64,000 bases of DNA from Amycolatopsis sp. NBRC 101858 (GTDB taxonomy: Bacteria; Actinomycetota; Actinomycetes; Mycobacteriales; Pseudonocardiaceae): contig NZ_BSTD01000008.1 in NCBI RefSeq assembly GCF_030269325.1, forward strand, positions 434,001 through 498,000. Reading direction: 5' to 3'. The position numbers and the translations under genes were made by a program. Of this stretch, positions 1 to 64,000 are shown in pieces (the stretch's first letter is position 1; each line of letters opens with the position of its first letter). The notes under the pieces were generated by a model. That model was not told the origin of the DNA and did no database searches. It saw only the letters and a program-made list of their open reading frames with translations.

Positions 1-621
1 GACAGCCTCTCCGGCCTCGGCGGCGGGGGACCGCTGCTCAACATGCTCTACGGCGAGATCTCGCCCGGCGGCGTCGGCACCGGTCTCTACGGGATCCTGG
101 TCATGGCCATCATCGCGATGTTCCTGGCCGGCCTGATGGTCGGGCGCACGCCGGAGTACCTGGGCAAGAAGCTCGGCAAGCGCGAGGTCACCTGCGCGGC
201 GATCGCCATGCTCGCGATGCCGACCGTGGTCCTCCTCGGCTCGGGAATCGCGCTGCTCCTGCCGGACACGGCGGGCGCGCTGGGCAACGGCGGCGCGCAC
301 GGCCTGTCCGAGATCCTCTACGGCTACGCGTCCACCGGCAACAACAACGGCAGTGCGTTCGGCGGCCTGACCGCGACGAACGACTGGTTCCAGTCGTCGT
401 TCGGCGTCGCCATGGCGATCGGCCGGTTCGTGCCGATCCTCGCCGTGCTCTGCCTGGCCGGTTCGCTGGCCGCCCAGCGCAAGGTGCCCGAAACCGCGGG
501 CACCCTGCCCACCACCGGGCCGCTGTTCGCCACCATGCTCACCGGCACGGTGGTGCTCGTCGCGGCCCTCACGTTCATCCCGGCGCTCGCGCTCGGGCCC
601 ATCGCGGAGGCACTCGCATGA
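1..621 (+). CDS. kdpA: Potassium-transporting ATPase subunit A, C-terminal part (5' end outside window)
   Basis: This is the potassium-binding and translocating membrane subunit of the KdpFABC high-affinity K+ uptake ATPase. The window opens inside the gene; frame 1 is open from base 1 and reads [20 protein letters not shown], continuing into a GGVGTGLYG selectivity-filter-like loop typical of KdpA. About 206 C-terminal residues are visible, with three or four hydrophobic segments and a [12 protein letters not shown] loop, another KdpA hallmark. The stop (619-621) overlaps the kdpB start in an ATGA junction, so the subunits are translationally coupled. The apparent ATG at 43 is an internal methionine. 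Confidence 0.97.
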
Positions 622-2663
622 CCGTCACCGAAGAACGACCCCAGGTGACTCCGGCCGAAACCACGAGCAAGGTCGGCGCGGGCGTGTTCACCCCCCGCCA
701 GCTCTGGACGTCCCTGCCGGACGCGTTCCGGAAGCTCAACCCGAAGCACCAGCTCGGCAACCCCGTGATGTTCGTGGTGTGGGTGGGCTCCGCGCTCACC
801 ACCGTCTTCGCGATCACCGACCCGAGCGTGTTCACCATCCTGATCGCCGTGTGGCTGTGGTTCACGGTCCTCTTCGCGAACCTCGCCGAGGCTGTCGCCG
901 AAGGGCGCGGCAAGGCGCAGGCGGAATCCTTGCGGCGGTCGAAGAAGGAGACCGTCGCGCGCCGGCTCACCGACACCGGCGAAGAGCAGGTGCCCGGGGT
1001 CGACCTGAAGATCGGCGACTTGGTCGTCGTCGAGGCGGGCCAGGTGATCCCGGGCGACGGCGACGTCGTCGAGGGCATCGCGACCGTCGACGAGTCGGCC
1101 ATCACCGGCGAGTCCGCCCCGGTCATCCGCGAGTCCGGCGGCGACCGGTCGGCGGTCACCGGCGGCACGACCGTGCTGAGCGACCGGATCGTCGTCAAGA
1201 TCACGACCAAGCCCGGCGAGTCCTTTGTGGACCGCATGATCGCGTTGGTGGAAGGCGCCTCCCGGCAGAAGACGCCGAACGAGATCGCATTGACGATCCT
1301 GCTCTCGACGTTGACGATCATCTTCCTGCTCGCCGTCGTGGCGCTGCAGCCGATGGCCCGCTACTCCGGGTCCGAGCAGTCCGTGATCGTGCTGACCGCG
1401 CTGCTCGTGTGTCTCATCCCGACGACGATCGGCGCGCTGCTGAGCGCCATCGGCATCGCGGGCATGGACCGGCTGGTGCAGCGCAACGTCCTGGCGACGT
1501 CCGGCCGCGCGGTGGAGGCCGCCGGTGACGTCTCGACGCTGCTGCTGGACAAGACCGGCACCATCACCTTCGGCAACCGCCGGGCCACCGAGCTGATCCC
1601 GGTCGGAACGTCCACACCGGACGAACTCGCCCGCGCGGCCCGGCTGGCCAGCCTCGCCGACGAAACCCCCGAGGGACGCAGCGTCGTCGAGCTGACCGAG
1701 GCCCACGCGGGTGACGACGTGCACGGCGAGTTCGTCCCCTTCACGGCGCAGACGCGGATGAGCGGGCTCGACGTCGGCGACCGCCGGATCCGCAAGGGCG
1801 CCGCGAGTGCCGTTCGCGCGTGGGTGCGTGAGAACGGCGGCGAGTTCCCCGACGAGACCGAGCGCGTGGTCGACGAGATCAGCGCCCAGGGCGGCACGCC
1901 GCTCGTCGTGGCCGAGGACACCGTGGTGCGCGGCGTGATCCGGCTGTCCGACGTCGTCAAGCCGGGCATGAAGGAGCGCTTCGGGGAACTGCGGGCGATG
2001 GGCATCAAGACGGTGATGATCACCGGCGACAACCCGCTCACCGCCAAGGCCATCGCCGCCGATGCCGGTGTCGACGACTACCTCGCCGAGGCCAAGCCCG
2101 AAGACAAGATGGCGCTCATCAAGCAGGAGCAGGAGGGCGGGCGCCTGGTCGCGATGACCGGCGACGGCACCAACGACGCGCCCGCGCTCGCGCAGTCCGA
2201 CGTCGGCGTCGCGATGAACACCGGCACGTCGGCCGCGAAGGAGGCCGGCAACATGGTCGACCTCGACAGCGACCCGACGAAGCTGATCGAGATCGTCGAG
2301 ATCGGCAAGCAGCTGCTGATCACCCGCGGCGCGCTGACCACGTTCAGCGTCGCCAACGACCTCGCCAAGTACTTCGCGATCCTGCCCGCGATGTTCACCG
2401 GCATCTTCGCCCAGCTCGGCGCGCTCAACATCATGCACCTGGCCACGCCGAAGTCGGCGATCCTCTCCGCGGTCATCTTCAACGCGCTGATCATCGTCGT
2501 GCTCATCCCGCTGGCCCTGCGCGGCGTGCGGTACAAGCCGTCGTCGGCCTCGGCCCTGCTGCGCCGCAACCTGCTCGTCTACGGCCTCGGCGGGATCGTC
2601 AGCCCCTTCCTCGGGATCTGGCTGATCGACCTGCTCGTGCGCCTCATCCCTGGAATCGGGTGA
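618..2663 (+). CDS. kdpB: Potassium-transporting P-type ATPase subunit B
   Basis: Catalytic subunit of the Kdp pump; it hydrolyses ATP to drive K+ import by KdpA. The 681 residues match the family length. The phosphorylated aspartate is D311 in DKTGTIT; the TGES actuator loop is at about residues 163-166, whose serine is the known inhibitory phosphorylation site in E. coli; [10 protein letters not shown] lies at about 515-524. Hydrophobic segments near the N-terminus, around residues 220-275 and at the C-terminus give the usual membrane domain. It overlaps kdpA by ATGA and kdpC by GTGA, so the operon is tightly coupled and probably induced by the adjacent KdpDE pair under K+ limitation. Confidence 0.98.
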
Positions 2664-3280
2664 CTCTCGTGAACACTCTCGTCAAGCAGACCTGGGCCGG
2701 GCTGCGCGTCCTCGTCGTGCTGACCGTCCTGCTCGGGATCCTCTACCCCCTGGCGGTGTGGGCGATCGCCCGCATCCCCGGCCTGGAGGGCAACGCCGAA
2801 GGCTCGGTCGTCACGCAGAACGGCCAGGCGGCCGGGTCGTCGCTCATCGGCGTCGACCCGGTGCCGGCCGACCCGGCGCACGACCCGTGGTTCCACAACC
2901 GCCCCTCGGCGCTCTCGAAGGACGCGCTCGGCCCCGGTGACCCGTCGACCTCCGGCGCGTCCAACAAGGGCCCGTACAACGAGGACCTCGTGAAGACCAT
3001 CCAGGAGCGGCGCGACGCCATCGCCAAGCGCGAAGGCGTGTCACCCGACCAGGTACCGCCGGACGCGGTGACGGCGTCGGGTTCCGGCCTCGACCCGGCG
3101 ATCAGCGTGGCCTACGCCGACCTCCAGATCGCCCGCGTCGCCCGCGTGACGGGGTTGCCGGCGGACCGGGTGAAGCAGCTGGTCGAAGCGAACACCTCCG
3201 GGGCGGGGATCGGTGTCCCCGGCGTGAATGTGCTCCAGCTCAACTTGGCCGTGCAAGCCGCGGCCGGAGGGGCACACTGA
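2660..3280 (+). CDS. kdpC: Potassium-transporting ATPase subunit C
   Basis: Small accessory subunit of the Kdp ATPase, thought to stabilise the complex and raise ATP affinity. It has one N-terminal membrane segment (about residues 10-32) followed by an extracytoplasmic domain with the family signatures [10 protein letters not shown] and [16 protein letters not shown]. The 206 residues are typical. The start chosen is the GTG overlapping the kdpB stop (GTGA); a second in-frame GTG three codons on is possible. The next gene, kdpD, follows within a few bases. Confidence 0.97.
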
Positions 3281-3284
3281 CAGC

Positions 3285-5813
3285 GTGACCAGTACGAAGA
3301 AGCCGCGCCGAGGGGAGCTGAGGATCTACCTCGGCGCGGCTCCGGGCGTCGGCAAGACCTTCGCCATGCTCGGCGAAGCGCGGCGCCGCCTCGACCGCGG
3401 CACCGACGTCGTCGTCGGGCTGGTGGAGACGCACGGCCGCGAGAAGACCGCGGTGCTGCTCGACGGCCTCGAGGTCGTCCCGCGGCGGCACGCCGGGCAC
3501 CGCGGCCGCGAGTTCGACGAGATGGACGTCGACGCCATCCTCGCCCGCGCACCCGAGGTCGCCGTCGTCGACGAGCTCGCGCACACCAACGTGCCGGGCT
3601 CGCGCAACGCCAAGCGCTGGGAGGACGTCGAGGAGCTGCTGGCCGCCGGGATCGACGTCCTGTCCACGGTCAACGTCCAGCACCTGCAGAGCCTCAACGA
3701 CGTCGTCGAGCGGATCACCGGCGTCACCCAGCAGGAGACCGTGCCGGACGAGGTCGTCCGCCGCGCCGAACAGCTCGAGCTGGTCGACATCACCCCGGAG
3801 GCGCTGCGGCGGCGGCTCGCGCACGGCAACGTCTACCCGGCCGAGCGGATCGACGCCGCGCTCGGCAACTACTTCCGCCCCGGCAACCTCACCGCGCTGC
3901 GCGAGCTCGCCCTGCTCTGGGTGGCCGACCAGGTCGACGTCGCCCTGCAGCGCTACCGCGCCGAGCAGAGCATCACCGACACCTGGGAGGCGCGCGAACG
4001 CGTCGTCGTCTCCATCACCGGCGGCGCGGAGAGCGAGACGCTCATCCGCCGCGCCAGCCGGATCGCCACCCGCGCCGGCGCCGAGCTGCAGGTCGTCCAC
4101 ATCCTGCGCGGCGACGGCTTGTCGGGGCTCGGACCCGCCGCGATCGCCCGCTGCCGGACGCTGGCCGAAGAGGTCGGTGCGACGTTCCACACGGTCGTCG
4201 GCGACGACGTCCCGACCGCGCTGCTGGACTTCGCCCGCGGCGTCAACGCGACCCAGCTGGTGATCGGCACCTCGCGGCGTTCACGCGTGGCACGGCTGTT
4301 CGACGAGGGCATCGGCGCCGGCGTCGTGCGGCAGTCCGGGTCGATCGACGTCCACATGGTCACCCACTCCGAGGCGGGCGGGCGCCTGCGGGCCCGGCTG
4401 AGCGCGAGCCCGCTGGGGTTCTCGCGGCTGGTCGCGGGCTGGGTGCTCAGCGTCGTCCTGCCGGTGCTGGTCACCGTCGTCGGGGTCTTCATCCCGGCCG
4501 GGCTCGACTTCGCCACCGACGTCATCTCCTACGTGCTGGCCACCGTCGTCGTCGCGCTGGTCGGCGGCCTCGGGCCGGCGCTGGCCGCGGCCGTGCTCGG
4601 CGCCGGGCTGCTCAACTTCTTCTTCACGCCGCCGCTGTACACGCTCAACGTCCACACCCCGCAGAACCTCGTGACGCTCATCGCGATGGTCGTGGTCGCG
4701 GTGCTCGTCGCGCTGGTCGTCGACCAGGCGGCGCGCCGGGCCACGCAGGCGGCGCGGGCGCGGACCGAGGCGGCGCTGCTCGCGTCCTACGCGCGGACCG
4801 TGCTGACCCACGCCAACCCGATCGAGCGGTTGCTGGAGAAGGTCCGCGAGAACTTCGCGCTGACGTCGGTGACCCTGCTGGAGAAGCAGGAAGGCGAATG
4901 GCGCGGGGTCGCGACGGCGGGGGAGCACCCGTGCGCCGACCCGGACGAGGCCGACGTCGACATCGCCGTCACCGCCGACGTGCACCTGACCCTGCGCGGG
5001 CGGGCGCTCCCGGCGGCCGACCGGCGGGTGCTGGAAGCCGTGGCCGGGCAGGCGTTGCTCGCCCTGCGCCAGCAGCGGACGGCCGCCGCGGCGGCTCGCG
5101 CCGAGCGCAAGGCCGAGGCGACCGAGCTGCGCACGACGCTGTTGTCCGCGGTCGGGCACGACCTGCGGACGCCGCTGACGTCGATCAAGGCGTCCATCGG
5201 CAGCCTGCGCGCGCCCGATCTCCGGCTGTCCGAAGAGGACACCGCCGAGCTGATGGAGGCCATCGAACTGTCGGCCGACCGGCTGGCCGGGCTGATCGAC
5301 AACCTGCTCGATTCGTCCCGGCTGGCCACCGGCGCGGTGAAACCGCACCTGCGTCCGGTCGGCTACGACGAGGTCGTCGCGCACGCGTTGTCCAATGTGG
5401 ACTCGTCGGAGGCGGTGCGGGTGGCGGTCGACGACCAGCTCCCGGCGGTGCTCGCCGACCCCGGCCTGCTGGAGCGGGTGGTGGCGAACGTGCTGGACAA
5501 CGCCCTGCGCCACGGCGGCGCCCCGGTGTCCGCCCGGGCGTCGGCGCACTCCGGCCAGGTGGAGCTGCGGATCGTCGACCACGGCAAGGGGCTGCGCAAG
5601 GGGACCGCGGACTCGGCGTTCGCGCCGTTCCAGCGCCTCGGCGGCGACCGGGACGCGACGCCGGGCGTCGGGCTCGGGCTGTCGGTGGCGAAGGGGTTCA
5701 CCGAAGCGATGGGCGGCACGATCCGCGCCGAGGACACGCCGGGCGGCGGGCTCACGGTCGTGGTTTCCCTGCCTGCTTTCAGCGTCGAGTTCGAAGAGGA
5801 GGGCGTGCGATGA
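3285..5813 (+). CDS. kdpD: Osmosensitive K+ channel sensor histidine kinase
   Basis: Membrane sensor kinase that controls kdp expression in response to low K+ or turgor. Domain order: KdpD N-terminal sensor domain with a Walker A motif GAAPGVGKT (residues 17-25), a universal-stress-like domain (about 230-360), four clustered membrane helices (about 385-490), a GAF-like region, then the HisKA domain with the phosphorylated histidine H625 in GHDLRTPL, and a C-terminal ATPase domain (N-box NALRHGG, GVGLGLSVAKG). The GTG at 3285 is preferred because the conserved domain starts at once after it; an upstream in-frame start at 3228 would lie inside kdpC. 842 residues. Confidence 0.96.
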   Translation: MTSTKKPRRGELRIYLGAAPGVGKTFAMLGEARRRLDRGTDVVVGLVETHGREKTAVLLDGLEVVPRRHAGHRGREFDEMDVDAILARAPEVAVVDELAHTNVPGSRNAKRWEDVEELLAAGIDVLSTVNVQHLQSLNDVVERITGVTQQETVPDEVVRRAEQLELVDITPEALRRRLAHGNVYPAERIDAALGNYFRPGNLTALRELALLWVADQVDVALQRYRAEQSITDTWEARERVVVSITGGAESETLIRRASRIATRAGAELQVVHILRGDGLSGLGPAAIARCRTLAEEVGATFHTVVGDDVPTALLDFARGVNATQLVIGTSRRSRVARLFDEGIGAGVVRQSGSIDVHMVTHSEAGGRLRARLSASPLGFSRLVAGWVLSVVLPVLVTVVGVFIPAGLDFATDVISYVLATVVVALVGGLGPALAAAVLGAGLLNFFFTPPLYTLNVHTPQNLVTLIAMVVVAVLVALVVDQAARRATQAARARTEAALLASYARTVLTHANPIERLLEKVRENFALTSVTLLEKQEGEWRGVATAGEHPCADPDEADVDIAVTADVHLTLRGRALPAADRRVLEAVAGQALLALRQQRTAAAAARAERKAEATELRTTLLSAVGHDLRTPLTSIKASIGSLRAPDLRLSEEDTAELMEAIELSADRLAGLIDNLLDSSRLATGAVKPHLRPVGYDEVVAHALSNVDSSEAVRVAVDDQLPAVLADPGLLERVVANVLDNALRHGGAPVSARASAHSGQVELRIVDHGKGLRKGTADSAFAPFQRLGGDRDATPGVGLGLSVAKGFTEAMGGTIRAEDTPGGGLTVVVSLPAFSVEFEEEGVR

Positions 5814-6508
5814 GCGACCCGGGTGCCACCGTGCTGGTGGTGGACGACGAGCCGCAGATCGTGCGGGCGCTGCGGATCAACCTGAACGCCCGCGGCTACA
5901 AGGTGATCACCGCCCACGACGGCACGGCCGCGCTCAAGGCGGTGGCCGAGACCAAGCCGGACGTCGTCGTGCTCGACCTCGGCCTGCCGGACCTGGACGG
6001 CACGGAGGTGATCGCCGGCCTGCGCGGCTGGACGACGGTGCCGATCATCGTCCTGTCGGCCCGCGGCGACTCGGCCGACAAGGTCCAGGCCCTCGACGCG
6101 GGCGCGGACGACTACGTCACCAAGCCGTTCGGCATGGACGAGCTGCTGGCCAGGTTGCGGGCGGCGGTCCGCCGCTCGGCGGTGACGGGCGCGGACGACG
6201 CGGACGCGGTGGTCGAGACGTCGTCGTTCAGCGTGGACCTGGCCGCGAAGAAGGTCCGCCGCACCGACGGCGTCGAGGTGCACCTGACGAAGACCGAGTG
6301 GGGGGTGCTGGAGCTGCTGGTCCGCAACCGAGGGCGGCTGGTGGCGCAGAAGCAGCTGCTGCACGAAGTGTGGGGGCCGACGTACGAGCGCGAGTCCCAC
6401 TACCTGCGGGTCTACCTGGCCCAGCTGCGGCGCAAGCTGGAGCCCGAGCCCTCGCGGCCCAAGCACCTGCTCACCGAGCCCGGGATGGGTTACCGCTTCG
6501 AGGTCTAG
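5810..6508 (+). CDS. kdpE: Response regulator of the Kdp system
   Basis: OmpR-type response regulator, the partner of KdpD. The receiver domain carries the acidic pair D12-D13, the phospho-acceptor D56 in VVLDLGLPD and the conserved K105 in YVTKPFG; a winged-helix DNA-binding domain follows from about residue 135, ending RPKHLLTEPGMGYRFEV. It starts at the ATG that overlaps the kdpD stop (ATGA), giving 232 residues. It is the last gene of the kdp set, so its product probably activates the promoter upstream of kdpA, outside the window. Confidence 0.97.
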   Translation: MSDPGATVLVVDDEPQIVRALRINLNARGYKVITAHDGTAALKAVAETKPDVVVLDLGLPDLDGTEVIAGLRGWTTVPIIVLSARGDSADKVQALDAGADDYVTKPFGMDELLARLRAAVRRSAVTGADDADAVVETSSFSVDLAAKKVRRTDGVEVHLTKTEWGVLELLVRNRGRLVAQKQLLHEVWGPTYERESHYLRVYLAQLRRKLEPEPSRPKHLLTEPGMGYRFEV

Positions 6509-6537
6509 GACGGCCGTCGACGGGGTACCTCACCGGC

Positions 6538-6795
6538 ATGAGGCCGTCGAAGAAGTGGTGGACGGGGTGGGAACGCATCCCGCCGGTGCTCGTCCTGCTG
6601 CTCGCCGTGGGGTGGACCTTCGGCGCCCTCGCCTGGATCGTGACGGCTTTCGACAGTGGCGACGTCACCTGGGCGAGGTGGCTGCGGATCGCCTCGGCAC
6701 TGGCAGGCGGCCTGCTCGCGGTCTACTTCTGGGCGCTGTACGCCCGCGTGCACCGGCGGTCACCCCGCCGGACCTTGGGCAGCCCGCTGGGCTGA
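6538..6795 (+). CDS. Small two-helix membrane protein of unknown function
   Basis: An 85-residue protein starting MRPSKKWWTGWERIPP, with two hydrophobic segments (about residues 16-38 and 50-70) joined by a short polar loop and a basic tail (YARVHRRSPRR). It lies 29 bases after kdpE on the same strand and is followed by a strong hairpin, so it may be the last cistron of the kdp operon. The ribosome site before ATG is weak. I do not recognise a family; a link to potassium transport is only positional. Confidence 0.7.
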   Translation: MRPSKKWWTGWERIPPVLVLLLAVGWTFGALAWIVTAFDSGDVTWARWLRIASALAGGLLAVYFWALYARVHRRSPRRTLGSPLG

Positions 6796-6812
6796 CCGGG
6801 ACGGAAACACCG

Positions 6813-6838
6813 AAGGCCACCGCCGCGGCGGTGGCCTT
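6813..6838 (+). terminator. Perfect hairpin after the kdp operon
   Basis: Two 12-base arms (AAGGCCACCGCC and its complement) flank a two-base centre, starting 17 bases after the stop of the small membrane protein. There is no long T run, as is usual for actinobacterial terminators. It probably ends the kdp transcript. Confidence 0.75.
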
Positions 6839-6902
6839 CATTGCTGTGTCCAGCGTTCCCGGGCGGCCGCGCGGATGTGGCCTTCGGTGCGCCAGACGCA
6901 AT

Positions 6903-6945
6903 CGAGGCGGCCTTGGCTGCGTTCAACACATCCAAGGCTGCCTCG
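6903..6945. terminator. Inverted repeat downstream of the Pro/Thr-rich gene
   Basis: Arms CGAGGCGGCCTTGG (6903-6916) and CCAAGGCTGCCTCG (6932-6945) pair with one mismatch around a 15-base loop. The element lies 15 bases beyond the stop of the minus-strand gene ending at 6961, facing the kdp terminator, so it is most likely that gene's terminator. Confidence 0.5.
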
Positions 6946-6960
6946 AGGCGGTCGGACTTC

Positions 6961-7575
6961 CTACTGCGCGTGCGTGGTGCTCCCGGTCGGTGTCGCGGTG
7001 TCGGACGTGGGGCCGGTCGGCGAACCCCCGGTGCTCGGGCCGCCGCCGCTCGGGGTGGTCGGTGTCGTCGGGGGCGTCGACGTCGGGTCCGGCGTCGTGG
7101 TCGGCGGCGTCGTCTTGGTCGTCGGCGGGGGCGTCGTCTTCGGCGTCGTCTGCGGCGGCGGGTTGCCCGTGTCGTCGCGGGGTGGTGGGGGCGGGTCGGC
7201 GTGGGTGACCACCGTGGTCGTCGTCTTGCCGTCCGGGCTGATCGACACCACCGTGCTCGGCGCCGTCGAGGAGGTCGCCGACGACTCCGACGTCGGCGCG
7301 CCGGCCGTCGACGGGCCGGTGGACGACGGGGTGTTCGGCACCGTCTGCAGGCCGGCCTGCGAGGTGCCCTGGCCGCCGGTGCCGCCGGTGCCGCCCGCGG
7401 TGGTGGCGGGGTCCGGGCCGGCGAGCTCGGCGACCGCGGCGAACGCGGTCGCGACCACCAGACCGGCCACCCCGAGCACGACGTACCCGGTGCGGTTCGG
7501 TTTGCTGCTCTTCGGCGGGGCGGTGTCGATCCTGGTCACGTGCGAGCTCGATGCGGACCCGTCGGGGCGGGGCAT
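6961..7575 (-). CDS. Membrane-anchored Pro/Thr-rich protein of unknown function
   Basis: 204 residues beginning MPRPDGSASSSHVTRIDTAP. A single membrane helix (about residues 29-50, YVVLGVAGLVVATAFAAVAEL) follows a short basic cytoplasmic tail; the rest is a low-complexity region rich in Thr, Pro, Ser and Gly (for example TTPKTTPPPTTKTTPPTTT), likely extracytoplasmic and perhaps wall-spanning or glycosylated. The start at 7575 is chosen over one 14 codons upstream because a GAGGAG sits six bases before it. No catalytic domain is visible, so no function is offered. Confidence 0.75.
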   Translation of the reverse strand: MPRPDGSASSSHVTRIDTAPPKSSKPNRTGYVVLGVAGLVVATAFAAVAELAGPDPATTAGGTGGTGGQGTSQAGLQTVPNTPSSTGPSTAGAPTSESSATSSTAPSTVVSISPDGKTTTTVVTHADPPPPPRDDTGNPPPQTTPKTTPPPTTKTTPPTTTPDPTSTPPTTPTTPSGGGPSTGGSPTGPTSDTATPTGSTTHAQ

Positions 7576-7777
7576 TGCAGGCTCCTCGGGGGTTCGGGAG
7601 AGGCGCGTTGTTCTCAAAGATGCAGCGAGGCCGTGAATCGATCACTGCTTCCCCGGGTGGGGGAACCCGGGAGGACGACCTCGGCGGCGAGGTTATCACC
7701 GTCGGTGCCCTATTCGCCCAGGTAGTAGGCCTGCGTGATCACTGTGTGCAGTCGAAGTGTCCGGAAAGGATGAAAGC

Positions 7778-8065
7778 GTGCGTGAGGAACAAACGAACAC
7801 CCGGTTGACGGCGTGGGTCCGCGGGCGGGTGCAGGGTGTCGGTTTCCGCTGGTGGACCCGCAGCCGGGCGCTCGAGCTCGGACTGGTGGGCAGTGCGCGG
7901 AACATGCCCGACGGGCGTGTCGAGGTTATAGCGGAGGGTGATCGAGACAACTGTGAGCGGTTGCTGGCCGCCCTCCGGTCCGGAGAATCACCCGGAAGTG
8001 TGGAGAACGTCGTCGAGCGCTGGTCCGACCCGAAAGGGGGACTCAGCGGCTTCCTGGAACGCTGA
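7778..8065 (+). CDS. acyP: Acylphosphatase
   Basis: Small cytosolic enzyme that hydrolyses the carboxyl-phosphate bond of acyl phosphates. The 95-residue protein carries the phosphate-binding signature [11 protein letters not shown] with the catalytic arginine, and the catalytic asparagine in [13 protein letters not shown]. The GTG at 7778 is preferred because GGAAAGGA lies seven bases before it; an in-frame GTG at 7757 would add seven residues without a ribosome site. It lies upstream of smc on the same strand, an arrangement common in actinobacteria. Confidence 0.93.
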
Positions 8066-8234
8066 TGCAGGCCTTGGTACTTCCGGGGCGGGTGTGGCGC
8101 ACGAGGTTGCTGAGGCCTCTGCCGATGTGCTAGGGCGCGCCGAGGAGGGGACGCGTCCGGCGGTCCCCGGAGGCCCCCGGGTAGCCTGGGACGATTGAAT
8201 CGCCAGTACCGGCAGCCAGAGGGGTCAGCACCCA

Positions 8235-11200
8235 GTGCACCTGAAAAGCTTGACGCTGAAGGGCTTCAAGTCCTTCGCCTCGGCCACCACGCTGCGCTTC
8301 GAACCGGGCATCACCTGCGTGGTCGGGCCGAACGGCTCGGGCAAGTCCAACGTGCTGGACGCCCTGCGCTGGGTCATGGGCACCCAGGGCGCGAAGGACC
8401 TGCGCGGCGGCAAGATGGAGGACGTCATCTTCGCCGGCACCGCGGGCCGCGCCCCGCTCGGCCGCGCCGAGGTCACCCTCACCATCGACAACGCCGACGG
8501 CGCGCTCCCCATCGAGTACGCCGAGGTGTCGATCACCCGCCGGATGTTCCGCGACGGCGCGAGCGAGTACGAGATCAACGGCGACCGCTGCCGCCTGATG
8601 GACGTCCAGGAGCTGCTGTCGGACTCCGGCATCGGCCGCGAGATGCACGTCATCGTCGGCCAGGGCCAGCTCTCGGCGATCCTCGAATCCAAGCCCGAGG
8701 AGCGCCGCGCCTTCATCGAAGAGGCCGCCGGCGTCCTCAAGCACCGCAAGCGCAAGGAACAGACCCTGCGCAAGCTGGCCAACATGCAGGGCAACCTCGA
8801 CCGCCTCGGCGACCTCACCACCGAGCTGCGCCGCCAGCTCAAGCCGCTCGGCAAGCAGGCCGAGATCGCCCGCAAGGCCCAGTCCGTGCAGTCCGAGCTG
8901 CGCGACTCCCGCCTGCGCCTGCTCGCCGACGACCTGGTCACCCAGCGGGACACGATCTCGCGCGACGAGGCCGACGAGAAGACCGCCCGCCAGCGCCGGG
9001 CCGAGGTCGAGCAGACCCTCGAGGTCGTCTCAGCCGAGGAAACCGAGCTGGAGTCGTCGCTCGCCGAGGACGCGCCGCTGCTGCAGACCGCGCAGGAGAC
9101 CTGGTACAAGCTGTCCGCGCTGGCCGAGCGCCTGCGCGGCACCGTCCGGCTGGCGATCGAGCGGCAGCGCCACCTCTCGGCCGACGTCTCGACGGCCACC
9201 GGCGGCCGCGACCCCGAAGAACTCCTGGAGGAGGCCGAGCGGGTCGCCGAGCAGGAAGAGGAGCTCAACGAGGCCGTCATGGAGGCCCGGGAGCTGCTCG
9301 CCCAGACCGTGCTGCGGCGCGAAGACCTCGAACAGCGCGTCCAGGCCGCCGAGCGCGCGCACTGGGCCGCCGTCCGCGCCATCGCCGACCGCCGCGAGGG
9401 CATGGCCAAGCTGACCGGCCAGGTCGAGGCGCTGCGCAGCAAGAACGGCGCCACCTCCGACGAGATCGACCGCCTCAGCGTCTCCCTCGAAGAGGCCGCC
9501 GAGCGCGCCGAGATCGCCGTCGAAGAGATGGAGCTGGCCAAGGCGGAGGGCGGCGTCGAGGAGTCCGACGACTCCGGCCTGATGGACCACCACGACCGCG
9601 CGGTCGAGGCCAACAACGCGGCCAAGGCGCGCGTCGAAGAGCTGGTCAAGGCCGAGCGCACCGCCGAACGCGAGATCGCGTCCGAGAAGGCACGCGTCGA
9701 GGCGCTGTCGATGGGCCTGCGGCGCAAGGACGGCGCGGGCGCGCTGCTCGGCGCGTCCCACGAGCTGCCGGGCCTGCTCGGCTCGGTCGCCGCGCTGCTG
9801 ACCGTCGAGCCGGGCTACGAGGTCGCGCTGGCCGCGGCGCTCGGCCCGGTGGCCGACGCCGTCGCCGTCACCGGCGGCGAAGACGCCCTGCGCGCGTTGA
9901 AGTACCTGAAGGACACCGACTCCGGCCGTGCCGGCATCCTGCTCGGCGGGCCCGAGTCCACTGTGGACACCTACTCGTGGCCCGCGCTGCCGGAAGGCGC
10001 GCGCTGGGCCCGCGAGGTCGTCACGGCGCCCGCGCAGCTGCGGCCCGCCGTCGAGCAGGCGCTCGAGAAGCTCGCCCTGGTCCGCGACCTCGAGTCGGCG
10101 CGCCACCTGGTCGCGGTGCACCCGGAGGTCCGGGCGGTCACGGCCGAGGGGGACGTCTTCGGCGCCCGCTGGGCGATCGGCGGCTCCGGCAAGCGCGAGA
10201 GCGTGATCGAGGTCCAGGCCGCCGTCGACGAGGCGGGGGAGCGGCTCCGCACGGCCGAACGCTCGCTGGAGCGCTACGCGGCCGAGCTGGAAGGCGCCCG
10301 CGCCGAGCAGCAGGCGCGGCGCGAGGAGGTTTCGCAGGCCAAGGACGCCCTCGGCGAGGCCAAGGTCCGCAAGGCCCGGTCGTCGGAGCGGCTCAGCCGG
10401 CTGCAGCAGGCGGCCCGCCAGGCCCAGGCGGAGGTCGAGCGGTTCAGCGGCCAGCGCGCGAAGGTCGAGCAGAGCCGCGTACAGGCGCTGGCCCAGCTCG
10501 CCGAGCTGGAAGAACGGCTCGCCGCGGTCGCCGAGCAGCCCGTCGAGGACGACCCGGACACCGCCGAGCGTGACGCCGCCGTCGAGGAGCTGGCCGTCGT
10601 CCGGCAGGAGGAGATGGAGGCGCGGCTCGCGCAGCGCACCTCCGAAGAGCGGGCGCGCAGCATCGCGGGCAAGGCCGAGGGCCTGCGCCGCGCCGCGCAC
10701 GCCGAGCAGCAGGCCCGTGAACGCGCCGAGCGCGCCGCCGCCAACCGCAAGCGCGGCGCCGAGATCGCCAACGCCGTCGTCAACGGCGGCGAGATCGCGC
10801 TCGACCGCATCGAGCACTCCGTCCAGCGCGCGGCCACCGAACGCGACCAGGTCCAGGCCCGCCGCCAGAGCCGCGAAGCCGCGCTGACCAGCGTCCGCGC
10901 CAAGGTCCGCGAGCTGACCGGCGAGCTGGAGAAGCTGACCGACGCCGTCCACCGCGACGAGGTGCTGCGCGCCGAGCAGCGGCTGCGGCTGGAGACGCTG
11001 GAAGCGAAGATCGCCGAGGACTTCGGCATCGGCCTCACCGATCTCGTCCAGGAGTACGGCCCGGACGTCCCGGTCCCGCCGAGCGCGGGCGAGATGGCCG
11101 AGTACGAAGCGGCGAAGGACCGCGGCGAGGACGTCACCCCGCCGCCGCCGATGCCCTACGACCGCGACACCCAGGCCCGCCGTGCGAAGCGCGCCGAGAA

Positions 11201-11837
11201 GGACCTTTCCCTGCTGGGCAAGGTGAACCCGCTCGCGCTGGAGGAGTTCGCGGCGCTGGAGGAGCGGTACAAGTTCCTCTCCACGCAGCTGGAAGACCTC
11301 AAGGACACCCGCAAGGACCTCGAAGCGGTCATCAAGCAGGTCGACGAGAAGATCCTCGAGGTCTTCGCCGGGGCCTACGCGGACGTGGCCCGCGAGTTCG
11401 AGACGGTGTTCAGCGTGCTGTTCCCGGGCGGCGAGGGCCGGATGGTCCTCACCGAGCCGGACGACCTGCTGGCCACCGGCGTCGACGTCGAAGCGCGCCC
11501 GCCGGGCAAGAAGGTCAAGCGGCTCTCGCTGCTGTCCGGTGGCGAGAAGTCGCTGGTCGCGGTGGGCATGCTGGTCGCGATCTTCCGCGCCCGGCCTTCA
11601 CCCTTCTACGTCATGGACGAGGTCGAGGCCGCGCTGGACGACACCAACATGCGCCGGCTGATCGGGCTGCTGGAGCAGCTGCGCGACTCGTCGCAGCTGA
11701 TCATCATCACCCACCAGAAGCCGACCATGGAGATCGCCGACGCGCTCTACGGCGTGAGCATGCAGGGCGACGGCATCACGAAGGTGATCTCGCAGCGGCT
11801 GCGCACGGCCGACGACGAGCCGGTCGCGGTCGGCTGA
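8235..11837 (+). CDS. smc: Chromosome segregation SMC ATPase
   Basis: SMC proteins form, with ScpA and ScpB, the condensin that organises and segregates the chromosome. The 1,200-residue protein has the N-terminal ATPase half with Walker A GPNGSGKS (about residues 31-38), two long heptad-rich coiled-coil arms, a central hinge (about residues 500-665, ending GGSGKRESVIEVQ), and the C-terminal half with the ABC signature LLSGGEKSL (SGG at about 1101-1103) and Walker B FYVMDEVEAALDD. GTG start. The scpA and scpB partners are not in the window. It converges with a small membrane gene only four bases away. Confidence 0.98.
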   Translation: MHLKSLTLKGFKSFASATTLRFEPGITCVVGPNGSGKSNVLDALRWVMGTQGAKDLRGGKMEDVIFAGTAGRAPLGRAEVTLTIDNADGALPIEYAEVSITRRMFRDGASEYEINGDRCRLMDVQELLSDSGIGREMHVIVGQGQLSAILESKPEERRAFIEEAAGVLKHRKRKEQTLRKLANMQGNLDRLGDLTTELRRQLKPLGKQAEIARKAQSVQSELRDSRLRLLADDLVTQRDTISRDEADEKTARQRRAEVEQTLEVVSAEETELESSLAEDAPLLQTAQETWYKLSALAERLRGTVRLAIERQRHLSADVSTATGGRDPEELLEEAERVAEQEEELNEAVMEARELLAQTVLRREDLEQRVQAAERAHWAAVRAIADRREGMAKLTGQVEALRSKNGATSDEIDRLSVSLEEAAERAEIAVEEMELAKAEGGVEESDDSGLMDHHDRAVEANNAAKARVEELVKAERTAEREIASEKARVEALSMGLRRKDGAGALLGASHELPGLLGSVAALLTVEPGYEVALAAALGPVADAVAVTGGEDALRALKYLKDTDSGRAGILLGGPESTVDTYSWPALPEGARWAREVVTAPAQLRPAVEQALEKLALVRDLESARHLVAVHPEVRAVTAEGDVFGARWAIGGSGKRESVIEVQAAVDEAGERLRTAERSLERYAAELEGARAEQQARREEVSQAKDALGEAKVRKARSSERLSRLQQAARQAQAEVERFSGQRAKVEQSRVQALAQLAELEERLAAVAEQPVEDDPDTAERDAAVEELAVVRQEEMEARLAQRTSEERARSIAGKAEGLRRAAHAEQQARERAERAAANRKRGAEIANAVVNGGEIALDRIEHSVQRAATERDQVQARRQSREAALTSVRAKVRELTGELEKLTDAVHRDEVLRAEQRLRLETLEAKIAEDFGIGLTDLVQEYGPDVPVPPSAGEMAEYEAAKDRGEDVTPPPPMPYDRDTQARRAKRAEKDLSLLGKVNPLALEEFAALEERYKFLSTQLEDLKDTRKDLEAVIKQVDEKILEVFAGAYADVAREFETVFSVLFPGGEGRMVLTEPDDLLATGVDVEARPPGKKVKRLSLLSGGEKSLVAVGMLVAIFRARPSPFYVMDEVEAALDDTNMRRLIGLLEQLRDSSQLIIITHQKPTMEIADALYGVSMQGDGITKVISQRLRTADDEPVAVG

Positions 11838-11841
11838 GGCG

Positions 11842-12066
11842 TCACATCTCGTCTTCGCGTGGTGCGCGGCGCTCGTCGCCGCGCACGCGTGGCTCGTAGG
11901 TGCTGAGATCGTTGCCGATGCTCCCGGCGTCGCCCAGCTGCGGCCGCCGTCCGCCGGGCCGGAGCATGCCGTGCCTGGCGCCGCGCTTGCGGTCCAGCCG
12001 GTCCATGACCAGGCCGATCACGAGCAGCACGGCGAGGACCACGCCGATCCCGATGAAGAACCCCAT
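11842..12066 (-). CDS. Small single-helix membrane protein
   Basis: 74 residues: MGFFIGIGVVLAVLLVIGLVMDRLDR forms one N-terminal membrane helix, followed by a charged, Arg/Asp-rich cytoplasmic tail ending RAPREDEM. No known domain is evident. The gene converges on smc and is preceded by the strong hairpin at 12075-12111, so it probably has its own promoter or depends on readthrough. Confidence 0.65.
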   Translation of the reverse strand: MGFFIGIGVVLAVLLVIGLVMDRLDRKRGARHGMLRPGGRRPQLGDAGSIGNDLSTYEPRVRGDERRAPREDEM

Positions 12067-12074
12067 GTGAGACC

Positions 12075-12111
12075 CCCTCTCCCGCTCCCAGGTTACGGGA
12101 GCGGGAGAGGG
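12075..12111 (-). terminator. 15-bp perfect hairpin ending the anmK/symporter/DUF3455 transcripts
   Basis: Left arm 12075-12089 (CCCTCTCCCGCTCCC) and right arm 12097-12111 pair perfectly around a seven-base loop. It starts 12 bases after the stop of the minus-strand gene at 12123 and lies just upstream of the next small gene. Confidence 0.8.
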
Positions 12112-12122
12112 CTCACATCCGC

Positions 12123-12623
12123 TTATCCGGCGACCCAGAAGGCGTAGTCGGCCGAGTAGCGGACCGCCGTCTGCGCGCCGTCGGTGCAGGTCCCGGCCGG
12201 AGCCAGCCCACCCCGCGTGTTCAGGCGCTGGACGTAGGTCACCTTGCCGAAGACGCCGTCACCGGTGTTCAGGTTCGCCTTGAGCAGCAGCTCCGGGATC
12301 GCGCCGTCCCGCGGCGAGTTCGCCACCGCCGCCGCGCCGACCGTGCTTCCGTCCACGATGGACGTCCACACCGGACCCTTGCTGTGCAGGGCCACCGGCT
12401 TCCCGTGTTTCGACAGCACCGCCGCGGGCTGGATCAGCGCCCACGCACCGGCGGTGCACCCGTAGATCTGCACGCCTTCGGCGGGGTACGTCGCGATGGC
12501 GTGGTTGCCCGCGGGAACCTTGATCGCTTCCGGCACCGTCGCCGGTGCGGGGGTGGCCGAAGCCGTCGCCGCGCCGCCGAGCACCAGGGCGCCGACCGCG
12601 AGCGCCACCGTCATCCGTTTCAT
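12123..12623 (-). CDS. Secreted DUF3455-family protein
   Basis: 166 residues with a clear Sec signal peptide (MKRMTVALAVGALVLGGAATASA) and a mature part matching the DUF3455 pattern: YPAEGVQIYGC, HSKGPVWTSIVDGSTV, GGLAPAGTC. The family is exported and widespread in soil bacteria and some fungi, but I know of no established biochemical function. Two cysteines could form a disulfide outside the cell. It follows the symporter gene on the same strand with an intervening hairpin at 12643-12661, so it may be separately transcribed. Confidence 0.8.
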   Translation of the reverse strand: MKRMTVALAVGALVLGGAATASATPAPATVPEAIKVPAGNHAIATYPAEGVQIYGCTAGAWALIQPAAVLSKHGKPVALHSKGPVWTSIVDGSTVGAAAVANSPRDGAIPELLLKANLNTGDGVFGKVTYVQRLNTRGGLAPAGTCTDGAQTAVRYSADYAFWVAG

Positions 12624-12642
12624 GGATCCACCTTCGATTCCT

Positions 12643-12661
12643 CCCGCCGCTTTTCGGCGGG
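12643..12661 (-). terminator. Short GC-rich hairpin between symporter and DUF3455 gene
   Basis: CCCGCCG and CGGCGGG arms flank a five-base loop. On the minus strand it lies after the symporter stop (12708) and before the DUF3455 start (12623), suggesting a terminator or a partial transcription stop in the leader. Confidence 0.45.
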
Positions 12662-12707
12662 CACCCGCAGACCGACACGGGCGCCCGCCGGAAACGGTTC
12701 AGAAGGA

Positions 12708-14273
12708 TCAGGCGGCGGGGACCTCCGCGGTTTCCCCGGCGGCATCGGCTTCGGCCGCCTTCGGGTCCGGTGTCCGGTGCCGCAGCGCCAGCAAACCGCC
12801 CACGACCAGCGTGATCACCACGCCGAGCAGCGTGTACCAGGGGTAGGCCAGCGCGACCTTGTCCCCGGCCGCCTTGGAGAAGTCGATCCCGATCAGCCCG
12901 CCGGTCTTCGCGTTGAACTTCACGCCGAGGATGACGAACGCCATCACCACGACCGTGGCGACGAACGCGATGATCGCGTCCACCTGCCGGGCCTTCTTGA
13001 TCAGCAGCCCGAGCAGGAACGACCCGAGCAGCGCGCCGTAGGTGTACCCGGTGATGGCCAGGCCGAGCTCGATCACCGAGTTCTTCGTGGTCGAGAACAG
13101 CGACGCGAACACCGCGAACACGACCGCCCAGATCAGCGTCCACATGCGACCGTGCTTGAGCAGCTTCGAATCCTCCGGTGAGCGCTTGGTGAAGCGCTGG
13201 TAGAGGTCGGCCACCGTCGACGTCGAAAGGGCGTTGAGCGCGGACGCGAGCGCACCCATGGTCGAGGCGAGCACCCCCGCGATGAGCAGGCCCGAGACGC
13301 CGACCGGCAGGTCGTCGATGATGAACCGCGAGAACACGTCGTCCGGGCTCTGCAGGCCGAGCTGCGCGACCGACTTGCGGCCGTTGAACACCCACAGCAT
13401 CGCCCCGACCAGCAGGAACAGCGCGAACTGGATGGTCACGATGATGCCGCTGCCGATGAGCGCCTTCTGGCCGTCGCGCAGGCTGCGCGTCGCCATCAGC
13501 CGCTGCGCGATCAGCTGGTCCGCGCCGTGCGAGGCCATGGACAGCGCCGCGCCGCCGAGCACCGCCGTGATGAACGCGTACGGGCTGGTCAGCAGGTTCT
13601 TCGTGAAGTCGACGAGCATGAACTTGCCGTCGTCGGACGCCTGCGTGAACCAGTCGCCGGGCAGCTTGTTGAGCAGCACGATCGCGGCCACCGCCGCGCC
13701 GCCGAGGTACAGCGTCAGCTGGATGACGTCGACCCAGACGACCGCCTTGATGCCGCCGATGTAGGCGTAGATCAGCGTCAGCGCGGTCAGGATCACCACG
13801 ATCACCCAGTAGTCCAGGTGGATGTTGTAGTGCCCGAGGATCACCTTGATCGGGATCGCGCCGGCGAACAGGCGGACACCCTCGGCGAGCAGCCGGGTGA
13901 TCACGAACGTCACCGACGCCGTGCCCTGCAGCCCGGAGCCGAACCGCTTGCCCAGGAAGGCGTACGCGCTCACGAGGTTGCCGCGGAAGTACCGCGGCAG
14001 CAGCACGAACGCGGCGATGACCCGGCCGATGATGTAGCCGAAGGCCAGCTGCAGGAACAGGAACGCGTTGCCGAAGACGAGCCCCGGCGTGCTGATCACG
14101 GTGAGCGTCGAGGTCTCCGTGGCCACCACGGACAGCATCACCGCGCCCCACGGGAGGCTGCGCTCGCCGACGAAGTAGTCGGCCGCCGACCGTTGCTTCC
14201 GGCCGACGAGCACGCCTATCAGCGGCATCGCCGCCAGGTAGACCACGATGATGGCGAGGTCAACACCGCGCAT
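12708..14273 (-). CDS. Sodium:solute symporter (SSS family)
   Basis: 521-residue membrane protein with 13-14 hydrophobic segments. It begins MRGVDLAIIVVYLAAMPLIGVLVGRKQRSAADYFVGERSLPWG, the SSS N-terminal signature, and carries ETSTLTVISTPG and a conserved YTYGALLGSF segment. The family couples sodium entry to uptake of sugars, amino acids, vitamins or sialic acids; the substrate cannot be read directly. It lies 15 bases downstream of anmK on the same strand, so import of a cell-wall amino sugar (anhydro-MurNAc or a related sugar) is a reasonable inference. The C-terminus is a short Ala/Glu-rich tail. Confidence 0.9.
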   Translation of the reverse strand: MRGVDLAIIVVYLAAMPLIGVLVGRKQRSAADYFVGERSLPWGAVMLSVVATETSTLTVISTPGLVFGNAFLFLQLAFGYIIGRVIAAFVLLPRYFRGNLVSAYAFLGKRFGSGLQGTASVTFVITRLLAEGVRLFAGAIPIKVILGHYNIHLDYWVIVVILTALTLIYAYIGGIKAVVWVDVIQLTLYLGGAAVAAIVLLNKLPGDWFTQASDDGKFMLVDFTKNLLTSPYAFITAVLGGAALSMASHGADQLIAQRLMATRSLRDGQKALIGSGIIVTIQFALFLLVGAMLWVFNGRKSVAQLGLQSPDDVFSRFIIDDLPVGVSGLLIAGVLASTMGALASALNALSTSTVADLYQRFTKRSPEDSKLLKHGRMWTLIWAVVFAVFASLFSTTKNSVIELGLAITGYTYGALLGSFLLGLLIKKARQVDAIIAFVATVVVMAFVILGVKFNAKTGGLIGIDFSKAAGDKVALAYPWYTLLGVVITLVVGGLLALRHRTPDPKAAEADAAGETAEVPAA

Positions 14274-14288
14274 GGACTTCTCCTACTG

Positions 14289-15494
14289 TCATCCGGCCTT
14301 CTCCGCGACTCGCAACCGCGTCACGGTGCCCCCCAGCGGGGCGGGAAGGATCAGGGGCCCGGCACCCGGGACGAGCGCGCCGAGCAGGCGCGGTCCGCGG
14401 GCACCGGTCGCGGACGGCACCGTACCGGGGACGCCGCACCAGGTCAGCCAGCCGAGCAGCGCGGTGAGGTACGCCTCTTTGCCGGCGCCGGGCAGGCCGA
14501 GGTCGTCGCTGGTCTTGAGCACGGACGGCAGGTTCCGGGCGAGCGCCGTCATCAGGGCCGGGTTCGCGACGCCGCCGCCGGAGGCGATCACCGTCGTGAC
14601 GCCGTGGCGCTTGCACTCGTCGGCGACGGTCACGGCGGTGAACTCGGTCAGCGTCGCCAGCAGGTCACCCGGCTCGACCGGCGGCAGCCCGGCGAGGGCG
14701 GCGTCGAGGTAGGGCCCGTTGAAGTACTCCTTGCCGGTGGACTTCGGCGGCGCGGCGGCGAAGTACGGGTCGGCGAGCAGCCGGGTGAGCAGGTCGGAGC
14801 GCACCGACCCGCCGAGCGCGAGCCGGCCGTCGACGTCGCTGCGCTGCCCGCTGACGCGGTGGGCGGCGAGGTCGAGCAGCGCGTTGGCGGGCCCGGTGTC
14901 GTAGGCGATCGCCGGCTCGTCGCCGGTGACCACGGTGATGTTCGCGATACCGCCGAGGTTGAGCGCGGCGACCGGCCGGCCGCCGTCCTGGGCCAGGCCG
15001 CGCAGCCACAGCTGGTCGAACGTGCTCGCCAGGGGAGCGCCGTGGCCGCCCGCGGCGACGTCGCGGGCCCGCAGGTCGGCCAGCACCGGCAGCCCGGTGC
15101 GTTCGGCGATCCAGGCGGGCTGGCCGAGCTGCAGCGTGCCGTGGACGTGCCCGTCCTCGACCCAGTGGAACACCGTCTGGCCCAGTGAGGCGACGAGGTC
15201 CGCCTTGCCGCCGGCCAGTTCTTCGGCGCCGCGCGCGGCCGCGTCCGCGAAGGCCTGGCCGACGCCGGTGTCGAGCCGCGTCAGCTCGCCGGCGGTGCAG
15301 GGGTTCGGCGGCAACGCGGCGAGCAGGCCTTCGCGCAGCGGGTCCGGGTAGGGGACGTCGAGCTCGCCGAGCGGGGTGAGGACCACGGTGCCGTCTTCGG
15401 CGTGCAGGTCGGCGGCGGCCACGTCGATGCCGTCGATCGACGTGCCCGAAATCAGCCCGATCACCCGGAAGCCGTGGCCCGCGCTCATCCCCAT
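14289..15494 (-). CDS. anmK: Anhydro-N-acetylmuramic acid kinase
   Basis: AnmK opens the 1,6-anhydro ring of anhMurNAc and phosphorylates it to MurNAc-6-phosphate during peptidoglycan recycling. Key motifs: VIGLISGTSIDGIDVA at the N-terminus (ATP binding), LGQTVFHW, NLGGIANITV, YDTGPANALLD and ASGGGVANPALM. The ATG at 15494 is chosen because the kinase fold begins a few residues later; a TTG at 15530 is possible but adds nothing recognisable, and an ATG two codons later is an alternative. It heads an operon with the sodium symporter. No MurQ etherase is present in the window. Confidence 0.92.
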   Translation of the reverse strand: MGMSAGHGFRVIGLISGTSIDGIDVAAADLHAEDGTVVLTPLGELDVPYPDPLREGLLAALPPNPCTAGELTRLDTGVGQAFADAAARGAEELAGGKADLVASLGQTVFHWVEDGHVHGTLQLGQPAWIAERTGLPVLADLRARDVAAGGHGAPLASTFDQLWLRGLAQDGGRPVAALNLGGIANITVVTGDEPAIAYDTGPANALLDLAAHRVSGQRSDVDGRLALGGSVRSDLLTRLLADPYFAAAPPKSTGKEYFNGPYLDAALAGLPPVEPGDLLATLTEFTAVTVADECKRHGVTTVIASGGGVANPALMTALARNLPSVLKTSDDLGLPGAGKEAYLTALLGWLTWCGVPGTVPSATGARGPRLLGALVPGAGPLILPAPLGGTVTRLRVAEKAG

Positions 15495-15634
15495 CCGGAG
15501 GGGTTTAGTGCAGGGGCCCTGGTGGCGCAACCCCGCGTGGTGAAGTCTTGGCCCAATCGGGATCTACGTCGTTACGAATTGCCTGTGCGGACGGGGTGTC
15601 CGGGTCTGTGGGGTGCGGATGAAAGGATGGGCGG

Positions 15635-16903
15635 GTGTCGAGCACCTGGTTCCTGTTCGTAGTCCTCGCCGTCGTCGTGCTGGTCGCCCTCCTGGTGACC
15701 GGCCTGCTGGTCGCGCGCCGGCGCCGGATCAGCCTGGACGCCCAGCGCGAGGTCGAGGAGAAACCGAAGGGCGGCTCCTACGCGGCCAGCGGGGGCATCG
15801 CCCTCGCACCCGGCGGGACCGAGGTCGAGCACCCGGTCGAAGAGCGCCCGGAGACCGACGGCCAGCCCGCGGTCGGTGACGACGCGGCGGTCCCGCGTGA
15901 CTCGGCGCAGCGCACGGTGCGCGACGTCAAGCTGCCGGACGAACCCGCGCCGGACGTCGCCGAAGAGATCGACCCGGCGACCGGCCGCCTGGAGCGGCTG
16001 CGCGGCCGGCTGTCGAAGTCCCGCTCGGTGTTCGGGACCAGCCTGCTCGGCCTGCTCGGCGCGGGCGACCTCGACGAGGACTCCTGGCAGGACGTCGAAG
16101 ACACCCTGCTGATGGCCGACCTGGGCGCGGCCACCACGACCCAGATCGTCGAGCGGCTGCGCGACGAGCTGTCCCGCCGCGCGATCCGGTCGTCGGCCGA
16201 AGCGCGCGAGGTGCTGCACGAGGTGCTGACGGCCCAGCTGTCCACCGACAGCGAGCGCGCGGTGCGGGCACTGCCGCACATCGTCGACGGGCAGAAGCAG
16301 CCCGCGGTGGTCCTGGTGGCGGGCGTCAACGGCACGGGCAAGACGACGACCACGGGCAAGCTCGCCCGCGTCCTGGTGGCCCAGGACAAGACGGTGGTGC
16401 TGGGCGCGGCGGACACGTTCCGCGCGGCGGCGGCCGACCAGCTGCAGACGTGGGCCGAGCGCGTGGGCGCGGAGGTCGTCCGCGGCAAGGAAGGCGCGGA
16501 CCCGGCGGCGGTGGCGTTCGACGCGGTGAAGCGCGGCGTGGACACCGGCGTGGACGCGGTCCTGATCGACACGGCGGGCCGGCTGCACACGAAGACGGGC
16601 CTGATGGACGAGCTGGGCAAGGTCAAGCGCGTCGTGGAGAAGCAGGCGAAGGTCGACGAGGTCCTGCTGGTGCTGGACGCGACGACGGGCCAGAACGGAC
16701 TGATGCAGGCCCGGGTGTTCGCCGAGGTCATCGACGTGACGGGGATCGTCCTGACGAAGCTGGACGGCACCGCCAAGGGCGGCATCGTGTTCCAGGTCCA
16801 GCGGGAGCTGGGAGTGCCGGTGAAGCTGGTCGGGCTCGGCGAGGGCCCGGACGACCTGGCGCCGTTCGAGCCGGGCGCGTTCGTGGACGCCCTGCTCGGC
16901 TAG
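15635..16903 (+). CDS. ftsY: Signal recognition particle receptor FtsY
   Basis: GTPase receptor that delivers SRP-ribosome complexes to the membrane translocon; its partner Ffh is at 61401. The 422 residues comprise an N-terminal membrane helix (about residues 4-27), an acidic linker, the N domain, and the NG GTPase with P-loop GVNGTGKTT (about 230-238), DTFRAAAADQL, DTAGR and TKLDGTAKGG motifs. GTG start with GAAAGG eight bases upstream. The N-terminal anchor is usual in actinobacterial FtsY. Confidence 0.97.
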   Translation: MSSTWFLFVVLAVVVLVALLVTGLLVARRRRISLDAQREVEEKPKGGSYAASGGIALAPGGTEVEHPVEERPETDGQPAVGDDAAVPRDSAQRTVRDVKLPDEPAPDVAEEIDPATGRLERLRGRLSKSRSVFGTSLLGLLGAGDLDEDSWQDVEDTLLMADLGAATTTQIVERLRDELSRRAIRSSAEAREVLHEVLTAQLSTDSERAVRALPHIVDGQKQPAVVLVAGVNGTGKTTTTGKLARVLVAQDKTVVLGAADTFRAAAADQLQTWAERVGAEVVRGKEGADPAAVAFDAVKRGVDTGVDAVLIDTAGRLHTKTGLMDELGKVKRVVEKQAKVDEVLLVLDATTGQNGLMQARVFAEVIDVTGIVLTKLDGTAKGGIVFQVQRELGVPVKLVGLGEGPDDLAPFEPGAFVDALLG

Positions 16904-16919
16904 CTGTGATGTCCGGGGA

Positions 16920-17112
16920 GGTTGGTCAGCCGGGTGACCGGCGGCTTGCCGCGGGACAGGCGGTCGATCGACAGCGGGTCAGCACCGCGTGCACGGTCGA
17001 GGCGGGCAGGCCGGGCTGTGGTGCGGGCGGGAGCTGCGGCCGGCCATTCCGGCCGGGCCTTCATCGCGGTAGCGGTCTACCCACTTCGCGGCGGGTTTTG
17101 GCGGTGACCATG
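16920..17112 (-). pseudogene. Decayed IS481-like transposase N-terminal fragment
   Basis: The minus strand encodes, in shifting frames, pieces that look like the helix-turn-helix region of an IS481-type transposase: TAK, then after a one-base slip AKWVDRYRDEGPAGMAG and SSRPHHSP, then in another frame GLPASTVHAVLTRC, then IDRL in a third. The middle part between the SSRPHHSP and GLPAST blocks is shorter than in intact enzymes. At least two frameshifts and an internal deletion make it non-functional. No terminal inverted repeats were found, so the element boundaries are approximate. The family assignment rests on recognised peptides only. Confidence 0.5.
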
Positions 17113-17132
17113 AACGTCCCTGAACATCACGG

Positions 17133-17618
17133 CTAGACCCGGAAGAGCGGCGTCCCGTCAGCCTTGCGCAGGCCCAGTTGCAGCAGCACCGGCGCGGTCG
17201 GGCGGTGGACCGGGATGAGGAACGGCGACGTCTGCCGCGCCGCGACCGTCAGGCGGGACCAGCCGATGCCCTGCAGCGTCGGGCCGGAGCGGGTGCGCCG
17301 CAGCGGGTCGACGATCATGGCCGCGCCGAAGTAGTGGCCGCCCGGCACCGAGATGCGGGCGGTGTGGCCCAGGACGAACGAGAACACCGTGCCCGTGCGG
17401 CTGCCGTCCTCCTGCAGCGTCAGGATCACCGGCGTGCGCCCCTTCGTCGGGACGTGGTGCCGCACGGAGATTTCGACGGTCCCCGCCGCGGTCTTCGGCG
17501 GGCGCGGCCACACGGGTGACAGCGGCGAGCCGTCGAGCGCGCGGTCGACCAGGCGGTCCAGCAGGTTCGAAGCGGCGCCCTGGGCGAGCCAGGTCAGAGC
17601 GCCGGTGTGCGTGTCCAT
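17133..17618 (-). CDS. Hypothetical protein
   Basis: 161 residues starting MDTHTGALTWLAQGAASNLL at an ATG with GGAGG five bases upstream. The protein has no signal peptide or membrane helix; the central part alternates short hydrophobic stretches (TVEISVRHHVP, PVILTLQEDGS, ARISVPGGHYFGAAMIVDP) suggesting a beta-rich fold. I do not recognise a family. Codon usage is normal for the region, and it lies next to a transposase relic, so it may be an acquired or orphan gene. Confidence 0.65.
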   Translation of the reverse strand: MDTHTGALTWLAQGAASNLLDRLVDRALDGSPLSPVWPRPPKTAAGTVEISVRHHVPTKGRTPVILTLQEDGSRTGTVFSFVLGHTARISVPGGHYFGAAMIVDPLRRTRSGPTLQGIGWSRLTVAARQTSPFLIPVHRPTAPVLLQLGLRKADGTPLFRV

Positions 17619-17765
17619 GCGGCCTCCGCCGATATTCAGGTGACGGGCGCCCGTGCGGCGGCGCACACTCCGGGGATGCCCGGTTGACGCAGTGCGCTTT
17701 TCGCTCGTGCCCCTCCTCGTAACAGACGCCCCAAAGCCGTCATTCGCTACGAGAGAGGACCCATC

Positions 17766-18269
17766 ATGACTGTCATCACCGGCGAACGGGTGCGGTTGCG
17801 CCCGATCGTCGCAGCGGACCGCGCCCGCGTGCGCGAGATCCTGGCCACCCCGGAGGTCGCCCGCTGGTGGGGCGACCCCGACACCGAGACCGAAGGCCTG
17901 TACATCGTCGAGGACGGGTACACGTGCTACGTCATGGAGTTCGACGGCGTGGTCGTCGGGCTGATCCAGAGTTGCGAGGAGCTGGATCCGCAGTACCGCC
18001 ACGCGGGCATCGACATTTCGGTGCACCCGGACTTCCACGGCCGCGGAATCGGCACGGACGCACTCCGGGCGCTGGCCCGCCACCTGCTCGAAACCGGCGG
18101 CCACCACCGCCTGACGATCGACCCGTCGGCATCCAACGAGACGGCGATCCGGGTGTACACGAAGGTGGGCTTCCGCCCGGTGGGCCTGATGCGCAACTAC
18201 GAGCGCGCCCCGGACGGCACCTGGCGCGACGGGCTGTTGATGGATTTGCTGAAGGGTGAGCTGACCTGA
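17766..18269 (+). CDS. GNAT-family N-acetyltransferase (aminoglycoside 6'-acetyltransferase-like)
   Basis: 167 residues with the GNAT fold: MTVITGERVRLRPIVAADRARVREIL at the N-terminus, a ARWWGDPD segment resembling AAC(6') enzymes, the acetyl-CoA binding motif HPDFHGRGIGTDALRAL and a C-terminal NETAIRVYTKVGFRPVG. The ATG follows GAGAGGA with suitable spacing. The substrate could be an aminoglycoside or a cellular amine; sequence alone cannot decide. It stands alone between minus-strand genes. Confidence 0.85.
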   Translation: MTVITGERVRLRPIVAADRARVREILATPEVARWWGDPDTETEGLYIVEDGYTCYVMEFDGVVVGLIQSCEELDPQYRHAGIDISVHPDFHGRGIGTDALRALARHLLETGGHHRLTIDPSASNETAIRVYTKVGFRPVGLMRNYERAPDGTWRDGLLMDLLKGELT

Positions 18270-18273
18270 GTCG

Positions 18274-18552
18274 TCAGTCCTTGTCGATGACCCGCTGGAG
18301 GAGCTGGACGATGTGCTCGATTCGTTTGTCCAGCTCAGCGAATCCGCGGTCCACCGTGTGCTCGAGGCCGTCGGGTTCGCGCCCGATCTCACCTAAGTCG
18401 GGCCTTGAGGCATCCCAGCTTCCGGCCGATGTCCAGCTGAGTCTCGAGCATGTCGTCGAGCAGGGTCTTCTGCTCGCTGAGGATCCGCCGGATCTCGGTG
18501 CGCCGATCGGCGCGGAACAGGTCGGGCACATCGCTCAGAATATCGCGCAGAG
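18274..18552 (-). pseudogene. Frame-broken small coiled-coil-like gene
   Basis: The minus strand holds a protein-like stretch split between two frames. From about 18550 one frame reads LRDILSDVPDLFRADRRTEI and onward through QKTLLDDMLETQLDIG to KARLR, then stops at TGA near 18393; a second frame overlapping that point continues DLGEIGREPDGLEHTVDRGF and ends HIVQLLQRVIDKD at 18274. Both halves are amphipathic and charged, as expected of one helical protein, whereas the alternative frame across the first half is Ser/Pro/Arg-rich noise. A single-base indel near 18395-18405, real or a sequencing error, would explain it. Function unknown. Confidence 0.5.
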
Positions 18553-18572
18553 TGATCGGTCTTTACGTACCG

Positions 18573-19349
18573 TCAGACCGTGACCGCCGACTGGGAGAGG
18601 CTCGCGCCCAGTGCGTCCGCCACCCGCTGTACCGCCGGGGCGATGTGTGCCACCGCCTCGGCGGTCAGCCGCCCCGACGGCCCCGATACCGACACCGCCG
18701 CCGGCACCGGCGCGCCCGGCACCGCGACCGCGACGCACCGGACTCCCAGCTCCTGCTCCGCCTCGTCCAGCGCGTACCCCTGCGAAGCAATCCGCGAAAG
18801 CTCCACCGCCAGCGCGTCCGCGTCGGTGAACGTGTGCTCGGTATAGGCCGGCATGCCGGTCCGCGAGAGCAGCTCACGCACGTCGGAAACCGGCAGGTGG
18901 GCCAGCATCGCCTTGCCCACTCCCGTGCCGTGCGGCAGCAGCCGCCGGCCTACCTCGGTGAACATGCGCATCGAGTGCTTCGACGGCACCTGGGCCACGT
19001 ACACGACTTCGTCGCGCTCCAGGACCGCCAGGTTCGCCGTCTCGCCGACCTCCTCGACCAGCTCCGCCAGCAGCGGCCGCGCCCACGCGCCGAACTGCAT
19101 GCTCGCGTTCTCGCCGAGCCTGATCAGGCGCGCGCCCAGCGCGTAGCGGCGGTTCGTGTTCTGGCGGACGTACCCGAGGTCGACCAGGGTGCGGATGAGC
19201 CGGTGGATCGTCGGCATCGGCAGCCCGGACAGCGTCGCGAGCTCCGACAGGCTGGCCTCCCCGCCGGTGTCCGCGAGGTGTTCCAGCAGCTCGAAGGCAC
19301 GCTGCAGGGACTGGACGCCGCCGTCGCGTCCGTTCTTCTCCGCTGCCAC
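18573..19349 (-). CDS. IclR-family transcriptional regulator
   Basis: 258 residues: an N-terminal winged helix-turn-helix (about residues 12-75, VQSLQRAFELLEHLAD, LPMPTIHRLIRTLVDLGYV) and a C-terminal IclR effector domain (GTGVGKAMLAHLP, AVSVSGPSGRL). It is divergent from aceB and its partner aldolase, so it probably controls glyoxylate use; actinobacterial relatives (AllR group) repress allantoin and glyoxylate genes and respond to glyoxylate or allantoate. That role is inferred from family and position. GGAGG lies just upstream of the ATG. Confidence 0.93.
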   Translation of the reverse strand: MAAEKNGRDGGVQSLQRAFELLEHLADTGGEASLSELATLSGLPMPTIHRLIRTLVDLGYVRQNTNRRYALGARLIRLGENASMQFGAWARPLLAELVEEVGETANLAVLERDEVVYVAQVPSKHSMRMFTEVGRRLLPHGTGVGKAMLAHLPVSDVRELLSRTGMPAYTEHTFTDADALAVELSRIASQGYALDEAEQELGVRCVAVAVPGAPVPAAVSVSGPSGRLTAEAVAHIAPAVQRVADALGASLSQSAVTV

Positions 19350-19377
19350 CGGTGGCCCTCCTTACGTCGGCGTTGAG

Positions 19378-19395
19378 GTTCCGCTATGCAGAAAC
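19378..19395. promoter_or_regulatory. Candidate IclR operator in the iclR-aceB intergenic region
   Basis: GTTCCGCTATGCAGAAAC is an imperfect palindrome (outer GTT/AAC) between the divergent regulator and aceB. A similarly arranged TTTC-N8-GAAA element precedes allantoinase at 35598. Both share TT.C..TA....GAAA. Assignment to the IclR protein is inference. Confidence 0.35.
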
Positions 19396-19462
19396 TATAG
19401 TCCGGCTGGTAGAAAACCGTAGGGCCGTTATCCAAAGATCCGAACCTTCGAGGTGTTTCCCC

Positions 19463-21039
<1,577 letters not shown>

Positions 21040-21040
<1 letters not shown>

Positions 21041-22227
21041 TGCGTCTTCCCGACGACGTCTACGCCGCCGCCGACGCGCGCCTGGCCGAGGCCGACGCGC
21101 GCGTCGCGGCGGCGTACCCGGGGGAGCGGCCGGGGCGCCAGCCGGTGCACACGGTGTACGTCCCGGCGTCGCAGTACCGCACGCGCCTGGTCGCCGACTG
21201 GGGCAAGCAGGCGATGCGCGTCTTCATCGAGCACGGCGACCTCCTCGGCGTCGACGCGGACGTGTACGAACGCGTCCGCGCGAAGCTGCTGACCGAGCCG
21301 ATCGAGGACCTCCGGATCGACTTCGAAGACGGCTTCGGCCGCGTGCCCGACGACGTCGAGGACGCGGCCGCGCGGGCGGCGGGCCAGACCCTGGCCACCA
21401 CCGGCGGGACGCCGTTCTGCGGTATTCGCTTCAAGAGCTTCGAAGCGGCGACGCGCCGGCGTGGCATCCGCACCCTGGACCTGTTCCTGGGGGCGCTGCT
21501 CGAGAACGGCCCGCTGCCGCCCGGGTTCGTCGTCACGCTGCCGAAGGTGACGGCGGTCGAGCAGGTGGCGGTGGCCGCGGAAGTCCTGGCACGCCTGGAA
21601 TCCGCGTACGACCTGCCGGAGAACACGCTGCGGTTCGAGGTCCAGATCGAGACGGCTCAGTCCATTGTGGACCTCGACGGGACCCTGTCCGTGGCGCGGA
21701 TCGTGCAGGCCGCAGCAGGCCGGTGCACCGGTTTGCACTACGGGACGTACGACTACAGCGCGGGCCTCGGCATCGCGGCGGCGTACCAGAGCATGGAGCA
21801 CCCGGCGGCGGACCTCGCCAAGGGCCTGATGCAGGTCGCGGCGGCGGGCACCGGCGTCCGCCTGTCGGACGGCTCGACGAACAAGCTCCCGATCGGCGAC
21901 GCGCTTCCCGGCGCGTGGGCCGAGCACCTGCGCCTGGTGCGGCGATCTTTGGAACGCGGCTTCTACCAGGGCTGGGACCTGCACCCGCACCAGCTGCCGA
22001 CGCGCTTCGCGGCGACGTACGCGTTTTACCGCGAAGGATTCCCGGCCGCGGTGGACCGCCTGCGTGCCTACGCCGACAAGCAGTCCGGGGGAGTCCTGGA
22101 CGAACCGGCGACGGCCCAGGCACTGGCGGTGTACCTGCTGCGCGGCCTCGACTGCGGGGCGCTCGACGAGGGTGAGCTGGCGTTCGGGCGGCCGGAGCTG
22201 GAGAAGTACGCGCTACGGCTTGCCTGA
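21040..22227 (+). CDS. HpcH/HpaI aldolase/citrate lyase superfamily protein (DUF6986-like)
   Basis: 395 residues starting VRLPDDVYAAADARLAEADARV at a GTG that overlaps the aceB stop. It has features of the CitE/malate-synthase-like TIM barrel: LRIDFEDGFG, a conserved FEVQIETAQSIVD metal-binding region, and LHYGTYDYSAGLGIA. Homologues sit beside aceB in many actinobacteria and may act on glyoxylate or a related keto acid, but I know of no proven reaction. Translational coupling to malate synthase suggests a linked step. It overlaps the convergent DUF2786 gene by 15 bases. Confidence 0.85.
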
Positions 22228-23415
22228 GAGCCGGGCGCGGTCGGCGGCGGACCGGCCGGCGTGCCAGCCCTCGTCGCTGCGCACGGTCACCGACTTGCCC
22301 ACCACCTGGGGAAAGAGCGTGGTGAAGGCCGCGTTCACCCTCAGCTCGTGCGACGCCAGCACCGGCAGCAGCCGGTCCGGGTCCGCCGCGGCCGTGAGCG
22401 TGGCCGCGGCAGCCTTTTCCAGGCGCTCGCCGACGCGGGTGGCGTAGGAGACGAGGAACGACTTCCGGAACGCCCGGTCCCGGCCGGCCGGGTCGGCGAT
22501 CATCGCCCGCGTCGCCTGGACGAGCAGCGACGTCGTCAGCAGCGCGACGGCGGCCAGGTCGTCCTCGTCGCCGACGACGGTGACGAAGTCCCAGCGCGCG
22601 TCGAAGACGGCCCGGCAGCGGTTCGCCTTGGCGACCACGTGGACCAGCAGCGACTTGGCGTCGACGTACGGCGTGTCGAGCCAGATCCGCCGGGACGCGG
22701 GCGCGTCGGGCGCGGCCTCGCCGGCCTCGACCAGCACGCGGTCGAAGGCGTACCGGGTCATGAGCTCCTGCGCCTTCGCCGAAAGGGCCTCGGCTTCGTC
22801 CGGGAACGAGCTCGACTCGGCCTTCGCGAGCAGCGCGCGGACCCGGCTCAGCTTCTTCTCGTCGACGCCGTGGTGCAGCGGACGCCTCGGGGGCGCGCTT
22901 CCCAGCGGTGGCAAGGTCGTCAGGAACCCCAACGCTTCGATGACGGAGGTCAGCGCCTCGGCCGGGGTCAGGATGTGCTTCGCCGCCCACTGCGGCAGGT
23001 GCGGCTCGGACTCCGCCCACCAACGGACGGCACCGACCTCGTCGAGCTGGTCGCTCGCGGACGGTTCCGAATACGCGGCCAGGGTGTCGAGCACGAAGGA
23101 CCGGGCGAACTCGTCGACGCGCCGCCGGGCCGCTTGGTCGAGGTCCTCGGGCAGCCAGCCGCCCCGGCAGGCCCGGGCGATCAGCTGCCGCCCGGCCCGG
23201 CGGGCCCCTTCGGCCGCCTCGGCCGGCAGTTCGAGGTCCGGCGCCAGCCGGTTCGCACTCTTCCCGGCGGCGCCGCGGACTCCCCGCGCGGTCTCGTAAG
23301 CGGCAGCCAGCAGGGCGTCGCCGAATTCTTCGGCGGTCGCGGGCCGCGGGGTCTCCTCGGCCGGGATGCGTCGCTTCTGCTTGCCCACGGAGCGAGTCTG
23401 CCGCAGCCCGGTCAC
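22213..23415 (-). CDS. DUF2786-domain protein
   Basis: 400 residues. An Ala/Arg-rich N-terminal region is followed at about residue 185 by the DUF2786 signature KKLSRVRALLAKAESSSFPDEAEALSAKAQELMTRY (shown here only as the motif around LLAKAESSSFPDEAEAL), then a second domain with SLLVHVVAKANRCR. The family is common in phages and actinobacteria and its function is not established. Start uncertain: GTG at 23415 or the GTG at 23388 (VGKQKRRIPAEE). The 3' end overlaps the aldolase gene. Confidence 0.8.
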   Translation of the reverse strand: MTGLRQTRSVGKQKRRIPAEETPRPATAEEFGDALLAAAYETARGVRGAAGKSANRLAPDLELPAEAAEGARRAGRQLIARACRGGWLPEDLDQAARRRVDEFARSFVLDTLAAYSEPSASDQLDEVGAVRWWAESEPHLPQWAAKHILTPAEALTSVIEALGFLTTLPPLGSAPPRRPLHHGVDEKKLSRVRALLAKAESSSFPDEAEALSAKAQELMTRYAFDRVLVEAGEAAPDAPASRRIWLDTPYVDAKSLLVHVVAKANRCRAVFDARWDFVTVVGDEDDLAAVALLTTSLLVQATRAMIADPAGRDRAFRKSFLVSYATRVGERLEKAAAATLTAAADPDRLLPVLASHELRVNAAFTTLFPQVVGKSVTVRSDEGWHAGRSAADRARLSGKP

Positions 23416-23444
23416 CTTCCCGGCGGCCGCCCCGTCGGGAAGGC

Positions 23445-23771
23445 ATGCACACCGCCGTCGTCATCACCGTGATCGTCCTGAACGCCGGAATCGGCCTCGC
23501 CGACCTGGTCAAGGCCCCGTTCGTGCTGGCCACCTCGAACGCGGTCGACGTCCCGCCGAGCTGGCTGCCTCTGCTGGGCACGCTCAAGCTCGCTGGTGCC
23601 GCCGGTCTCGCACTGGGCCTGCTCGGAGTCGAACTCCTGGGCGTGGCTGCCGGAATCGGCCTGGTCCTGTTCTACGTCGGGGCCGTCGTCGCGCACGTCA
23701 AAGCCCGCAAGTTCGCCACGACCGCCGCGCCGCTGCTGTCTCTCGGGCTGGCCGCGGTGACGCTCGTCTAA
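23445..23771 (+). CDS. DoxX-like small membrane protein
   Basis: 108 residues with four hydrophobic segments and the DoxX-like pattern: [54 protein letters not shown]. Members are small integral membrane proteins of poorly known role, sometimes tied to redox stress. It ends overlapping the 3' end of the convergent marR gene by four bases and starts 29 bases from the divergent DUF2786 gene. Confidence 0.8.
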   Translation: MHTAVVITVIVLNAGIGLADLVKAPFVLATSNAVDVPPSWLPLLGTLKLAGAAGLALGLLGVELLGVAAGIGLVLFYVGAVVAHVKARKFATTAAPLLSLGLAAVTLV

Positions 23772-24268
23772 CGCAGCCGTGGGAGGGCGTCGCGCGCGAA
23801 ATGGCTCAGCGTCCGCAGGTCCTCGGCGAACCGCTCGCGGTGGTCCGGGGGCAGCGGCCGGAAGAACAGCTGCTCGATGTTTTCGACGTGCAGCCGGCTC
23901 GCCCGCACCGTGGTCTCTTCGCCGAGCGGGGTCAGCCGCACGAGCTGGACGCGCCGGTCACGCGGCGACGCCGTCCGCGTCACCAGGCCGAGCGCTTCCA
24001 TCCGGTCGACGAGGCGGGTCGCCCCACCCGTCGTCAGCACCTGCTCCTGCGCGATCGAGCGCATCGTCAGCCCGTCGTCCCCGGCGCGGCCGACGATCAG
24101 CAGCACCTCGTACATCAGGTGCGTGATCCCGCAGTCCCGTTCGAGAGCCCGCCCGAGCAGGTACTCGAGCCGGTTCGCCGCGCCCTGCAGCCGCCCGAAG
24201 GCCAGCACGCGCGGGTCGTGCCCCGCCTGCCGGGCCGACGTGATCTCCGGGTCCACGCCGTCCATCAT
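23768..24268 (-). CDS. MarR-family transcriptional regulator
   Basis: 166 residues with a winged-helix domain: LGRALERDCGITHLMYEVLL, LTMRSIAQEQVLTTGGATRLVDRMEALGLVTR, SPRDRRVQLVRLTPLGEE. Such proteins repress nearby genes and release DNA on binding phenolic or other small ligands. The ATG at 24268 overlaps the stop of the upstream PucR-type gene (ATGA), so the two regulators are co-translated; the target genes are not evident. Confidence 0.9.
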   Translation of the reverse strand: MMDGVDPEITSARQAGHDPRVLAFGRLQGAANRLEYLLGRALERDCGITHLMYEVLLIVGRAGDDGLTMRSIAQEQVLTTGGATRLVDRMEALGLVTRTASPRDRRVQLVRLTPLGEETTVRASRLHVENIEQLFFRPLPPDHRERFAEDLRTLSHFARDALPRLR

Positions 24269-25596
24269 CCCGCCTGGTCGCCGGCGCGCAGCGCGAGGTA
24301 GACGTCGAGCTGGTCGGTGAACTCGGTCAGGTCCGCGCCGAGCAGTTCGCCCGCCCGGCCGATGCGGTAGCGCAGTGTGTTGACGTGGACGTGCAGTGCC
24401 TTGGCCGCCCGCGTCGGCGAGCCCGAGCACTCCAGGAACACCCGCACCGTGTGCACCAGGTCCGTGTGCTGCTCGGCGTCGTAGGCCAGCAGCGGCCCGA
24501 GGACGCGCCGCCGCACCGCCGCGCGCAGCCCGTCCGGCGCTCCGGCGAGCAGCAGCTGGTGCACGTCCACCTCGCCGGCCGGGACGACCGCGACGCGTCC
24601 CGTGCGCCGCGCCGCCACCTCCAGCGCGTACCGCGCCGTCTCCCGCGCCTCGTCGAGCGGGGCGGGATCGCCGACCCCGCAGAGGATCCGCGACGCCCGG
24701 AGCAAGGGCTCCACAGTGGACAGCTCGGCCGCGGACGGCACCTGCGTGGCCGTCGCGAAGGAAGTGTCCCCAGTGGACTCGAGCAGGACACCGCCGGGCA
24801 CCAGTTCCCCCAGCACGTCCCGGCTCTCGTCGCTGCCTTCGGTCCGCAACGCGACCACGCGCACCTCGGCCGGCAGCTCGGCTTCGGGCCGCGGCGAACG
24901 CGCCCGCGTGACGCCGACCAGCCCGGCGAGCTCCTCGGCCAGCTCGGCCTGCGCGGTGCTCAGCGGCCCGCCCGCGGCGATCAGCCACGGCACGGCGTGC
25001 CGGCCCTCGACCGGGACCACCGTCAGCGGCCCGGACTCCTTCGCCGCGTACTTGCGGACGACGTCGGCCGCCGGCACCGGCAGCGGCGTCGTCCCGGCGA
25101 CCACCCGGCCGAGGCCGGACAGCACCCAGCAGGGCACCCCCAGCTCGGCCGACGCGCGCTCCAGCAGCGTCTCGACGGGCGCGTCCGCGGCGGCCTGCAA
25201 ACGTTTGCGCGCACTCTCGGACGCGGCCGCGAGCGCCAGTACGACCTGCTCGGTGATCACCGAGAACGACAGGTCGGCGGGCACTTCCAGCAGCGGGATC
25301 CGGTGCCGGTCGCAGGCCTCGACGACGTCGCCGGGGATACCGCCGGAGTCGGCGCCGGACGCGGCCAGCGCCGCCGCGCCCGCCCGGGCCAGCGCGGCCA
25401 CGAACGGCTCGGCGTCGCCCGGGCGCCGCCACCACAGCAGGCCGGACAGCACCAGCTCGCCCGCCGACAGGTACCGTCCGGGGTCGGGCAGCTCCGTGAC
25501 GTAGATGCGGGTCACGGGCCGGTCGAGCAGGTCGGCCCCGGCCAGCGGGCGCAGCCGCAGCCCCGGCAGGCCGAGCAGAGTTTTCACGGTCGTCAT
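24265..25596 (-). CDS. PucR-family transcriptional regulator
   Basis: 443 residues. The N-terminal PucR domain (TTVKTLLGLPGLRLRPLAG, YLSAGELVLSGL) is followed by a GGDEF-like region and the C-terminal PucR helix-turn-helix AAKALHVHVNTLRYRIGRAGELL. In Bacillus PucR activates purine degradation genes. It is divergent from the xanthine dehydrogenase operon starting at 25718, which fits control of purine catabolism. The ATG at 25596 has no clear ribosome site, so a leaderless transcript is possible. It is coupled to the downstream marR gene. Confidence 0.92.
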   Translation of the reverse strand: MTTVKTLLGLPGLRLRPLAGADLLDRPVTRIYVTELPDPGRYLSAGELVLSGLLWWRRPGDAEPFVAALARAGAAALAASGADSGGIPGDVVEACDRHRIPLLEVPADLSFSVITEQVVLALAAASESARKRLQAAADAPVETLLERASAELGVPCWVLSGLGRVVAGTTPLPVPAADVVRKYAAKESGPLTVVPVEGRHAVPWLIAAGGPLSTAQAELAEELAGLVGVTRARSPRPEAELPAEVRVVALRTEGSDESRDVLGELVPGGVLLESTGDTSFATATQVPSAAELSTVEPLLRASRILCGVGDPAPLDEARETARYALEVAARRTGRVAVVPAGEVDVHQLLLAGAPDGLRAAVRRRVLGPLLAYDAEQHTDLVHTVRVFLECSGSPTRAAKALHVHVNTLRYRIGRAGELLGADLTEFTDQLDVYLALRAGDQAG

Positions 25597-25601
25597 CAGG
25601 C

Positions 25602-25617
25602 TTGTAGGAAAGCACAA
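25602..25617. promoter_or_regulatory. Candidate operator TTGT-N8-ACAA between pucR and xanthine dehydrogenase genes
   Basis: TTGTAGGAAAGCACAA begins six bases before the pucR-type start and lies in the 121-base gap to the divergent xdh operon. Its dyad ends and position suggest a regulator site; which protein binds it is unknown. Confidence 0.35.
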
Positions 25618-25717
25618 ACGGCGTGGGTTTCGCTGCGGTGCGTTTCATGGCCCCTGCCGTTGCCGCCCGCTCCCGGTTGGGCGTCTACTGGTCTATCGCC
25701 CTCACGAAGGAGCAACC

Positions 25718-26590
25718 TTGGAGTTCCTGCGTCCCGCGACGCTCGCCGAGGCACTGGCCCTCAAGGCCGAGCGGCCCGGCGCCGTGCCGATCGCCGGCGG
25801 CACCGACGTCATGGTCGAGCTGAACTTCGACCACCGGCGTCCCGAGGCCCTGCTGGACCTGGCCACGGTCGGGGAGCTGACGGAGTGGTCCACTGTGGAT
25901 CACTCGGACGGGACGGTCCGGCTCGGTGCCGGCGTCCCGTACTCCCGCGTCATCGCCGAGCTGGGTGAATCGATCCCGGCGCTGGCCATGGCGTCGCGCA
26001 CGGTCGGGTCACCCCAGATCCGCAACCGCGGCACGGTCGGCGGCAACCTCGGCGCTGCTTCGCCCGCCGGCGACACTCACCCGGTGCTGCTCGCCCTCGA
26101 CGCGCGGATCGAGGTGGCCTCCGTCCGGGGGACCCGGATCCTCCGCGCGGAGGAGTTCTACGTCGGCGTGAAACGGCACGCGCTCGACCCGGACGAGCTG
26201 ATCACCGCCGTGCACCTGCCCGCGCACGCCGGGCCGCAGCAGTTCGCCAAGGTCGGGACGCGCAACGCCATGGTCATCGCGGTCTGCTCGTTCGCGCTCG
26301 CCCTGCGCGACGGCACGGTCGGTGCCGCCATCGGGTCCGCCGCGCCCACCCCGCGCCGGGCGAAGGCCGCCGAAGAGTTCCTGGCCGCCGAACTGCCGTG
26401 GGGCTCGGCCGACGCGCTGCCCGACTCCCTGAAGCGTCGCTTCGGCGACCTGGTGGCCGAAGCGACGTCGCCGATCGACGACGTCCGCGGCAGCGCCGCC
26501 TACCGCAAGCACGCGCTGTCGGTGCTCGCGCGGCGTACGTTGACCTGGGCCTGGGACGACCACCGGACGGGGGAGCGCGCATGCGCCTGA
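25718..26590 (+). CDS. Xanthine dehydrogenase, FAD-binding subunit
   Basis: Medium subunit of a three-part molybdenum hydroxylase; it passes electrons from the iron-sulfur clusters to FAD and NAD+. 290 residues beginning (TTG start) with EFLRPATLAEALAL; FAD motifs PIAGGTDVMVE and GSPQIRNRGTVGGNLGAASPAGD are clear. AAGGAG lies five bases before the TTG at 25718. The stop overlaps the next gene by ten bases. Gene order FAD - FeS - aminohydrolase - Mo subunit places it in purine breakdown. Confidence 0.93.
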   Translation: MEFLRPATLAEALALKAERPGAVPIAGGTDVMVELNFDHRRPEALLDLATVGELTEWSTVDHSDGTVRLGAGVPYSRVIAELGESIPALAMASRTVGSPQIRNRGTVGGNLGAASPAGDTHPVLLALDARIEVASVRGTRILRAEEFYVGVKRHALDPDELITAVHLPAHAGPQQFAKVGTRNAMVIAVCSFALALRDGTVGAAIGSAAPTPRRAKAAEEFLAAELPWGSADALPDSLKRRFGDLVAEATSPIDDVRGSAAYRKHALSVLARRTLTWAWDDHRTGERACA

Positions 26591-27063
26591 ATGTCACGAT
26601 CAACGGCGAACAGCGGCAGGCGGACGACGTCTGGGAAGGCGAAAGCCTGCTCTACGTGCTGCGGGAACGGCTCGGCCTGCCGGGCTCGAAGAACGCCTGT
26701 GAGCAGGGCGAATGCGGCTCCTGCACGGTCTACCTCGACGACGTCCCGGTGTGCGCCTGCCTGGTCGCGGCCGGGCAGGCCGAGGGCCGCGTGGTGCGCA
26801 CGGTCGAGGGGCTGGCCGACGGCGCCACGCTCGACCCCGTCCAGCAGTCCTTTGTGGACGCCGGGGCGGTCCAGTGCGGGTTCTGCACGCCGGGCCTGGT
26901 CGTCGCGGCGCACGATCTGCTGAACCGCGTCCCCGATCCGAGTGACGAGGAGATCCGCGAAGCCCTGGCCGGCAACCTGTGCCGCTGCACCGGCTACGAG
27001 AAGATCCTCGACGCGGTGCGCGCCGTCGCGAAGGGTCCTGTTGGAAAGGACACAGTCGCGTGA
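26581..27063 (+). CDS. Xanthine dehydrogenase, 2Fe-2S iron-sulfur subunit
   Basis: Small subunit carrying two 2Fe-2S clusters. 160 residues: the plant-type ferredoxin cluster ligands are in NACEQGECGSCTVYLDDVPVCAC and the second cluster ligands in QCGFCTPG and NLCRCTGYEKI. ATG start inside the end of the FAD subunit gene; the stop overlaps the GTG of the next gene. Length and motif spacing match the CoxS/XdhC-type family. Confidence 0.95.
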   Translation: MRLNVTINGEQRQADDVWEGESLLYVLRERLGLPGSKNACEQGECGSCTVYLDDVPVCACLVAAGQAEGRVVRTVEGLADGATLDPVQQSFVDAGAVQCGFCTPGLVVAAHDLLNRVPDPSDEEIREALAGNLCRCTGYEKILDAVRAVAKGPVGKDTVA

Positions 27064-28400
27064 GGACGCTCATCACCGGCGGGGCGGTCGCCACGGTCAG
27101 CGGCGAGGAGTACGCCAACGGGTACGTCGTCGTCGAGAACGACCGGATCGCCGAAGTCGGCGAAGGCGTCTACACGGGCGAGTTCGACGAGCGCGTCGAC
27201 GCGTCGGGCTGCCTGGTCACGCCCGGCCTGATCAACACCCACCACCACCTCTACCAGTGGGCGACCCGCGGGATGGCCGCCGACCACACGCTCTTCGAGT
27301 GGCTGGTCGCGCTCTACCCGGTCTGGGGCCGGCTCGACGCGGAGATCACGCACGCCGCGGGCACGGCCGGGATGGCCCGGCTCGCCCTGACCGGCTGCAC
27401 CACCGTCGCCGACCACCACTACGTCTTCCCTCGCGACGGCGGTGACCAGGTCGCCGCGCTGGCGTCGGCCCGGCAGCGGATCGGTGTCCGGCTGCACGTC
27501 GTGCGCGGGTCGATGGACCGCGGCGAGTCCGACGGCGGGCTGCCGCCGGACAACCTCGTCGAGACCACCGAGGAGGCGCTGACCGGCACGGAAGCGGCGA
27601 TCGGCCGTTTCCACGACGACTCGCCGGAAGCGCACCTGCAGATCGCCGTCGGCCCGTGCTCGCCGTTCTCGGTCACCGAGCGGCTGATGTCCGGCGCGGC
27701 CGACCTGGCGCGCAGCAAGGGCGTGCGGCTCCACACGCACCTGGCCGAGACCCTCGACGAGGAGCAGCAGTGCCTCGCCGAGGTCGGCTGCACGCCCGCC
27801 GAGTACGCCGACAAGCTCGGCTGGCTCGCCGACGACGTCTGGCTCGCACACACCATCCACCTCGCGCCCGAGGCGATCCGCCGCTTCGGCGCCACCGGCA
27901 CCGGCTCGGCGCACTGCCCGACGTCCAACGGCCGGATCGGCGCGGGCATCGCCCCGGTCCGCGCCCTGCTCGACGCCGGTGTCCCGGTCGGGCTCGGCGC
28001 CGACGGGGCCGCGTCCAACGAGTCCGGCGGCCTCGGCGAAGAGCTGCACCAGGCGTTGCTGCAGGCCCGCCAGCGCGGCGGCCCGCGTGGGCTGACCACG
28101 CGCGAAGCGTTGTGGATGGGCACCCTGGGCGGCGCGCGCTGCCTGGGCCGCGCGGACGACCTGGGGTCGATCGAACCCGGGAAGCTCGCCGACCTCGCCG
28201 TCTGGGACCTGACCGGCCTGAACTACGCCGGGATCACCGACCCGGTCGCGGCGCTGGTGCTGGGCACCACGCCGCCGGTGCGGCGGCTGTTCGTCGGCGG
28301 CAAGGCCGTCGTCGAGGACGGCACGTTGCGCGAAGCGGACGAGTCCGAGATCGCGTCCGAGCTGGCGGCGGCGAGCGCTCGACTGCGGGAGGCCCGATGA
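27060..28400 (+). CDS. Amidohydrolase-family aminohydrolase, probably 8-oxoguanine or guanine deaminase
   Basis: 446 residues from a GTG that overlaps the preceding stop, with GGAAAGGA ten bases upstream. It belongs to the COG0402 deaminases: metal ligands in INTHHHLYQW, THLAETLDEE, a VWLAHTIHL histidine and VGLGADGAASNES. The HHHLYQ pattern matches characterised 8-oxoguanine deaminases. Placed between two xanthine dehydrogenase subunits, it plausibly supplies (8-oxo)xanthine from guanine-type bases. Substrate is inferred from family and context. Confidence 0.88.
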   Translation: MRTLITGGAVATVSGEEYANGYVVVENDRIAEVGEGVYTGEFDERVDASGCLVTPGLINTHHHLYQWATRGMAADHTLFEWLVALYPVWGRLDAEITHAAGTAGMARLALTGCTTVADHHYVFPRDGGDQVAALASARQRIGVRLHVVRGSMDRGESDGGLPPDNLVETTEEALTGTEAAIGRFHDDSPEAHLQIAVGPCSPFSVTERLMSGAADLARSKGVRLHTHLAETLDEEQQCLAEVGCTPAEYADKLGWLADDVWLAHTIHLAPEAIRRFGATGTGSAHCPTSNGRIGAGIAPVRALLDAGVPVGLGADGAASNESGGLGEELHQALLQARQRGGPRGLTTREALWMGTLGGARCLGRADDLGSIEPGKLADLAVWDLTGLNYAGITDPVAALVLGTTPPVRRLFVGGKAVVEDGTLREADESEIASELAAASARLREAR

Positions 28401-30652
28401 CCACCACCGTCAGCACACAGACGGTCGACGGCGTCGGCACATCGCCGCAGCGCCCCGACGGCATCGTGAAGGTCCGCGGCGAGTTCGCGTACTCCTCGGA
28501 TCTGTGGCACGAGGACATGGTGTGGGGCGTGACGCTACGCAGCCCGCACCCGTACGCGCGCATCACCGGCATCGACATCACCGAAGCCCTCAAGGTGCCC
28601 GGGGTCTACGCGGTGCTGACGCACGAGGACGTCCCGGGCGTCAACCGGTACGGCCTGGAGCACTCCGACCAGCCGGTGCTCGCGTCCGACGTCGTGCGTT
28701 ACCAGGGCGAACCGGTCGCGCTGGTCGCCGCCGACCACCCGGAGACCGCGCGCCGCGCGATGAAGAGGATCGTCGTTTCCTACGAAGAGCTTTCTCCGGT
28801 GACGGACTCCGAAGCGGCTGTCGCGGGCGAAGGGCCTTCGCTGCACTCCGGCGGGAACGTCGTGCGGCACGTGAAGATCCGCCACGGCGCTCAGGACGTC
28901 ACGGCCGACGTCGTCGTTTCGGGCGTCTACGAGGTCGGCATGCAGGACCAGGCGTTCCTCGGGCCGGAGTCGGGGCTCGCGGTGCCGGACACGGAAGGCG
29001 GCGTCGACCTGTACGTCGCGACGCAGTGGCTGCACGTCGACCAGCAGCAGATCGTCGCCGCTTTGGGCCTGCCGGTCGAGAAGGTGCGGCTCACGCTCGG
29101 TGGCGTTGGCGGCGCGTTCGGCGGCCGCGAGGACCTGTCGATGCAGGTGCATGCCTGCCTGCTGGCGCTGCACACCGGCAAGCCGGTGAAGATGGTCTAC
29201 AACCGCGAAGAGTCCTTCTACGGTCACGTCCACCGTCACCCGGCGAAGATGTACTACGAGCACGGCGCCACTCGCGACGGGCGTCTCGTGTACGTGCGCA
29301 CGCGCCTGTACCTCGACGGCGGCGCGTACGCGTCCTCGACGGGCGCGGTCGTCGCGAACGCCGCGACGCTCGGCGTCGGACCGTACACAGTGGACAGTGT
29401 CTCGGTGGACTGCTGGGGCACCTACACGAACAACCCGCCGTGCGGCGCGATGCGCGGCTTCGGCGCGGTGCAGGCGGCGTTCGGCTACGAGTCCCAGATG
29501 GACAAGCTCGCTGAGGCCTGCGGGCTGGACCCGGTCGAGATCCGCGTCCGCAACGCGATGAGCGAAGGCGACTTGATGCCGACCGGCCAGGTCGTCGACT
29601 CCGCGGCCCCGGTCGCCGAGCTGCTGGGGCTGGTGCGGGACAAGCCGATGCCGCCGGAACGGCCGTTCGACCTGCGGCACATGCCGGGCGGGGTGTCCAA
29701 CACGACGCACGGCGAAGGCGTCGTGCGCGGGGTCGGGTACGCCGTCGGGATCAAGAACGTCTGCTTCTCCGAAGGCTTCGACGACTACTCGACGGCCCGC
29801 GTGCGCCTGCAGCTGGTCGGCGGCGAGCCGGCGGCGACCGTGCACACCGCGGCCTGCGAGGTCGGCCAGGGCCTGGTGACGATCATGCAGCAGATCGTCC
29901 GCACCGAGCTGGGCGTCGAGCAGGTGACGGTCCTGCCGATGGACACCTCGATCGGCAACGGCGGGTCGACGTCGGCGTCACGCCAGAGCTACGTCACCGG
30001 CGGCGCGGTCCAAGCGGCTTGCGTGGCGGTGCGGGCGCGCCTGCTTTCCCGGTTCGACGCGAAGGTGCGCGTGGTCGGCGGCAAGCTCGTCGCGGCCGAC
30101 GGCCAGGTGCTCGCCGACCTGGTGGACGTCCTCGCCGACGACGTCCACGACGAGACGGTCGAGTGGCGGCACCGGCCCACCACCGGCCTGGATCCGGAAA
30201 CCGGCCAGGGCACCGCCCACGTGCAGTACGCGTTCGCCGCGCACCGGGCGGTCGTCGACGTCGACACCGAGCTGGGCCTGGTCAAGGTGGTCGCGCTGGA
30301 CTGCGCCCAGGACGTCGGCAAGGCGCTGAACCCGCAGGCCGTGCTGGGCCAGATCCAGGGCGGTTCGGCGCAGGGGCTCGGGCTCGCGGTGATGGAGGAG
30401 ATCCAGACTTCCGGCGGGAAGATCCGGAACCCCTCCTTCACCGACTACCTGATCCCGACGGTTCTGGACATGCCGCCGATGAGCATCGACGTCCTGGAGC
30501 GCCCGGACCCGCACGCGCCGTACGGCCTGCGCGGGGTGGGGGAGCCGCCGACGATCTCGTCGACCCCGGCGATCGTGGCGGCGATCCGGGCCGCGACCGG
30601 GCTCGCGCTCACGCGCGTCCCGGTGCGGCCGGAGCACCTCACCGCTACTTGA
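28397..30652 (+). CDS. Xanthine dehydrogenase, molybdopterin-binding subunit
   Basis: Large catalytic subunit that binds the molybdenum cofactor and oxidises hypoxanthine or xanthine to urate. 751 residues starting MTTTVSTQTVDGVGTSPQRP. Recognisable stretches: GVGGAFGGREDLSMQ, CGAMRGFGAVQAAFGYE, ACEVGQGLVTIMQQI and the C-terminal YGLRGVGEPPTISSTPAI with the active-site glutamate. ATGA overlap with the deaminase gene. The end overlaps the convergent alpha-galactosidase gene by eight bases. Confidence 0.95.
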   Translation: MTTTVSTQTVDGVGTSPQRPDGIVKVRGEFAYSSDLWHEDMVWGVTLRSPHPYARITGIDITEALKVPGVYAVLTHEDVPGVNRYGLEHSDQPVLASDVVRYQGEPVALVAADHPETARRAMKRIVVSYEELSPVTDSEAAVAGEGPSLHSGGNVVRHVKIRHGAQDVTADVVVSGVYEVGMQDQAFLGPESGLAVPDTEGGVDLYVATQWLHVDQQQIVAALGLPVEKVRLTLGGVGGAFGGREDLSMQVHACLLALHTGKPVKMVYNREESFYGHVHRHPAKMYYEHGATRDGRLVYVRTRLYLDGGAYASSTGAVVANAATLGVGPYTVDSVSVDCWGTYTNNPPCGAMRGFGAVQAAFGYESQMDKLAEACGLDPVEIRVRNAMSEGDLMPTGQVVDSAAPVAELLGLVRDKPMPPERPFDLRHMPGGVSNTTHGEGVVRGVGYAVGIKNVCFSEGFDDYSTARVRLQLVGGEPAATVHTAACEVGQGLVTIMQQIVRTELGVEQVTVLPMDTSIGNGGSTSASRQSYVTGGAVQAACVAVRARLLSRFDAKVRVVGGKLVAADGQVLADLVDVLADDVHDETVEWRHRPTTGLDPETGQGTAHVQYAFAAHRAVVDVDTELGLVKVVALDCAQDVGKALNPQAVLGQIQGGSAQGLGLAVMEEIQTSGGKIRNPSFTDYLIPTVLDMPPMSIDVLERPDPHAPYGLRGVGEPPTISSTPAIVAAIRAATGLALTRVPVRPEHLTAT

Positions 30653-32219
30653 GCTGCCAGTTCTGGTTGGCGTCGTCGTTGCAGCCCCAGAGCTCGAGCT
30701 GGATGCCGTTGACGTTGCCGGCGGGCTTGTCGCCGCCGGTGACGTCTACGCAGAGCCCGGCCTGGGTGATCGAGCCGTCCGGCGCGAGCTTGAACTTCTG
30801 GTTCGCACCGCCGTGGCAGGTCCAGACGATGAGCTTGGTCCCGGCGGCGCTGCTGCCGCCGTCGGCGTCCAGGCACAGGCCGTTGGCCTTCAGCTCACCT
30901 GCGCTGGTGAACGTCCAGGACTGGTTCGGGCCGCCGTCGCAGTCCCAGATGTCGACCTTGGTGCCGGGCGTGGTGACGTTGCCGTTGATGTCGATGCAGC
31001 GGGACGACGACGCGCCTGGCAGCGGGTGGGCGGTGTCGATGCTGCTGCCGCTCGCGTTGGCCTTCACCCGGTAGATGACGGTGCTGTGCGACGGGACGTT
31101 CGCGCTGATCGTGCCGGTGCTCGTGGTCAGCTCCTTCGACCAGAGGTTGGTCAGCCGGTAGTTCGACGCGCTGGGCAGCCCGGCCGCGGCGGCCGTCGTC
31201 GAGACGGTCTTCGTGGTGCTGTTCTCGTTGAACAGCACGACGGCGACGTCCCCGCCTTGGAGCGGTTTCGCGAGGACGTCCAGGCCGTTTCCGGTGCTGA
31301 TGCGGGTGGCCTGCTTGCCGAGCGGGTCCTGGTCGACGGCGATGACGTCGCCATTGAGGTAGGTCGAGAAGGTGGCGACGCTGGCGGAGCGCAGGTCGGC
31401 GCCCGCGATCAAAGGTGCGGCCATCGCGGCCCAGAGCGTGAAGTGGGCGCGGTCCTCCTGGAAGTCCATGCCGTCGCCGACCTCGAGCATGTCGGGGTCG
31501 TTCCAGGCGCCGGGCTTCGCGGCCGAAGCGAGGCCGACGTTCTGGCGGTAGAGCGAGTCGATGCTGCCCCAGTTGTTGGTGATGTCGCCGGTGGTGCGCC
31601 AGAGGTTGCCGACGTCCGGCGCCCAGGTCGAGGGGTTGAAGTTGCCCCATTCGCAGATGCTGTAGGCGATCGGGCGGCCGGTGGCCTTCAGCGCGTCACG
31701 CATGGCGGAGTAGCGGCGGACGTAGTCCTGCTGGGTTTCGCCGGCCGGGCTGCCGCAGTTGTCGTACTTGAGGTAGTCGACGCCCCAGCTCGCGTAGCTG
31801 TTCGCGTCGGTCTGCTCGTGGCCGAGGCTGCCGGGGTAGTGCTGGCAGGTCTCGGTGCCGGCGCTCTCGTAGATGCCGAACTTCATCCCGCGCGCGTGGA
31901 TGTAGTCGCCGAGGGCCTTGAGGCCGCTGGGGAACTTCGCGGGGTCGGCGACGAGGTTGCCCGCGGCGTCGCGGTTGCGGGTCATCCAGCAGTCGTCGAG
32001 GTTGACGTAGGTGTAGCCGCGGTCGCGCATCCCGGAGCTGACCATGAGGTCGGTGGTCTGCTTGACCAGGGTCTCGTTGATGTTGCACTCGAAGGTGTTC
32101 CAGGTGTTCCAGCCCATCGGCGGGGTTCTCGCGAGCCCGTTCTCCAGGGCTTCCGCGGACGGGCTGACGAGTCCGACGGCGGCGACGGCGGTGGCGAAGA
32201 CGGCGAGGAATCGGCGCAT
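30645..32219 (-). CDS. Secreted alpha-galactosidase (GH27) with ricin-type carbohydrate-binding domain
   Basis: 524 residues. Signal peptide (about residues 1-24, ending SAEA), GH27 catalytic barrel (about 25-310) starting GLARTPPMGWNTWNTFEC, nucleophile D153 in YLKYDNC and acid/base D243 in WNDPDML, a beta-sandwich, then a CBM13 ricin-B trefoil (about 395-524) with three Q-x-W/F type repeats (NQSWTF, NQKFKL, NQNWQL). It should release terminal galactose from plant galactosides outside the cell. It does not belong to the purine pathway that surrounds it. Confidence 0.95.
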   Translation of the reverse strand: MRRFLAVFATAVAAVGLVSPSAEALENGLARTPPMGWNTWNTFECNINETLVKQTTDLMVSSGMRDRGYTYVNLDDCWMTRNRDAAGNLVADPAKFPSGLKALGDYIHARGMKFGIYESAGTETCQHYPGSLGHEQTDANSYASWGVDYLKYDNCGSPAGETQQDYVRRYSAMRDALKATGRPIAYSICEWGNFNPSTWAPDVGNLWRTTGDITNNWGSIDSLYRQNVGLASAAKPGAWNDPDMLEVGDGMDFQEDRAHFTLWAAMAAPLIAGADLRSASVATFSTYLNGDVIAVDQDPLGKQATRISTGNGLDVLAKPLQGGDVAVVLFNENSTTKTVSTTAAAAGLPSASNYRLTNLWSKELTTSTGTISANVPSHSTVIYRVKANASGSSIDTAHPLPGASSSRCIDINGNVTTPGTKVDIWDCDGGPNQSWTFTSAGELKANGLCLDADGGSSAAGTKLIVWTCHGGANQKFKLAPDGSITQAGLCVDVTGGDKPAGNVNGIQLELWGCNDDANQNWQLK

Positions 32220-32347
32220 GGCGGCTCCAACCGAACGACGGTGTTTGAGGCAGGAGGACTAGACCACTGTTGACCAGCACCGTGTAGCTTCGATGTCCGA
32301 TGCTGCGCGGTCAAGCGCCATGTTGAGTATTCTTGTTGGATTACCGA

Positions 32348-32926
32348 CTAAAGTTGCTCGCCCTGAAGTCGCTTGGCGATGTCGACGCTGGTCGCGCCCG
32401 CGACGGCCATGGCCTCGGTGTCCCGGAGCGCGCGGCAGAGGACGAACGCGCCTTCGAGGCTGTTGACGACGGAGATGGTGAGCGTCCGGGCGGCCTCCTG
32501 GCTCAGCCCGAACTTCGCGAACTTCTCGGTCCCGGCCTCGATCCAGGCGGTGAAGACGTCCGCGGTGGCTTCCCGCAGCGGTTCGTTGGTGCTGGCGACC
32601 TCGAGCGCGACGGTGGCGATCGGGCAGCCTTCGACGTAGTCGGTGGCCTGGAGCGTCGCGATCCCGGCGGCGAAGAAGGCTTCGATTCCGCTGATCAGGT
32701 CCGGGGCGGGCGCGATGAAGAGGTCGAAGAGCTGGATGTAGGCCAGGCCGGAGGTGCGGATGACCTCCTGGCCGAGCTGCTCCTTGCCCCCGGGGAAGAA
32801 GTGGTAGAGCGACCCGAAGGGGGCATTCGCCTCGGTGACGATCTGCTTGAGCCCGGTGCCGCTGTAGCCGTTGCGCCGGAACAGTTCCGCGCCGGCGGCC
32901 ATGATGCGTTCCTTGGTCCCTGCCAC
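32348..32926 (-). CDS. TetR/AcrR-family regulator (YxaF/LmrA-like)
   Basis: 192 residues; the N-terminal helix-turn-helix reads KERIMAAGAELFRRNGYSG, GLKQIVTEANAPFGSLYHFFPGGKEQL, which resembles the LmrA/YxaF subgroup. A C-terminal ligand domain follows. A long palindrome lies 15 bases before the start codon, consistent with autoregulation. No divergent target gene is present; the gene lies between uricase and the galactosidase on the same strand. Confidence 0.9.
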   Translation of the reverse strand: MAGTKERIMAAGAELFRRNGYSGTGLKQIVTEANAPFGSLYHFFPGGKEQLGQEVIRTSGLAYIQLFDLFIAPAPDLISGIEAFFAAGIATLQATDYVEGCPIATVALEVASTNEPLREATADVFTAWIEAGTEKFAKFGLSQEAARTLTISVVNSLEGAFVLCRALRDTEAMAVAGATSVDIAKRLQGEQL

Positions 32927-32940
32927 GACGTCACGATACG

Positions 32941-32972
32941 CCCGGATTGATAGAACGCTCTATCAATCCGGG
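32941..32972 (-). promoter_or_regulatory. 32-bp perfect palindrome: TetR-type operator and possible terminator of the uricase operon
   Basis: Arms CCCGGATTGATAGA (32941-32954) and TCTATCAATCCGGG (32959-32972) flank a four-base centre. It sits between the uricase stop (32982) and the TetR start (32926). The inner TTGATAGA/TCTATCAA resembles operators of LmrA-type TetR proteins; the transcript could also fold into a 14-bp terminator hairpin for the upstream operon. Confidence 0.65.
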
Positions 32973-32981
32973 CGTCGGCGG

Positions 32982-33863
32982 CTAGTGGATGTCCCAGGCC
33001 GGGCCCGGGTCCTGGGCGTCGTCGCGCAGGATCGTGCCCTCGATCAGGCCGTACGGCCGGTCCGCCGCGTAGAACACCTCGTTGGCGTTCTTCAGCCCGA
33101 ACGGGCTCAGGTCCACCAGGAAGTGGTGCTTGTTCGGCAGCGACAGCCGCACCTCGGCGATCTCTTCGCGCGCCTGCAGCACGGCCTCGCCCATCGCGTA
33201 GAGCGTCTGCTGCAGCGAAAGGCTGTGCTTCGTCGCGAACGTCTCGAGCATCAGCCGCCGGATTTCGCGGTGGCTCTCGGCCCAGTCGATGCCCTCGCCC
33301 TGGTAGCGCCACTTCGCCGTGACCGCCGTCGCGAGGATCCGGTCGTCGGTCTCGGCGAGCGTCGTGTACTGGTCGCGCGGGAAGCCGTGGAACTCCGAGC
33401 CGGTCGACTTGAGCAGCGTCAGGCCGTCGATGCCGGACACGACCCACGCGCGGCCGTCCCGGATCGTCACGGCCGTGGTGCGCCGTTCGTCGCCGGAGCG
33501 GCTGAACGCGTGATCGTGCGGCTCGCCGCCGACGGCGATCCGGTCCCAGCCGTGCTCGTCGACCTTGATCCGCGCGCCGGTGATGTTCCCCTGGGTGCCG
33601 GTGAAGTGCCGCCCCAGGCGCAGCGCGAAGTCCTCGATCTCGCCGACCGGCGCCTCCTTCGCGAAGGCGTACACGGTGTTCTTCTGCGTGTCGGTCGCGA
33701 GCACGCCCGCGTTGTCGCCGGTGAGGTGCGTCGCGGCGAGCTCGCCGCGCAGCGACGTCGACACGGTGAGGTCCTTGAGGTGGTGCACGGGGCCGTCGCG
33801 GCGCACCGTCACCAGGCGGACCTCCGCCTTGCCGTACTGGTTGGGGCCCAGGGTGATGGCCAC
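32982..33863 (-). CDS. uox: Urate oxidase (uricase)
   Basis: Cofactor-free oxidase converting urate to 5-hydroxyisourate. 293 residues: MAITLGPNQYGKAEVRLV, catalytic-region TDTQKNTVYAFAKE (Thr and Lys of the Thr-Lys-His triad region), LLKSTGSEFHGFPRDQYTTL, and PNKHHFLVDLSPFGLKN. Translation is coupled to the upstream HIU hydrolase gene (three-base gap). Last gene of the uraD-uraH-uox operon on the minus strand. Confidence 0.96.
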   Translation of the reverse strand: MAITLGPNQYGKAEVRLVTVRRDGPVHHLKDLTVSTSLRGELAATHLTGDNAGVLATDTQKNTVYAFAKEAPVGEIEDFALRLGRHFTGTQGNITGARIKVDEHGWDRIAVGGEPHDHAFSRSGDERRTTAVTIRDGRAWVVSGIDGLTLLKSTGSEFHGFPRDQYTTLAETDDRILATAVTAKWRYQGEGIDWAESHREIRRLMLETFATKHSLSLQQTLYAMGEAVLQAREEIAEVRLSLPNKHHFLVDLSPFGLKNANEVFYAADRPYGLIEGTILRDDAQDPGPAWDIH

Positions 33864-33866
33864 GGT

Positions 33867-34184
33867 TCAGCTCCCTCGGTAGGTCGAATAGGCGAACGGG
33901 CTGAGCAGGAGCGGCACGTGGTGGTGCGCGGCGCCGTCGGAGATCCGGAAGGTGAGGGCCACCTCCGGGAAGAAGGCGTCCGGGCCCAGGTAGGCGCCGG
34001 TGTCGAAGACCAGCCGGTACGCGCCGGGGTCCAGGGTTTCGGGGCCGAGGTCACGGATCCGGCCGTCGTCGTCGGTGCGCCCGTCGGCGATCGGCTTCCC
34101 CTCGGCGGTCTCGAACCGGACGGCGATCCCCGGCGCGGGGCGTCCGGTCGCCGTGTCGAGGACGTGGGTGGTCACGAGGCTCAC
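33867..34184 (-). CDS. uraH: 5-hydroxyisourate hydrolase
   Basis: Transthyretin-like enzyme that hydrolyses 5-hydroxyisourate to OHCU. 105 residues with VTTHVLDTATGRPAPGI at the N-terminus, HHHVPLLLSPFAYSTYRGS at the C-terminus; the terminal YRGS tetrapeptide distinguishes the enzyme from transthyretin. The start is a GTG overlapping the stop of the decarboxylase gene (GTGA). Confidence 0.96.
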   Translation of the reverse strand: MSLVTTHVLDTATGRPAPGIAVRFETAEGKPIADGRTDDDGRIRDLGPETLDPGAYRLVFDTGAYLGPDAFFPEVALTFRISDGAAHHHVPLLLSPFAYSTYRGS

Positions 34185-34660
34185 GCGGTCACCGCTTTCG
34201 CGAGTCGGAGTTCGGCGATCTTCAGCAGTTCCCGCCCGGCGACGGCCAGTTCGGTCGCGGGGTCGTTGCCCAGCCGGCTTTCGAGGATCCTCAGCAGTTC
34301 GTCCCCGCTGCGGCCGCTGGCGCAGACGAGGTAGACGTGCCCGAACTTGGCTTCGTACTGGGCATTCGCGGCGGCGAAAGCGTCGGCGTTGTCCACACCG
34401 GACTGTTCCGATCGCGACCAGTCGCCCTCGGTGCCCTGCTGCTTCGGCTTTTCCCCGATCCGGGGATGGGCGGCCATGGCCTGCCGGATCTCGTCACTGC
34501 TCAACGGCAGGTTCGCGGCGGCGGTCAGCGCGTCCAGGTCGGCGTAGGGCCGGCGGTCGAGAATCGCGTCCACCCAGCGGGGGACGGCAAGACAGGCGGC
34601 CAGCGCCGGACGGACGTCATCGGCGCCGGCGGCGTTGAAGTCGGTGAGGGTGAGCGGCAC
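34181..34660 (-). CDS. uraD: OHCU decarboxylase
   Basis: Decarboxylates 2-oxo-4-hydroxy-4-carboxy-5-ureidoimidazoline to S-allantoin. 159 residues: PLTLTDFNAAGADDVRPALAACLAVPRWVD, AAHPRIGEKP with the catalytic histidine region, FGHVYLVCASGRSGDELL. GTG start at 34660 with GAGGAG six bases upstream; longer in-frame extensions run into the promoter. First gene of the operon, behind a strong promoter at 34691-34719. Confidence 0.94.
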   Translation of the reverse strand: MPLTLTDFNAAGADDVRPALAACLAVPRWVDAILDRRPYADLDALTAAANLPLSSDEIRQAMAAHPRIGEKPKQQGTEGDWSRSEQSGVDNADAFAAANAQYEAKFGHVYLVCASGRSGDELLRILESRLGNDPATELAVAGRELLKIAELRLAKAVTA

Positions 34661-34690
34661 GGGGAACTCCTCGTGAGTGGCGTCCCGCTG

Positions 34691-34730
34691 ACCGTACGTC
34701 GACGCCGGAGTTCCGTCAACATTTTGTTGA
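34691..34730 (-). promoter_or_regulatory. Promoter and overlapping operator of the uraD-uraH-uox operon
   Basis: On the minus strand TTGACG (34719-34714) and TACGGT (34696-34691) are spaced by 17 bases, an excellent housekeeping-type promoter whose start would lie about 24 bases before the uraD GTG. A perfect dyad TCAACA-TTT-TGTTGA (34716-34730) overlaps the -35 box, the position of a repressor site. The neighbouring regulator at 34740 is a natural candidate to bind it. Confidence 0.65.
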
Positions 34731-34739
34731 AAGCCCTGG

Positions 34740-35420
34740 TCAGTCGGCTTCCCGGTTGAGGTAGTTGTAGACGGTGAACCGCGTGACCCCCAGCGCGTCG
34801 GCCACCGAGGAGACGGATTTCCGCAGGCCGAAGGCTCCACGTTCCCGCAGCAGCCGGACGGCCCGCTGCTTGCCGGCCCGATCGAGTTCACCCAGGGGGG
34901 CGCCGAGTTCGCGTTCGACATCGGCGATCAGCCGGGCGAGCGCATCGTGCAGTTCGACGACCGGCCCATCGGCCGCCGCGACGTGGCTGGGCTCGCTGGC
35001 TGCGGCGACGTGGCCGGGCTCGCCGGCCGCCGCGACGTGGCCGGGCTCGCCGGTCGCCGGGACGTGGCCCGGCTCGCTGGCTGCCGCGACGTGTCCCGGG
35101 CCGTCGGCTGCCCGAGCGTGTCCAGGCTCGCCGGTCGTCAGGCCGTCATGGCCCGCCGCGGGCAGGTCGCTGCCCCCGTCTGCTGCGAGCCGGCGCACCT
35201 GCAGCGTCACCTGCGTCGCGCCGTTGTCCAGCGCGGCCTTCGCGATCGCCGGGAGCGCGTCGTACAGCTCCTTCGCTTCGCCGCGGACGAGCGTCCCGAG
35301 CGGCCCGAAGTCGGTCTCCAGCCCCGCTTCCGCGGCGGCGTCCCGCGCGGCGAGTGCGTGCTCGGGCGGCGAACCCTCGCCACGGAACGGTTCGCTGGTG
35401 AACTCCGCTTCAAGCCGCAC
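34740..35420 (-). CDS. Thiamine-binding-fold/helix-turn-helix regulator fusion
   Basis: 226 residues from a GTG at 35420. The N-terminal part (VRLEAEFTSEPFRGE, LETDFGPLGTLVRGEAKELYDALPAI, TQVTLQVRR) looks like the MTH1187/YqgV thiamine-binding-like fold; a linker of six 9-residue repeats (GHVAAASEP type) follows; the C-terminus is a helix-turn-helix ending RKSVSSVADALGVTRFTVYNYLNREAD. It lies between the uraD operon and allantoinase, so it probably controls ureide genes. No ribosome site precedes the GTG; TACGGT lies eight bases upstream, suggesting a leaderless transcript. Domain naming of the N-terminus is by pattern and moderately sure. Confidence 0.8.
   Translation of the reverse strand: MRLEAEFTSEPFRGEGSPPEHALAARDAAAEAGLETDFGPLGTLVRGEAKELYDALPAIAKAALDNGATQVTLQVRRLAADGGSDLPAAGHDGLTTGEPGHARAADGPGHVAAASEPGHVPATGEPGHVAAAGEPGHVAAASEPSHVAAADGPVVELHDALARLIADVERELGAPLGELDRAGKQRAVRLLRERGAFGLRKSVSSVADALGVTRFTVYNYLNREAD
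34980..35141. repeat. Six tandem 27-bp units inside the regulator gene
   Basis: Units begin at 34980, 35007, 35034, 35061, 35088 and 35115, each with a GACGTGG-like start. They encode the nine-residue units GHARAADGP, GHVAAASEP, GHVPATGEP, GHVAAAGEP, GHVAAASEP, SHVAAADGP in the linker of the regulator. Confidence 0.85.
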
Positions 35421-35439
35421 GAGGATGACCGTACTGTGT

Positions 35440-35468
35440 CGTGGCTGCCAATCCGACCGGCAGCCACG
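35440..35468. promoter_or_regulatory. 10-bp inverted repeat upstream of the regulator gene
   Basis: CGTGGCTGCC (35440-35449) and GGCAGCCACG (35459-35468) are perfect inverted repeats separated by nine bases, 20 bases before the GTG start of the regulator. Position suggests autoregulation or control by another factor. Confidence 0.5.
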
Positions 35469-35597
35469 GCGGAACAGGTGTAGTGAGCGGGTTGGCTTCG
35501 GGCCGTCTCCGCCTGCTTTCGCCCGGATCGGCAGCATGCCGCGTCCGTCGTTGACGAGCGGCGCGCGCCGTGGTTACTGTCGTTGTGCGAAACCGCC

Positions 35598-35613
35598 TTT
35601 CCGTACTGCGAAA
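35598..35613. promoter_or_regulatory. Candidate operator TTTC-N8-GAAA before allantoinase
   Basis: TTTCCGTACTGCGAAA lies 38 bases before the allB start. It resembles the element between the IclR gene and aceB (19378-19395) and the style of allantoin-repressor sites in actinobacteria; binding is unproven. Confidence 0.35.
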
Positions 35614-35651
35614 TCGGCGGTGGTTCAATCCTCCCGGAGAAGGGTTTTCGG

Positions 35652-36980
35652 ATGGATCTTGTGGTGCGCGCGGCCCGGGCTGTCACGGCAGAGGGCGAGG
35701 TTCCGGCGACCGTCGGTGTCGACGGCGGCCGGATCGTCGCGGTCGAACCCGGCGGCGCCGCGCTGTCCGGCGACCACGTGCTCGACCTCGGCGACGACGT
35801 CGTGCTGCTGCCCGGGCTCGTCGACACGCACGTCCACGTCAACGATCCCGGCCGCGCCGAGTGGGAAGGCTTCGAGACGGCGACCCGCGCGGCCGCCGCG
35901 GGCGGGGTGACCACGATCGTGGACATGCCGCTCAACAGCCTGCCCCCGACGGTCGACGTCGCGGCCCTGGAGGTCAAGCGCAAGGCGGCGACTGGCCGCG
36001 TCCACGTCGACGTCGGGTTCTGGGGCGGCGCGATCCCCGGCAACGTCGGGGATCTGCGCGGGCTGCACGACGCCGGGGTGTTCGGCTTCAAGTGCTTCCT
36101 GCTCCACTCGGGCGTCGACGAGTTCCCGCCGCTGGATCCGGCCGGCCTCGACGAAGCGTTGCGGGAGCTGAGTTCCTTCGACGCGCTGATGATCGTCCAC
36201 GCCGAAGACGCGCACGAGATCGACTCCGCGCCGGAACCGCACGGCGGTCGCTATGTCGACTTTCTGCACTCGCGGCCGCGTGCGGCGGAAAACCTCGCGA
36301 TCACGCACGTCATCGAGGCGGCCCGCCGCAACGACGCCCGCGCGCACATCCTGCACCTGTCTTCGGCGGAGGCCCTGCCACTGGTCGCTTCGGCGCGCCG
36401 CGACGGGGTGGCGCTGACGGCCGAGACCTGCCCGCACTACCTCAGCTTCATCGCCGAGGAGATCCGCGACGGCGCGACGCAGTTCAAGTGCTGCCCGCCG
36501 ATCCGGGAGGCGGCCAACCGCGAGCTGCTCTGGCAAGGGCTGGCCGAGGGCGTGATCGACACCATCGTCAGCGACCATTCGCCGTGCACGCCGGAGCTGA
36601 AACGCTTCGACAGCGGCGATTTCGGCCTCGCATGGGGCGGGATCTCCAGCTTGCAGCTGGGGCTGCCGGCGATCTGGACGCAGGCGCGGCAACGCGGGTT
36701 CGCGCTCACCGACGTCATCCGCTGGATGGCCGAACGCCCGGCCGCGCAGGCCGGGATGCGCCGCAAGGGACATCTCGCGGTGGGCTACGACGCCGACTTC
36801 TGTGTGTTCGCACCGGATGAGGCGTTCGTGGTCGACGTCGCGAAGCTGAAGCACCGCAACCCGGTCAGCGCGTACGACCGGCGGCCGCTCGCCGGCGTCG
36901 TGCGCTCGACGTGGTTGCGGGGCACCGAAATCACCGGCGACGAGCCCTGCGGCGCGTTGCTGACCCGGGGGGACTGCTGA
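35652..36980 (+). CDS. allB: Allantoinase
   Basis: Zinc amidohydrolase opening the hydantoin ring of allantoin to give allantoate. 442 residues: metal ligands in [13 protein letters not shown], the carbamylated lysine in [13 protein letters not shown], further ligands in IVHAEDAHE and [12 protein letters not shown], and [14 protein letters not shown] at 35652 with GGAGAAGGG seven bases upstream; an upstream in-frame ATG lacks a ribosome site. alc follows after one base. Confidence 0.96.
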
Positions 36981-36981
36981 A

Positions 36982-37998
36982 ATGGAGGCTGTGTTGTCGT
37001 CTGATCGTCCTGAGTGGACAGAACTGCCCGACCTCGCGTCGCGCCGCTTCGGCGGGACGGTGATGTGGGCGACCGACGAGCTGTTCGCGGAGAAGGAGAA
37101 CCTGGTCAACCCGTGGACGCCGGCGCACCGCGCCGAGACGTTCGGCCCGAAGGGCCAGGTCTACGACGGCTGGGAGACCCGCCGCCACCGCGAGCCGGGC
37201 GACGACCAGGCCGTGGTGCGGCTCGGCCTGGCCGGCACGGTCACCGGCGTCATCGTCGACACGGCGTTCTTCAAGGGCAACTACCCGCCGTTCGTCTCGG
37301 TCGAGGCGGCGTCGGTACCGGGTTACCCGTCGGCGGCTGAACTGGCGACGGTGGATTGGGACATCCTGGTCGACCGCGCCCCGGCGGCCGGCCACACGGA
37401 GAACTTCTACGCGATCAACGGTTCCCGCCGGTACACCCACGTCCGGCTGACCCAGCACCCGGACGGCGGAGTGGCGCGCCTGCGCGTGCACGGCGCCCCG
37501 ATCCCGGACCCGGACCTGCTGGACCTGGACGCGCTCGACTTGGCGGCCCTGGAGAACGGCGCCCTGGTCACCGGGTGCAGCAACAAGTTCTATTCATCGC
37601 CGAACAACGTGCTCTCGCCCGGGCTGGCGGCGCACCAGGCCGAGGGCTGGGAGACGGCCCGCCGCCGCGACGACGGCAACGACTGGCTGACGCTCCGTCT
37701 CGCGGGCGCGGGCATCATCCGGTTCGCCGAACTGGACACGAGCAACCTCAAGGGCAACGCCCCGGGCTGGGCATCGGTCAGCGGCCGCGACACGTACGGC
37801 GAGTGGGTCCCGCTGTTGCCGAAGACCCGCCTGCAGCCGGACACCCGCCACCGGTTCGCACTGAAGGACGGCCCGGAGGTCACGGAGGCCCGCCTGGACA
37901 TCTACCCGGACGGCGGGCTGGCCAGGCTGCGCCTGTACGGCCGGCTCACCGAGGCGGGCCGAACCAACGTGAAGGCGCGCTTCGCCAAGACACGATAA
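36982..37998 (+). CDS. alc: Allantoicase
   Basis: Hydrolyses allantoate to S-ureidoglycolate and urea. 338 residues made of two homologous jelly-roll halves, as in the family: first half DGWETRRHREPGDDQAVVRL and VIVDTAFFKGNYPPFVSVE, second half EGWETARRRDDGNDWLTLRL and AELDTSNLKGNAPGWASV; each ends in a YPDGG(V/L)ARLR strand. It follows allB directly, completing urate to ureidoglycolate in this island. No ureidoglycolate lyase or urease is seen in the window. Confidence 0.96.
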   Translation: MEAVLSSDRPEWTELPDLASRRFGGTVMWATDELFAEKENLVNPWTPAHRAETFGPKGQVYDGWETRRHREPGDDQAVVRLGLAGTVTGVIVDTAFFKGNYPPFVSVEAASVPGYPSAAELATVDWDILVDRAPAAGHTENFYAINGSRRYTHVRLTQHPDGGVARLRVHGAPIPDPDLLDLDALDLAALENGALVTGCSNKFYSSPNNVLSPGLAAHQAEGWETARRRDDGNDWLTLRLAGAGIIRFAELDTSNLKGNAPGWASVSGRDTYGEWVPLLPKTRLQPDTRHRFALKDGPEVTEARLDIYPDGGLARLRLYGRLTEAGRTNVKARFAKTR

Positions 37999-38003
37999 GG
38001 CGA

Positions 38004-38035
38004 CGCGAGCCGCTCGGCTTTCCCGGCGGCTCGCG
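38004..38035. terminator. Hairpin between alc and a convergent small gene
   Basis: CGCGAGCCGC and GCGGCTCGCG arms flank a 12-base loop, beginning five bases after alc and ending one base before the stop of the convergent small gene. It probably terminates both strands. Confidence 0.7.
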
Positions 38036-38036
38036 C

Positions 38037-38210
38037 TCAGCCCGCGTCCGGCCGGTTGAGGTAGGCGGAGGCCAGCGACAGGACACAGGCGCACCCGATG
38101 ATGGCGCTGACCCACCACTGCAGCCCGACGACAATGCTCCAGACGAAGCCCGCCGCCGCCAGCACGGCGACGAGGATGTTCCGGAACTGCAGCGGAGTCG
38201 GTTTGGCCAT
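38037..38210 (-). CDS. Small two-helix membrane protein (57 aa)
   Basis: An ATG at 38210 with GAGAGG upstream opens a 57-residue frame, MAKPTPLQFRNILVAVLAAA and onward, with two hydrophobic helices (about residues 11-30 and 31-50, WWVSAIIGCACVLSLASAYL) and a short polar tail NRPDAG. Composition and the positioned hairpin behind it support a real gene. Function unknown. Confidence 0.7.
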   Translation of the reverse strand: MAKPTPLQFRNILVAVLAAAGFVWSIVVGLQWWVSAIIGCACVLSLASAYLNRPDAG

Positions 38211-38487
38211 GCCACCAGCCTCTCACGGGCGCGAGCCGGTCGATTGCGCACCCGGGGAGGAGGCACCGCCGGACTGCGGCCGACCCGTGCCGCTCCACTT
38301 TGTGTGGCTCACGTTCGCCCCGAGACGGCCCCTCGCCTCGCGCCCGCGAGGACACATCGGCGCCCTTGCCGCTCCGCTCGTGTCGCGCACGTCCGACCTG
38401 ACTGCAGCCCTAGCCTCGGTCCGCCTTGGCTCACGCCAGGCGCGTTCCAGGCAGGCGCTCGTCCTCCCTCGTGCTCATGGCGCCGGG
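38211..38487. other. Intergenic stretch with no recognised gene
   Basis: I see no convincing reading frame, RNA gene or long inverted repeat here. It separates the small membrane gene from the end of the metallo-hydrolase gene and probably carries the promoter of the former. Confidence 0.4.
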
Positions 38488-39243
38488 TCAGATCTCCGCG
38501 CGCTGGCCGGGTTCGAGCAGCACGAGGCGGTCGGTGAGGCCCGACGCTTCGAACTCCCTTCGCAGCGTGTCCGGTCCTTCGCTGAAGTGTTGCCAGCCGC
38601 GGAAGTGCAGTGGCACCACCTTCGCCGCGTCGAGCACCTTTGCCGCTTCGGCGGCGTTCGCGCTGGTGAGTGTCAGGGGAGCGCCGTCGAACAGCGCCGT
38701 CCGGGCGGCGCCGGCGAACAGCACCGCGATGTCCACGCGGAACCGCGACGCGATCTCCCGCACCAGCTCGACCGACGCGTTGTCCCCGCTGACGTACACC
38801 GTCGGCAGGCCGTCGCCGCTCAGCACGAACCCGGTGACCTCGCCGGTCGTCGGCTCGGCGCCCTCCGGCCCGTGCAGCGCGGGGACGGCGGTGACCGTCA
38901 ACGGTCCGACCTGCGTCTCCTCCCACGGCTTCAGCCCCCGCGCGGTCCCGCCCAGCCGCTCGGCCCCGCTGGGCGTGATCAGCGTCAGCGGCACCGTCCC
39001 GAGGTAGGCCCGGCCCCGGTCGTCCAGGTTGTCGGGATGCTGGTCGTGAGACAGCAGGACCGCGTCCACCACGCCGACCGCGTCTTCGGTCAGCACGGAG
39101 TCCTCGGTCTTGACCAGCACGCGGTTGCCGATCGAGTGGTCGCCGGGCGCATCGAAGGTCGGATCGGTGAGCAGCCGGACTCCGCCCAGCTCGAGGAGCG
39201 CCGTCGGGCCACCGGACAGGGTGATCCCCAGAGTTTCGGTCAT
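38488..39243 (-). CDS. Metallo-beta-lactamase-fold hydrolase (UlaG-like)
   Basis: 251 residues starting MTETLGITLSGGPTALLELG. It has the MBL-fold pattern of the UlaG/L-ascorbate-6-phosphate lactonase group: GGVRLLTDPTFDAPG, a LLSHDQHPDNLD metal motif (in which the usual first histidine of HxHxDH is present but the second position varies), TAVPALHGPEG, YVSGDN and VVPLHFRGWQHF. Substrate unknown. It lies downstream of the CoA-binding/metY genes on the same strand. Confidence 0.85.
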   Translation of the reverse strand: MTETLGITLSGGPTALLELGGVRLLTDPTFDAPGDHSIGNRVLVKTEDSVLTEDAVGVVDAVLLSHDQHPDNLDDRGRAYLGTVPLTLITPSGAERLGGTARGLKPWEETQVGPLTVTAVPALHGPEGAEPTTGEVTGFVLSGDGLPTVYVSGDNASVELVREIASRFRVDIAVLFAGAARTALFDGAPLTLTSANAAEAAKVLDAAKVVPLHFRGWQHFSEGPDTLRREFEASGLTDRLVLLEPGQRAEI

Positions 39244-39278
39244 ACCCCGGCCAACAGCGGGAACGCGCGTTCTCTTCC

Positions 39279-39755
39279 CTAGGGTGCCGACTGCCTCCGG
39301 GAGCTGATCACGCCGGTGTTGAACCCGGCCAGGTGGAGCCCGCCGGCGAAGCGCGCGTGTTCGATCTTCACGCACCGGTTCATCACGACATCCAGCCCGG
39401 CCTCTCGCGCGCGGTCGGCCACCGGCTCGTGCCAGAGCCCGAGCTGCAGCCACAGCGTCCGCGCGCCGGCGTCGATCACCTCTTCGGCCACCTGGGGCAG
39501 GTCGTCGTGCTTCCGGAACACGCTGACCAGATCCGGTTCTCCCGGTACGTCCTTGATCGACGCGTACACCGGCTTCCCGAACAGGGTGTCCAGCCGCGGG
39601 TTGACGAAGTTGACCTCGTAGCGCGTCGACGAGAGCAGGTACGTCGCCACGAAGTAGCTGGGCCGCGCCGGGTTGGCGGACGCGCCCACCAGCGTCACCG
39701 ACTTCGTCCGGTTGAGGATCGCGCGCCGTTCGACGGCTCCCACCGCGTAGGTCAT
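39279..39755 (-). CDS. CoA-binding domain protein (YccU-like)
   Basis: 158 residues with a Rossmann-type CoA-binding fold: SVTLVGASANPARPSYFVATYL, VNPRLDTLFGKPVYASIKDVP, LWLQLGLWHEPVADRAREAGLDVVMNRCVKIEHARF. Homologues are often linked to O-acetylhomoserine sulfhydrylase, as here, where the ATG overlaps the metY stop (ATGA). Biochemical role is not established. Confidence 0.9.
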   Translation of the reverse strand: MTYAVGAVERRAILNRTKSVTLVGASANPARPSYFVATYLLSSTRYEVNFVNPRLDTLFGKPVYASIKDVPGEPDLVSVFRKHDDLPQVAEEVIDAGARTLWLQLGLWHEPVADRAREAGLDVVMNRCVKIEHARFAGGLHLAGFNTGVISSRRQSAP

Positions 39756-41038
39756 CCGGCCACCGCCTTGCCCAGTGCCTGGTCGAGGTCCCAGAGGATG
39801 TCTTCGACGTCCTCCAGCCCGATCGACAGCCGGATCAGGTCGGGGCCGACGCCCGCGGCCGCGAGCTGGTCCTCCGACAGCTGGGCGTGGGTTGTCGAGG
39901 CCGGGTGGATCACGAGCGTCCGCGCGTCCCCGACGTTCGCCAGGTGCGACAGCAGCTCCACCGATTCGACGAACTTCTCGCCGGCCGCCCGGCCACCGTC
40001 GATGCCGAACGAGAACACCGCGCCCGGCCCGGCCGGCAGGTACTTCTTCGCCAGATCGTGGTGCTCGTGGGAAGGCAGCCCGGCATACGACACCCAGGCC
40101 ACCCGCGGGTCCGCTTCGAGGTACTCGGCGACCGCCCGGGCGTTGGCCACGTGCGCGTCCATTCGCTGGGGGAGCGTCTCTACTCCTTGCAACAGCAGGA
40201 AAGCCGAGTGCGGTGAGAGGACCGCGCCGATGTCCCGCAACTGCTCGGCGCGCAGCCGGGTGCAGAACGCGTATTCGCCGAAGTTCTCCCAATACCTCAG
40301 GCCGCCGTAGCTCTCCACGGTCTCGGTCATCCGCGGGAACTTCCCATTGCCCCAGTCGAACTTCCCGGACTCGACGACGATCCCGCCGAGCGTCGTCCCG
40401 TGACCGCCGAGGAACTTCGTCGCCGAGTGCAGCACGATGTCGGCACCGTGCTCGATCGGCCGGCACAGGTACGGCGTCGCCAGCGTCGCGTCCACCACCA
40501 GCGGGATGTCGTGGGCATGCGCGAGATCCGCCAGCGCCGCGAGGTCGGCGATGCCGCCGCGGGGGTTGCCGATCACCTCGGTGTAGAGCAGCCGGGTCCG
40601 GTCCGTGATCGCGGCCGCGTAGTCGTCGATGCCGCCGCTGACGAACGTCGTCTCCACGCCGAACCGCCTGAGCGTGCCGGTGAGCTGGGTGACCGTGCCG
40701 CCGTAGAGGCCGCTCGCCGACACGATGTGGTCGCCCGCCTCGGTGAGCGCGCTGAAGGTGAGGAACTCCGCGGCCTGCCCGCTCGCGGTGGCGACGCCGC
40801 CGATCGCGCCTTCGAGGCTGGCGATCCGCTCCTCGAACGCGGCCACCGTCGGGTTTCCGATACGGCTGTAGATGTTGCCGTACTTCTGCAGCGCGAAGAG
40901 GTTCGCCGCGTCGGCGGCGTCCTCGAAGACGAAGCTCGTGGTCTGGTAGATCGGCACAGCCCGCGCGCCGGTCGCCGGATCGGGGGTTCCGCCCGCGTGC
41001 AGTGCGCGGGTGCGGAAGCCCCAGGTGCGTTCACTCAT
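39752..41038 (-). CDS. metY: O-acetylhomoserine sulfhydrylase (PLP-dependent)
   Basis: Makes homocysteine from O-acetylhomoserine and sulfide in methionine synthesis. 428 residues of the Cys/Met-metabolism PLP family: [36 protein letters not shown], and the PLP lysine in [13 protein letters not shown]. Length fits MetY rather than the shorter MetB/MetC (about 380-400). GGTGAG precedes the ATG. It forms an operon with the CoA-binding gene. Confidence 0.92.
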
Positions 41039-41144
41039 CGGTTCTCACCGTAACCGTCCTCCCCTTCGGATGGCCACGCCTCTCAGGTGCTGGGCGGGAC
41101 CATTTCGTGCTGCCGAGCGTAGCACGTTTTAGAATTCCGTGCGC

Positions 41145-41150
41145 TACACT
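41145..41150 (+). promoter_or_regulatory. -10 box for a probable leaderless transcript
   Basis: TACACT ends seven bases before the ATG at 41158, which would make that ATG the first codon of the mRNA. The -35 region is weak. No Shine-Dalgarno precedes this ATG, in agreement. Confidence 0.45.
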
Positions 41151-41157
41151 CGAAAGT

Positions 41158-41844
41158 ATGAAATGTGCTTCGTGTGGCAAGCCGCTGCCACCTCGGCGCG
41201 GAGCTGGCCGAAATCGCCAGTACTGCGACGCCACGTGTCGGAGCGCTGCCCGCCGGCAGCGAGCGCACGTAAAGAATGACTTGACAACCCGGCCGCGTCA
41301 ATCCACTCTTGACGTCGTGCCGGGAGGGCCCTTGGTCGCGGTCGGTGAGGCGTTGCGAAAAGTCCGCGATGCCGAAGCGACACTGCGGGACGCCGTGGAC
41401 GAGGCCAGGGCGGCCGGGCACACCTGGCAGGAGCTCGGCGACCTGCTGGGCACCAGCCGGCAGGCTGCCTTCCAGCGGTTCGGCCGGCCGGTCGACCCGG
41501 CGACCGGAGCGTCCATGACGGAGCTGAAGCCGCCGGACGTGATCCACCGCGCCGAGGGGCTCGTGGCGGAACTCGTGGGCTGCCAGTGGCACGAGGTACG
41601 GCGCGACTTCGACGACCGGATGCTTGCGGCGGTCGGTGAGGACGAGCTGCGGCTCGCCTGGGCGCAGGTGGCCGGATCGGTCGGCAGTTACGAAGGGATG
41701 GGGGAGCCGTATGCACGGTCCACAGGCGACTACACGGTCGTCCACATGCCGCTGGCGTTCGAGGCCGGCGAGCGGACCGTGCAGGTGACCTACCGGGAAA
41801 ACGGCAAGGTGACCGGGCTGTGGATCCGGCCGCCCGAGCAGTAG
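41158..41844 (+). CDS. Zinc-ribbon/HTH protein with DUF3887-like C-terminal domain
   Basis: 228 residues. The N-terminus [20 protein letters not shown] followed by [17 protein letters not shown] has a CxxC...CxxxC zinc-binding pattern. A helix-turn-helix-like segment [23 protein letters not shown] follows, then a C-terminal domain ([54 protein letters not shown]) that resembles DUF3887, often a snoaL/NTF2-like sensor fold. Probably a small regulator; its target is unknown. Followed by the beta-lactamase-like gene. Confidence 0.8.
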
Positions 41845-41884
41845 CCGGTGATCAAGGGGAAACGACGGAAGCACAGGGGGATGA

Positions 41885-43183
41885 ATGAAGACAGCGACAG
41901 CGGCCGTGGTTGCGGTCCTGGTGCCATTGGTGGCTCCGGCCGCCCAGGCCACCGAAGTGCCCACGGCGACGCAGCAGCTCGAGTGGGTGGTCGACGCGAC
42001 CGGGCGCGTCCCGGTGTCCGATGCCGAGGTACGCGAGCACATCGCCCAGGTCCTGCTCACCGCCGTGGGCGGAACGGCGGGAGTCAACGGCGCACTCGCG
42101 CGGCTCGGCCCGATCGAACTGGAACAGATCGTCACCGAGGCTCCGGACCACGTCCAGGCCGCGGTGCACGGACCCGCCGACGACTACCTGCTCGACCTGC
42201 ACGTCGACCAGGCCGGGCTGATCGACGGGCTCAGGTCGAGCCCGGACGACCCGGTCCCGGCGTCTTGGACGGAGGTCGATGCGCAGCTCGCGGCGCTCGG
42301 CGCCCGCGTGTCGTTCGGGGCGTCGGAGATCCTCCCGGACGGGCGCTGCCGGGACGTGCACGGCGTGAGTGACGACGTGCAGCGGCCGCTCGGCTCGGCC
42401 TTCAAGCTCTACGTCCTGGGTGCGCTCGGCAAAGCGGTCGCAGCCCACAAGGCGTCCTGGAGCGAGCAGCTGGCGATCCGCGACGACTGGAAGAGCCTGC
42501 CGTCCGGGGTGTTGCAGAACGAACCGGCCGGCACGCAGCTCCCGCTGTCCGCGTACGCCGACAAGATGATCTCGATCAGCGACAACACCGCGACCGACCA
42601 CCTGATCCACCGGCTCGGACGGGACGCCGTGCAACGGCAGCTCACCGCGTTCGGCAACCAGCGGCCGTCGGCGAACATCCCGTTCCTGACCACGAAGGCG
42701 ATGTTCGAGCTCAAGGCCACGCAGTACCCGGCTCGCGCCGATGCCTACCTGGCGCTGCCGCGCTGGGCGCGTCCCGCGGCGGTCGCCGGGCTGGAGCGCC
42801 TGCCGCTCACCGGTCTCCAGGGCTGGCAGGCGCCCGAGAAGATCGACGACATCGAGTGGTTCGGTTCCCCGGACGACATTTGCCGCGCCTTCTCCGGGCT
42901 GCAGAAGGAGAACCAGCCGGAGATCGGGCACGCGTTGTCCCTGAACGACGGCGGCCTCGGACTCGACCGGGCGAAGTTCCCGGAGGTCTGGTTCAAGGGC
43001 GGCAGCGAACCCGGCGTGCTGACCTTGAACTACCTGGCACGGACCGCGGACGGCCGTTCGCTGGTCACCAGCGTCATGGTGTCGGATCCGGTCGCTCCGT
43101 TGAACGAAGACCACGTTGCCGCACGGGGAATCGCCGTCGCGAAGGGTGCGGTGGCGCTTCTCGCGGCTACGCTTCGTCCGTGA
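41885..43183 (+). CDS. Secreted class A beta-lactamase-like serine hydrolase
   Basis: 432 residues with a Sec signal peptide (MKTATAAVVAVLVPLVAPAAQA). An N-terminal cystatin-like region (about 35-140) precedes the penicillin-binding fold: the SxxK motif S171-A-F-K174, S232-D-N234, and a KGG triad K371-G-G. Such proteins (LpqF-type) may be esterases or D,D-peptidases instead of true lactamases; the KGG in place of KTG fits that. Overlaps the next gene by GTGA. Confidence 0.87.
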   Translation: MKTATAAVVAVLVPLVAPAAQATEVPTATQQLEWVVDATGRVPVSDAEVREHIAQVLLTAVGGTAGVNGALARLGPIELEQIVTEAPDHVQAAVHGPADDYLLDLHVDQAGLIDGLRSSPDDPVPASWTEVDAQLAALGARVSFGASEILPDGRCRDVHGVSDDVQRPLGSAFKLYVLGALGKAVAAHKASWSEQLAIRDDWKSLPSGVLQNEPAGTQLPLSAYADKMISISDNTATDHLIHRLGRDAVQRQLTAFGNQRPSANIPFLTTKAMFELKATQYPARADAYLALPRWARPAAVAGLERLPLTGLQGWQAPEKIDDIEWFGSPDDICRAFSGLQKENQPEIGHALSLNDGGLGLDRAKFPEVWFKGGSEPGVLTLNYLARTADGRSLVTSVMVSDPVAPLNEDHVAARGIAVAKGAVALLAATLRP

Positions 43184-43617
43184 CGGTGCGGTGGACTCTG
43201 ACGATGGACTGCGCGGAGCCCCGCGCGCTGGCGAGGTTCTGGGCGGTGGCCCTCGGCTACATCGAGCGGCCACCACCCGCCGGGTTCGCCCGCTGGGAAG
43301 ACTGGTTCGCGCACCACGGAGTCCCCGAAACCGAATGGGATGACGGCGCCTACCTGACCGATCCGGAAGGCGTGCTGCCGAACCTGAGCTTCCTCAAGGT
43401 GCCCGAGGGAAAGGTCGTGAAGAACCGCTTGCACCTGGACGTCCAGGCCGGCGGCGGGCGTGAGGTCCCGTGGGACACGCGGTGGGAGCGGGTCGTCGAA
43501 GCGGTCGCCCGGCTCACCGCGGCCGGCGCGACGGTGGTGCAGGAGTACGAGCTGGACGGCCGCCCGGACCACATCTTGATGGCGGACCCGGAGGGCAACG
43601 AGTTCTGCGTGCTCTGA
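43180..43617 (+). CDS. VOC-family (glyoxalase-like) protein
   Basis: 145 residues from a GTG overlapping the previous stop. Pattern VRWTLTMDCAEPRALARFWAVALGY, then NRLHLDVQAGG and HILMADPEGNEFCVL, with conserved His and Glu as metal ligands, marks the vicinal-oxygen-chelate superfamily (glyoxalase_6 type). Substrate unknown. Confidence 0.9.
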   Translation: MTVRWTLTMDCAEPRALARFWAVALGYIERPPPAGFARWEDWFAHHGVPETEWDDGAYLTDPEGVLPNLSFLKVPEGKVVKNRLHLDVQAGGGREVPWDTRWERVVEAVARLTAAGATVVQEYELDGRPDHILMADPEGNEFCVL

Positions 43618-43681
43618 GCTGTCGATCCGGGTGCCGCGTATTCGTGTAGCGGGTGGATCCGGATCGTGACGAGGAGCGCTC

Positions 43682-45085
43682 ATGACATTCACCGCCGAAG
43701 AGATCGCCTACCTGCGTTCGCAGCCGCTCGCCCGCGTCGCCACGCTCGGCGCGGGTGAGCAGCCGGACGTCGTCCCGCTCGCGTTCGAATTCGACGGCGA
43801 ACACTTCTGGGTCGGCGGAGTCGGCGCGGCGGTGGCGGCGACCCGCAAGTTCCGGAACGTCGCCGCCGGCCGCCGGAAGGTCGCGATCGTGGTGGACGAC
43901 CTGGTGTCGCTGCAGCCGTTCGTCGCCCGGGAGATCCGGGTGTACGGCGACGCGGACGAGCCCGTGGAACGGACCGGCCTGGTCGGGCCGGGGCTGTACT
44001 CCCGGATCACCCCGCGGATTTCGTGGAGCTGGAACATGGCGGGGGAACCGGCGGGAGAGACGTGGTTCGAGCCGAGGAGGGCGGTACATGGGAAGTTGAG
44101 CGGGTGCGTGGTCACGTGCCCGTCCTGGATGACTCAGATCACTCGGGGGTGTCCAGGCGTTCTCGTCACATCGGCCGTCGTCGCGGGGTCTACTGCTACG
44201 ACTGCGGCGCGAAGGGGATGGGAAACGGTGGACACGCTGACCGAACGGTTCGAGCGGGAGCGCCCGCGGCTGCGGGCGGTCGCCTACCGGATGCTCGGTT
44301 CGGCGAGCGAGGCCGACGACGCTCTCCAGGAAGCCTGGCTGCGGTTCGACCGCACCGACACGGGTGAGGTCGAGAACGTCGGCGCGTGGCTGACGACTGT
44401 CGTCGCGCGGGTGTGCCTGTCGATGCTCCGGACGCGTCGCAACCACCGCGAGGAGCCTCTGGACGGCCGGCCCGAGCAGGGCGAGGACCGCCGGGATCCT
44501 GAGCAGGAAGCGGAGCTGACCGATTCGGTCGGGCTGGCGCTGCTCGTGGTGCTCGACGCGCTGGCGCCGGCCGAACGGGTCGCGTTCGTGCTGCACGACA
44601 TGTTCGCAGTGCCGTTCGACGAGATCGCGCCGATGATCGACAAGACCCCGGCGGCGGCCCGGCAGCTCGCGAGCCGGGCCCGGCGGCGGGTCAAGGGCGG
44701 CACCGCGGCGGACGCGGGCCTGCCGCGGCGGCGCAAGGTCGTCGAGGCGTTCCTGGCCGCGTCGCGGGGTGGCGACTTCGAAGCGCTGCTCGCGCTCCTC
44801 GACCCGGACGTGGTGCTGCGTGCGGACCGGTTCGTCGGCCCGAGCCCGGCGCCGGTCGTGCTGCGTGGCGTCGAGAACGTGCGCAAGGGCGCGGTGCTGG
44901 CGTCCGAGCGGGCTCGGGCCAGCGAGCTGGCCCTCGTCGACGGCTCGCCCGGGCTGCTGTGGGTGCGCGAGGGGCGGCTGTCGGTCGTCCTGGCGTTCCT
45001 GGTGGACGGCGACCGGATCACCGGCATCGACGTCATCGCCGACCCGGAGCGGCTGCGCGGGCTGGAGCTGGCCGTCCTCGACTGA
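43682..45085 (+). CDS. Continuous reading frame: F420-type PPOX domain joined to an ECF sigma factor
   Basis: A 467-codon frame with no stop. Residues 1 to about 138 are a PPOX-class, F420-dependent flavin-type split-barrel domain of the MSMEG_5819 group (TAEEIAYLRSQPLARVATLG, VVPLAFEFDGEHFWVGG, RKFRNVAAGRRKVAIVVDDL, WSWNMAGEPAGETWFEPRRA). A 45-residue linker without recognisable structure follows, then the sigma factor described at 44228. In other genomes the two are normally separate genes, so either the PPOX stop codon was lost (or a sequencing indel hides it) or this is a true fusion. GAGGAG lies six bases before the ATG. Confidence 0.7.
   Translation: MTFTAEEIAYLRSQPLARVATLGAGEQPDVVPLAFEFDGEHFWVGGVGAAVAATRKFRNVAAGRRKVAIVVDDLVSLQPFVAREIRVYGDADEPVERTGLVGPGLYSRITPRISWSWNMAGEPAGETWFEPRRAVHGKLSGCVVTCPSWMTQITRGCPGVLVTSAVVAGSTATTAARRGWETVDTLTERFERERPRLRAVAYRMLGSASEADDALQEAWLRFDRTDTGEVENVGAWLTTVVARVCLSMLRTRRNHREEPLDGRPEQGEDRRDPEQEAELTDSVGLALLVVLDALAPAERVAFVLHDMFAVPFDEIAPMIDKTPAAARQLASRARRRVKGGTAADAGLPRRRKVVEAFLAASRGGDFEALLALLDPDVVLRADRFVGPSPAPVVLRGVENVRKGAVLASERARASELALVDGSPGLLWVREGRLSVVLAFLVDGDRITGIDVIADPERLRGLELAVLD
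44228..45085 (+). CDS. ECF RNA polymerase sigma factor (SigJ-like)
   Basis: If translated from its own GTG at 44228 the protein has 285 residues: sigma region 2 (ERFERERPRLRAVAYRMLGSASEADDALQEAWLRFD), region 4 (LAPAERVAFVLHDMFAVPFDEIAPMIDKTPAAARQLASRARRRVK, given here by its motif VAFVLHDMF and AARQLASRARR) and a C-terminal SnoaL-like domain (about 200-285) typical of SigJ/ECF41 factors, which regulates activity. SigJ-type genes are often next to an oxidoreductase or carboxymuconolactone decarboxylase target; here the PPOX domain occupies that place and frame. Confidence 0.85.
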   Translation: MDTLTERFERERPRLRAVAYRMLGSASEADDALQEAWLRFDRTDTGEVENVGAWLTTVVARVCLSMLRTRRNHREEPLDGRPEQGEDRRDPEQEAELTDSVGLALLVVLDALAPAERVAFVLHDMFAVPFDEIAPMIDKTPAAARQLASRARRRVKGGTAADAGLPRRRKVVEAFLAASRGGDFEALLALLDPDVVLRADRFVGPSPAPVVLRGVENVRKGAVLASERARASELALVDGSPGLLWVREGRLSVVLAFLVDGDRITGIDVIADPERLRGLELAVLD

Positions 45086-45091
45086 GGTGCG

Positions 45092-46063
45092 TCAGCCCAG
45101 GGCGGCGCGAAGCCGTGCGTCGCGCTCGGCGGGCGTCTGGCGCGGGCAGCTCACGCACTTCGGGTTGCCGACCTCGTAGATCAGGCAGCACGACGCGCGG
45201 CGCACGGCAGGCGTCCGGCCGACGCGCACGAAGCGCGGCTTCGGCAGGCCCAGGCCGATCGCGGCCACGAGCGGTTCGGCGAGGGCCATCGCGCGCTCGG
45301 GGTCGGGCGTCCACAGCAGCCGGTTGCCGATCGAGTCGGCGGCGATGGCGCCGAGGGCGCGCGCCCGAGCGCCGGTGACGGCGGCGATCGTGGTGATGGC
45401 GGCCCCGAGCGCCTCGCCGAACGCGGCGCCCAGCTCGGGCAGCCCGCCGATGAGGGCGCGGGTGGAGCGGGCACCGAGGAACCGGCCGTCGGCGAGGAGG
45501 TCGATCTCCATGGCATCGAGCGACGGGTCGGCCAGTACGAGCCGCGGAGGCCGGCCGGCGGCGGGTCGATCGGGTGGTGCCGGGTTTGCCGTCGGGGCGC
45601 TTGCCGAGTGCTGCGCTTGGCCGGGTGGTACCGAGCCCGCCGCAGCTGAGCCCGCCGCCGAGCGCTTCGCAGCCGGTCGCTCCGCGGCCGTGCCCGCTGC
45701 GGCCGTGCCCGCTGCAGCCGAGCCCGCCGCGGCCAAGCCCGCAGCCGTGCGCTCCGCGGCCGAGTTCGCCGTAGCCGTGCCCGCCGTAGCCGAGCCCGCC
45801 GCAGTCGAGCCAGCTACGGCCGAGTCCGCCGCCGCCGGGCGTTCCGCTCGGCCGGCCGGTGCTGGGCTCGCTGCGCTGTCCGTCGCGGCCGCCAGGCTCT
45901 CCAGCGCCGGGGCCACCAGCACCGATGACAGCGAATACCACCAGATCGTGCCGAGGACCTCCGGCCGGGCGCAGCCGTAGAGCTTGGCCGCGCCGCCGAT
46001 GCGGGCGCGTACCCACTCCGGGTCCGCGAGCAGGGTCGCGGGGGCGGTCCAGTCGGGCTTCAC
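45092..46063 (-). CDS. FhuF-like 2Fe-2S ferric iron reductase with an Ala-rich repeat insertion
   Basis: 323 residues. The N-terminus (PATLLADPEWVRARIGGAAKLYGCARPEVLGTIWWYSLSSVLVAPAL by its motif GTIWWYSLSSVLVAPAL) and the C-terminus (RASCCLIYEVGNPKCVSCPR, a CC...CxxC cluster site) match siderophore-iron reductases. Between them, about residues 62-171, is a low-complexity stretch of Ala, Gly, Ser and Thr (AAGSAAAGTAAAGTAAERPA) not expected in the family. It should reduce ferric siderophores in the cytosol. Confidence 0.85.
   Translation of the reverse strand: MKPDWTAPATLLADPEWVRARIGGAAKLYGCARPEVLGTIWWYSLSSVLVAPALESLAAATDSAASPAPAGRAERPAAADSAVAGSTAAGSATAGTATANSAAERTAAGLAAAGSAAAGTAAAGTAAERPAAKRSAAGSAAAGSVPPGQAQHSASAPTANPAPPDRPAAGRPPRLVLADPSLDAMEIDLLADGRFLGARSTRALIGGLPELGAAFGEALGAAITTIAAVTGARARALGAIAADSIGNRLLWTPDPERAMALAEPLVAAIGLGLPKPRFVRVGRTPAVRRASCCLIYEVGNPKCVSCPRQTPAERDARLRAALG
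45550..45880. repeat. Low-complexity 15-bp-periodic region inside the FhuF-like gene
   Basis: A GC-rich, roughly 15-bp periodic stretch (GCCGAGCCCGCCGCG-like units on the plus strand) encodes repeated AAGSA/AAGTA/AERPA pentads on the minus strand. It is degenerate, so the copy number is not exact. Confidence 0.7.
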
Positions 46064-46142
46064 CTCACCCAGCCTTCCAGATCTCGGCGATCCGCCCGCA
46101 TGGCGTGCGAGGCCGTTCGTCCGCGGCCAAAAGCCGGACGCC

Positions 46143-46994
46143 TCACAGCCGCCGGTACGTCGAGACCGTGAACGACACCGTCACCGCCTGGGGTTCCGTC
46201 AGCGCGTCCAGGCGGGCACGCCGGTCGCCACGGTCGAGATGGAAGGCCGTCGGGCCCATCTCCACCGCCTGACGGATCTGCCGCGGGGTCAGCTGCGCCG
46301 TCCTGCGGACCTCCGTCCGGCCGGTGCGGGCGAAGTGCTCGCCGAGCGTGCTGTCCAGGCGCTCCTCCTTGCGGTCGTCCACCGACAGCACCAGGTCGCC
46401 CAGCTCGCGGAGGTGGTCCGGAGCCGGGGACGCGACCGTCAGCAACCCTCCGGGCCGCAGGACGCGGTGGAACTCCGGCCCGTTGCGCGGCGCGAAGACG
46501 TTCAGCACCGCCGATGCCACCCCGTCGCCCACCGGCCACGGCTCCCACAGGTTCCACACCGCCGCGCCCACGCGCGGGTGGGCGCGCGCCGCGCGCCGCA
46601 GCGCTACCGCCGAGACATCCAAAGCGAGACCGAAGGCCGCGGGCGCCGCGTCCAGGACGTGCGCCAGGTAGTAGCCCGTGCCGGCGCCCGCGTCGATCAC
46701 GAGGCCGTCCGCCTCCGCGCACACGCGGGCCAGCTCGTCCGCGAGCGGCCGGTACGCGTCCGACGCCAGGAAGTCCGCGCGGGCCGCGACCATGGGCGCC
46801 GTGTCCGCCGTCCCGGCCGGGATTCGCGCGTGCAACAGGTTCACGTAACCCTGGCGAGCTAGATCGAAAGAGTGGCGGTTTTCGCAACGCAGCGTGCGAT
46901 CGACGGCATCCAGCGGTGTACCGCACACCGAACAGCGCAACGCCTCCACGACCAAGGGTGGCAGTGGGTCATTCCCGTGGTCACTGGAGGTCAT
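46143..46994 (-). CDS. RlmA-like 23S rRNA (guanine-N1) methyltransferase
   Basis: 283 residues. A zinc-binding N-terminus (LRCSVCGTPLDAVDRTLRCENRHSFDLARQGYVNLL, ligands C-x2-C and C-x3-H) and an SAM-binding Rossmann fold (LVIDAGAGTGYYLAHVLDA, NVFAPRN, LRPGGLLTVASP) match RlmA(I)/RlmA(II), which methylate G745 or G748; the latter confers macrolide (tylosin-type) resistance. Which base is modified cannot be told. ATG at 46994 lacks a clear ribosome site. Divergent from amtB. Confidence 0.9.
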   Translation of the reverse strand: MTSSDHGNDPLPPLVVEALRCSVCGTPLDAVDRTLRCENRHSFDLARQGYVNLLHARIPAGTADTAPMVAARADFLASDAYRPLADELARVCAEADGLVIDAGAGTGYYLAHVLDAAPAAFGLALDVSAVALRRAARAHPRVGAAVWNLWEPWPVGDGVASAVLNVFAPRNGPEFHRVLRPGGLLTVASPAPDHLRELGDLVLSVDDRKEERLDSTLGEHFARTGRTEVRRTAQLTPRQIRQAVEMGPTAFHLDRGDRRARLDALTEPQAVTVSFTVSTYRRL

Positions 46995-47013
46995 GGGGAT
47001 ATTCGACCACGAC

Positions 47014-47063
47014 GTTACGCAACCAGACACTCCAGGACACGTCCCGGGAAACCTGGCCGTAAC
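47014..47063 (+). promoter_or_regulatory. Candidate GlnR-binding region upstream of amtB
   Basis: GTTAC-N6-AGACA-N6-GACAC (47014-47040) and GAAAC-N6-GTAAC (47048-47063) approximate the GTnAC-N6-GAAAC pattern of actinobacterial GlnR boxes, in the 174-base region before amtB. The fit is imperfect (one spacing is off by one base). Confidence 0.35.
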
Positions 47064-47168
47064 AACCGGGCACGGACAGTTCACGCGGGCGAAACCTCTC
47101 GCGCCGCCCCGTGAAACACCGCGAGCCAAAACTGCCTTCGCAGGACACCCAGGGCACGGGAGGACGAT

Positions 47169-48886
<1,718 letters not shown>

Positions 48887-48897
48887 GCGTCCGGGAC

Positions 48898-51213
48898 ATG
48901 GCCGACGGGGGCGAACTGGTCAAGGCCACCGAGCGTTTGCTCGAGGGCAGGCACGGGAGGCTGGGGGCGTCCGCACTGCGGGCGGCCCTGGTCGACCTCT
49001 ACGAGTTCTGGCTGGGCAGGGGAGCCTCGGCGGCCGGCGTCGACACCGCGGAACCGGGTGTCGCGCTGGTCGCCGTGGGCGGGCTCGGCCGCCGGGAGCT
49101 GGTGCCGTTCTCCGATCTCGACCTGGTGCTGGTGCACAACGGCAACAGCAAGGTCGGCGAGATCGCGGACGCGCTCTGGTATCCCTTGTGGGACGCGAAA
49201 GTCGGACTGGACCACTCGGTCCGCACGCCCGGCGAAGCATTGAAGGTCGCTTCGGAGGACCTTCGCACGGCCATGGGACTGCTCGACGCCCGGCACCTGT
49301 CCGGGGACGCCGAGCTGACCGGCCGGCTGGTTTCCGCGGCGCGCGAACAGTGGCGCCGCACCGCGCGCAAGCAGATCCCGGACATGACGGCGTCGGTGCG
49401 GCAGCGCTGGACCCGCAGCGGCGAGATCGCGCAGTCCGCCGAACCCGATCTCAAGCACGGGCGGGGCGGGCTGCGGGACTTCGCCGTCTTGGAAGCCCTG
49501 GCCGCGGCGCAGCTCACCGCGCGGCCCGGCGAGGAGCTCTTGGAAGCCAAGGAGCTCCTGCTCGACGTCCGCACCGAGCTGCGGCGGGAGATCCGGCGCG
49601 AACGGGACATCCTGTCCGCGCCGGAGGCGGAGCTGGTGGCCGCCGAACTCGGGTTCGGCGACCGCTTCACGTTGGCCCGCAAGCTTTCCGGTGCCGGGCG
49701 CACCATCGCGTACGCGCTGGACGTCGCGCTCCGGTCCACTGTGGAGCCACCGAAGCCGCGCTTCGGACGACGGCCGTCGCGCACTCCGCTGGCGGAAGGC
49801 GTCGTCCTGCACGGGAACGAGGTCGCGCTGGCCCGCGACGCCGTCCCGGCGAAGGACCCAGCGCTCCTGCTGCGGGTCGCCGCGGCGTCGGCGCGCACGG
49901 GCAAGCCCATCGCGCTCGGCACGCTCAAGGCGCTGGCGGAATCGGCGCCGGAGCTGAGGGCGCCGTGGCCGCCGGAGGCGTTGAACGCCCTGGTCGAGCT
50001 GCTGGGTGCGGGGGAGGGCCTGGTCGACGCGGTCGAGTCGCTCGACCGCACCGGCCTGTGGGCCCGGCTGTTCCCCGAGTGGGGCGCGGTCCGCGACCTG
50101 CCGCCGCGTTCGCCGGTGCACCAGTGGACGGTCGACCGGCACCTCGTGCGCACCTGCGTCGAGGCGGCCAAGCTGACCACCACGGTGCCGCGGCCGGACC
50201 TGCTGCTGATCGGCGCGTTGCTGCACGACATCGGCAAGGGCCGCGACGCCGACCATTCGGAGCTGGGCGCCAAGATCTCCCTCCAGGTCGCGACGCGGCT
50301 CGGGCTGAGCGCGGCGGACGCGGCGACGGTGTCGGCGATGGTCCGCCACCACCTCCTGCTGCCGCACACCGCGACGCGCCGCGACATCAGCGAGCCGGAA
50401 ACGGTCGGGCGCGTGGTGAAGACCCTGGACAGCGACCTCGTCCTGGTCGAGCTGCTGCACGCGCTCACCCAGGCCGACTCGCTGGCCACCGGCCCCGGCG
50501 TCTGGACGGACTGGAAGGCACGGCTGCTGGCCCAGCTCGTCACCGGGTGCGAAGAAGTGTTGCGCGGCAAGGGTTTCACCGCGCCCGAGCCGATGGACTC
50601 CGAACAGCGCGAGCTCGTCGCCCAGGCTGTGGCTTCGGGTACCGGCGAGATCCGGATCAGTGCGCAGGGCAAGGTCGTCACGGTGCTGCTGGCCGTGCCG
50701 GCCCGCGCGGAGCTCCTGGCGCCGGCGGCGGGTGTGCTGGCGCTGAACTCGCTGGAAGTGCACTCGGCGGTCCTGCGCGGCCACGACGGCGGCCGGGCCG
50801 GCATCTTCACGGCGTCCCCGAAGTTCGGCTCCCTGCCGGACGCGACGCTGCTGCGCGAGCAGTTCGCCCGCGCGGTCGCCGGAACCCTCCCGCTCACGCA
50901 GCGTCTGGCGGCGAAGGAACGCGACTACGGCTCGTCGGACGCGGCGCCGGTCGCGCCGAAGGTCCTCTGGTTCGACGACGAGACGAGCGGCCCCGACACG
51001 GTGGTCCTCGAACTGCGTGCCGCCGACCGGATCGGCCTGCTGTTCCGGGTCGCCGGGGCGTTGCGCCGCTGCGACGCGGAGGTCCGCTGGGCGAAGGTGT
51101 CGACGCTGGGCGGGGCGGTGGTGGACTCGTTCGCGGTCACGCCCCGCGGCGGCCGCATCGAGCCGGGCTGGCGGCGTGAGGTGGAGCAGGCGATCTTGGC
51201 CGCCGCTTCGTGA
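48898..51213 (+). CDS. glnD: PII uridylyl/adenylyltransferase
   Basis: 771 residues from ATG 48898. Domain order: nucleotidyltransferase (VGGLGRRELVPFSDLDLVLVH), a helical PII-UTase domain, an HD hydrolase domain (LIGALLHDIGKG, VRHHLLLPHTA), and two C-terminal ACT domains (VVTVLLAVPARAELLAPAAG; VVLELRAADRIGLLFRVAGALRRC). It senses glutamine and modifies or de-modifies GlnK. Together with amtB and glnK it forms the conserved nitrogen-control operon. In-frame codons upstream of 48898 lie inside glnK. Confidence 0.96.
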   Translation: MADGGELVKATERLLEGRHGRLGASALRAALVDLYEFWLGRGASAAGVDTAEPGVALVAVGGLGRRELVPFSDLDLVLVHNGNSKVGEIADALWYPLWDAKVGLDHSVRTPGEALKVASEDLRTAMGLLDARHLSGDAELTGRLVSAAREQWRRTARKQIPDMTASVRQRWTRSGEIAQSAEPDLKHGRGGLRDFAVLEALAAAQLTARPGEELLEAKELLLDVRTELRREIRRERDILSAPEAELVAAELGFGDRFTLARKLSGAGRTIAYALDVALRSTVEPPKPRFGRRPSRTPLAEGVVLHGNEVALARDAVPAKDPALLLRVAAASARTGKPIALGTLKALAESAPELRAPWPPEALNALVELLGAGEGLVDAVESLDRTGLWARLFPEWGAVRDLPPRSPVHQWTVDRHLVRTCVEAAKLTTTVPRPDLLLIGALLHDIGKGRDADHSELGAKISLQVATRLGLSAADAATVSAMVRHHLLLPHTATRRDISEPETVGRVVKTLDSDLVLVELLHALTQADSLATGPGVWTDWKARLLAQLVTGCEEVLRGKGFTAPEPMDSEQRELVAQAVASGTGEIRISAQGKVVTVLLAVPARAELLAPAAGVLALNSLEVHSAVLRGHDGGRAGIFTASPKFGSLPDATLLREQFARAVAGTLPLTQRLAAKERDYGSSDAAPVAPKVLWFDDETSGPDTVVLELRAADRIGLLFRVAGALRRCDAEVRWAKVSTLGGAVVDSFAVTPRGGRIEPGWRREVEQAILAAAS

Positions 51214-51216
51214 GTG

Positions 51217-51251
51217 AGCTTGCCCGAGCCACCCCTTGGCTCGGGCAAGCT
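51217..51251. terminator. 15-bp perfect hairpin between glnD and the convergent monooxygenase
   Basis: AGCTTGCCCGAGCCA (51217-51231) pairs perfectly with 51237-51251 around a five-base loop. It starts three bases after glnD and ends three bases before the monooxygenase stop; a two-way terminator. Confidence 0.85.
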
Positions 51252-51254
51252 TGA

Positions 51255-52593
<1,339 letters not shown>

Positions 52594-52601
<8 letters not shown>

Positions 52602-53256
52602 CGAGGTTCTCCTTCTTGAGGTACCAGAGGTGCCAGACGAGCAGGACGGCCAGCGCGCCGAACCACGCCACGTTGGTGACCAGCGCGATCAGGTCGATCG
52701 GCAGCGTGTAGACGAGCACGATGTGCAGCACCGCACCGGCCAGCAGCACCGAGCCCCAGGCGGCCGTGTTGATCCGCAGGCCGCGGCGGAACCGGGCGTC
52801 GGTGTCCCAGCGGCCCACCCACGCGTCCGCCCCTTCGGCACCGCGCTTGACCTCGGCGATCGTGCGGCCCAGCGTCAGCTGCGCCGGCCGGCCGATGAAC
52901 ACCGAAACCAGCATCCACGCGCCGAACACGCCACCCAGCGCCGCTGTCCACCCTTCGCGGATCACCAGCGTGCGCGGGTCGTCCGAGAGCAGGCCGAGCA
53001 CGACCGACAGCACCAGGACGCTCAGCGTGACCAGGGCGACCAGGTCGACCCGGCGGTTGCGCACGATCGTCCACACGACGTACGGCGCGGCCACCAGGAC
53101 GCCGGCCATCAGCGCCCACCACTGGCTCACGCCGGCCGCGCGCAGGCCGTAGAACAGCGCCATCGGCACGATCACTTCGAACACGACGTTCAGCACGTTC
53201 GCGCGGACCAGCCGGCGCAGGCCGGCGTCGGGTTCGGTCTTCTCTTCGATCATCAT
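52594..53256 (-). CDS. VC0807-like integral membrane protein
   Basis: 220 residues with five or six hydrophobic segments: LNVVFEVIVPMALFYGL, WWALMAGVLVAAPYVVWTI, LVALVTLSVLVLSVVLGLL, AWMLVSVFIGRP, TAAWGSVLLAGAVLHIVLVYTLP. This matches the VC0807/DUF3159-like membrane family, of unknown function, often beside TetR genes. It overlaps both neighbours (tetR stop and monooxygenase start), so the three genes form one operon. Confidence 0.85.
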
Positions 53257-53855
53257 CCGTGTTCCCCAGTGGATTCGGGTGCGGTCGCCCGCACGTAGAG
53301 GTCGGCGAGCTCACGGCCGATGCGCGCGAGCTCGGCGGGTTCCAGCCCGGCCGCGGCCGCCGTCGCGACGACGGCGTCGAGGCCGGAGGTGAAGGCGAGC
53401 GCCGTGGTCCGGGCATCGAGCGGGCCGAACGCGCCCGCTGCCTGCCCGGTGCGGAAGTGCTCTTCGAACAGCGCGAGCCGTCCGTTGACGCCGGCGCTCT
53501 GCGAGCCGGCGTTCTTCACCAGGTCGATCAGCGCGCGGACTTCGGCCGGGTGCTCGCCGACGAGTTCGACGTTCGATTCGACGTAGGCGCGCAGCTGCGC
53601 GACGTGGCCGACGGCGGCGTCGATGCGCGGCTGCATGAACGCCCCGGTGACCAGCTCGATCTCGGTGACGCACGCCGCGAGCAGGTCGTCCTTGCCCGCG
53701 AAGTGGTAGCTGATCATGCCGGTGCTCGACAGGCCCGCCTGCTTCGCGATCCGGCTGAACGACGCCTTCGCGTAGCCGGCCTCGGCGATCACTTCGATCG
53801 CCGCCCGCACGATCTGGGCCCGCCTGCCGGACTCGGTGAAGGTTCTTGCTCGCAT
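53253..53855 (-). CDS. TetR-family regulator of the monooxygenase operon
   Basis: 200 residues from ATG 53855 (MRARTFTESGRRAQIVRAAI). Helix-turn-helix: VIAEAGYAKASFSRIAKQAGLSSTGMISYHFAGKDDLL (motif FSRIAKQAGLSSTGMISYHF). First gene of a three-gene operon with a membrane protein and an FAD monooxygenase, which it most likely represses. Two dyads overlap and precede its start codon. Confidence 0.92.
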   Translation of the reverse strand: MRARTFTESGRRAQIVRAAIEVIAEAGYAKASFSRIAKQAGLSSTGMISYHFAGKDDLLAACVTEIELVTGAFMQPRIDAAVGHVAQLRAYVESNVELVGEHPAEVRALIDLVKNAGSQSAGVNGRLALFEEHFRTGQAAGAFGPLDARTTALAFTSGLDAVVATAAAAGLEPAELARIGRELADLYVRATAPESTGEHG

Positions 53856-53883
53856 GAGCAAAATTTAGCTCAGCCGAGCAAAA
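53846..53883. promoter_or_regulatory. Paired TetR operator dyads
   Basis: TTGCTC-GCAT-GAGCAA (53846-53861, perfect) and TTTAGCTC-AGCC-GAGCAAAA (53864-53883, one mismatch) share the TTnGCTC-N4-GAGCAA pattern, with centres 20 bases apart, i.e. on the same helix face. The first covers the tetR start codon, so autorepression is likely. Confidence 0.7.
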
Positions 53884-53925
53884 ATGACAAGTCGCCAGGT
53901 CAGGGGCAGGAAATGGGGGAGTGGA

Positions 53926-55230
53926 TCAGGCGGTGGCGGTGCCGTCGACGACGCGGTTGCGGCCCGCGTCCTTGGCCCGGTACAGGGCCTTGTCGGCAGC
54001 CTGCAGCAGCCGCTCGACGGCCGTGCCGCCGTCCGGGTACGTCGCGACGCCGATCGAGGCCGACAGGGCGTCGATCACGCGGAGGTGGGTGCCGTCCTCG
54101 TACTCGACCTTCAGCGACTCGATCGCCGACCGGATGCGCTCGGCCACCGTGAGGACCGCCGCCGGGCCGATGTCCGGCAGCAGGACCACGAACTCTTCGC
54201 CGCCGAAGCGGCCGACCGAGTCGTAGTCGCGGACCGCGCTCTTGATCGTCGCCGCAACCGCGCGCAGCACCGTGTCGCCCGCCAGGTGACCGTGCGCGTC
54301 GTTGATCAGCTTGAAGTAGTCCAGGTCGATCATCAGCACGCCGAATGTGCTCCGGGAGCTGCGCTGGGCGCGGGCCAGTTCGCGCGAAGCGAGCAGATGC
54401 CACCCGGTCGTGTTGAACAGGCCCGTCTTCTCGTCGGTCGTCGCGGCGATCTCCAGCTGCTTGATCAGCACCGCCCGGTGCAGCACCAGCAGCGGCGGCA
54501 CGATCGCGACGGCGAGCGCGGGCAGCGTCGCCAGCGTCAACGCCGTGAGCAGGCCCAGGCAGAGCGTCGCGACCTCGAGGAGGTTGTCGCCGAGACCGCC
54601 GAAGAACGCCTTGATCGTGCGCTTGGTGATCGTCAGCGCCGGGACGATCGTGATCGCCGAGACCAGGAAGTACGTCACCGCGGCCAGCGCGATGGCCGTG
54701 ACGCCGCGCCAGCCCGACGTCAGCGCGGAGTACATGTCGCCGACGCCGAGCCGGGCGAGCACGAACTCGGCCGAGTAGCAGGTGACCACGACCAGCGTCG
54801 CGTTCAGCGTGGTCCGGAACGGCGGGACGCGCTTCATCCGCGCGAGGCTGCGCGTGGCCAGGTGCAGGTACAGGACGGCGATCAGGGCCGTCACGAGCGC
54901 GGGCGGCAGGAGCAGCACGCCGGCGAACGTCCAGACCGACGTCAGGTTGATGTGCGGGGTGTCGGACACCAGCCGCCGGACGCGCTCGATCTGCCGGCCG
55001 AGCTCCGCTTGCAGCACACCGAGGCCGGCGAGGACGCCGAAGACGACCAAATCCCAGGCGTGGACGGGCACCACCGCGGCGGTCCAGATGGTGGCCACGA
55101 GCGCTATGGACTCGACGAGGAAGCAGTAGAAGATCAGCGATCCGCGCTGCTGCCAGAGCGTCCAGCGAGCAGGGTTCAGCGCCCCACGGATCCGGCCCAC
55201 GCGGGGTTCGGCCGGACGGGCGCCGTCCAT
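53926..55230 (-). CDS. Membrane-bound diguanylate cyclase (GGDEF)
   Basis: 434 residues from ATG 55230 (MDGARPAEPRVGRIRGALNP). Six or so membrane helices (about residues 25-225) resemble a MASE-type sensor; a short helix leads to a GGDEF domain (about 265-430) with STFGVLMIDLDYFKLINDAHGHLAGD, the active GGEEF motif in RFGGEEFVVLLPD, and an intact product-inhibition site RDYD nine residues before GGEEF. It should make c-di-GMP, which represses development in actinomycetes. Longer frames upstream only read through the antisense of the micro-ORF array. The nearest neighbour upstream is that divergent array. Confidence 0.93.
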   Translation of the reverse strand: MDGARPAEPRVGRIRGALNPARWTLWQQRGSLIFYCFLVESIALVATIWTAAVVPVHAWDLVVFGVLAGLGVLQAELGRQIERVRRLVSDTPHINLTSVWTFAGVLLLPPALVTALIAVLYLHLATRSLARMKRVPPFRTTLNATLVVVTCYSAEFVLARLGVGDMYSALTSGWRGVTAIALAAVTYFLVSAITIVPALTITKRTIKAFFGGLGDNLLEVATLCLGLLTALTLATLPALAVAIVPPLLVLHRAVLIKQLEIAATTDEKTGLFNTTGWHLLASRELARAQRSSRSTFGVLMIDLDYFKLINDAHGHLAGDTVLRAVAATIKSAVRDYDSVGRFGGEEFVVLLPDIGPAAVLTVAERIRSAIESLKVEYEDGTHLRVIDALSASIGVATYPDGGTAVERLLQAADKALYRAKDAGRNRVVDGTATA

Positions 55231-55344
55231 ACTCAAGGCGGGTGCAACTCCCCTGGGTGATCCGACGATCCGCGTCCACTTCACCACATCGGGCGACCGC
55301 GATCGACGATTGCCACACGTTCGGAGCAGCGAAGGGAGGCCGTC

Positions 55345-55365
55345 ATGCGCAACCGCGAGTCCTGA
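55345..55365 (+). CDS. Micro-ORF 1, hexapeptide MRNRES
   Basis: ATG start, then CGC AAC CGC GAG TCC TGA. AAGGGAGG ends five bases before the ATG, the best ribosome site of the array. First unit after a 114-base leader with no convincing promoter hexamers. Confidence 0.75.
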   Translation: MRNRES

Positions 55366-55406
55366 GCCGCCGAAGTCCCGCCGGAACACCCGAGAGGAGA
55401 CGTGCC

Positions 55407-55427
55407 GTGCGCAACCGCGAGTCCTGA
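55407..55427 (+). CDS. Micro-ORF 2, hexapeptide MRNRES
   Basis: GTG start, then CGC AAC CGC GAG TCC TGA. GAGGAG lies seven bases upstream of the GTG. Its preceding spacer is the most diverged at the 5' side. Confidence 0.75.
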   Translation: MRNRES

Positions 55428-55467
55428 ACCCACGCCCACCCGTCCACGCGCGCGAGAGGAGAGCCAA

Positions 55468-55488
55468 GTGCGCAACCGCGAGTCCTGA
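55468..55488 (+). CDS. Micro-ORF 3, hexapeptide MRNRES
   Basis: GTG start, then CGC AAC CGC GAG TCC TGA. GAGAGGAGAG precedes it with about five bases spacing. The surrounding spacer is nearly identical to that of unit 4, suggesting a recent duplication. Confidence 0.75.
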   Translation: MRNRES

Positions 55489-55528
55489 ACCCACGCTCAC
55501 CCGTCCACGCGCGAGAGAGGAGAGCCAA

Positions 55529-55549
55529 GTGCGTAACCGCGAGTCCTGA
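55529..55549 (+). CDS. Micro-ORF 4, hexapeptide MRNRES
   Basis: GTG start, then CGT AAC CGC GAG TCC TGA: the first Arg codon is CGT instead of CGC, a synonymous change. GAGAGGAGAG ribosome site. Confidence 0.75.
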   Translation: MRNRES

Positions 55550-55589
55550 ACCAGCGCTGACCTGCCACTACGTGCGTGAGGAAAGCGCC

Positions 55590-55610
55590 GTGCGCAACCG
55601 CGAGTCCTGA
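55590..55610 (+). CDS. Micro-ORF 5, hexapeptide MRNRES
   Basis: GTG start, then CGC AAC CGC GAG TCC TGA. The ribosome site is GTGAGGAAAG, somewhat weaker than in the neighbours. Confidence 0.75.
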   Translation: MRNRES

Positions 55611-55651
55611 AGCGAAGCCCACCCGTCCGCCACGCGCGAGAGGAGAGCCCC

Positions 55652-55672
55652 GTGCGCAATCGCGAGTCCTGA
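55652..55672 (+). CDS. Micro-ORF 6, hexapeptide MRNRES
   Basis: GTG start, then CGC AAT CGC GAG TCC TGA: AAT replaces AAC, again synonymous and unusual in this GC-rich genome. GAGAGGAGAG ribosome site. Confidence 0.75.
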   Translation: MRNRES

Positions 55673-55713
55673 ACCCACGCCCACCTGCCCCGACGTCCGG
55701 AAGGAGACGCGCC

Positions 55714-55734
55714 GTGCGCAACCGCGAGTCCTGA
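55714..55734 (+). CDS. Micro-ORF 7, hexapeptide MRNRES
   Basis: GTG start, then CGC AAC CGC GAG TCC TGA. GGAAGGAGA lies seven to eight bases upstream of the GTG. Confidence 0.75.
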   Translation: MRNRES

Positions 55735-55780
55735 CCCCGCCGAACACCCGTCCGCTCACCACGAGAGGGGAAACGTCACC

Positions 55781-55801
55781 ATGCGCAACCGTGAATCGTG
55801 A
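55781..55801 (+). CDS. Micro-ORF 8, hexapeptide MRNRES
   Basis: ATG start, then CGC AAC CGT GAA TCG TGA: three synonymous differences from the consensus copy with the peptide unchanged. GAGAGGGGAAA precedes it. Last unit; a hairpin begins six bases after the stop. Confidence 0.75.
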   Translation: MRNRES

Positions 55802-55807
55802 ACGCCC

Positions 55808-55824
55808 GCCGGAGGAGCTCCGGC
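55808..55824. terminator. Hairpin closing the micro-ORF array
   Basis: GCCGGAG and CTCCGGC arms with a three-base loop, six bases after the last micro-ORF stop and 33 bases from the end of the convergent SDR gene. Probably a two-way terminator without a T run. Confidence 0.55.
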
Positions 55825-55857
55825 CTGCCCAGTACCCGCGGGCCCGGGTGGGGCCGC

Positions 55858-56610
55858 TCAGGCGGTCGCGCCGCCGTCGACCACCAGGTCGTGCCCCACG
55901 GTGAAGGCCGCTTCGTCCGAAGCCAGCCACAGCACCGCGGCGGCCACTTCGGCGGTGGCCCCCACCCGGCCCAGCGGGATCGCGCCCTTCAGCCGTGCGG
56001 CGCGGTCCGCGTCCGTCTCGCCGGGGCGCAGCGACATGTCCGTGGCGGTCGCCCCCGGGCTGACCGCGTTGATGCGGACGCCGTCGGCGATGTGGTCGCG
56101 CGCCGCCGTGCGGGTCAGCGCGCTCACCGCGGCCTTCGACGCCGCGTAGGCCGCCATGTTCGGCAGCCTGCCGTGCGCGCCGATGTTCGACGCGATCGTG
56201 ACGATCGCGCCGCCGCCGTGCGCCCGCATGTGCGCGACCTCGTGCTTCAGGCACAGCCAGGTGCCGGTGAGGTTCGTGCCGATCACCGCGCCGAAGGCGT
56301 CCTCGTCGAGGTCCGCCGCCGGCGCCGGCGACCCGAGGATGCCCGCGTTGTTGACCGCGACGTCCAGCCCGCCGTGCCGCTCGACGACCGTGGCGACCAT
56401 CCGCGCCACGTCCGCCGAGTCGGTGACGTCCACCGTCACCGCGCTCGCCGCGCCCCCGATTTCCTTCACCGCGGACGCGAGCCGCTGCTCGTCCCGGCCC
56501 GCGACGGCGACCGTCGCGCCTTCCGCCGCGAACGCCTGCGCCGTCGCCAGCCCGATGCCCGAGCCGCCGCCCGTCACCAGGACGACCTTGCCTGCGAACC
56601 GTGCCCCCAT
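55858..56610 (-). CDS. Short-chain dehydrogenase/reductase
   Basis: 250 residues of the classical SDR family: cofactor motif VLVTGGGSGIGLATAQAFAAEG, NNAGILG, the catalytic Ser in GGGAIVTIASNIG, Tyr-x3-Lys in YAASKAA, and PGATATDM. The acidic/neutral pattern after the glycine motif (VAGRDEQ) fits NADP(H) use. Substrate unknown. Co-oriented with and 22 bases downstream of a TetR gene, which likely controls it. Confidence 0.94.
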   Translation of the reverse strand: MGARFAGKVVLVTGGGSGIGLATAQAFAAEGATVAVAGRDEQRLASAVKEIGGAASAVTVDVTDSADVARMVATVVERHGGLDVAVNNAGILGSPAPAADLDEDAFGAVIGTNLTGTWLCLKHEVAHMRAHGGGAIVTIASNIGAHGRLPNMAAYAASKAAVSALTRTAARDHIADGVRINAVSPGATATDMSLRPGETDADRAARLKGAIPLGRVGATAEVAAAVLWLASDEAAFTVGHDLVVDGGATA

Positions 56611-56632
56611 GTCTGCCTTCTTTCTGGTCTGA

Positions 56633-57220
56633 TCAGTCTCGAATGAGTACGCGCATCGCCTGCGAGACGGCCGCGTGCAGCCGGCTCGCCGCGTCCGTGC
56701 CCTTGCCCAGGACGCGCAGTCCCTGGAGCACGGTGAGCAGGAAACGCGAGAGCGTCGCCGGGTCGCTGTCGTCGGCGAGTTCGCCCTGGGACCGAGCGCG
56801 TTCGAGCGCCATGGTCAGGGCGACTTCGAGGGTGTCCCAGCTGCGCTCCACGATCCGGGCGACCGCCGGATCGCGGGGGAGCAGCTCGATCGCCGCGTTG
56901 ACGACGAAGCAGCCGACGGGCCCGTCTTCGTCCAGGATGTCCGCGACATAACCGTCGAGGAGCCGTCGCACCGCGGCCACCCCTGAGCCCGGCTTCGACA
57001 GCTCGGTCATCACGCGGGTGTCGGTCCGCTCAGCGTAGCGCTTCAACGCCGTCACGTAGAAGTCGTGCTTCGTGCCGAAGGTGGCGTACAGACTCGCCTT
57101 CGCGACGCCGAGGTGCGCGACGAGGTCGCTGACCGACGTCGCTTCGTAGCCCTGACGCCGGAAGAGCGCGAGCGCGGCGTCGCAGGCTTCGTCGACGTCG
57201 AACTCCTTGACCCGGGACAT
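56633..57220 (-). CDS. TetR-family regulator of the SDR gene
   Basis: 195 residues with a TetR helix-turn-helix: ACDAALALFRRQGYEATSVSDLVAHLGVAKASLYATFGTKHDFY (motif SVSDLVAHLGVAKASLYATF). The C-terminal part resembles the YwrD/NemR-type subgroup (GCFVVNAAIELLPRD). Upstream, at about 57237-57256, an ATCGAGAACGTTCGGTC stretch is a possible operator. Probably represses itself and the SDR gene; electrophile response would fit the subgroup but is unproven. Confidence 0.92.
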   Translation of the reverse strand: MSRVKEFDVDEACDAALALFRRQGYEATSVSDLVAHLGVAKASLYATFGTKHDFYVTALKRYAERTDTRVMTELSKPGSGVAAVRRLLDGYVADILDEDGPVGCFVVNAAIELLPRDPAVARIVERSWDTLEVALTMALERARSQGELADDSDPATLSRFLLTVLQGLRVLGKGTDAASRLHAAVSQAMRVLIRD

Positions 57221-57341
57221 GATCGAAACCCTAGTCGTATCGAGAACGTTCGGTCAAATAAGTGCCCCGCGGTGTGTCGCCTCCGATGACAGGCCGTGCG
57301 GTGGCACGATGGCGGGTCTGACCGGCCTGAGGGGGTGAGCG

Positions 57342-57701
57342 ATGCAGGACCTGACGCTGCCGCCGACGGTCGTCGCCACTCACCTGCGCTCCTGCGCCGA
57401 AGAGCTCGCCGCCGGCCTGCGCTGCGGCGGTCCGGGCGCCACGACCGGCGAGCTCACCGACGTCGTCGCGCACCTGATCGCCAGCCAGGAAGCCATCTCC
57501 CACGCGCTCGCCGGCCTCGCCGCCCGCGTCGAAGGCGGTGCGGACGCCCTCGCCGCGGCCCCGCCGCCGGACGTCGAGGTCGTCGCCGAGGTGCTGCGCG
57601 AGGCGGCCATCGCGGCCCGCTGCGCGGCCGAAGCACTCGACGAGGTCACGCCGTCGTTCGAATGTGTGAGCGAATCCGTCGCGCCTGACACCCGTTTGTA
57701 G
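57342..57701 (+). CDS. Hypothetical Ala-rich helical protein
   Basis: 119 residues beginning MQDLTLPPTVVATHLRSCAE. It is predicted helical and Ala/Val/Glu-rich (LTDVVAHLIASQEAISHALAG, VAEVLREAAIAARCAAEALDEV), with four cysteines and no signal peptide. A weak GGGGTGAGCG precedes the ATG. I do not recognise a family. It ends 53 bases before ku on the same strand and may be co-transcribed. Confidence 0.7.
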   Translation: MQDLTLPPTVVATHLRSCAEELAAGLRCGGPGATTGELTDVVAHLIASQEAISHALAGLAARVEGGADALAAAPPPDVEVVAEVLREAAIAARCAAEALDEVTPSFECVSESVAPDTRL

Positions 57702-57754
57702 CTGTCGGGGCGCGTGGGCGCCTGTCTAGCCTGGGAGCTGCGGAGGTGGCTCGC

Positions 57755-58627
57755 ATGCGCGCGATGTGGATGGGCACGATCGGGTTCGGCAGCTACGCCA
57801 TCCCGGTGAAGGCGTACAGCGCGACCGAGGACCGCGAGATCCCGTTGCACCAGGTGCACGAGGCCGACGGCGGGCGCGTCCGGGTGAAGCGGGTGTGCGA
57901 GGTCGACGGCGCCGAGGTGCCGCCCGAGCAGATGGTCCGCGGCTACACCGTCCCGGGCGGCGACGTCGTGCTGCTGTCGGACCACGAGCTCGCGTCGCTC
58001 CCGATGCCCGGCCGCACGATCGCCATCCGCGGCTTCGCGCCGCTGGCCGACGTCGACCCGATCTGGTTCGCGAAGAGCTACTACCTCGAGCCGGAGCCGG
58101 CGGGCACGAAGCCGTACGTGCTGTTCAGCGAGGCCCTGCAGCAGTCCGGGCGGATCGCGCTGGTCACCGTCGCGCTGCGCCGCCGCGAGACGCTCGGTGC
58201 GCTGCGCGTGCGCGACCAGGTGATCGTGCTGGAGACGATGCTGTGGCCGGACGAGGTCCGCACGCCCGACTTCCCGTTCCGGCACGCCGACGTCGACATC
58301 CGCCCCGGCGAGCTGCGGCGCGCGGTGAACCTCGTCGAGGAGCTGACCGGCGAGTTCGACCCCGGCCGCTACCCCGACCGTTACCGCGAGGCGTTCCAGG
58401 CGTTGGTCCAGGCGAAGATCGACGGCGCCGAGGTCGTCCAGCCGACGGCCGCGGAGCAGGCGGAGGGCGTCACGCGGCTGCTGGCGGCCCTGCAGGAGTC
58501 GGCGTCCGAAGCCGAGGACGCGCGCAGTGCGGCCGTCGCGAAGGCCAAGGCTGCCGCGTCGAGGGCGGCGAAGGCGCGTACGACGGCGAAGCGCGCCGCT
58601 ACTCGCGGGCGCACGAAGACGTCCTGA
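57755..58627 (+). CDS. ku: Ku-type DNA-end-binding protein
   Basis: Homodimeric ring that binds double-strand break ends and recruits LigD in non-homologous end joining. 290 residues starting MRAMWMGTIGFGSYAIPVKAYSATEDREIPLHQVH, the standard Ku N-terminus; core (AIRGFAPLADVDPIWFAKSYYLEP, ALRVRDQVIVLETMLWPDEVR) and a Lys/Ala-rich basic tail (AKAKAAASRAAKARTTAKRAA) that binds DNA. The ATG at 57755 is preferred because GGAGGT lies seven bases before it; a GTG at 57746 overlaps that site. No ligD in the window. Confidence 0.95.
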   Translation: MRAMWMGTIGFGSYAIPVKAYSATEDREIPLHQVHEADGGRVRVKRVCEVDGAEVPPEQMVRGYTVPGGDVVLLSDHELASLPMPGRTIAIRGFAPLADVDPIWFAKSYYLEPEPAGTKPYVLFSEALQQSGRIALVTVALRRRETLGALRVRDQVIVLETMLWPDEVRTPDFPFRHADVDIRPGELRRAVNLVEELTGEFDPGRYPDRYREAFQALVQAKIDGAEVVQPTAAEQAEGVTRLLAALQESASEAEDARSAAVAKAKAAASRAAKARTTAKRAATRGRTKTS

Positions 58628-58634
58628 GTAGTAC

Positions 58635-58646
58635 TACCCACGGGTA
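58635..58646. promoter_or_regulatory. Palindrome TACCC-AC-GGGTA after ku
   Basis: A 12-base palindrome eight bases after the ku stop, next to a second one, GTAGTACTAC (58628-58637). Either could be a regulator site for a transcript starting between here and 58739; no binding factor can be named. Confidence 0.35.
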
Positions 58647-58738
58647 ATTGAGGGTTCTCCCACTGCTGGCCGGGTGCTCCGGAGCGGCAGACTTCGTCCT
58701 GTCAGCGGATACCGGATCGCTGGCGAAGGGGGAGGGAA

Positions 58739-58907
58739 CCGGACGGCCCCTGGGGAGGTGAGCCGTCCGGGCACCAGGGTTCCGGGGCGGGCCGACGGAG
58801 GAGCGGCCCGTTCCCGGAACCCGTGCCGCACCGCGGGGAGGCGGAGCGGCAGAGGGGAGTGGCCCGGAGCCGCCGTGGAGGGATCGAGGGGTCTCCGCGG
58901 CGGCTTT
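58739..58907 (+). ncRNA. Candidate structured RNA with four G-rich-loop hairpins
   Basis: Four consecutive stem-loops on the plus strand: (1) 58739-58747 with 58762-58770, loop containing GGGGAGG; (2) 58777-58786 with 58813-58822 and inner 58789-58794 with 58804-58809, loop ACGGAGGAG; (3) 58824-58829 with 58846-58851 and inner CCGC/GCGG, loop GGGGAG; (4) 58868-58880 with 58893-58905, 13 bp with one GU pair, loop GGATCGAGGGGT, followed by TTT. All loops expose GGA. It may be an independent small RNA or the 3' region of the ku mRNA; the last hairpin acts as terminator. No promoter could be set with confidence. Confidence 0.5.
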
Positions 58908-59383
58908 CAGGCGTCCGCGACCCGGAGCAGCAGCTCCGAAGCCAGTTTCAGCAGCTGACGTTCGGTCGGTGACAACGTCGCCTCGATCGCGCCGGCCAGC
59001 CAGCGCTCCCGGCGGGCGCTGTACTCGCGCAGCACCGTCAGCCCCGCCGGCGTGATGCTCACCAGCGAACGGCGCCCGTCCGCCGGGTCCGGCGAACGCG
59101 TCACCAGCTCGCGTTCGGTCACCCACGCGAGGATCCGGGTCAGCGACTGCGGCTGCAGCCGTTCGGCTTCGGCCAGCTCGGTCGGCGTGTGCGTGCCCGC
59201 CCGGTAAAGCCGGCTCAGCACCGCCAGCACCGCCGGGCCCGGGCCGTTGAGGTCCCGCTCCGCGCGCATCCGCCAGTTCAGCCGCCCGACGCCCTCGCGC
59301 ACCCGGTGGGCCAGGTCGGCGAGCTCGGCGTCCTCGCTGACCTGCAAGGTGACTCGGCCGAGGGCGTCGGGTTCGGGCTGCAT
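58907..59383 (-). CDS. MarR-family transcriptional regulator
   Basis: 158 residues; winged helix with VLAVLSRLYRAGTHTPTELAEAERLQPQSLTRILAWVTERELVTRSPDPADGRRS (motif PTELAEAERLQPQSLTRILA). Second gene after the ABC exporter (nine-base gap), so it likely regulates that operon in response to a drug-like ligand. A palindrome at 61232-61249 in the operon's upstream region is a possible target. Confidence 0.92.
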   Translation of the reverse strand: MQPEPDALGRVTLQVSEDAELADLAHRVREGVGRLNWRMRAERDLNGPGPAVLAVLSRLYRAGTHTPTELAEAERLQPQSLTRILAWVTERELVTRSPDPADGRRSLVSITPAGLTVLREYSARRERWLAGAIEATLSPTERQLLKLASELLLRVADA

Positions 59384-59392
59384 GGCCCCAGG

Positions 59393-61183
59393 TTAGGCGG
59401 TTCCCCGGACCAGCCGGGCATAACGCCCGTCGCGCGCCAGCAGCTCGTCGTGCGTCCCGCGTTCCACGATCCGGCCCTCGTGCAGCACCACGATCTGGTC
59501 GGCGTGCTCCACAGTGGACAGCCGGTGCGCGATCGTCAGCGTCGTGCGGCCCGCGGCGAGCCGGTCGAGCTCGGCCTGCACCGAGCGTTCCGTGCGGGTG
59601 TCGAGCGCGCTGGTCGCCTCGTCGAGGATGAGCACCGGCGGGTTGCGCAGCAGGATCCGCGCGATCGCCATCCGCTGCTTCTCGCCGCCGGAGAACCGGT
59701 AGCCGCGCTGGCCGACCACCGTGTCGTAGCCCTCGGGCAGCCCGGCCAGCGTGTCGTGGATGTGCGCGGCCTTGGCCGCCGCCTCGATCTCCTCGTCGGT
59801 CGCGTCCGGCCGCGCGAAGCGCAGGTTCTCGCGGACGGTGTCGTGGAACAGGTAGGTCTCCTGCGACACCATCCCGACACCCGCCGCGAGCGACGCCAGG
59901 GTCACGTCGCGGATGTCGGTGCCGTCGATCTCGACGGACCCGCCGCTCACCTCGTACAGCCGCGCCACCAGGTACGCGAGCGTCGTCTTGCCCGAACCGG
60001 TCGACCCGACGAGCGCGGCCGTGGTCCCGGCCGGGACGTCGAGGTCGATGTCCTTCAACGTCAGCGGGCCGTCCTCGTCGTAGCGGAACGAGACCCCGCG
60101 CAGGGAGACGTCGCCGCGCCGCACGTCCAGGGTGCCCGCGCCCGGCTTGTCGCTGATCTCGACCGGCAGGTCCAGCACCTCGAAGATGCGCCCGAACAGC
60201 GCCTTCGACGTCGCGACGTTCTGCCCGATCGTCTGCATCGCGCTGGCCGGCGCGACCAGCCGGTTGAGCATGCTGGTGAACGCCACGACCGTGCCGAGCG
60301 AGATCGGCGACGCGCCGCCCGCCAGTGCCAGCCCGGCGATCCAGTAGACGAGCGCGGGGATGACGGTCAGGCTCATCCCGCGCGACGCGATCTGCCAGCG
60401 TCCGGCCAGCGCCGCCGCGCGTTCCAGCGACGCGATCTCCCGGGACTCGGCGCCGAAGCGCTCGCGCATCGCCCGTTCGTTGCCCATCGTCTTGGCGAGC
60501 AGCACGCCGGTGACCGACAGGGACTCCTCGACCATCGTCGTCAGCCGGGCCATCCGCCGGGTCCGGCCGCGGGCCAGCGTCCGCCGCTTCTTGCCCAGCC
60601 GGAGCGTGAACAGCAGGAACAGCGGGACGACGATCAGCGAGAGCGCCGCGAGCTGCCAGTCGAGCACGATCAGGGCGACGGTGATGGCGATCGTCGTGGT
60701 CGCGTTCTGCACCACCGAGCCGGCGGTGGTGGTGATGACGTTGTCGACGCCGCCGATGTCGTTGAACACCCGCGAGAGCACTTCGCCGCTCTTCGTCCGG
60801 GTGAAGAAGCCCAGCGACATCCGCTGCAGGTGGCCGTAGACGGTGACGCGCAGCTCGTTCATCACCCGCTGGCCGATGGTGTTGGACAGCCCGGTCGTGG
60901 CCACGCCGAGGGAGCCGCTGCCGACCGCGCAGACGATCATCCCCGCGGCCAGGAGGCTGATCAGGAGCGTGTCGCGGTGCGGGAGGGCGTCGTCGAGGAT
61001 CTCGCGCAGCAGGAACGGCGAGACGACGCCGAGGCCGGCCTGCAGCACGATCAGCGCGAACAGCGCGGCGAGGGGCCGGCGGTGCGGGCGGAACAGGCCG
61101 GCGATCCGCCGGAGGGGGACCGGTTCGTCGGCGTCGGCGGCCGGTTCGGCGAGCGACGGCCGGGGTCTGGTCGCGGAAGTCAT
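59393..61183 (-). CDS. ABC exporter half-transporter (MdlB/LmrA type)
   Basis: 596 residues from ATG 61183 (MTSATRPRPSLAEPAADADE). Six-helix membrane domain (about 45-330) fused to an ATPase (about 355-595): Walker A LVGSTGSGKTTL, Q-loop VSQETYLF, signature YRFSGGEKQRMAIAR, Walker B VLILDEATSALD, H-loop IAHRLSTV. It would work as a homodimer or with a partner, exporting drugs or lipids; a MarR regulator follows. No ribosome site precedes the ATG, and TAAACA lies ten bases upstream, hinting at a leaderless transcript. Confidence 0.94.
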   Translation of the reverse strand: MTSATRPRPSLAEPAADADEPVPLRRIAGLFRPHRRPLAALFALIVLQAGLGVVSPFLLREILDDALPHRDTLLISLLAAGMIVCAVGSGSLGVATTGLSNTIGQRVMNELRVTVYGHLQRMSLGFFTRTKSGEVLSRVFNDIGGVDNVITTTAGSVVQNATTTIAITVALIVLDWQLAALSLIVVPLFLLFTLRLGKKRRTLARGRTRRMARLTTMVEESLSVTGVLLAKTMGNERAMRERFGAESREIASLERAAALAGRWQIASRGMSLTVIPALVYWIAGLALAGGASPISLGTVVAFTSMLNRLVAPASAMQTIGQNVATSKALFGRIFEVLDLPVEISDKPGAGTLDVRRGDVSLRGVSFRYDEDGPLTLKDIDLDVPAGTTAALVGSTGSGKTTLAYLVARLYEVSGGSVEIDGTDIRDVTLASLAAGVGMVSQETYLFHDTVRENLRFARPDATDEEIEAAAKAAHIHDTLAGLPEGYDTVVGQRGYRFSGGEKQRMAIARILLRNPPVLILDEATSALDTRTERSVQAELDRLAAGRTTLTIAHRLSTVEHADQIVVLHEGRIVERGTHDELLARDGRYARLVRGTA

Positions 61184-61231
61184 ACACGCATGTTTACTGA
61201 TTCTCAGGATGCGCGCCAGCGGTTTTCCCCA

Positions 61232-61249
61232 GGTAAAGCCACTTTTACC
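61232..61249. promoter_or_regulatory. Palindrome GGTAAA-N6-TTTACC upstream of the ABC/MarR operon
   Basis: Perfect six-base arms (61232-61237, 61244-61249) in the 217-base region between the divergent exporter and ffh, about 50 bases before the exporter start. A plausible MarR operator. Confidence 0.4.
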
Positions 61250-61400
61250 GTTTCTCGCGCGCGGAGTAGTACGTCTATGTGTACTGATCGCGTGCGCGAC
61301 CTTCGCGTACCCGTGAGGCGGGGGAGCCGGAGCGACTACCCTCGGGAGGGCCGGCCTCGTCCGGCGCGCCACTCTCGACCCAGCTGGAGCGTGCACACCC

Positions 61401-62936
61401 GTGTTCGACACCCTCTCCGATCGGCTCACCGCCGCCCTGCAGACGCTCACGCGCAAGGGCAGGCTGTCCGACGCCGACATCGACGCCACCGCGCGCGAGA
61501 TCCGCATCGCGCTGCTGGAGGCCGACGTCGCCCTCGGCGTGGTCAAGACCTTCATCGCGAGGATCAAGGACCGGGCGAAGGGTGCCGAGGTCTCCCAGGC
61601 GCTCAACCCCGCGCAGCAGGTCGTCAAGATCGTCAACGAGGAGCTCGTCGGCATCCTCGGCGGCGAGACGCGCCGGCTGAACCTGGCGAAGAACCCGCCG
61701 ACGGTGATCATGCTCGCCGGCCTCCAGGGCGCCGGTAAGACGACGCTCGCCGGCAAGCTCGCGCTGTGGCTGAAGAAGCAGGGCCACGCGCCGATGCTGG
61801 TCGCCTGCGACCTCCAGCGCCCGAACGCCGTCACGCAGCTGCAGGTCGTCGGCGAGCGCGCCGGCGTCGTCACCTTCGCGCCCGAGCCGGGCAACGGCGT
61901 CGGCGACCCGGTCGACGTAGCCCGCCGCGCCATCGCCGAGGCGAAGCACGCGCAGCACGACGTCGTCGTGGTCGACACCGCCGGCCGCTTGGGCGTCGAC
62001 GAAGAGCTGATGAAGCAGGCCGCGGACATCCGCGACGCCGTGCAGCCGGACGAGACCCTGTTCGTCGTCGACGCGATGATCGGCCAGGACGCCGTGACCA
62101 CGGCCGAGGCGTTCCGCGACGGCGTCGGCTTCACCGGCGTCGTGCTCACGAAGCTCGACGGCGACGCCCGCGGTGGTGCCGCGCTCTCCGTCCGCGAGGT
62201 CACCGGCCAGCCGATCCTCTTCGCCTCCAACGGCGAAAAGCTCGAGGACTTCGACACCTTCCACCCGGACCGGATGGCGTCGCGGATCCTCGGCATGGGT
62301 GACGTCCTGACCCTGATCGAGCAGGCCGAGCAGGCCTTCGACCAGGACCAGGCCGAGCAGGCCGCGGCGAAGCTGTCGAGCGGCCAGCTCACCCTCGAAG
62401 ACTTCCTGGAGCAGATGCTCGCAGTCCGCAAGATGGGCCCGATCGGCAACCTGCTCGGCATGCTCCCGGGCGCCGGCCAGATGAAGGACCAGCTGGCCCA
62501 GGTCGACGACAAGCACCTGGACAAGCTGCAGGCGATCATCCGCGGCATGACGCCCGCCGAGCGCGACAACCCGAAGATGATCAACGGGTCGCGCCGGCTG
62601 CGCATCGCCAACGGCTCCGGCGTCTCGGTGCGCGAGGTCAACGACCTGGTCAACCGGTTCTTCGAGGCCCGCAAGATGATGGCCCAGATGGCCGGCCGGT
62701 TCGGCTTCGGCGGCGGGGGCGGCTCCAAGACGCGCAAGGGCAAGAAGGGCAAGAAGGGCCGCGGCCCGACGCAGCCCAAGGTCCGCGGCGGCTTCCCCGG
62801 CGGCATGCCGATGCTGCCCCCGGGCGGTCAGATGCCGGGCGGCATGCCCGACCTCTCGCAGCTCGGCGGGATGAACGACGTCCCGGGCTTCGACCCGTCG
62901 AAGTTCAAGCTGCCGAAGAACCCCAAGGACAATTGA
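61401..62936 (+). CDS. ffh: Signal recognition particle GTPase Ffh/SRP54
   Basis: Binds signal peptides and SRP RNA and pairs with FtsY (15635). 511 residues: N domain (FDTLSDRLTAALQTLTRKGR), GTPase G domain with P-loop GLQGAGKTT (about residues 107-115), DLQRPNAVTQL, VDTAGR, TKLDGDARGGAAL, and the methionine-rich M domain (FLEQMLAVRKMGPIGNLLGMLPGAG) with a long Gly/Met/Pro tail. GTG start; TACCCT at 61337 is a candidate -10 box. Confidence 0.97.
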   Translation: MFDTLSDRLTAALQTLTRKGRLSDADIDATAREIRIALLEADVALGVVKTFIARIKDRAKGAEVSQALNPAQQVVKIVNEELVGILGGETRRLNLAKNPPTVIMLAGLQGAGKTTLAGKLALWLKKQGHAPMLVACDLQRPNAVTQLQVVGERAGVVTFAPEPGNGVGDPVDVARRAIAEAKHAQHDVVVVDTAGRLGVDEELMKQAADIRDAVQPDETLFVVDAMIGQDAVTTAEAFRDGVGFTGVVLTKLDGDARGGAALSVREVTGQPILFASNGEKLEDFDTFHPDRMASRILGMGDVLTLIEQAEQAFDQDQAEQAAAKLSSGQLTLEDFLEQMLAVRKMGPIGNLLGMLPGAGQMKDQLAQVDDKHLDKLQAIIRGMTPAERDNPKMINGSRRLRIANGSGVSVREVNDLVNRFFEARKMMAQMAGRFGFGGGGGSKTRKGKKGKKGRGPTQPKVRGGFPGGMPMLPPGGQMPGGMPDLSQLGGMNDVPGFDPSKFKLPKNPKDN

Positions 62937-64000
62937 GCACCGCGCTCCACGCCGCCGGGGTGATCCTGCCCGGCGGCGAGTCCCGGGACCTCTGGATCAC
63001 CGGCGGCCGGATCTCGTTCGAGCCGGTGCCGGACGCCGAGACGCTCGGCCGGGGCGTGTTCCTCGTGCCCGGCCTCGTCGACGCGCACTGCCACCCCGGC
63101 ATCGGCGTCGGCGGGCCCGTGTCGCTGGAAGAGGCGACCGAGCAGGCGCTGACCGACCGGGCCGCCGGCACGCTACTGATCCGCGACTGCGGCCTGCCGA
63201 TCGACGTCCGGCCCCTGCAGCAGCGGGCCGACCTGCCGACGATCATCCGCGCCGGGCAGCACCTGGCGCTGACCAAGCGCTACATCCCGGGCCTGGGCAT
63301 CGAGCTCGACGACCCCTCGCAGCTGCCGGCCGCCGTCGCCGAGCAGGCCCGCGACGGCGACGGCTGGGTCAAGCTGGTCGGCGACTGGATCGACCGCGGC
63401 GTCGGCGACCTGGCGCCGCTGTGGCCGGACGACGTCCTGGCCGAAGCCGTCAAGGTCGCGCACGACCACGGCGCCCGCGTCACCGCGCACGTGTTCGGCG
63501 AAGCCGCGCTGCCGGGGCTGATCGCGGCCGGCATCGACTGCCTCGAACACGGCACCGGCCTGAGCGCCGGCCAGCTCGCCGAGCTGGCCCGCAACGACGT
63601 CGCACTGGTGCCGACCCTGATCAACATCGAGAACTTCCCGGGCATCGCGGACAAAGCAGGCAAGTACCCGGCGTACGCGGCGCACATGCGGGCACTGCAC
63701 GCCGGTGTCGGCGAGATGGTCGCGACAGCCGTCGAAGCGGGCGTACGCGTCTTCGCGGGCAGCGACGCCGGGGGCATGGTCGAGCACGGCCGGCTCGTCG
63801 ACGAGATCGAGGCGCTGCACCGCGCGGGCATGACCCGCGAGGCGGCCCTGGCGAGCGCGTCCTGGGCCGCCCGCGACTGGCTCGGCCACCCCGGCATCGC
63901 CGACGGCGCACCCGCCGACCTGCTCGTCTACGCGAGCGACCCGCGCGAGGACCTGGGCGTCCTGCGGCACCCTTCGCACATCGTGCTCGGCGGAGTGGTG
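62933..64000 (+). CDS. Metal-dependent amidohydrolase, 3' end outside window
   Basis: A frame open to the window edge, 356 codons visible, from a TTG at 62933 that overlaps the ffh stop (TTGA). Motifs: LVPGLVDAHCHPGIG (HxH metal ligands), ARVTAHVFGEAAL, CLEHGTGL, VFAGSDAGGMVEHGR, then ASWAARDWLGHPGIADGAPADLLVYASDP, as in the imidazolonepropionase/prolidase-like amidohydrolases. Translational coupling to ffh is conserved in related genomes as far as I recall. The substrate is unknown; other starts a few codons in (GTG) are possible. Confidence 0.85.
   Translation, partial: MSTALHAAGVILPGGESRDLWITGGRISFEPVPDAETLGRGVFLVPGLVDAHCHPGIGVGGPVSLEEATEQALTDRAAGTLLIRDCGLPIDVRPLQQRADLPTIIRAGQHLALTKRYIPGLGIELDDPSQLPAAVAEQARDGDGWVKLVGDWIDRGVGDLAPLWPDDVLAEAVKVAHDHGARVTAHVFGEAALPGLIAAGIDCLEHGTGLSAGQLAELARNDVALVPTLINIENFPGIADKAGKYPAYAAHMRALHAGVGEMVATAVEAGVRVFAGSDAGGMVEHGRLVDEIEALHRAGMTREAALASASWAARDWLGHPGIADGAPADLLVYASDPREDLGVLRHPSHIVLGGVV

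Follow-up and report, generated by a model that had tools for sequence, protein, structure and literature searches.

In peptide quorum sensing, systems whose precursors are multi-copy or contain repeats bring together a short peptide, an adjoining sensor gene, paralogue-specific variants and an exporter. The second messenger c-di-GMP controls development in relatives of antibiotic-producing actinomycetes, and to our knowledge most diguanylate cyclases (DGCs) of the membrane have no known ligand. Genes that encode very short peptides have been described in two other settings, the biarylitides, which are pentapeptide RiPPs with bytA as precursor gene, and microcin C, which depends on the adenylating enzyme MccB and on Asn as the last residue of its peptide (gene mccA). 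The parts of PMC13417212 that deal with bytA describe unannotated genes of ~18 bp whose direct translation product is a 5-residue peptide with M-R or M-K at its start, report up to six copies in one Lysinibacillus strain, and have the aromatic residues of the peptides cross-linked by a dedicated neighbouring P450. The parts of PMC6495379 that deal with microcin C describe mccA as a seven-codon open reading frame (ORF) with a strong Shine-Dalgarno (SD) site, a formylated product and a dedicated pump, MccC. The same account states that a ribosome can go through repeated rounds of translation on ORFs of 2-8 codons without being released and that the formyl group matters in microcin C (PMC6495379).

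Here, we have analysed an array of micro-ORFs in Amycolatopsis sp. NBRC 101858 (Table 1); the window is the whole stretch of 64,000 nucleotides that was analysed. When the starts and SD stretches were read directly, the eight tandem MRNRES ORFs with their own ribosome sites reported in the preliminary description were all found: each has the form RTG-CGN-AAY-CGN-GAR-TCN-TGA and encodes M-R-N-R-E-S-stop. The start-to-start spacings along the array are 62, 61, 61, 61, 62, 62 and 67 bp, in agreement with the 61-67 bp given there. A purine-rich SD stretch lies 5-10 nt upstream of every copy in the window (locus L189). The earlier claim of a GAGAGGAGA-like site before each copy therefore holds as far as an SD is concerned, while the exact GAGAGGAGA is found ahead of copies 2, 3, 4 and 6 only; the variants are AAGGGAGG at copy 1, GTGAGGAAAG at copy 5, GGAAGGAGA at copy 7 and GAGAGGGGA at copy 8. 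Because all 8 matches to the MRNRES pattern in the whole 11.16-Mb genome (up to 2 mismatches) fall inside the array and the reversed control pattern gives 0 matches at the same tolerance, the array is not a product of chance. It was also picked up by Tandem Repeats Finder (scores 406 and 426). An Rfam search of 53000-57500 with E up to 5 gave no match. Tandem Repeats Finder listed further GC-rich tandem repeats in the window at 34970-35137 and 45631-45837, with 27/81-bp and 15-bp periods. The preliminary description saw the array and overlooked the divergent DGC, the major facilitator superfamily (MFS) partner and the wider family to which we now turn.

Table 1. Features of the micro-ORF locus (positions are those of the window)
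Feature	Position	Strand	Remarks
Micro-ORF 1	55345..55365	+	MRNRES, ATG start
Micro-ORF 2	55407..55427	+	MRNRES, GTG start
Micro-ORF 3	55468..55488	+	MRNRES, GTG start
Micro-ORF 4	55529..55549	+	MRNRES, GTG start, CGT codon
Micro-ORF 5	55590..55610	+	MRNRES, GTG start
Micro-ORF 6	55652..55672	+	MRNRES, GTG start, AAT codon
Micro-ORF 7	55714..55734	+	MRNRES, GTG start
Micro-ORF 8	55781..55801	+	MRNRES, ATG start; CGT, GAA, TCG codons
Divergent membrane DGC, proposed partner	53926..55230	-	GGEEF motif, RxxD site; Pfam GGDEF 5.9e-44, TIGR00254; start codon at 55230 chosen by hand
Conserved intergenic stretch	55231..55344	.	Alignment of array-bearing loci; putative site of the divergent promoters
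7-bp perfect inverted repeat 3' of array, possible terminator	55808..55824	+	Sequence reading
Convergent short-chain dehydrogenase (SDR)	55858..56610	-	Pfam adh_short_C2 3.2e-60

The DGC gene is divergent from the first ORF at a distance of 113-118 bp in 26 of the 27 array loci, the sole exception being a contig that begins inside the array. The divergent promoters are expected to lie in the conserved stretch between the two. The hairpin that follows the array in the window is missing from the consensus of relatives in the alignment of array-bearing loci. The SDR adjoins the array in 26 of the 27 loci; its convergent orientation holds for the window as well as for the 25 other array loci that extend to it. 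Nevertheless, the SDR was ruled out as the partner by genome G334, in which a single MRNRDS ORF stands beside the DGC with another gene (putative LysE-like) downstream, and by the MFS gene found at that place in other clades; we regard it as a clade-shared flank that is not essential and lies outside the proposed module. A. pretoriensis has the DGC that is closest in identity (91%).

The hexapeptide proved to be conserved among relatives, a point on which the preliminary description had made its proposal partly depend. Arrays of 4-11 MRNRES copies are present in 26 of 80 Amycolatopsis genomes. Allowing up to one mismatch, the genus search gave matches in 30 of the 80, made up of the 26 arrays, three genomes with a single MRNRDS ORF (G302, G334 and G349) and one with MRNREY. 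The latter is an isolated, SD-preceded ORF in G183 (L048; G183:C1:2204903-2204923). In a family-wide sample the exact pattern was found in 6 of 297 genomes, all of them Amycolatopsis, with 5-10 copies each. A metagenome-assembled Amycolatopsis (L121) carries two MRNRES ORFs and then an MFS gene.

How the copies vary suggests what is being conserved. We compared 178 array ORFs from 27 loci in 26 genomes, defined by up to 5 mismatches to the reference and a distance within 110 bp of another copy, so that more decayed copies would be missed. Among them, differences in the sense codons occur at the third position only and are all synonymous, the codon pairs being CGC/CGT, AAC/AAT, CGC/CGT, GAG/GAA and TCC/TCG. 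Serine is encoded by TCC in 141 copies and by TCG in 37, and glutamate by GAG in 163 and by GAA in 15; the start varies between A and G (1 of the 178 has GTT in its place), and the TGA stop is constant. This pattern, in which the amino acids are kept and the codons are not, shows selection at the level of the peptide. Both Arg codons are CGC or CGT only, with no CGG or CGA; CGG is present in other peptide classes, and the restriction in MRNRES may reflect descent or the use of a single tRNA. The last copy of the array (55781 in the window) has its own signature in most of the listed arrays, with GAGAGGGGAACGTCACC or GAGAGAGGAATCGTCACC upstream and CGT at the second Arg. That this signature is kept, and that the copy resembles the single-copy MRNRDS ORF, suggests that it is the ancestral unit.

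The MRNRES array is one case of a wider actinobacterial micro-ORF peptide system. We examined the best 80 of 93 loci from one peptide-pattern scan and dropped two as too short. An SD-preceded ORF of 5-8 aa lies on the DGC-divergent strand within 400 nt at 65 of these 78 loci, which are not independent as many are congeners, whereas the reverse strand has one at 2 of the 78 and dinucleotide-shuffled sequences at 4.92 on average. At least two ORFs with the same last four residues occur at 28 of the 78 loci, compared with 0 on the reverse strand and 0.00 in shuffled sequences. When the region was extended and the rule relaxed to admit longer ORFs, 78 of the best 80 of the 93 loci were found to carry one, a count that, like the tally of MFS genes below, uses a C-terminal motif picked after inspection of the data. 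Of the 13 loci that the 400-nt count missed, ten form the MAGRDQ group, otherwise called MPAMAGRDQ, with a weak SD; as for the others, the ORFs of L164 lie beyond 400 nt, L184 can be read as RNKDW from a TTG start, and none was seen at L188.

SD-preceded micro-ORFs before orthologous or paralogous DGCs encode MSNRDT, MRDRGN (x3), MSNRDS, MRNRDN (x2), M[CRG]SRDN (x6), M[RAT]NRDN (x11), MSRSWDW/MRSWDW (x6), MTNKDW, MCGRDN, MAGRDQ, MNGRED, MRGVEY, MGGIEY, MRTREH and MRNKDL. Kutzneria, Kibdelosporangium, Herbihabitans, Haloechinothrix, Labedaea, Actinophytocola, Thermocrispum and Fodinicola are among the named hosts. With the loci of the class-wide search excluded, 25 classes follow a common frame that is mostly [N/G/S/T]-[R/K]-[D/E]-x; their last residue varies, being N in 4 classes and Y, Q, W, L, F, S, T, D, G or H in the rest. 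In several classes other than MRNRES, one residue can be encoded by unrelated codons (AGC/TCC for Ser, CGN/AGG for Arg), and all three stops are used. In the class-wide search (E<=1e-20), the sensor family of the DGC was found in 24 of 296 genomes, 18 of them in family f21, where heptapeptide arrays such as MRDNTWT, MRDTTWS, MRDNNWN and MRGNSWD lie beside homologous DGCs. A search of 22 f21 genomes for exact MRDNTWT gave 33 copies in 6 genomes, in one cluster each. A TGTCC...GGACAAT inverted repeat recurs between the DGC and the first micro-ORF at four f21 loci (L197, L200, L203 and L208), where it may serve the divergent pair as operator or promoter. In one record, titled Rhodococcus rhodnii NRRL B-16535 (L168), the DGC and the MGGIEY ORF nearly coincide with their counterparts in Kibdelosporangium aridum (L165), at a tree path of ~0.02; the record is probably mislabelled or contaminated.

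Multiple copies of a short motif beside this kind of DGC are also encoded in another way. In the genome of the window, the divergent position beside a paralogous DGC (G000:C1, at 113269), where micro-ORFs sit elsewhere, is occupied by one ORF of 94 codons in which PTDWT is repeated eight times (L193:1019-1303). A PTDWT-repeat ORF with 5-10 repeats was found in 29 of 30 congeneric loci fetched from the 35 genomes matched; in this set L234 is cut by a contig end, and L245, on a short contig, shows none. The linkers are variable, and 163 of 174 repeat units are exactly PTDWT. Pfam and NCBIfam scans of this precursor gave nothing above the cut-off. Moreover, f21 locus L197 has ORFs that carry the motif twice. 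The occurrence of tandem ORFs, a repeat ORF and twice-motif ORFs beside the same kind of enzyme suggests that two or three designs serve to provide many copies of a short motif.

We then compared the identity of the peptide with the phylogeny of the DGC. On a FastTree tree of 136 DGCs, in which many forks are open, the 39 peptide states of the 122 labelled rows need 39 changes (minimum 38), whereas 200 label shuffles gave a mean of 98.8 and never fewer than 93. With the 14 unlabelled rows added, 44 changes are needed (minimum 39; shuffled mean 109.8). Paralogues of one genome differ in their peptide, as in A. decaplanina, which has GRDQ, NKDW and GRED. Such agreement is what cognate peptide-cyclase pairs would look like, but linkage alone would give much of it without any binding, because linked genes are inherited together.

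The proposed partner has the GGDEF/GGEEF motif and the RxxD inhibitory site of a diguanylate cyclase. In 36 aligned DGCs, GGEE and the D of RxxD are invariant and the R of RxxD is kept in at least 90%, so the cyclase looks active. The sensor was modelled as a helical domain (pLDDT 85.1, pTM 0.84) and is presumably a membrane domain. No significant structural relative of the sensor was found in the PDB (best E 0.11), and a match to ThiT (E 1.2) was discarded as not significant. The genome of the window has eight DGC paralogues, three of which have neither a peptide gene nor, within 1.5 kb around each, an MFS gene. Nine DGCs that lack a peptide gene keep E76, E82, R85, W100 and R127 in 9 of 9 and H93 in 6 of 9, and no alignment column was found that separates DGCs with a peptide from these nine. 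Since the near-invariant sensor residues are mostly kept where the peptide is missing, they cannot serve as markers of a peptide site; their retention counts against the simplest binding model.

Taken together, conservation, linkage to the DGC, the match to its tree and the PTDWT precursor indicate that the locus most likely yields a short peptide, encoded in multiple copies, that acts together with its cognate DGC, probably as a signal. On balance we favour a multi-copy hexapeptide gene whose product is the dedicated ligand of its own divergent DGC and is read out as c-di-GMP. Ribosomes would make free and, we infer, probably N-formylated MRNRES directly from the tandem micro-ORFs, and the combination of good SD sites with tandem ORFs of 5-8 codons would give a high yield of one short peptide, an end that the paralogue would reach through its one-ORF PTDWT-repeat precursor. 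MRNRES could then set the activity of the adjoining membrane DGC, so that the level of the peptide, either the cell's own or, after export, that of its neighbours, would be turned into a level of c-di-GMP. The adjacent MFS protein, where present, is a candidate exporter. Of the three roles suggested in the preliminary description, the multi-copy signalling hexapeptide is the best supported, by the kept residues, the tracking of the sensor and the PTDWT precursor; the translation of the ORFs in vivo, the sensing by the DGC and the signalling itself are what we would infer from the sequences.

Whether the peptide leaves the cell depends largely on how the MFS gene is read. This gene is convergent with the micro-ORFs, and Pfam MFS_1 was found in 6 of 6 tested. 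Using a C-terminal motif picked after inspection of the data (the 65 of 78 above stands without the motif), we counted 94 loci with peptide and MFS, 33 with peptide only, 5 with MFS only and 18 with neither among 150 non-redundant loci, a tally in which five loci were too short and one was without a hit; the co-occurrence has a Fisher p of 3e-6, ignoring shared ancestry. Four of the five loci with MFS only (L099, L102, L197 and L220) have short ORFs by eye that the rule missed. A homologue search of the window's own genome (E<=1e-25) gave four MFS genes, all beside peptide-bearing DGCs (L190, L192, L193 and L195), and none beside the window's array. As the window's array and 33 of 127 peptide-bearing loci are without one and the other 94 have it, the MFS gene is a frequent but dispensable neighbour. 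With no MFS gene next to the arrays of the window's lineage, export would need an MFS paralogue encoded elsewhere, or the peptide would act inside the cell; export is plausible where the MFS gene is present. It is conceivable, though rather unlikely, that the hexapeptide is an intracellular regulator only, whether at the cytoplasmic face of the DGC or at another target, that it perhaps reports the state of translation or growth, and that the MFS protein has another job. The loci without an MFS neighbour would fit, as would a six-residue product without a secretion signal and several conserved charged residues of the sensor that are predicted to be cytoplasmic from the helix pattern and the positive-inside rule. 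The co-occurrence of MFS and peptide genes across distant lineages, f21 included, and the position of all four MFS homologues of the genome speak against it.

An exported natural product is less probable still. According to this explanation, the micro-ORFs are tiny RiPP-like or antibiotic precursors, the MFS protein is their exporter and the DGC is a co-regulated regulator. The MFS neighbour agrees with it, the size and SD sites resemble those given for bytA (PMC13417212) and mccA (PMC6495379) in the parts of these papers cited above, and the former also reports multi-copy precursor genes in RiPPs. However, among ten neighbour proteins from seven loci there is no shared modifying enzyme, P450 or ThiF. 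The 67 P450 match rows in the genome include none in the window, and those closest to the array (at 489345 on the contig) stop at 418287 and start at 570276, ~71 and 80 kb away; the 8 ThiF matches in the genome include none on the contig of the array (C8). MRNRES is also without an aromatic residue, and the C-terminal residues vary among the classes.

The two other roles suggested in the preliminary description, a ribosome or tRNA sink and an RNA that regulates by its translation (a drop-off minigene or leader peptide), fit worse, and we consider them very improbable. The R/K-x-R/K sequence is a macrolide-stalling motif that M-R-N-R resembles, and very short tandem ORFs with strong SD sites could be expected of either. 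Yet a tRNA-sink minigene would have a fixed codon and tRNA identity, whereas TCC/TCG and GAG/GAA interchange within the arrays and AGC/TCC and CGN/AGG in other classes, so that codons for different tRNAs replace one another. Nor is the PTDWT paralogue, being one ORF, a minigene sink, and the peptide differs by DGC paralogue. Regulation by translation is further disfavoured by the lack of a co-oriented gene after the array in the window, where the next gene is convergent. That the repeats are not genes at all, being neutral expansion, protein-binding DNA or minus-strand coding for the N-terminus of the DGC, is hardly credible. The minus-strand frame of the DGC is open to 55659 in the window, but modulo 3 the 151 spacings divide into 40 of class 0, 48 of class 1 and 63 of class 2, leaving no fixed frame through the array, the variation follows plus-strand codons and the arrays are kept in 26 genomes; an extension of the DGC across the array is ruled out by this spacing and codon pattern.

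We found no description of the micro-ORF/DGC module, whose function is putative, in the PMC literature. Tentatively, and with less assurance than for the ligand itself, we suggest that these loci could represent a new class of actinomycete signalling, in which unprocessed ribosomal peptides of 5-8 residues, from tandem micro-ORFs or, in one branch, from repeat precursors, would each be the specific ligand of their own membrane DGC and leave the cell through an adjacent MFS pump, with several non-identical pairs per genome. If the proposal is true, a likely DGC ligand is encoded beside the enzyme in many natural variants, which would make cognate pairing directly testable, and antibiotic-producing actinomycetes would gain a gene-encoded short-peptide signal. 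It would also show that peptide-level selection can act, in several families, on tandem genes that are only five to eight codons long and that annotation misses.

How, then, does the array compare with the known systems? Like bytA as described in the parts of PMC13417212 cited above, it consists of tiny unannotated genes in multiple copies that directly encode a short peptide starting M-R. It differs in that its constant neighbour is a diguanylate cyclase and that the copies number up to 11; an adjacent cross-linking P450 is missing, and MRNRES has no Tyr, Trp or His at which cross-links could form, while some other classes of the family do contain W, Y or H. With microcin C, as far as the cited parts of PMC6495379 describe it, the array shares the length of the ORF and the SD sites, and by analogy its tandem copies would fit a high yield of a short formyl-peptide; in contrast, the partner of the micro-ORFs is a DGC, the C-terminal residue is variable, and MRNRES ends in Ser instead of Asn. 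Membership in the biarylitide RiPPs and in the microcin C family therefore fails on the defining enzymes, P450 and MccB/ThiF. Leader peptides and attenuators share a very short ORF with its own SD, but here the copies are many, the peptide is kept through codon change, and the downstream gene is convergent, the SDR at this locus and the MFS gene elsewhere. With peptide quorum sensing, the array and its relatives share a short peptide, an adjacent sensor gene, variants that differ between paralogues, a candidate exporter and, in one case, a repeat precursor; what sets them apart is that the peptides are encoded by bare micro-ORFs without a leader and that a diguanylate cyclase of the membrane is the candidate receptor.
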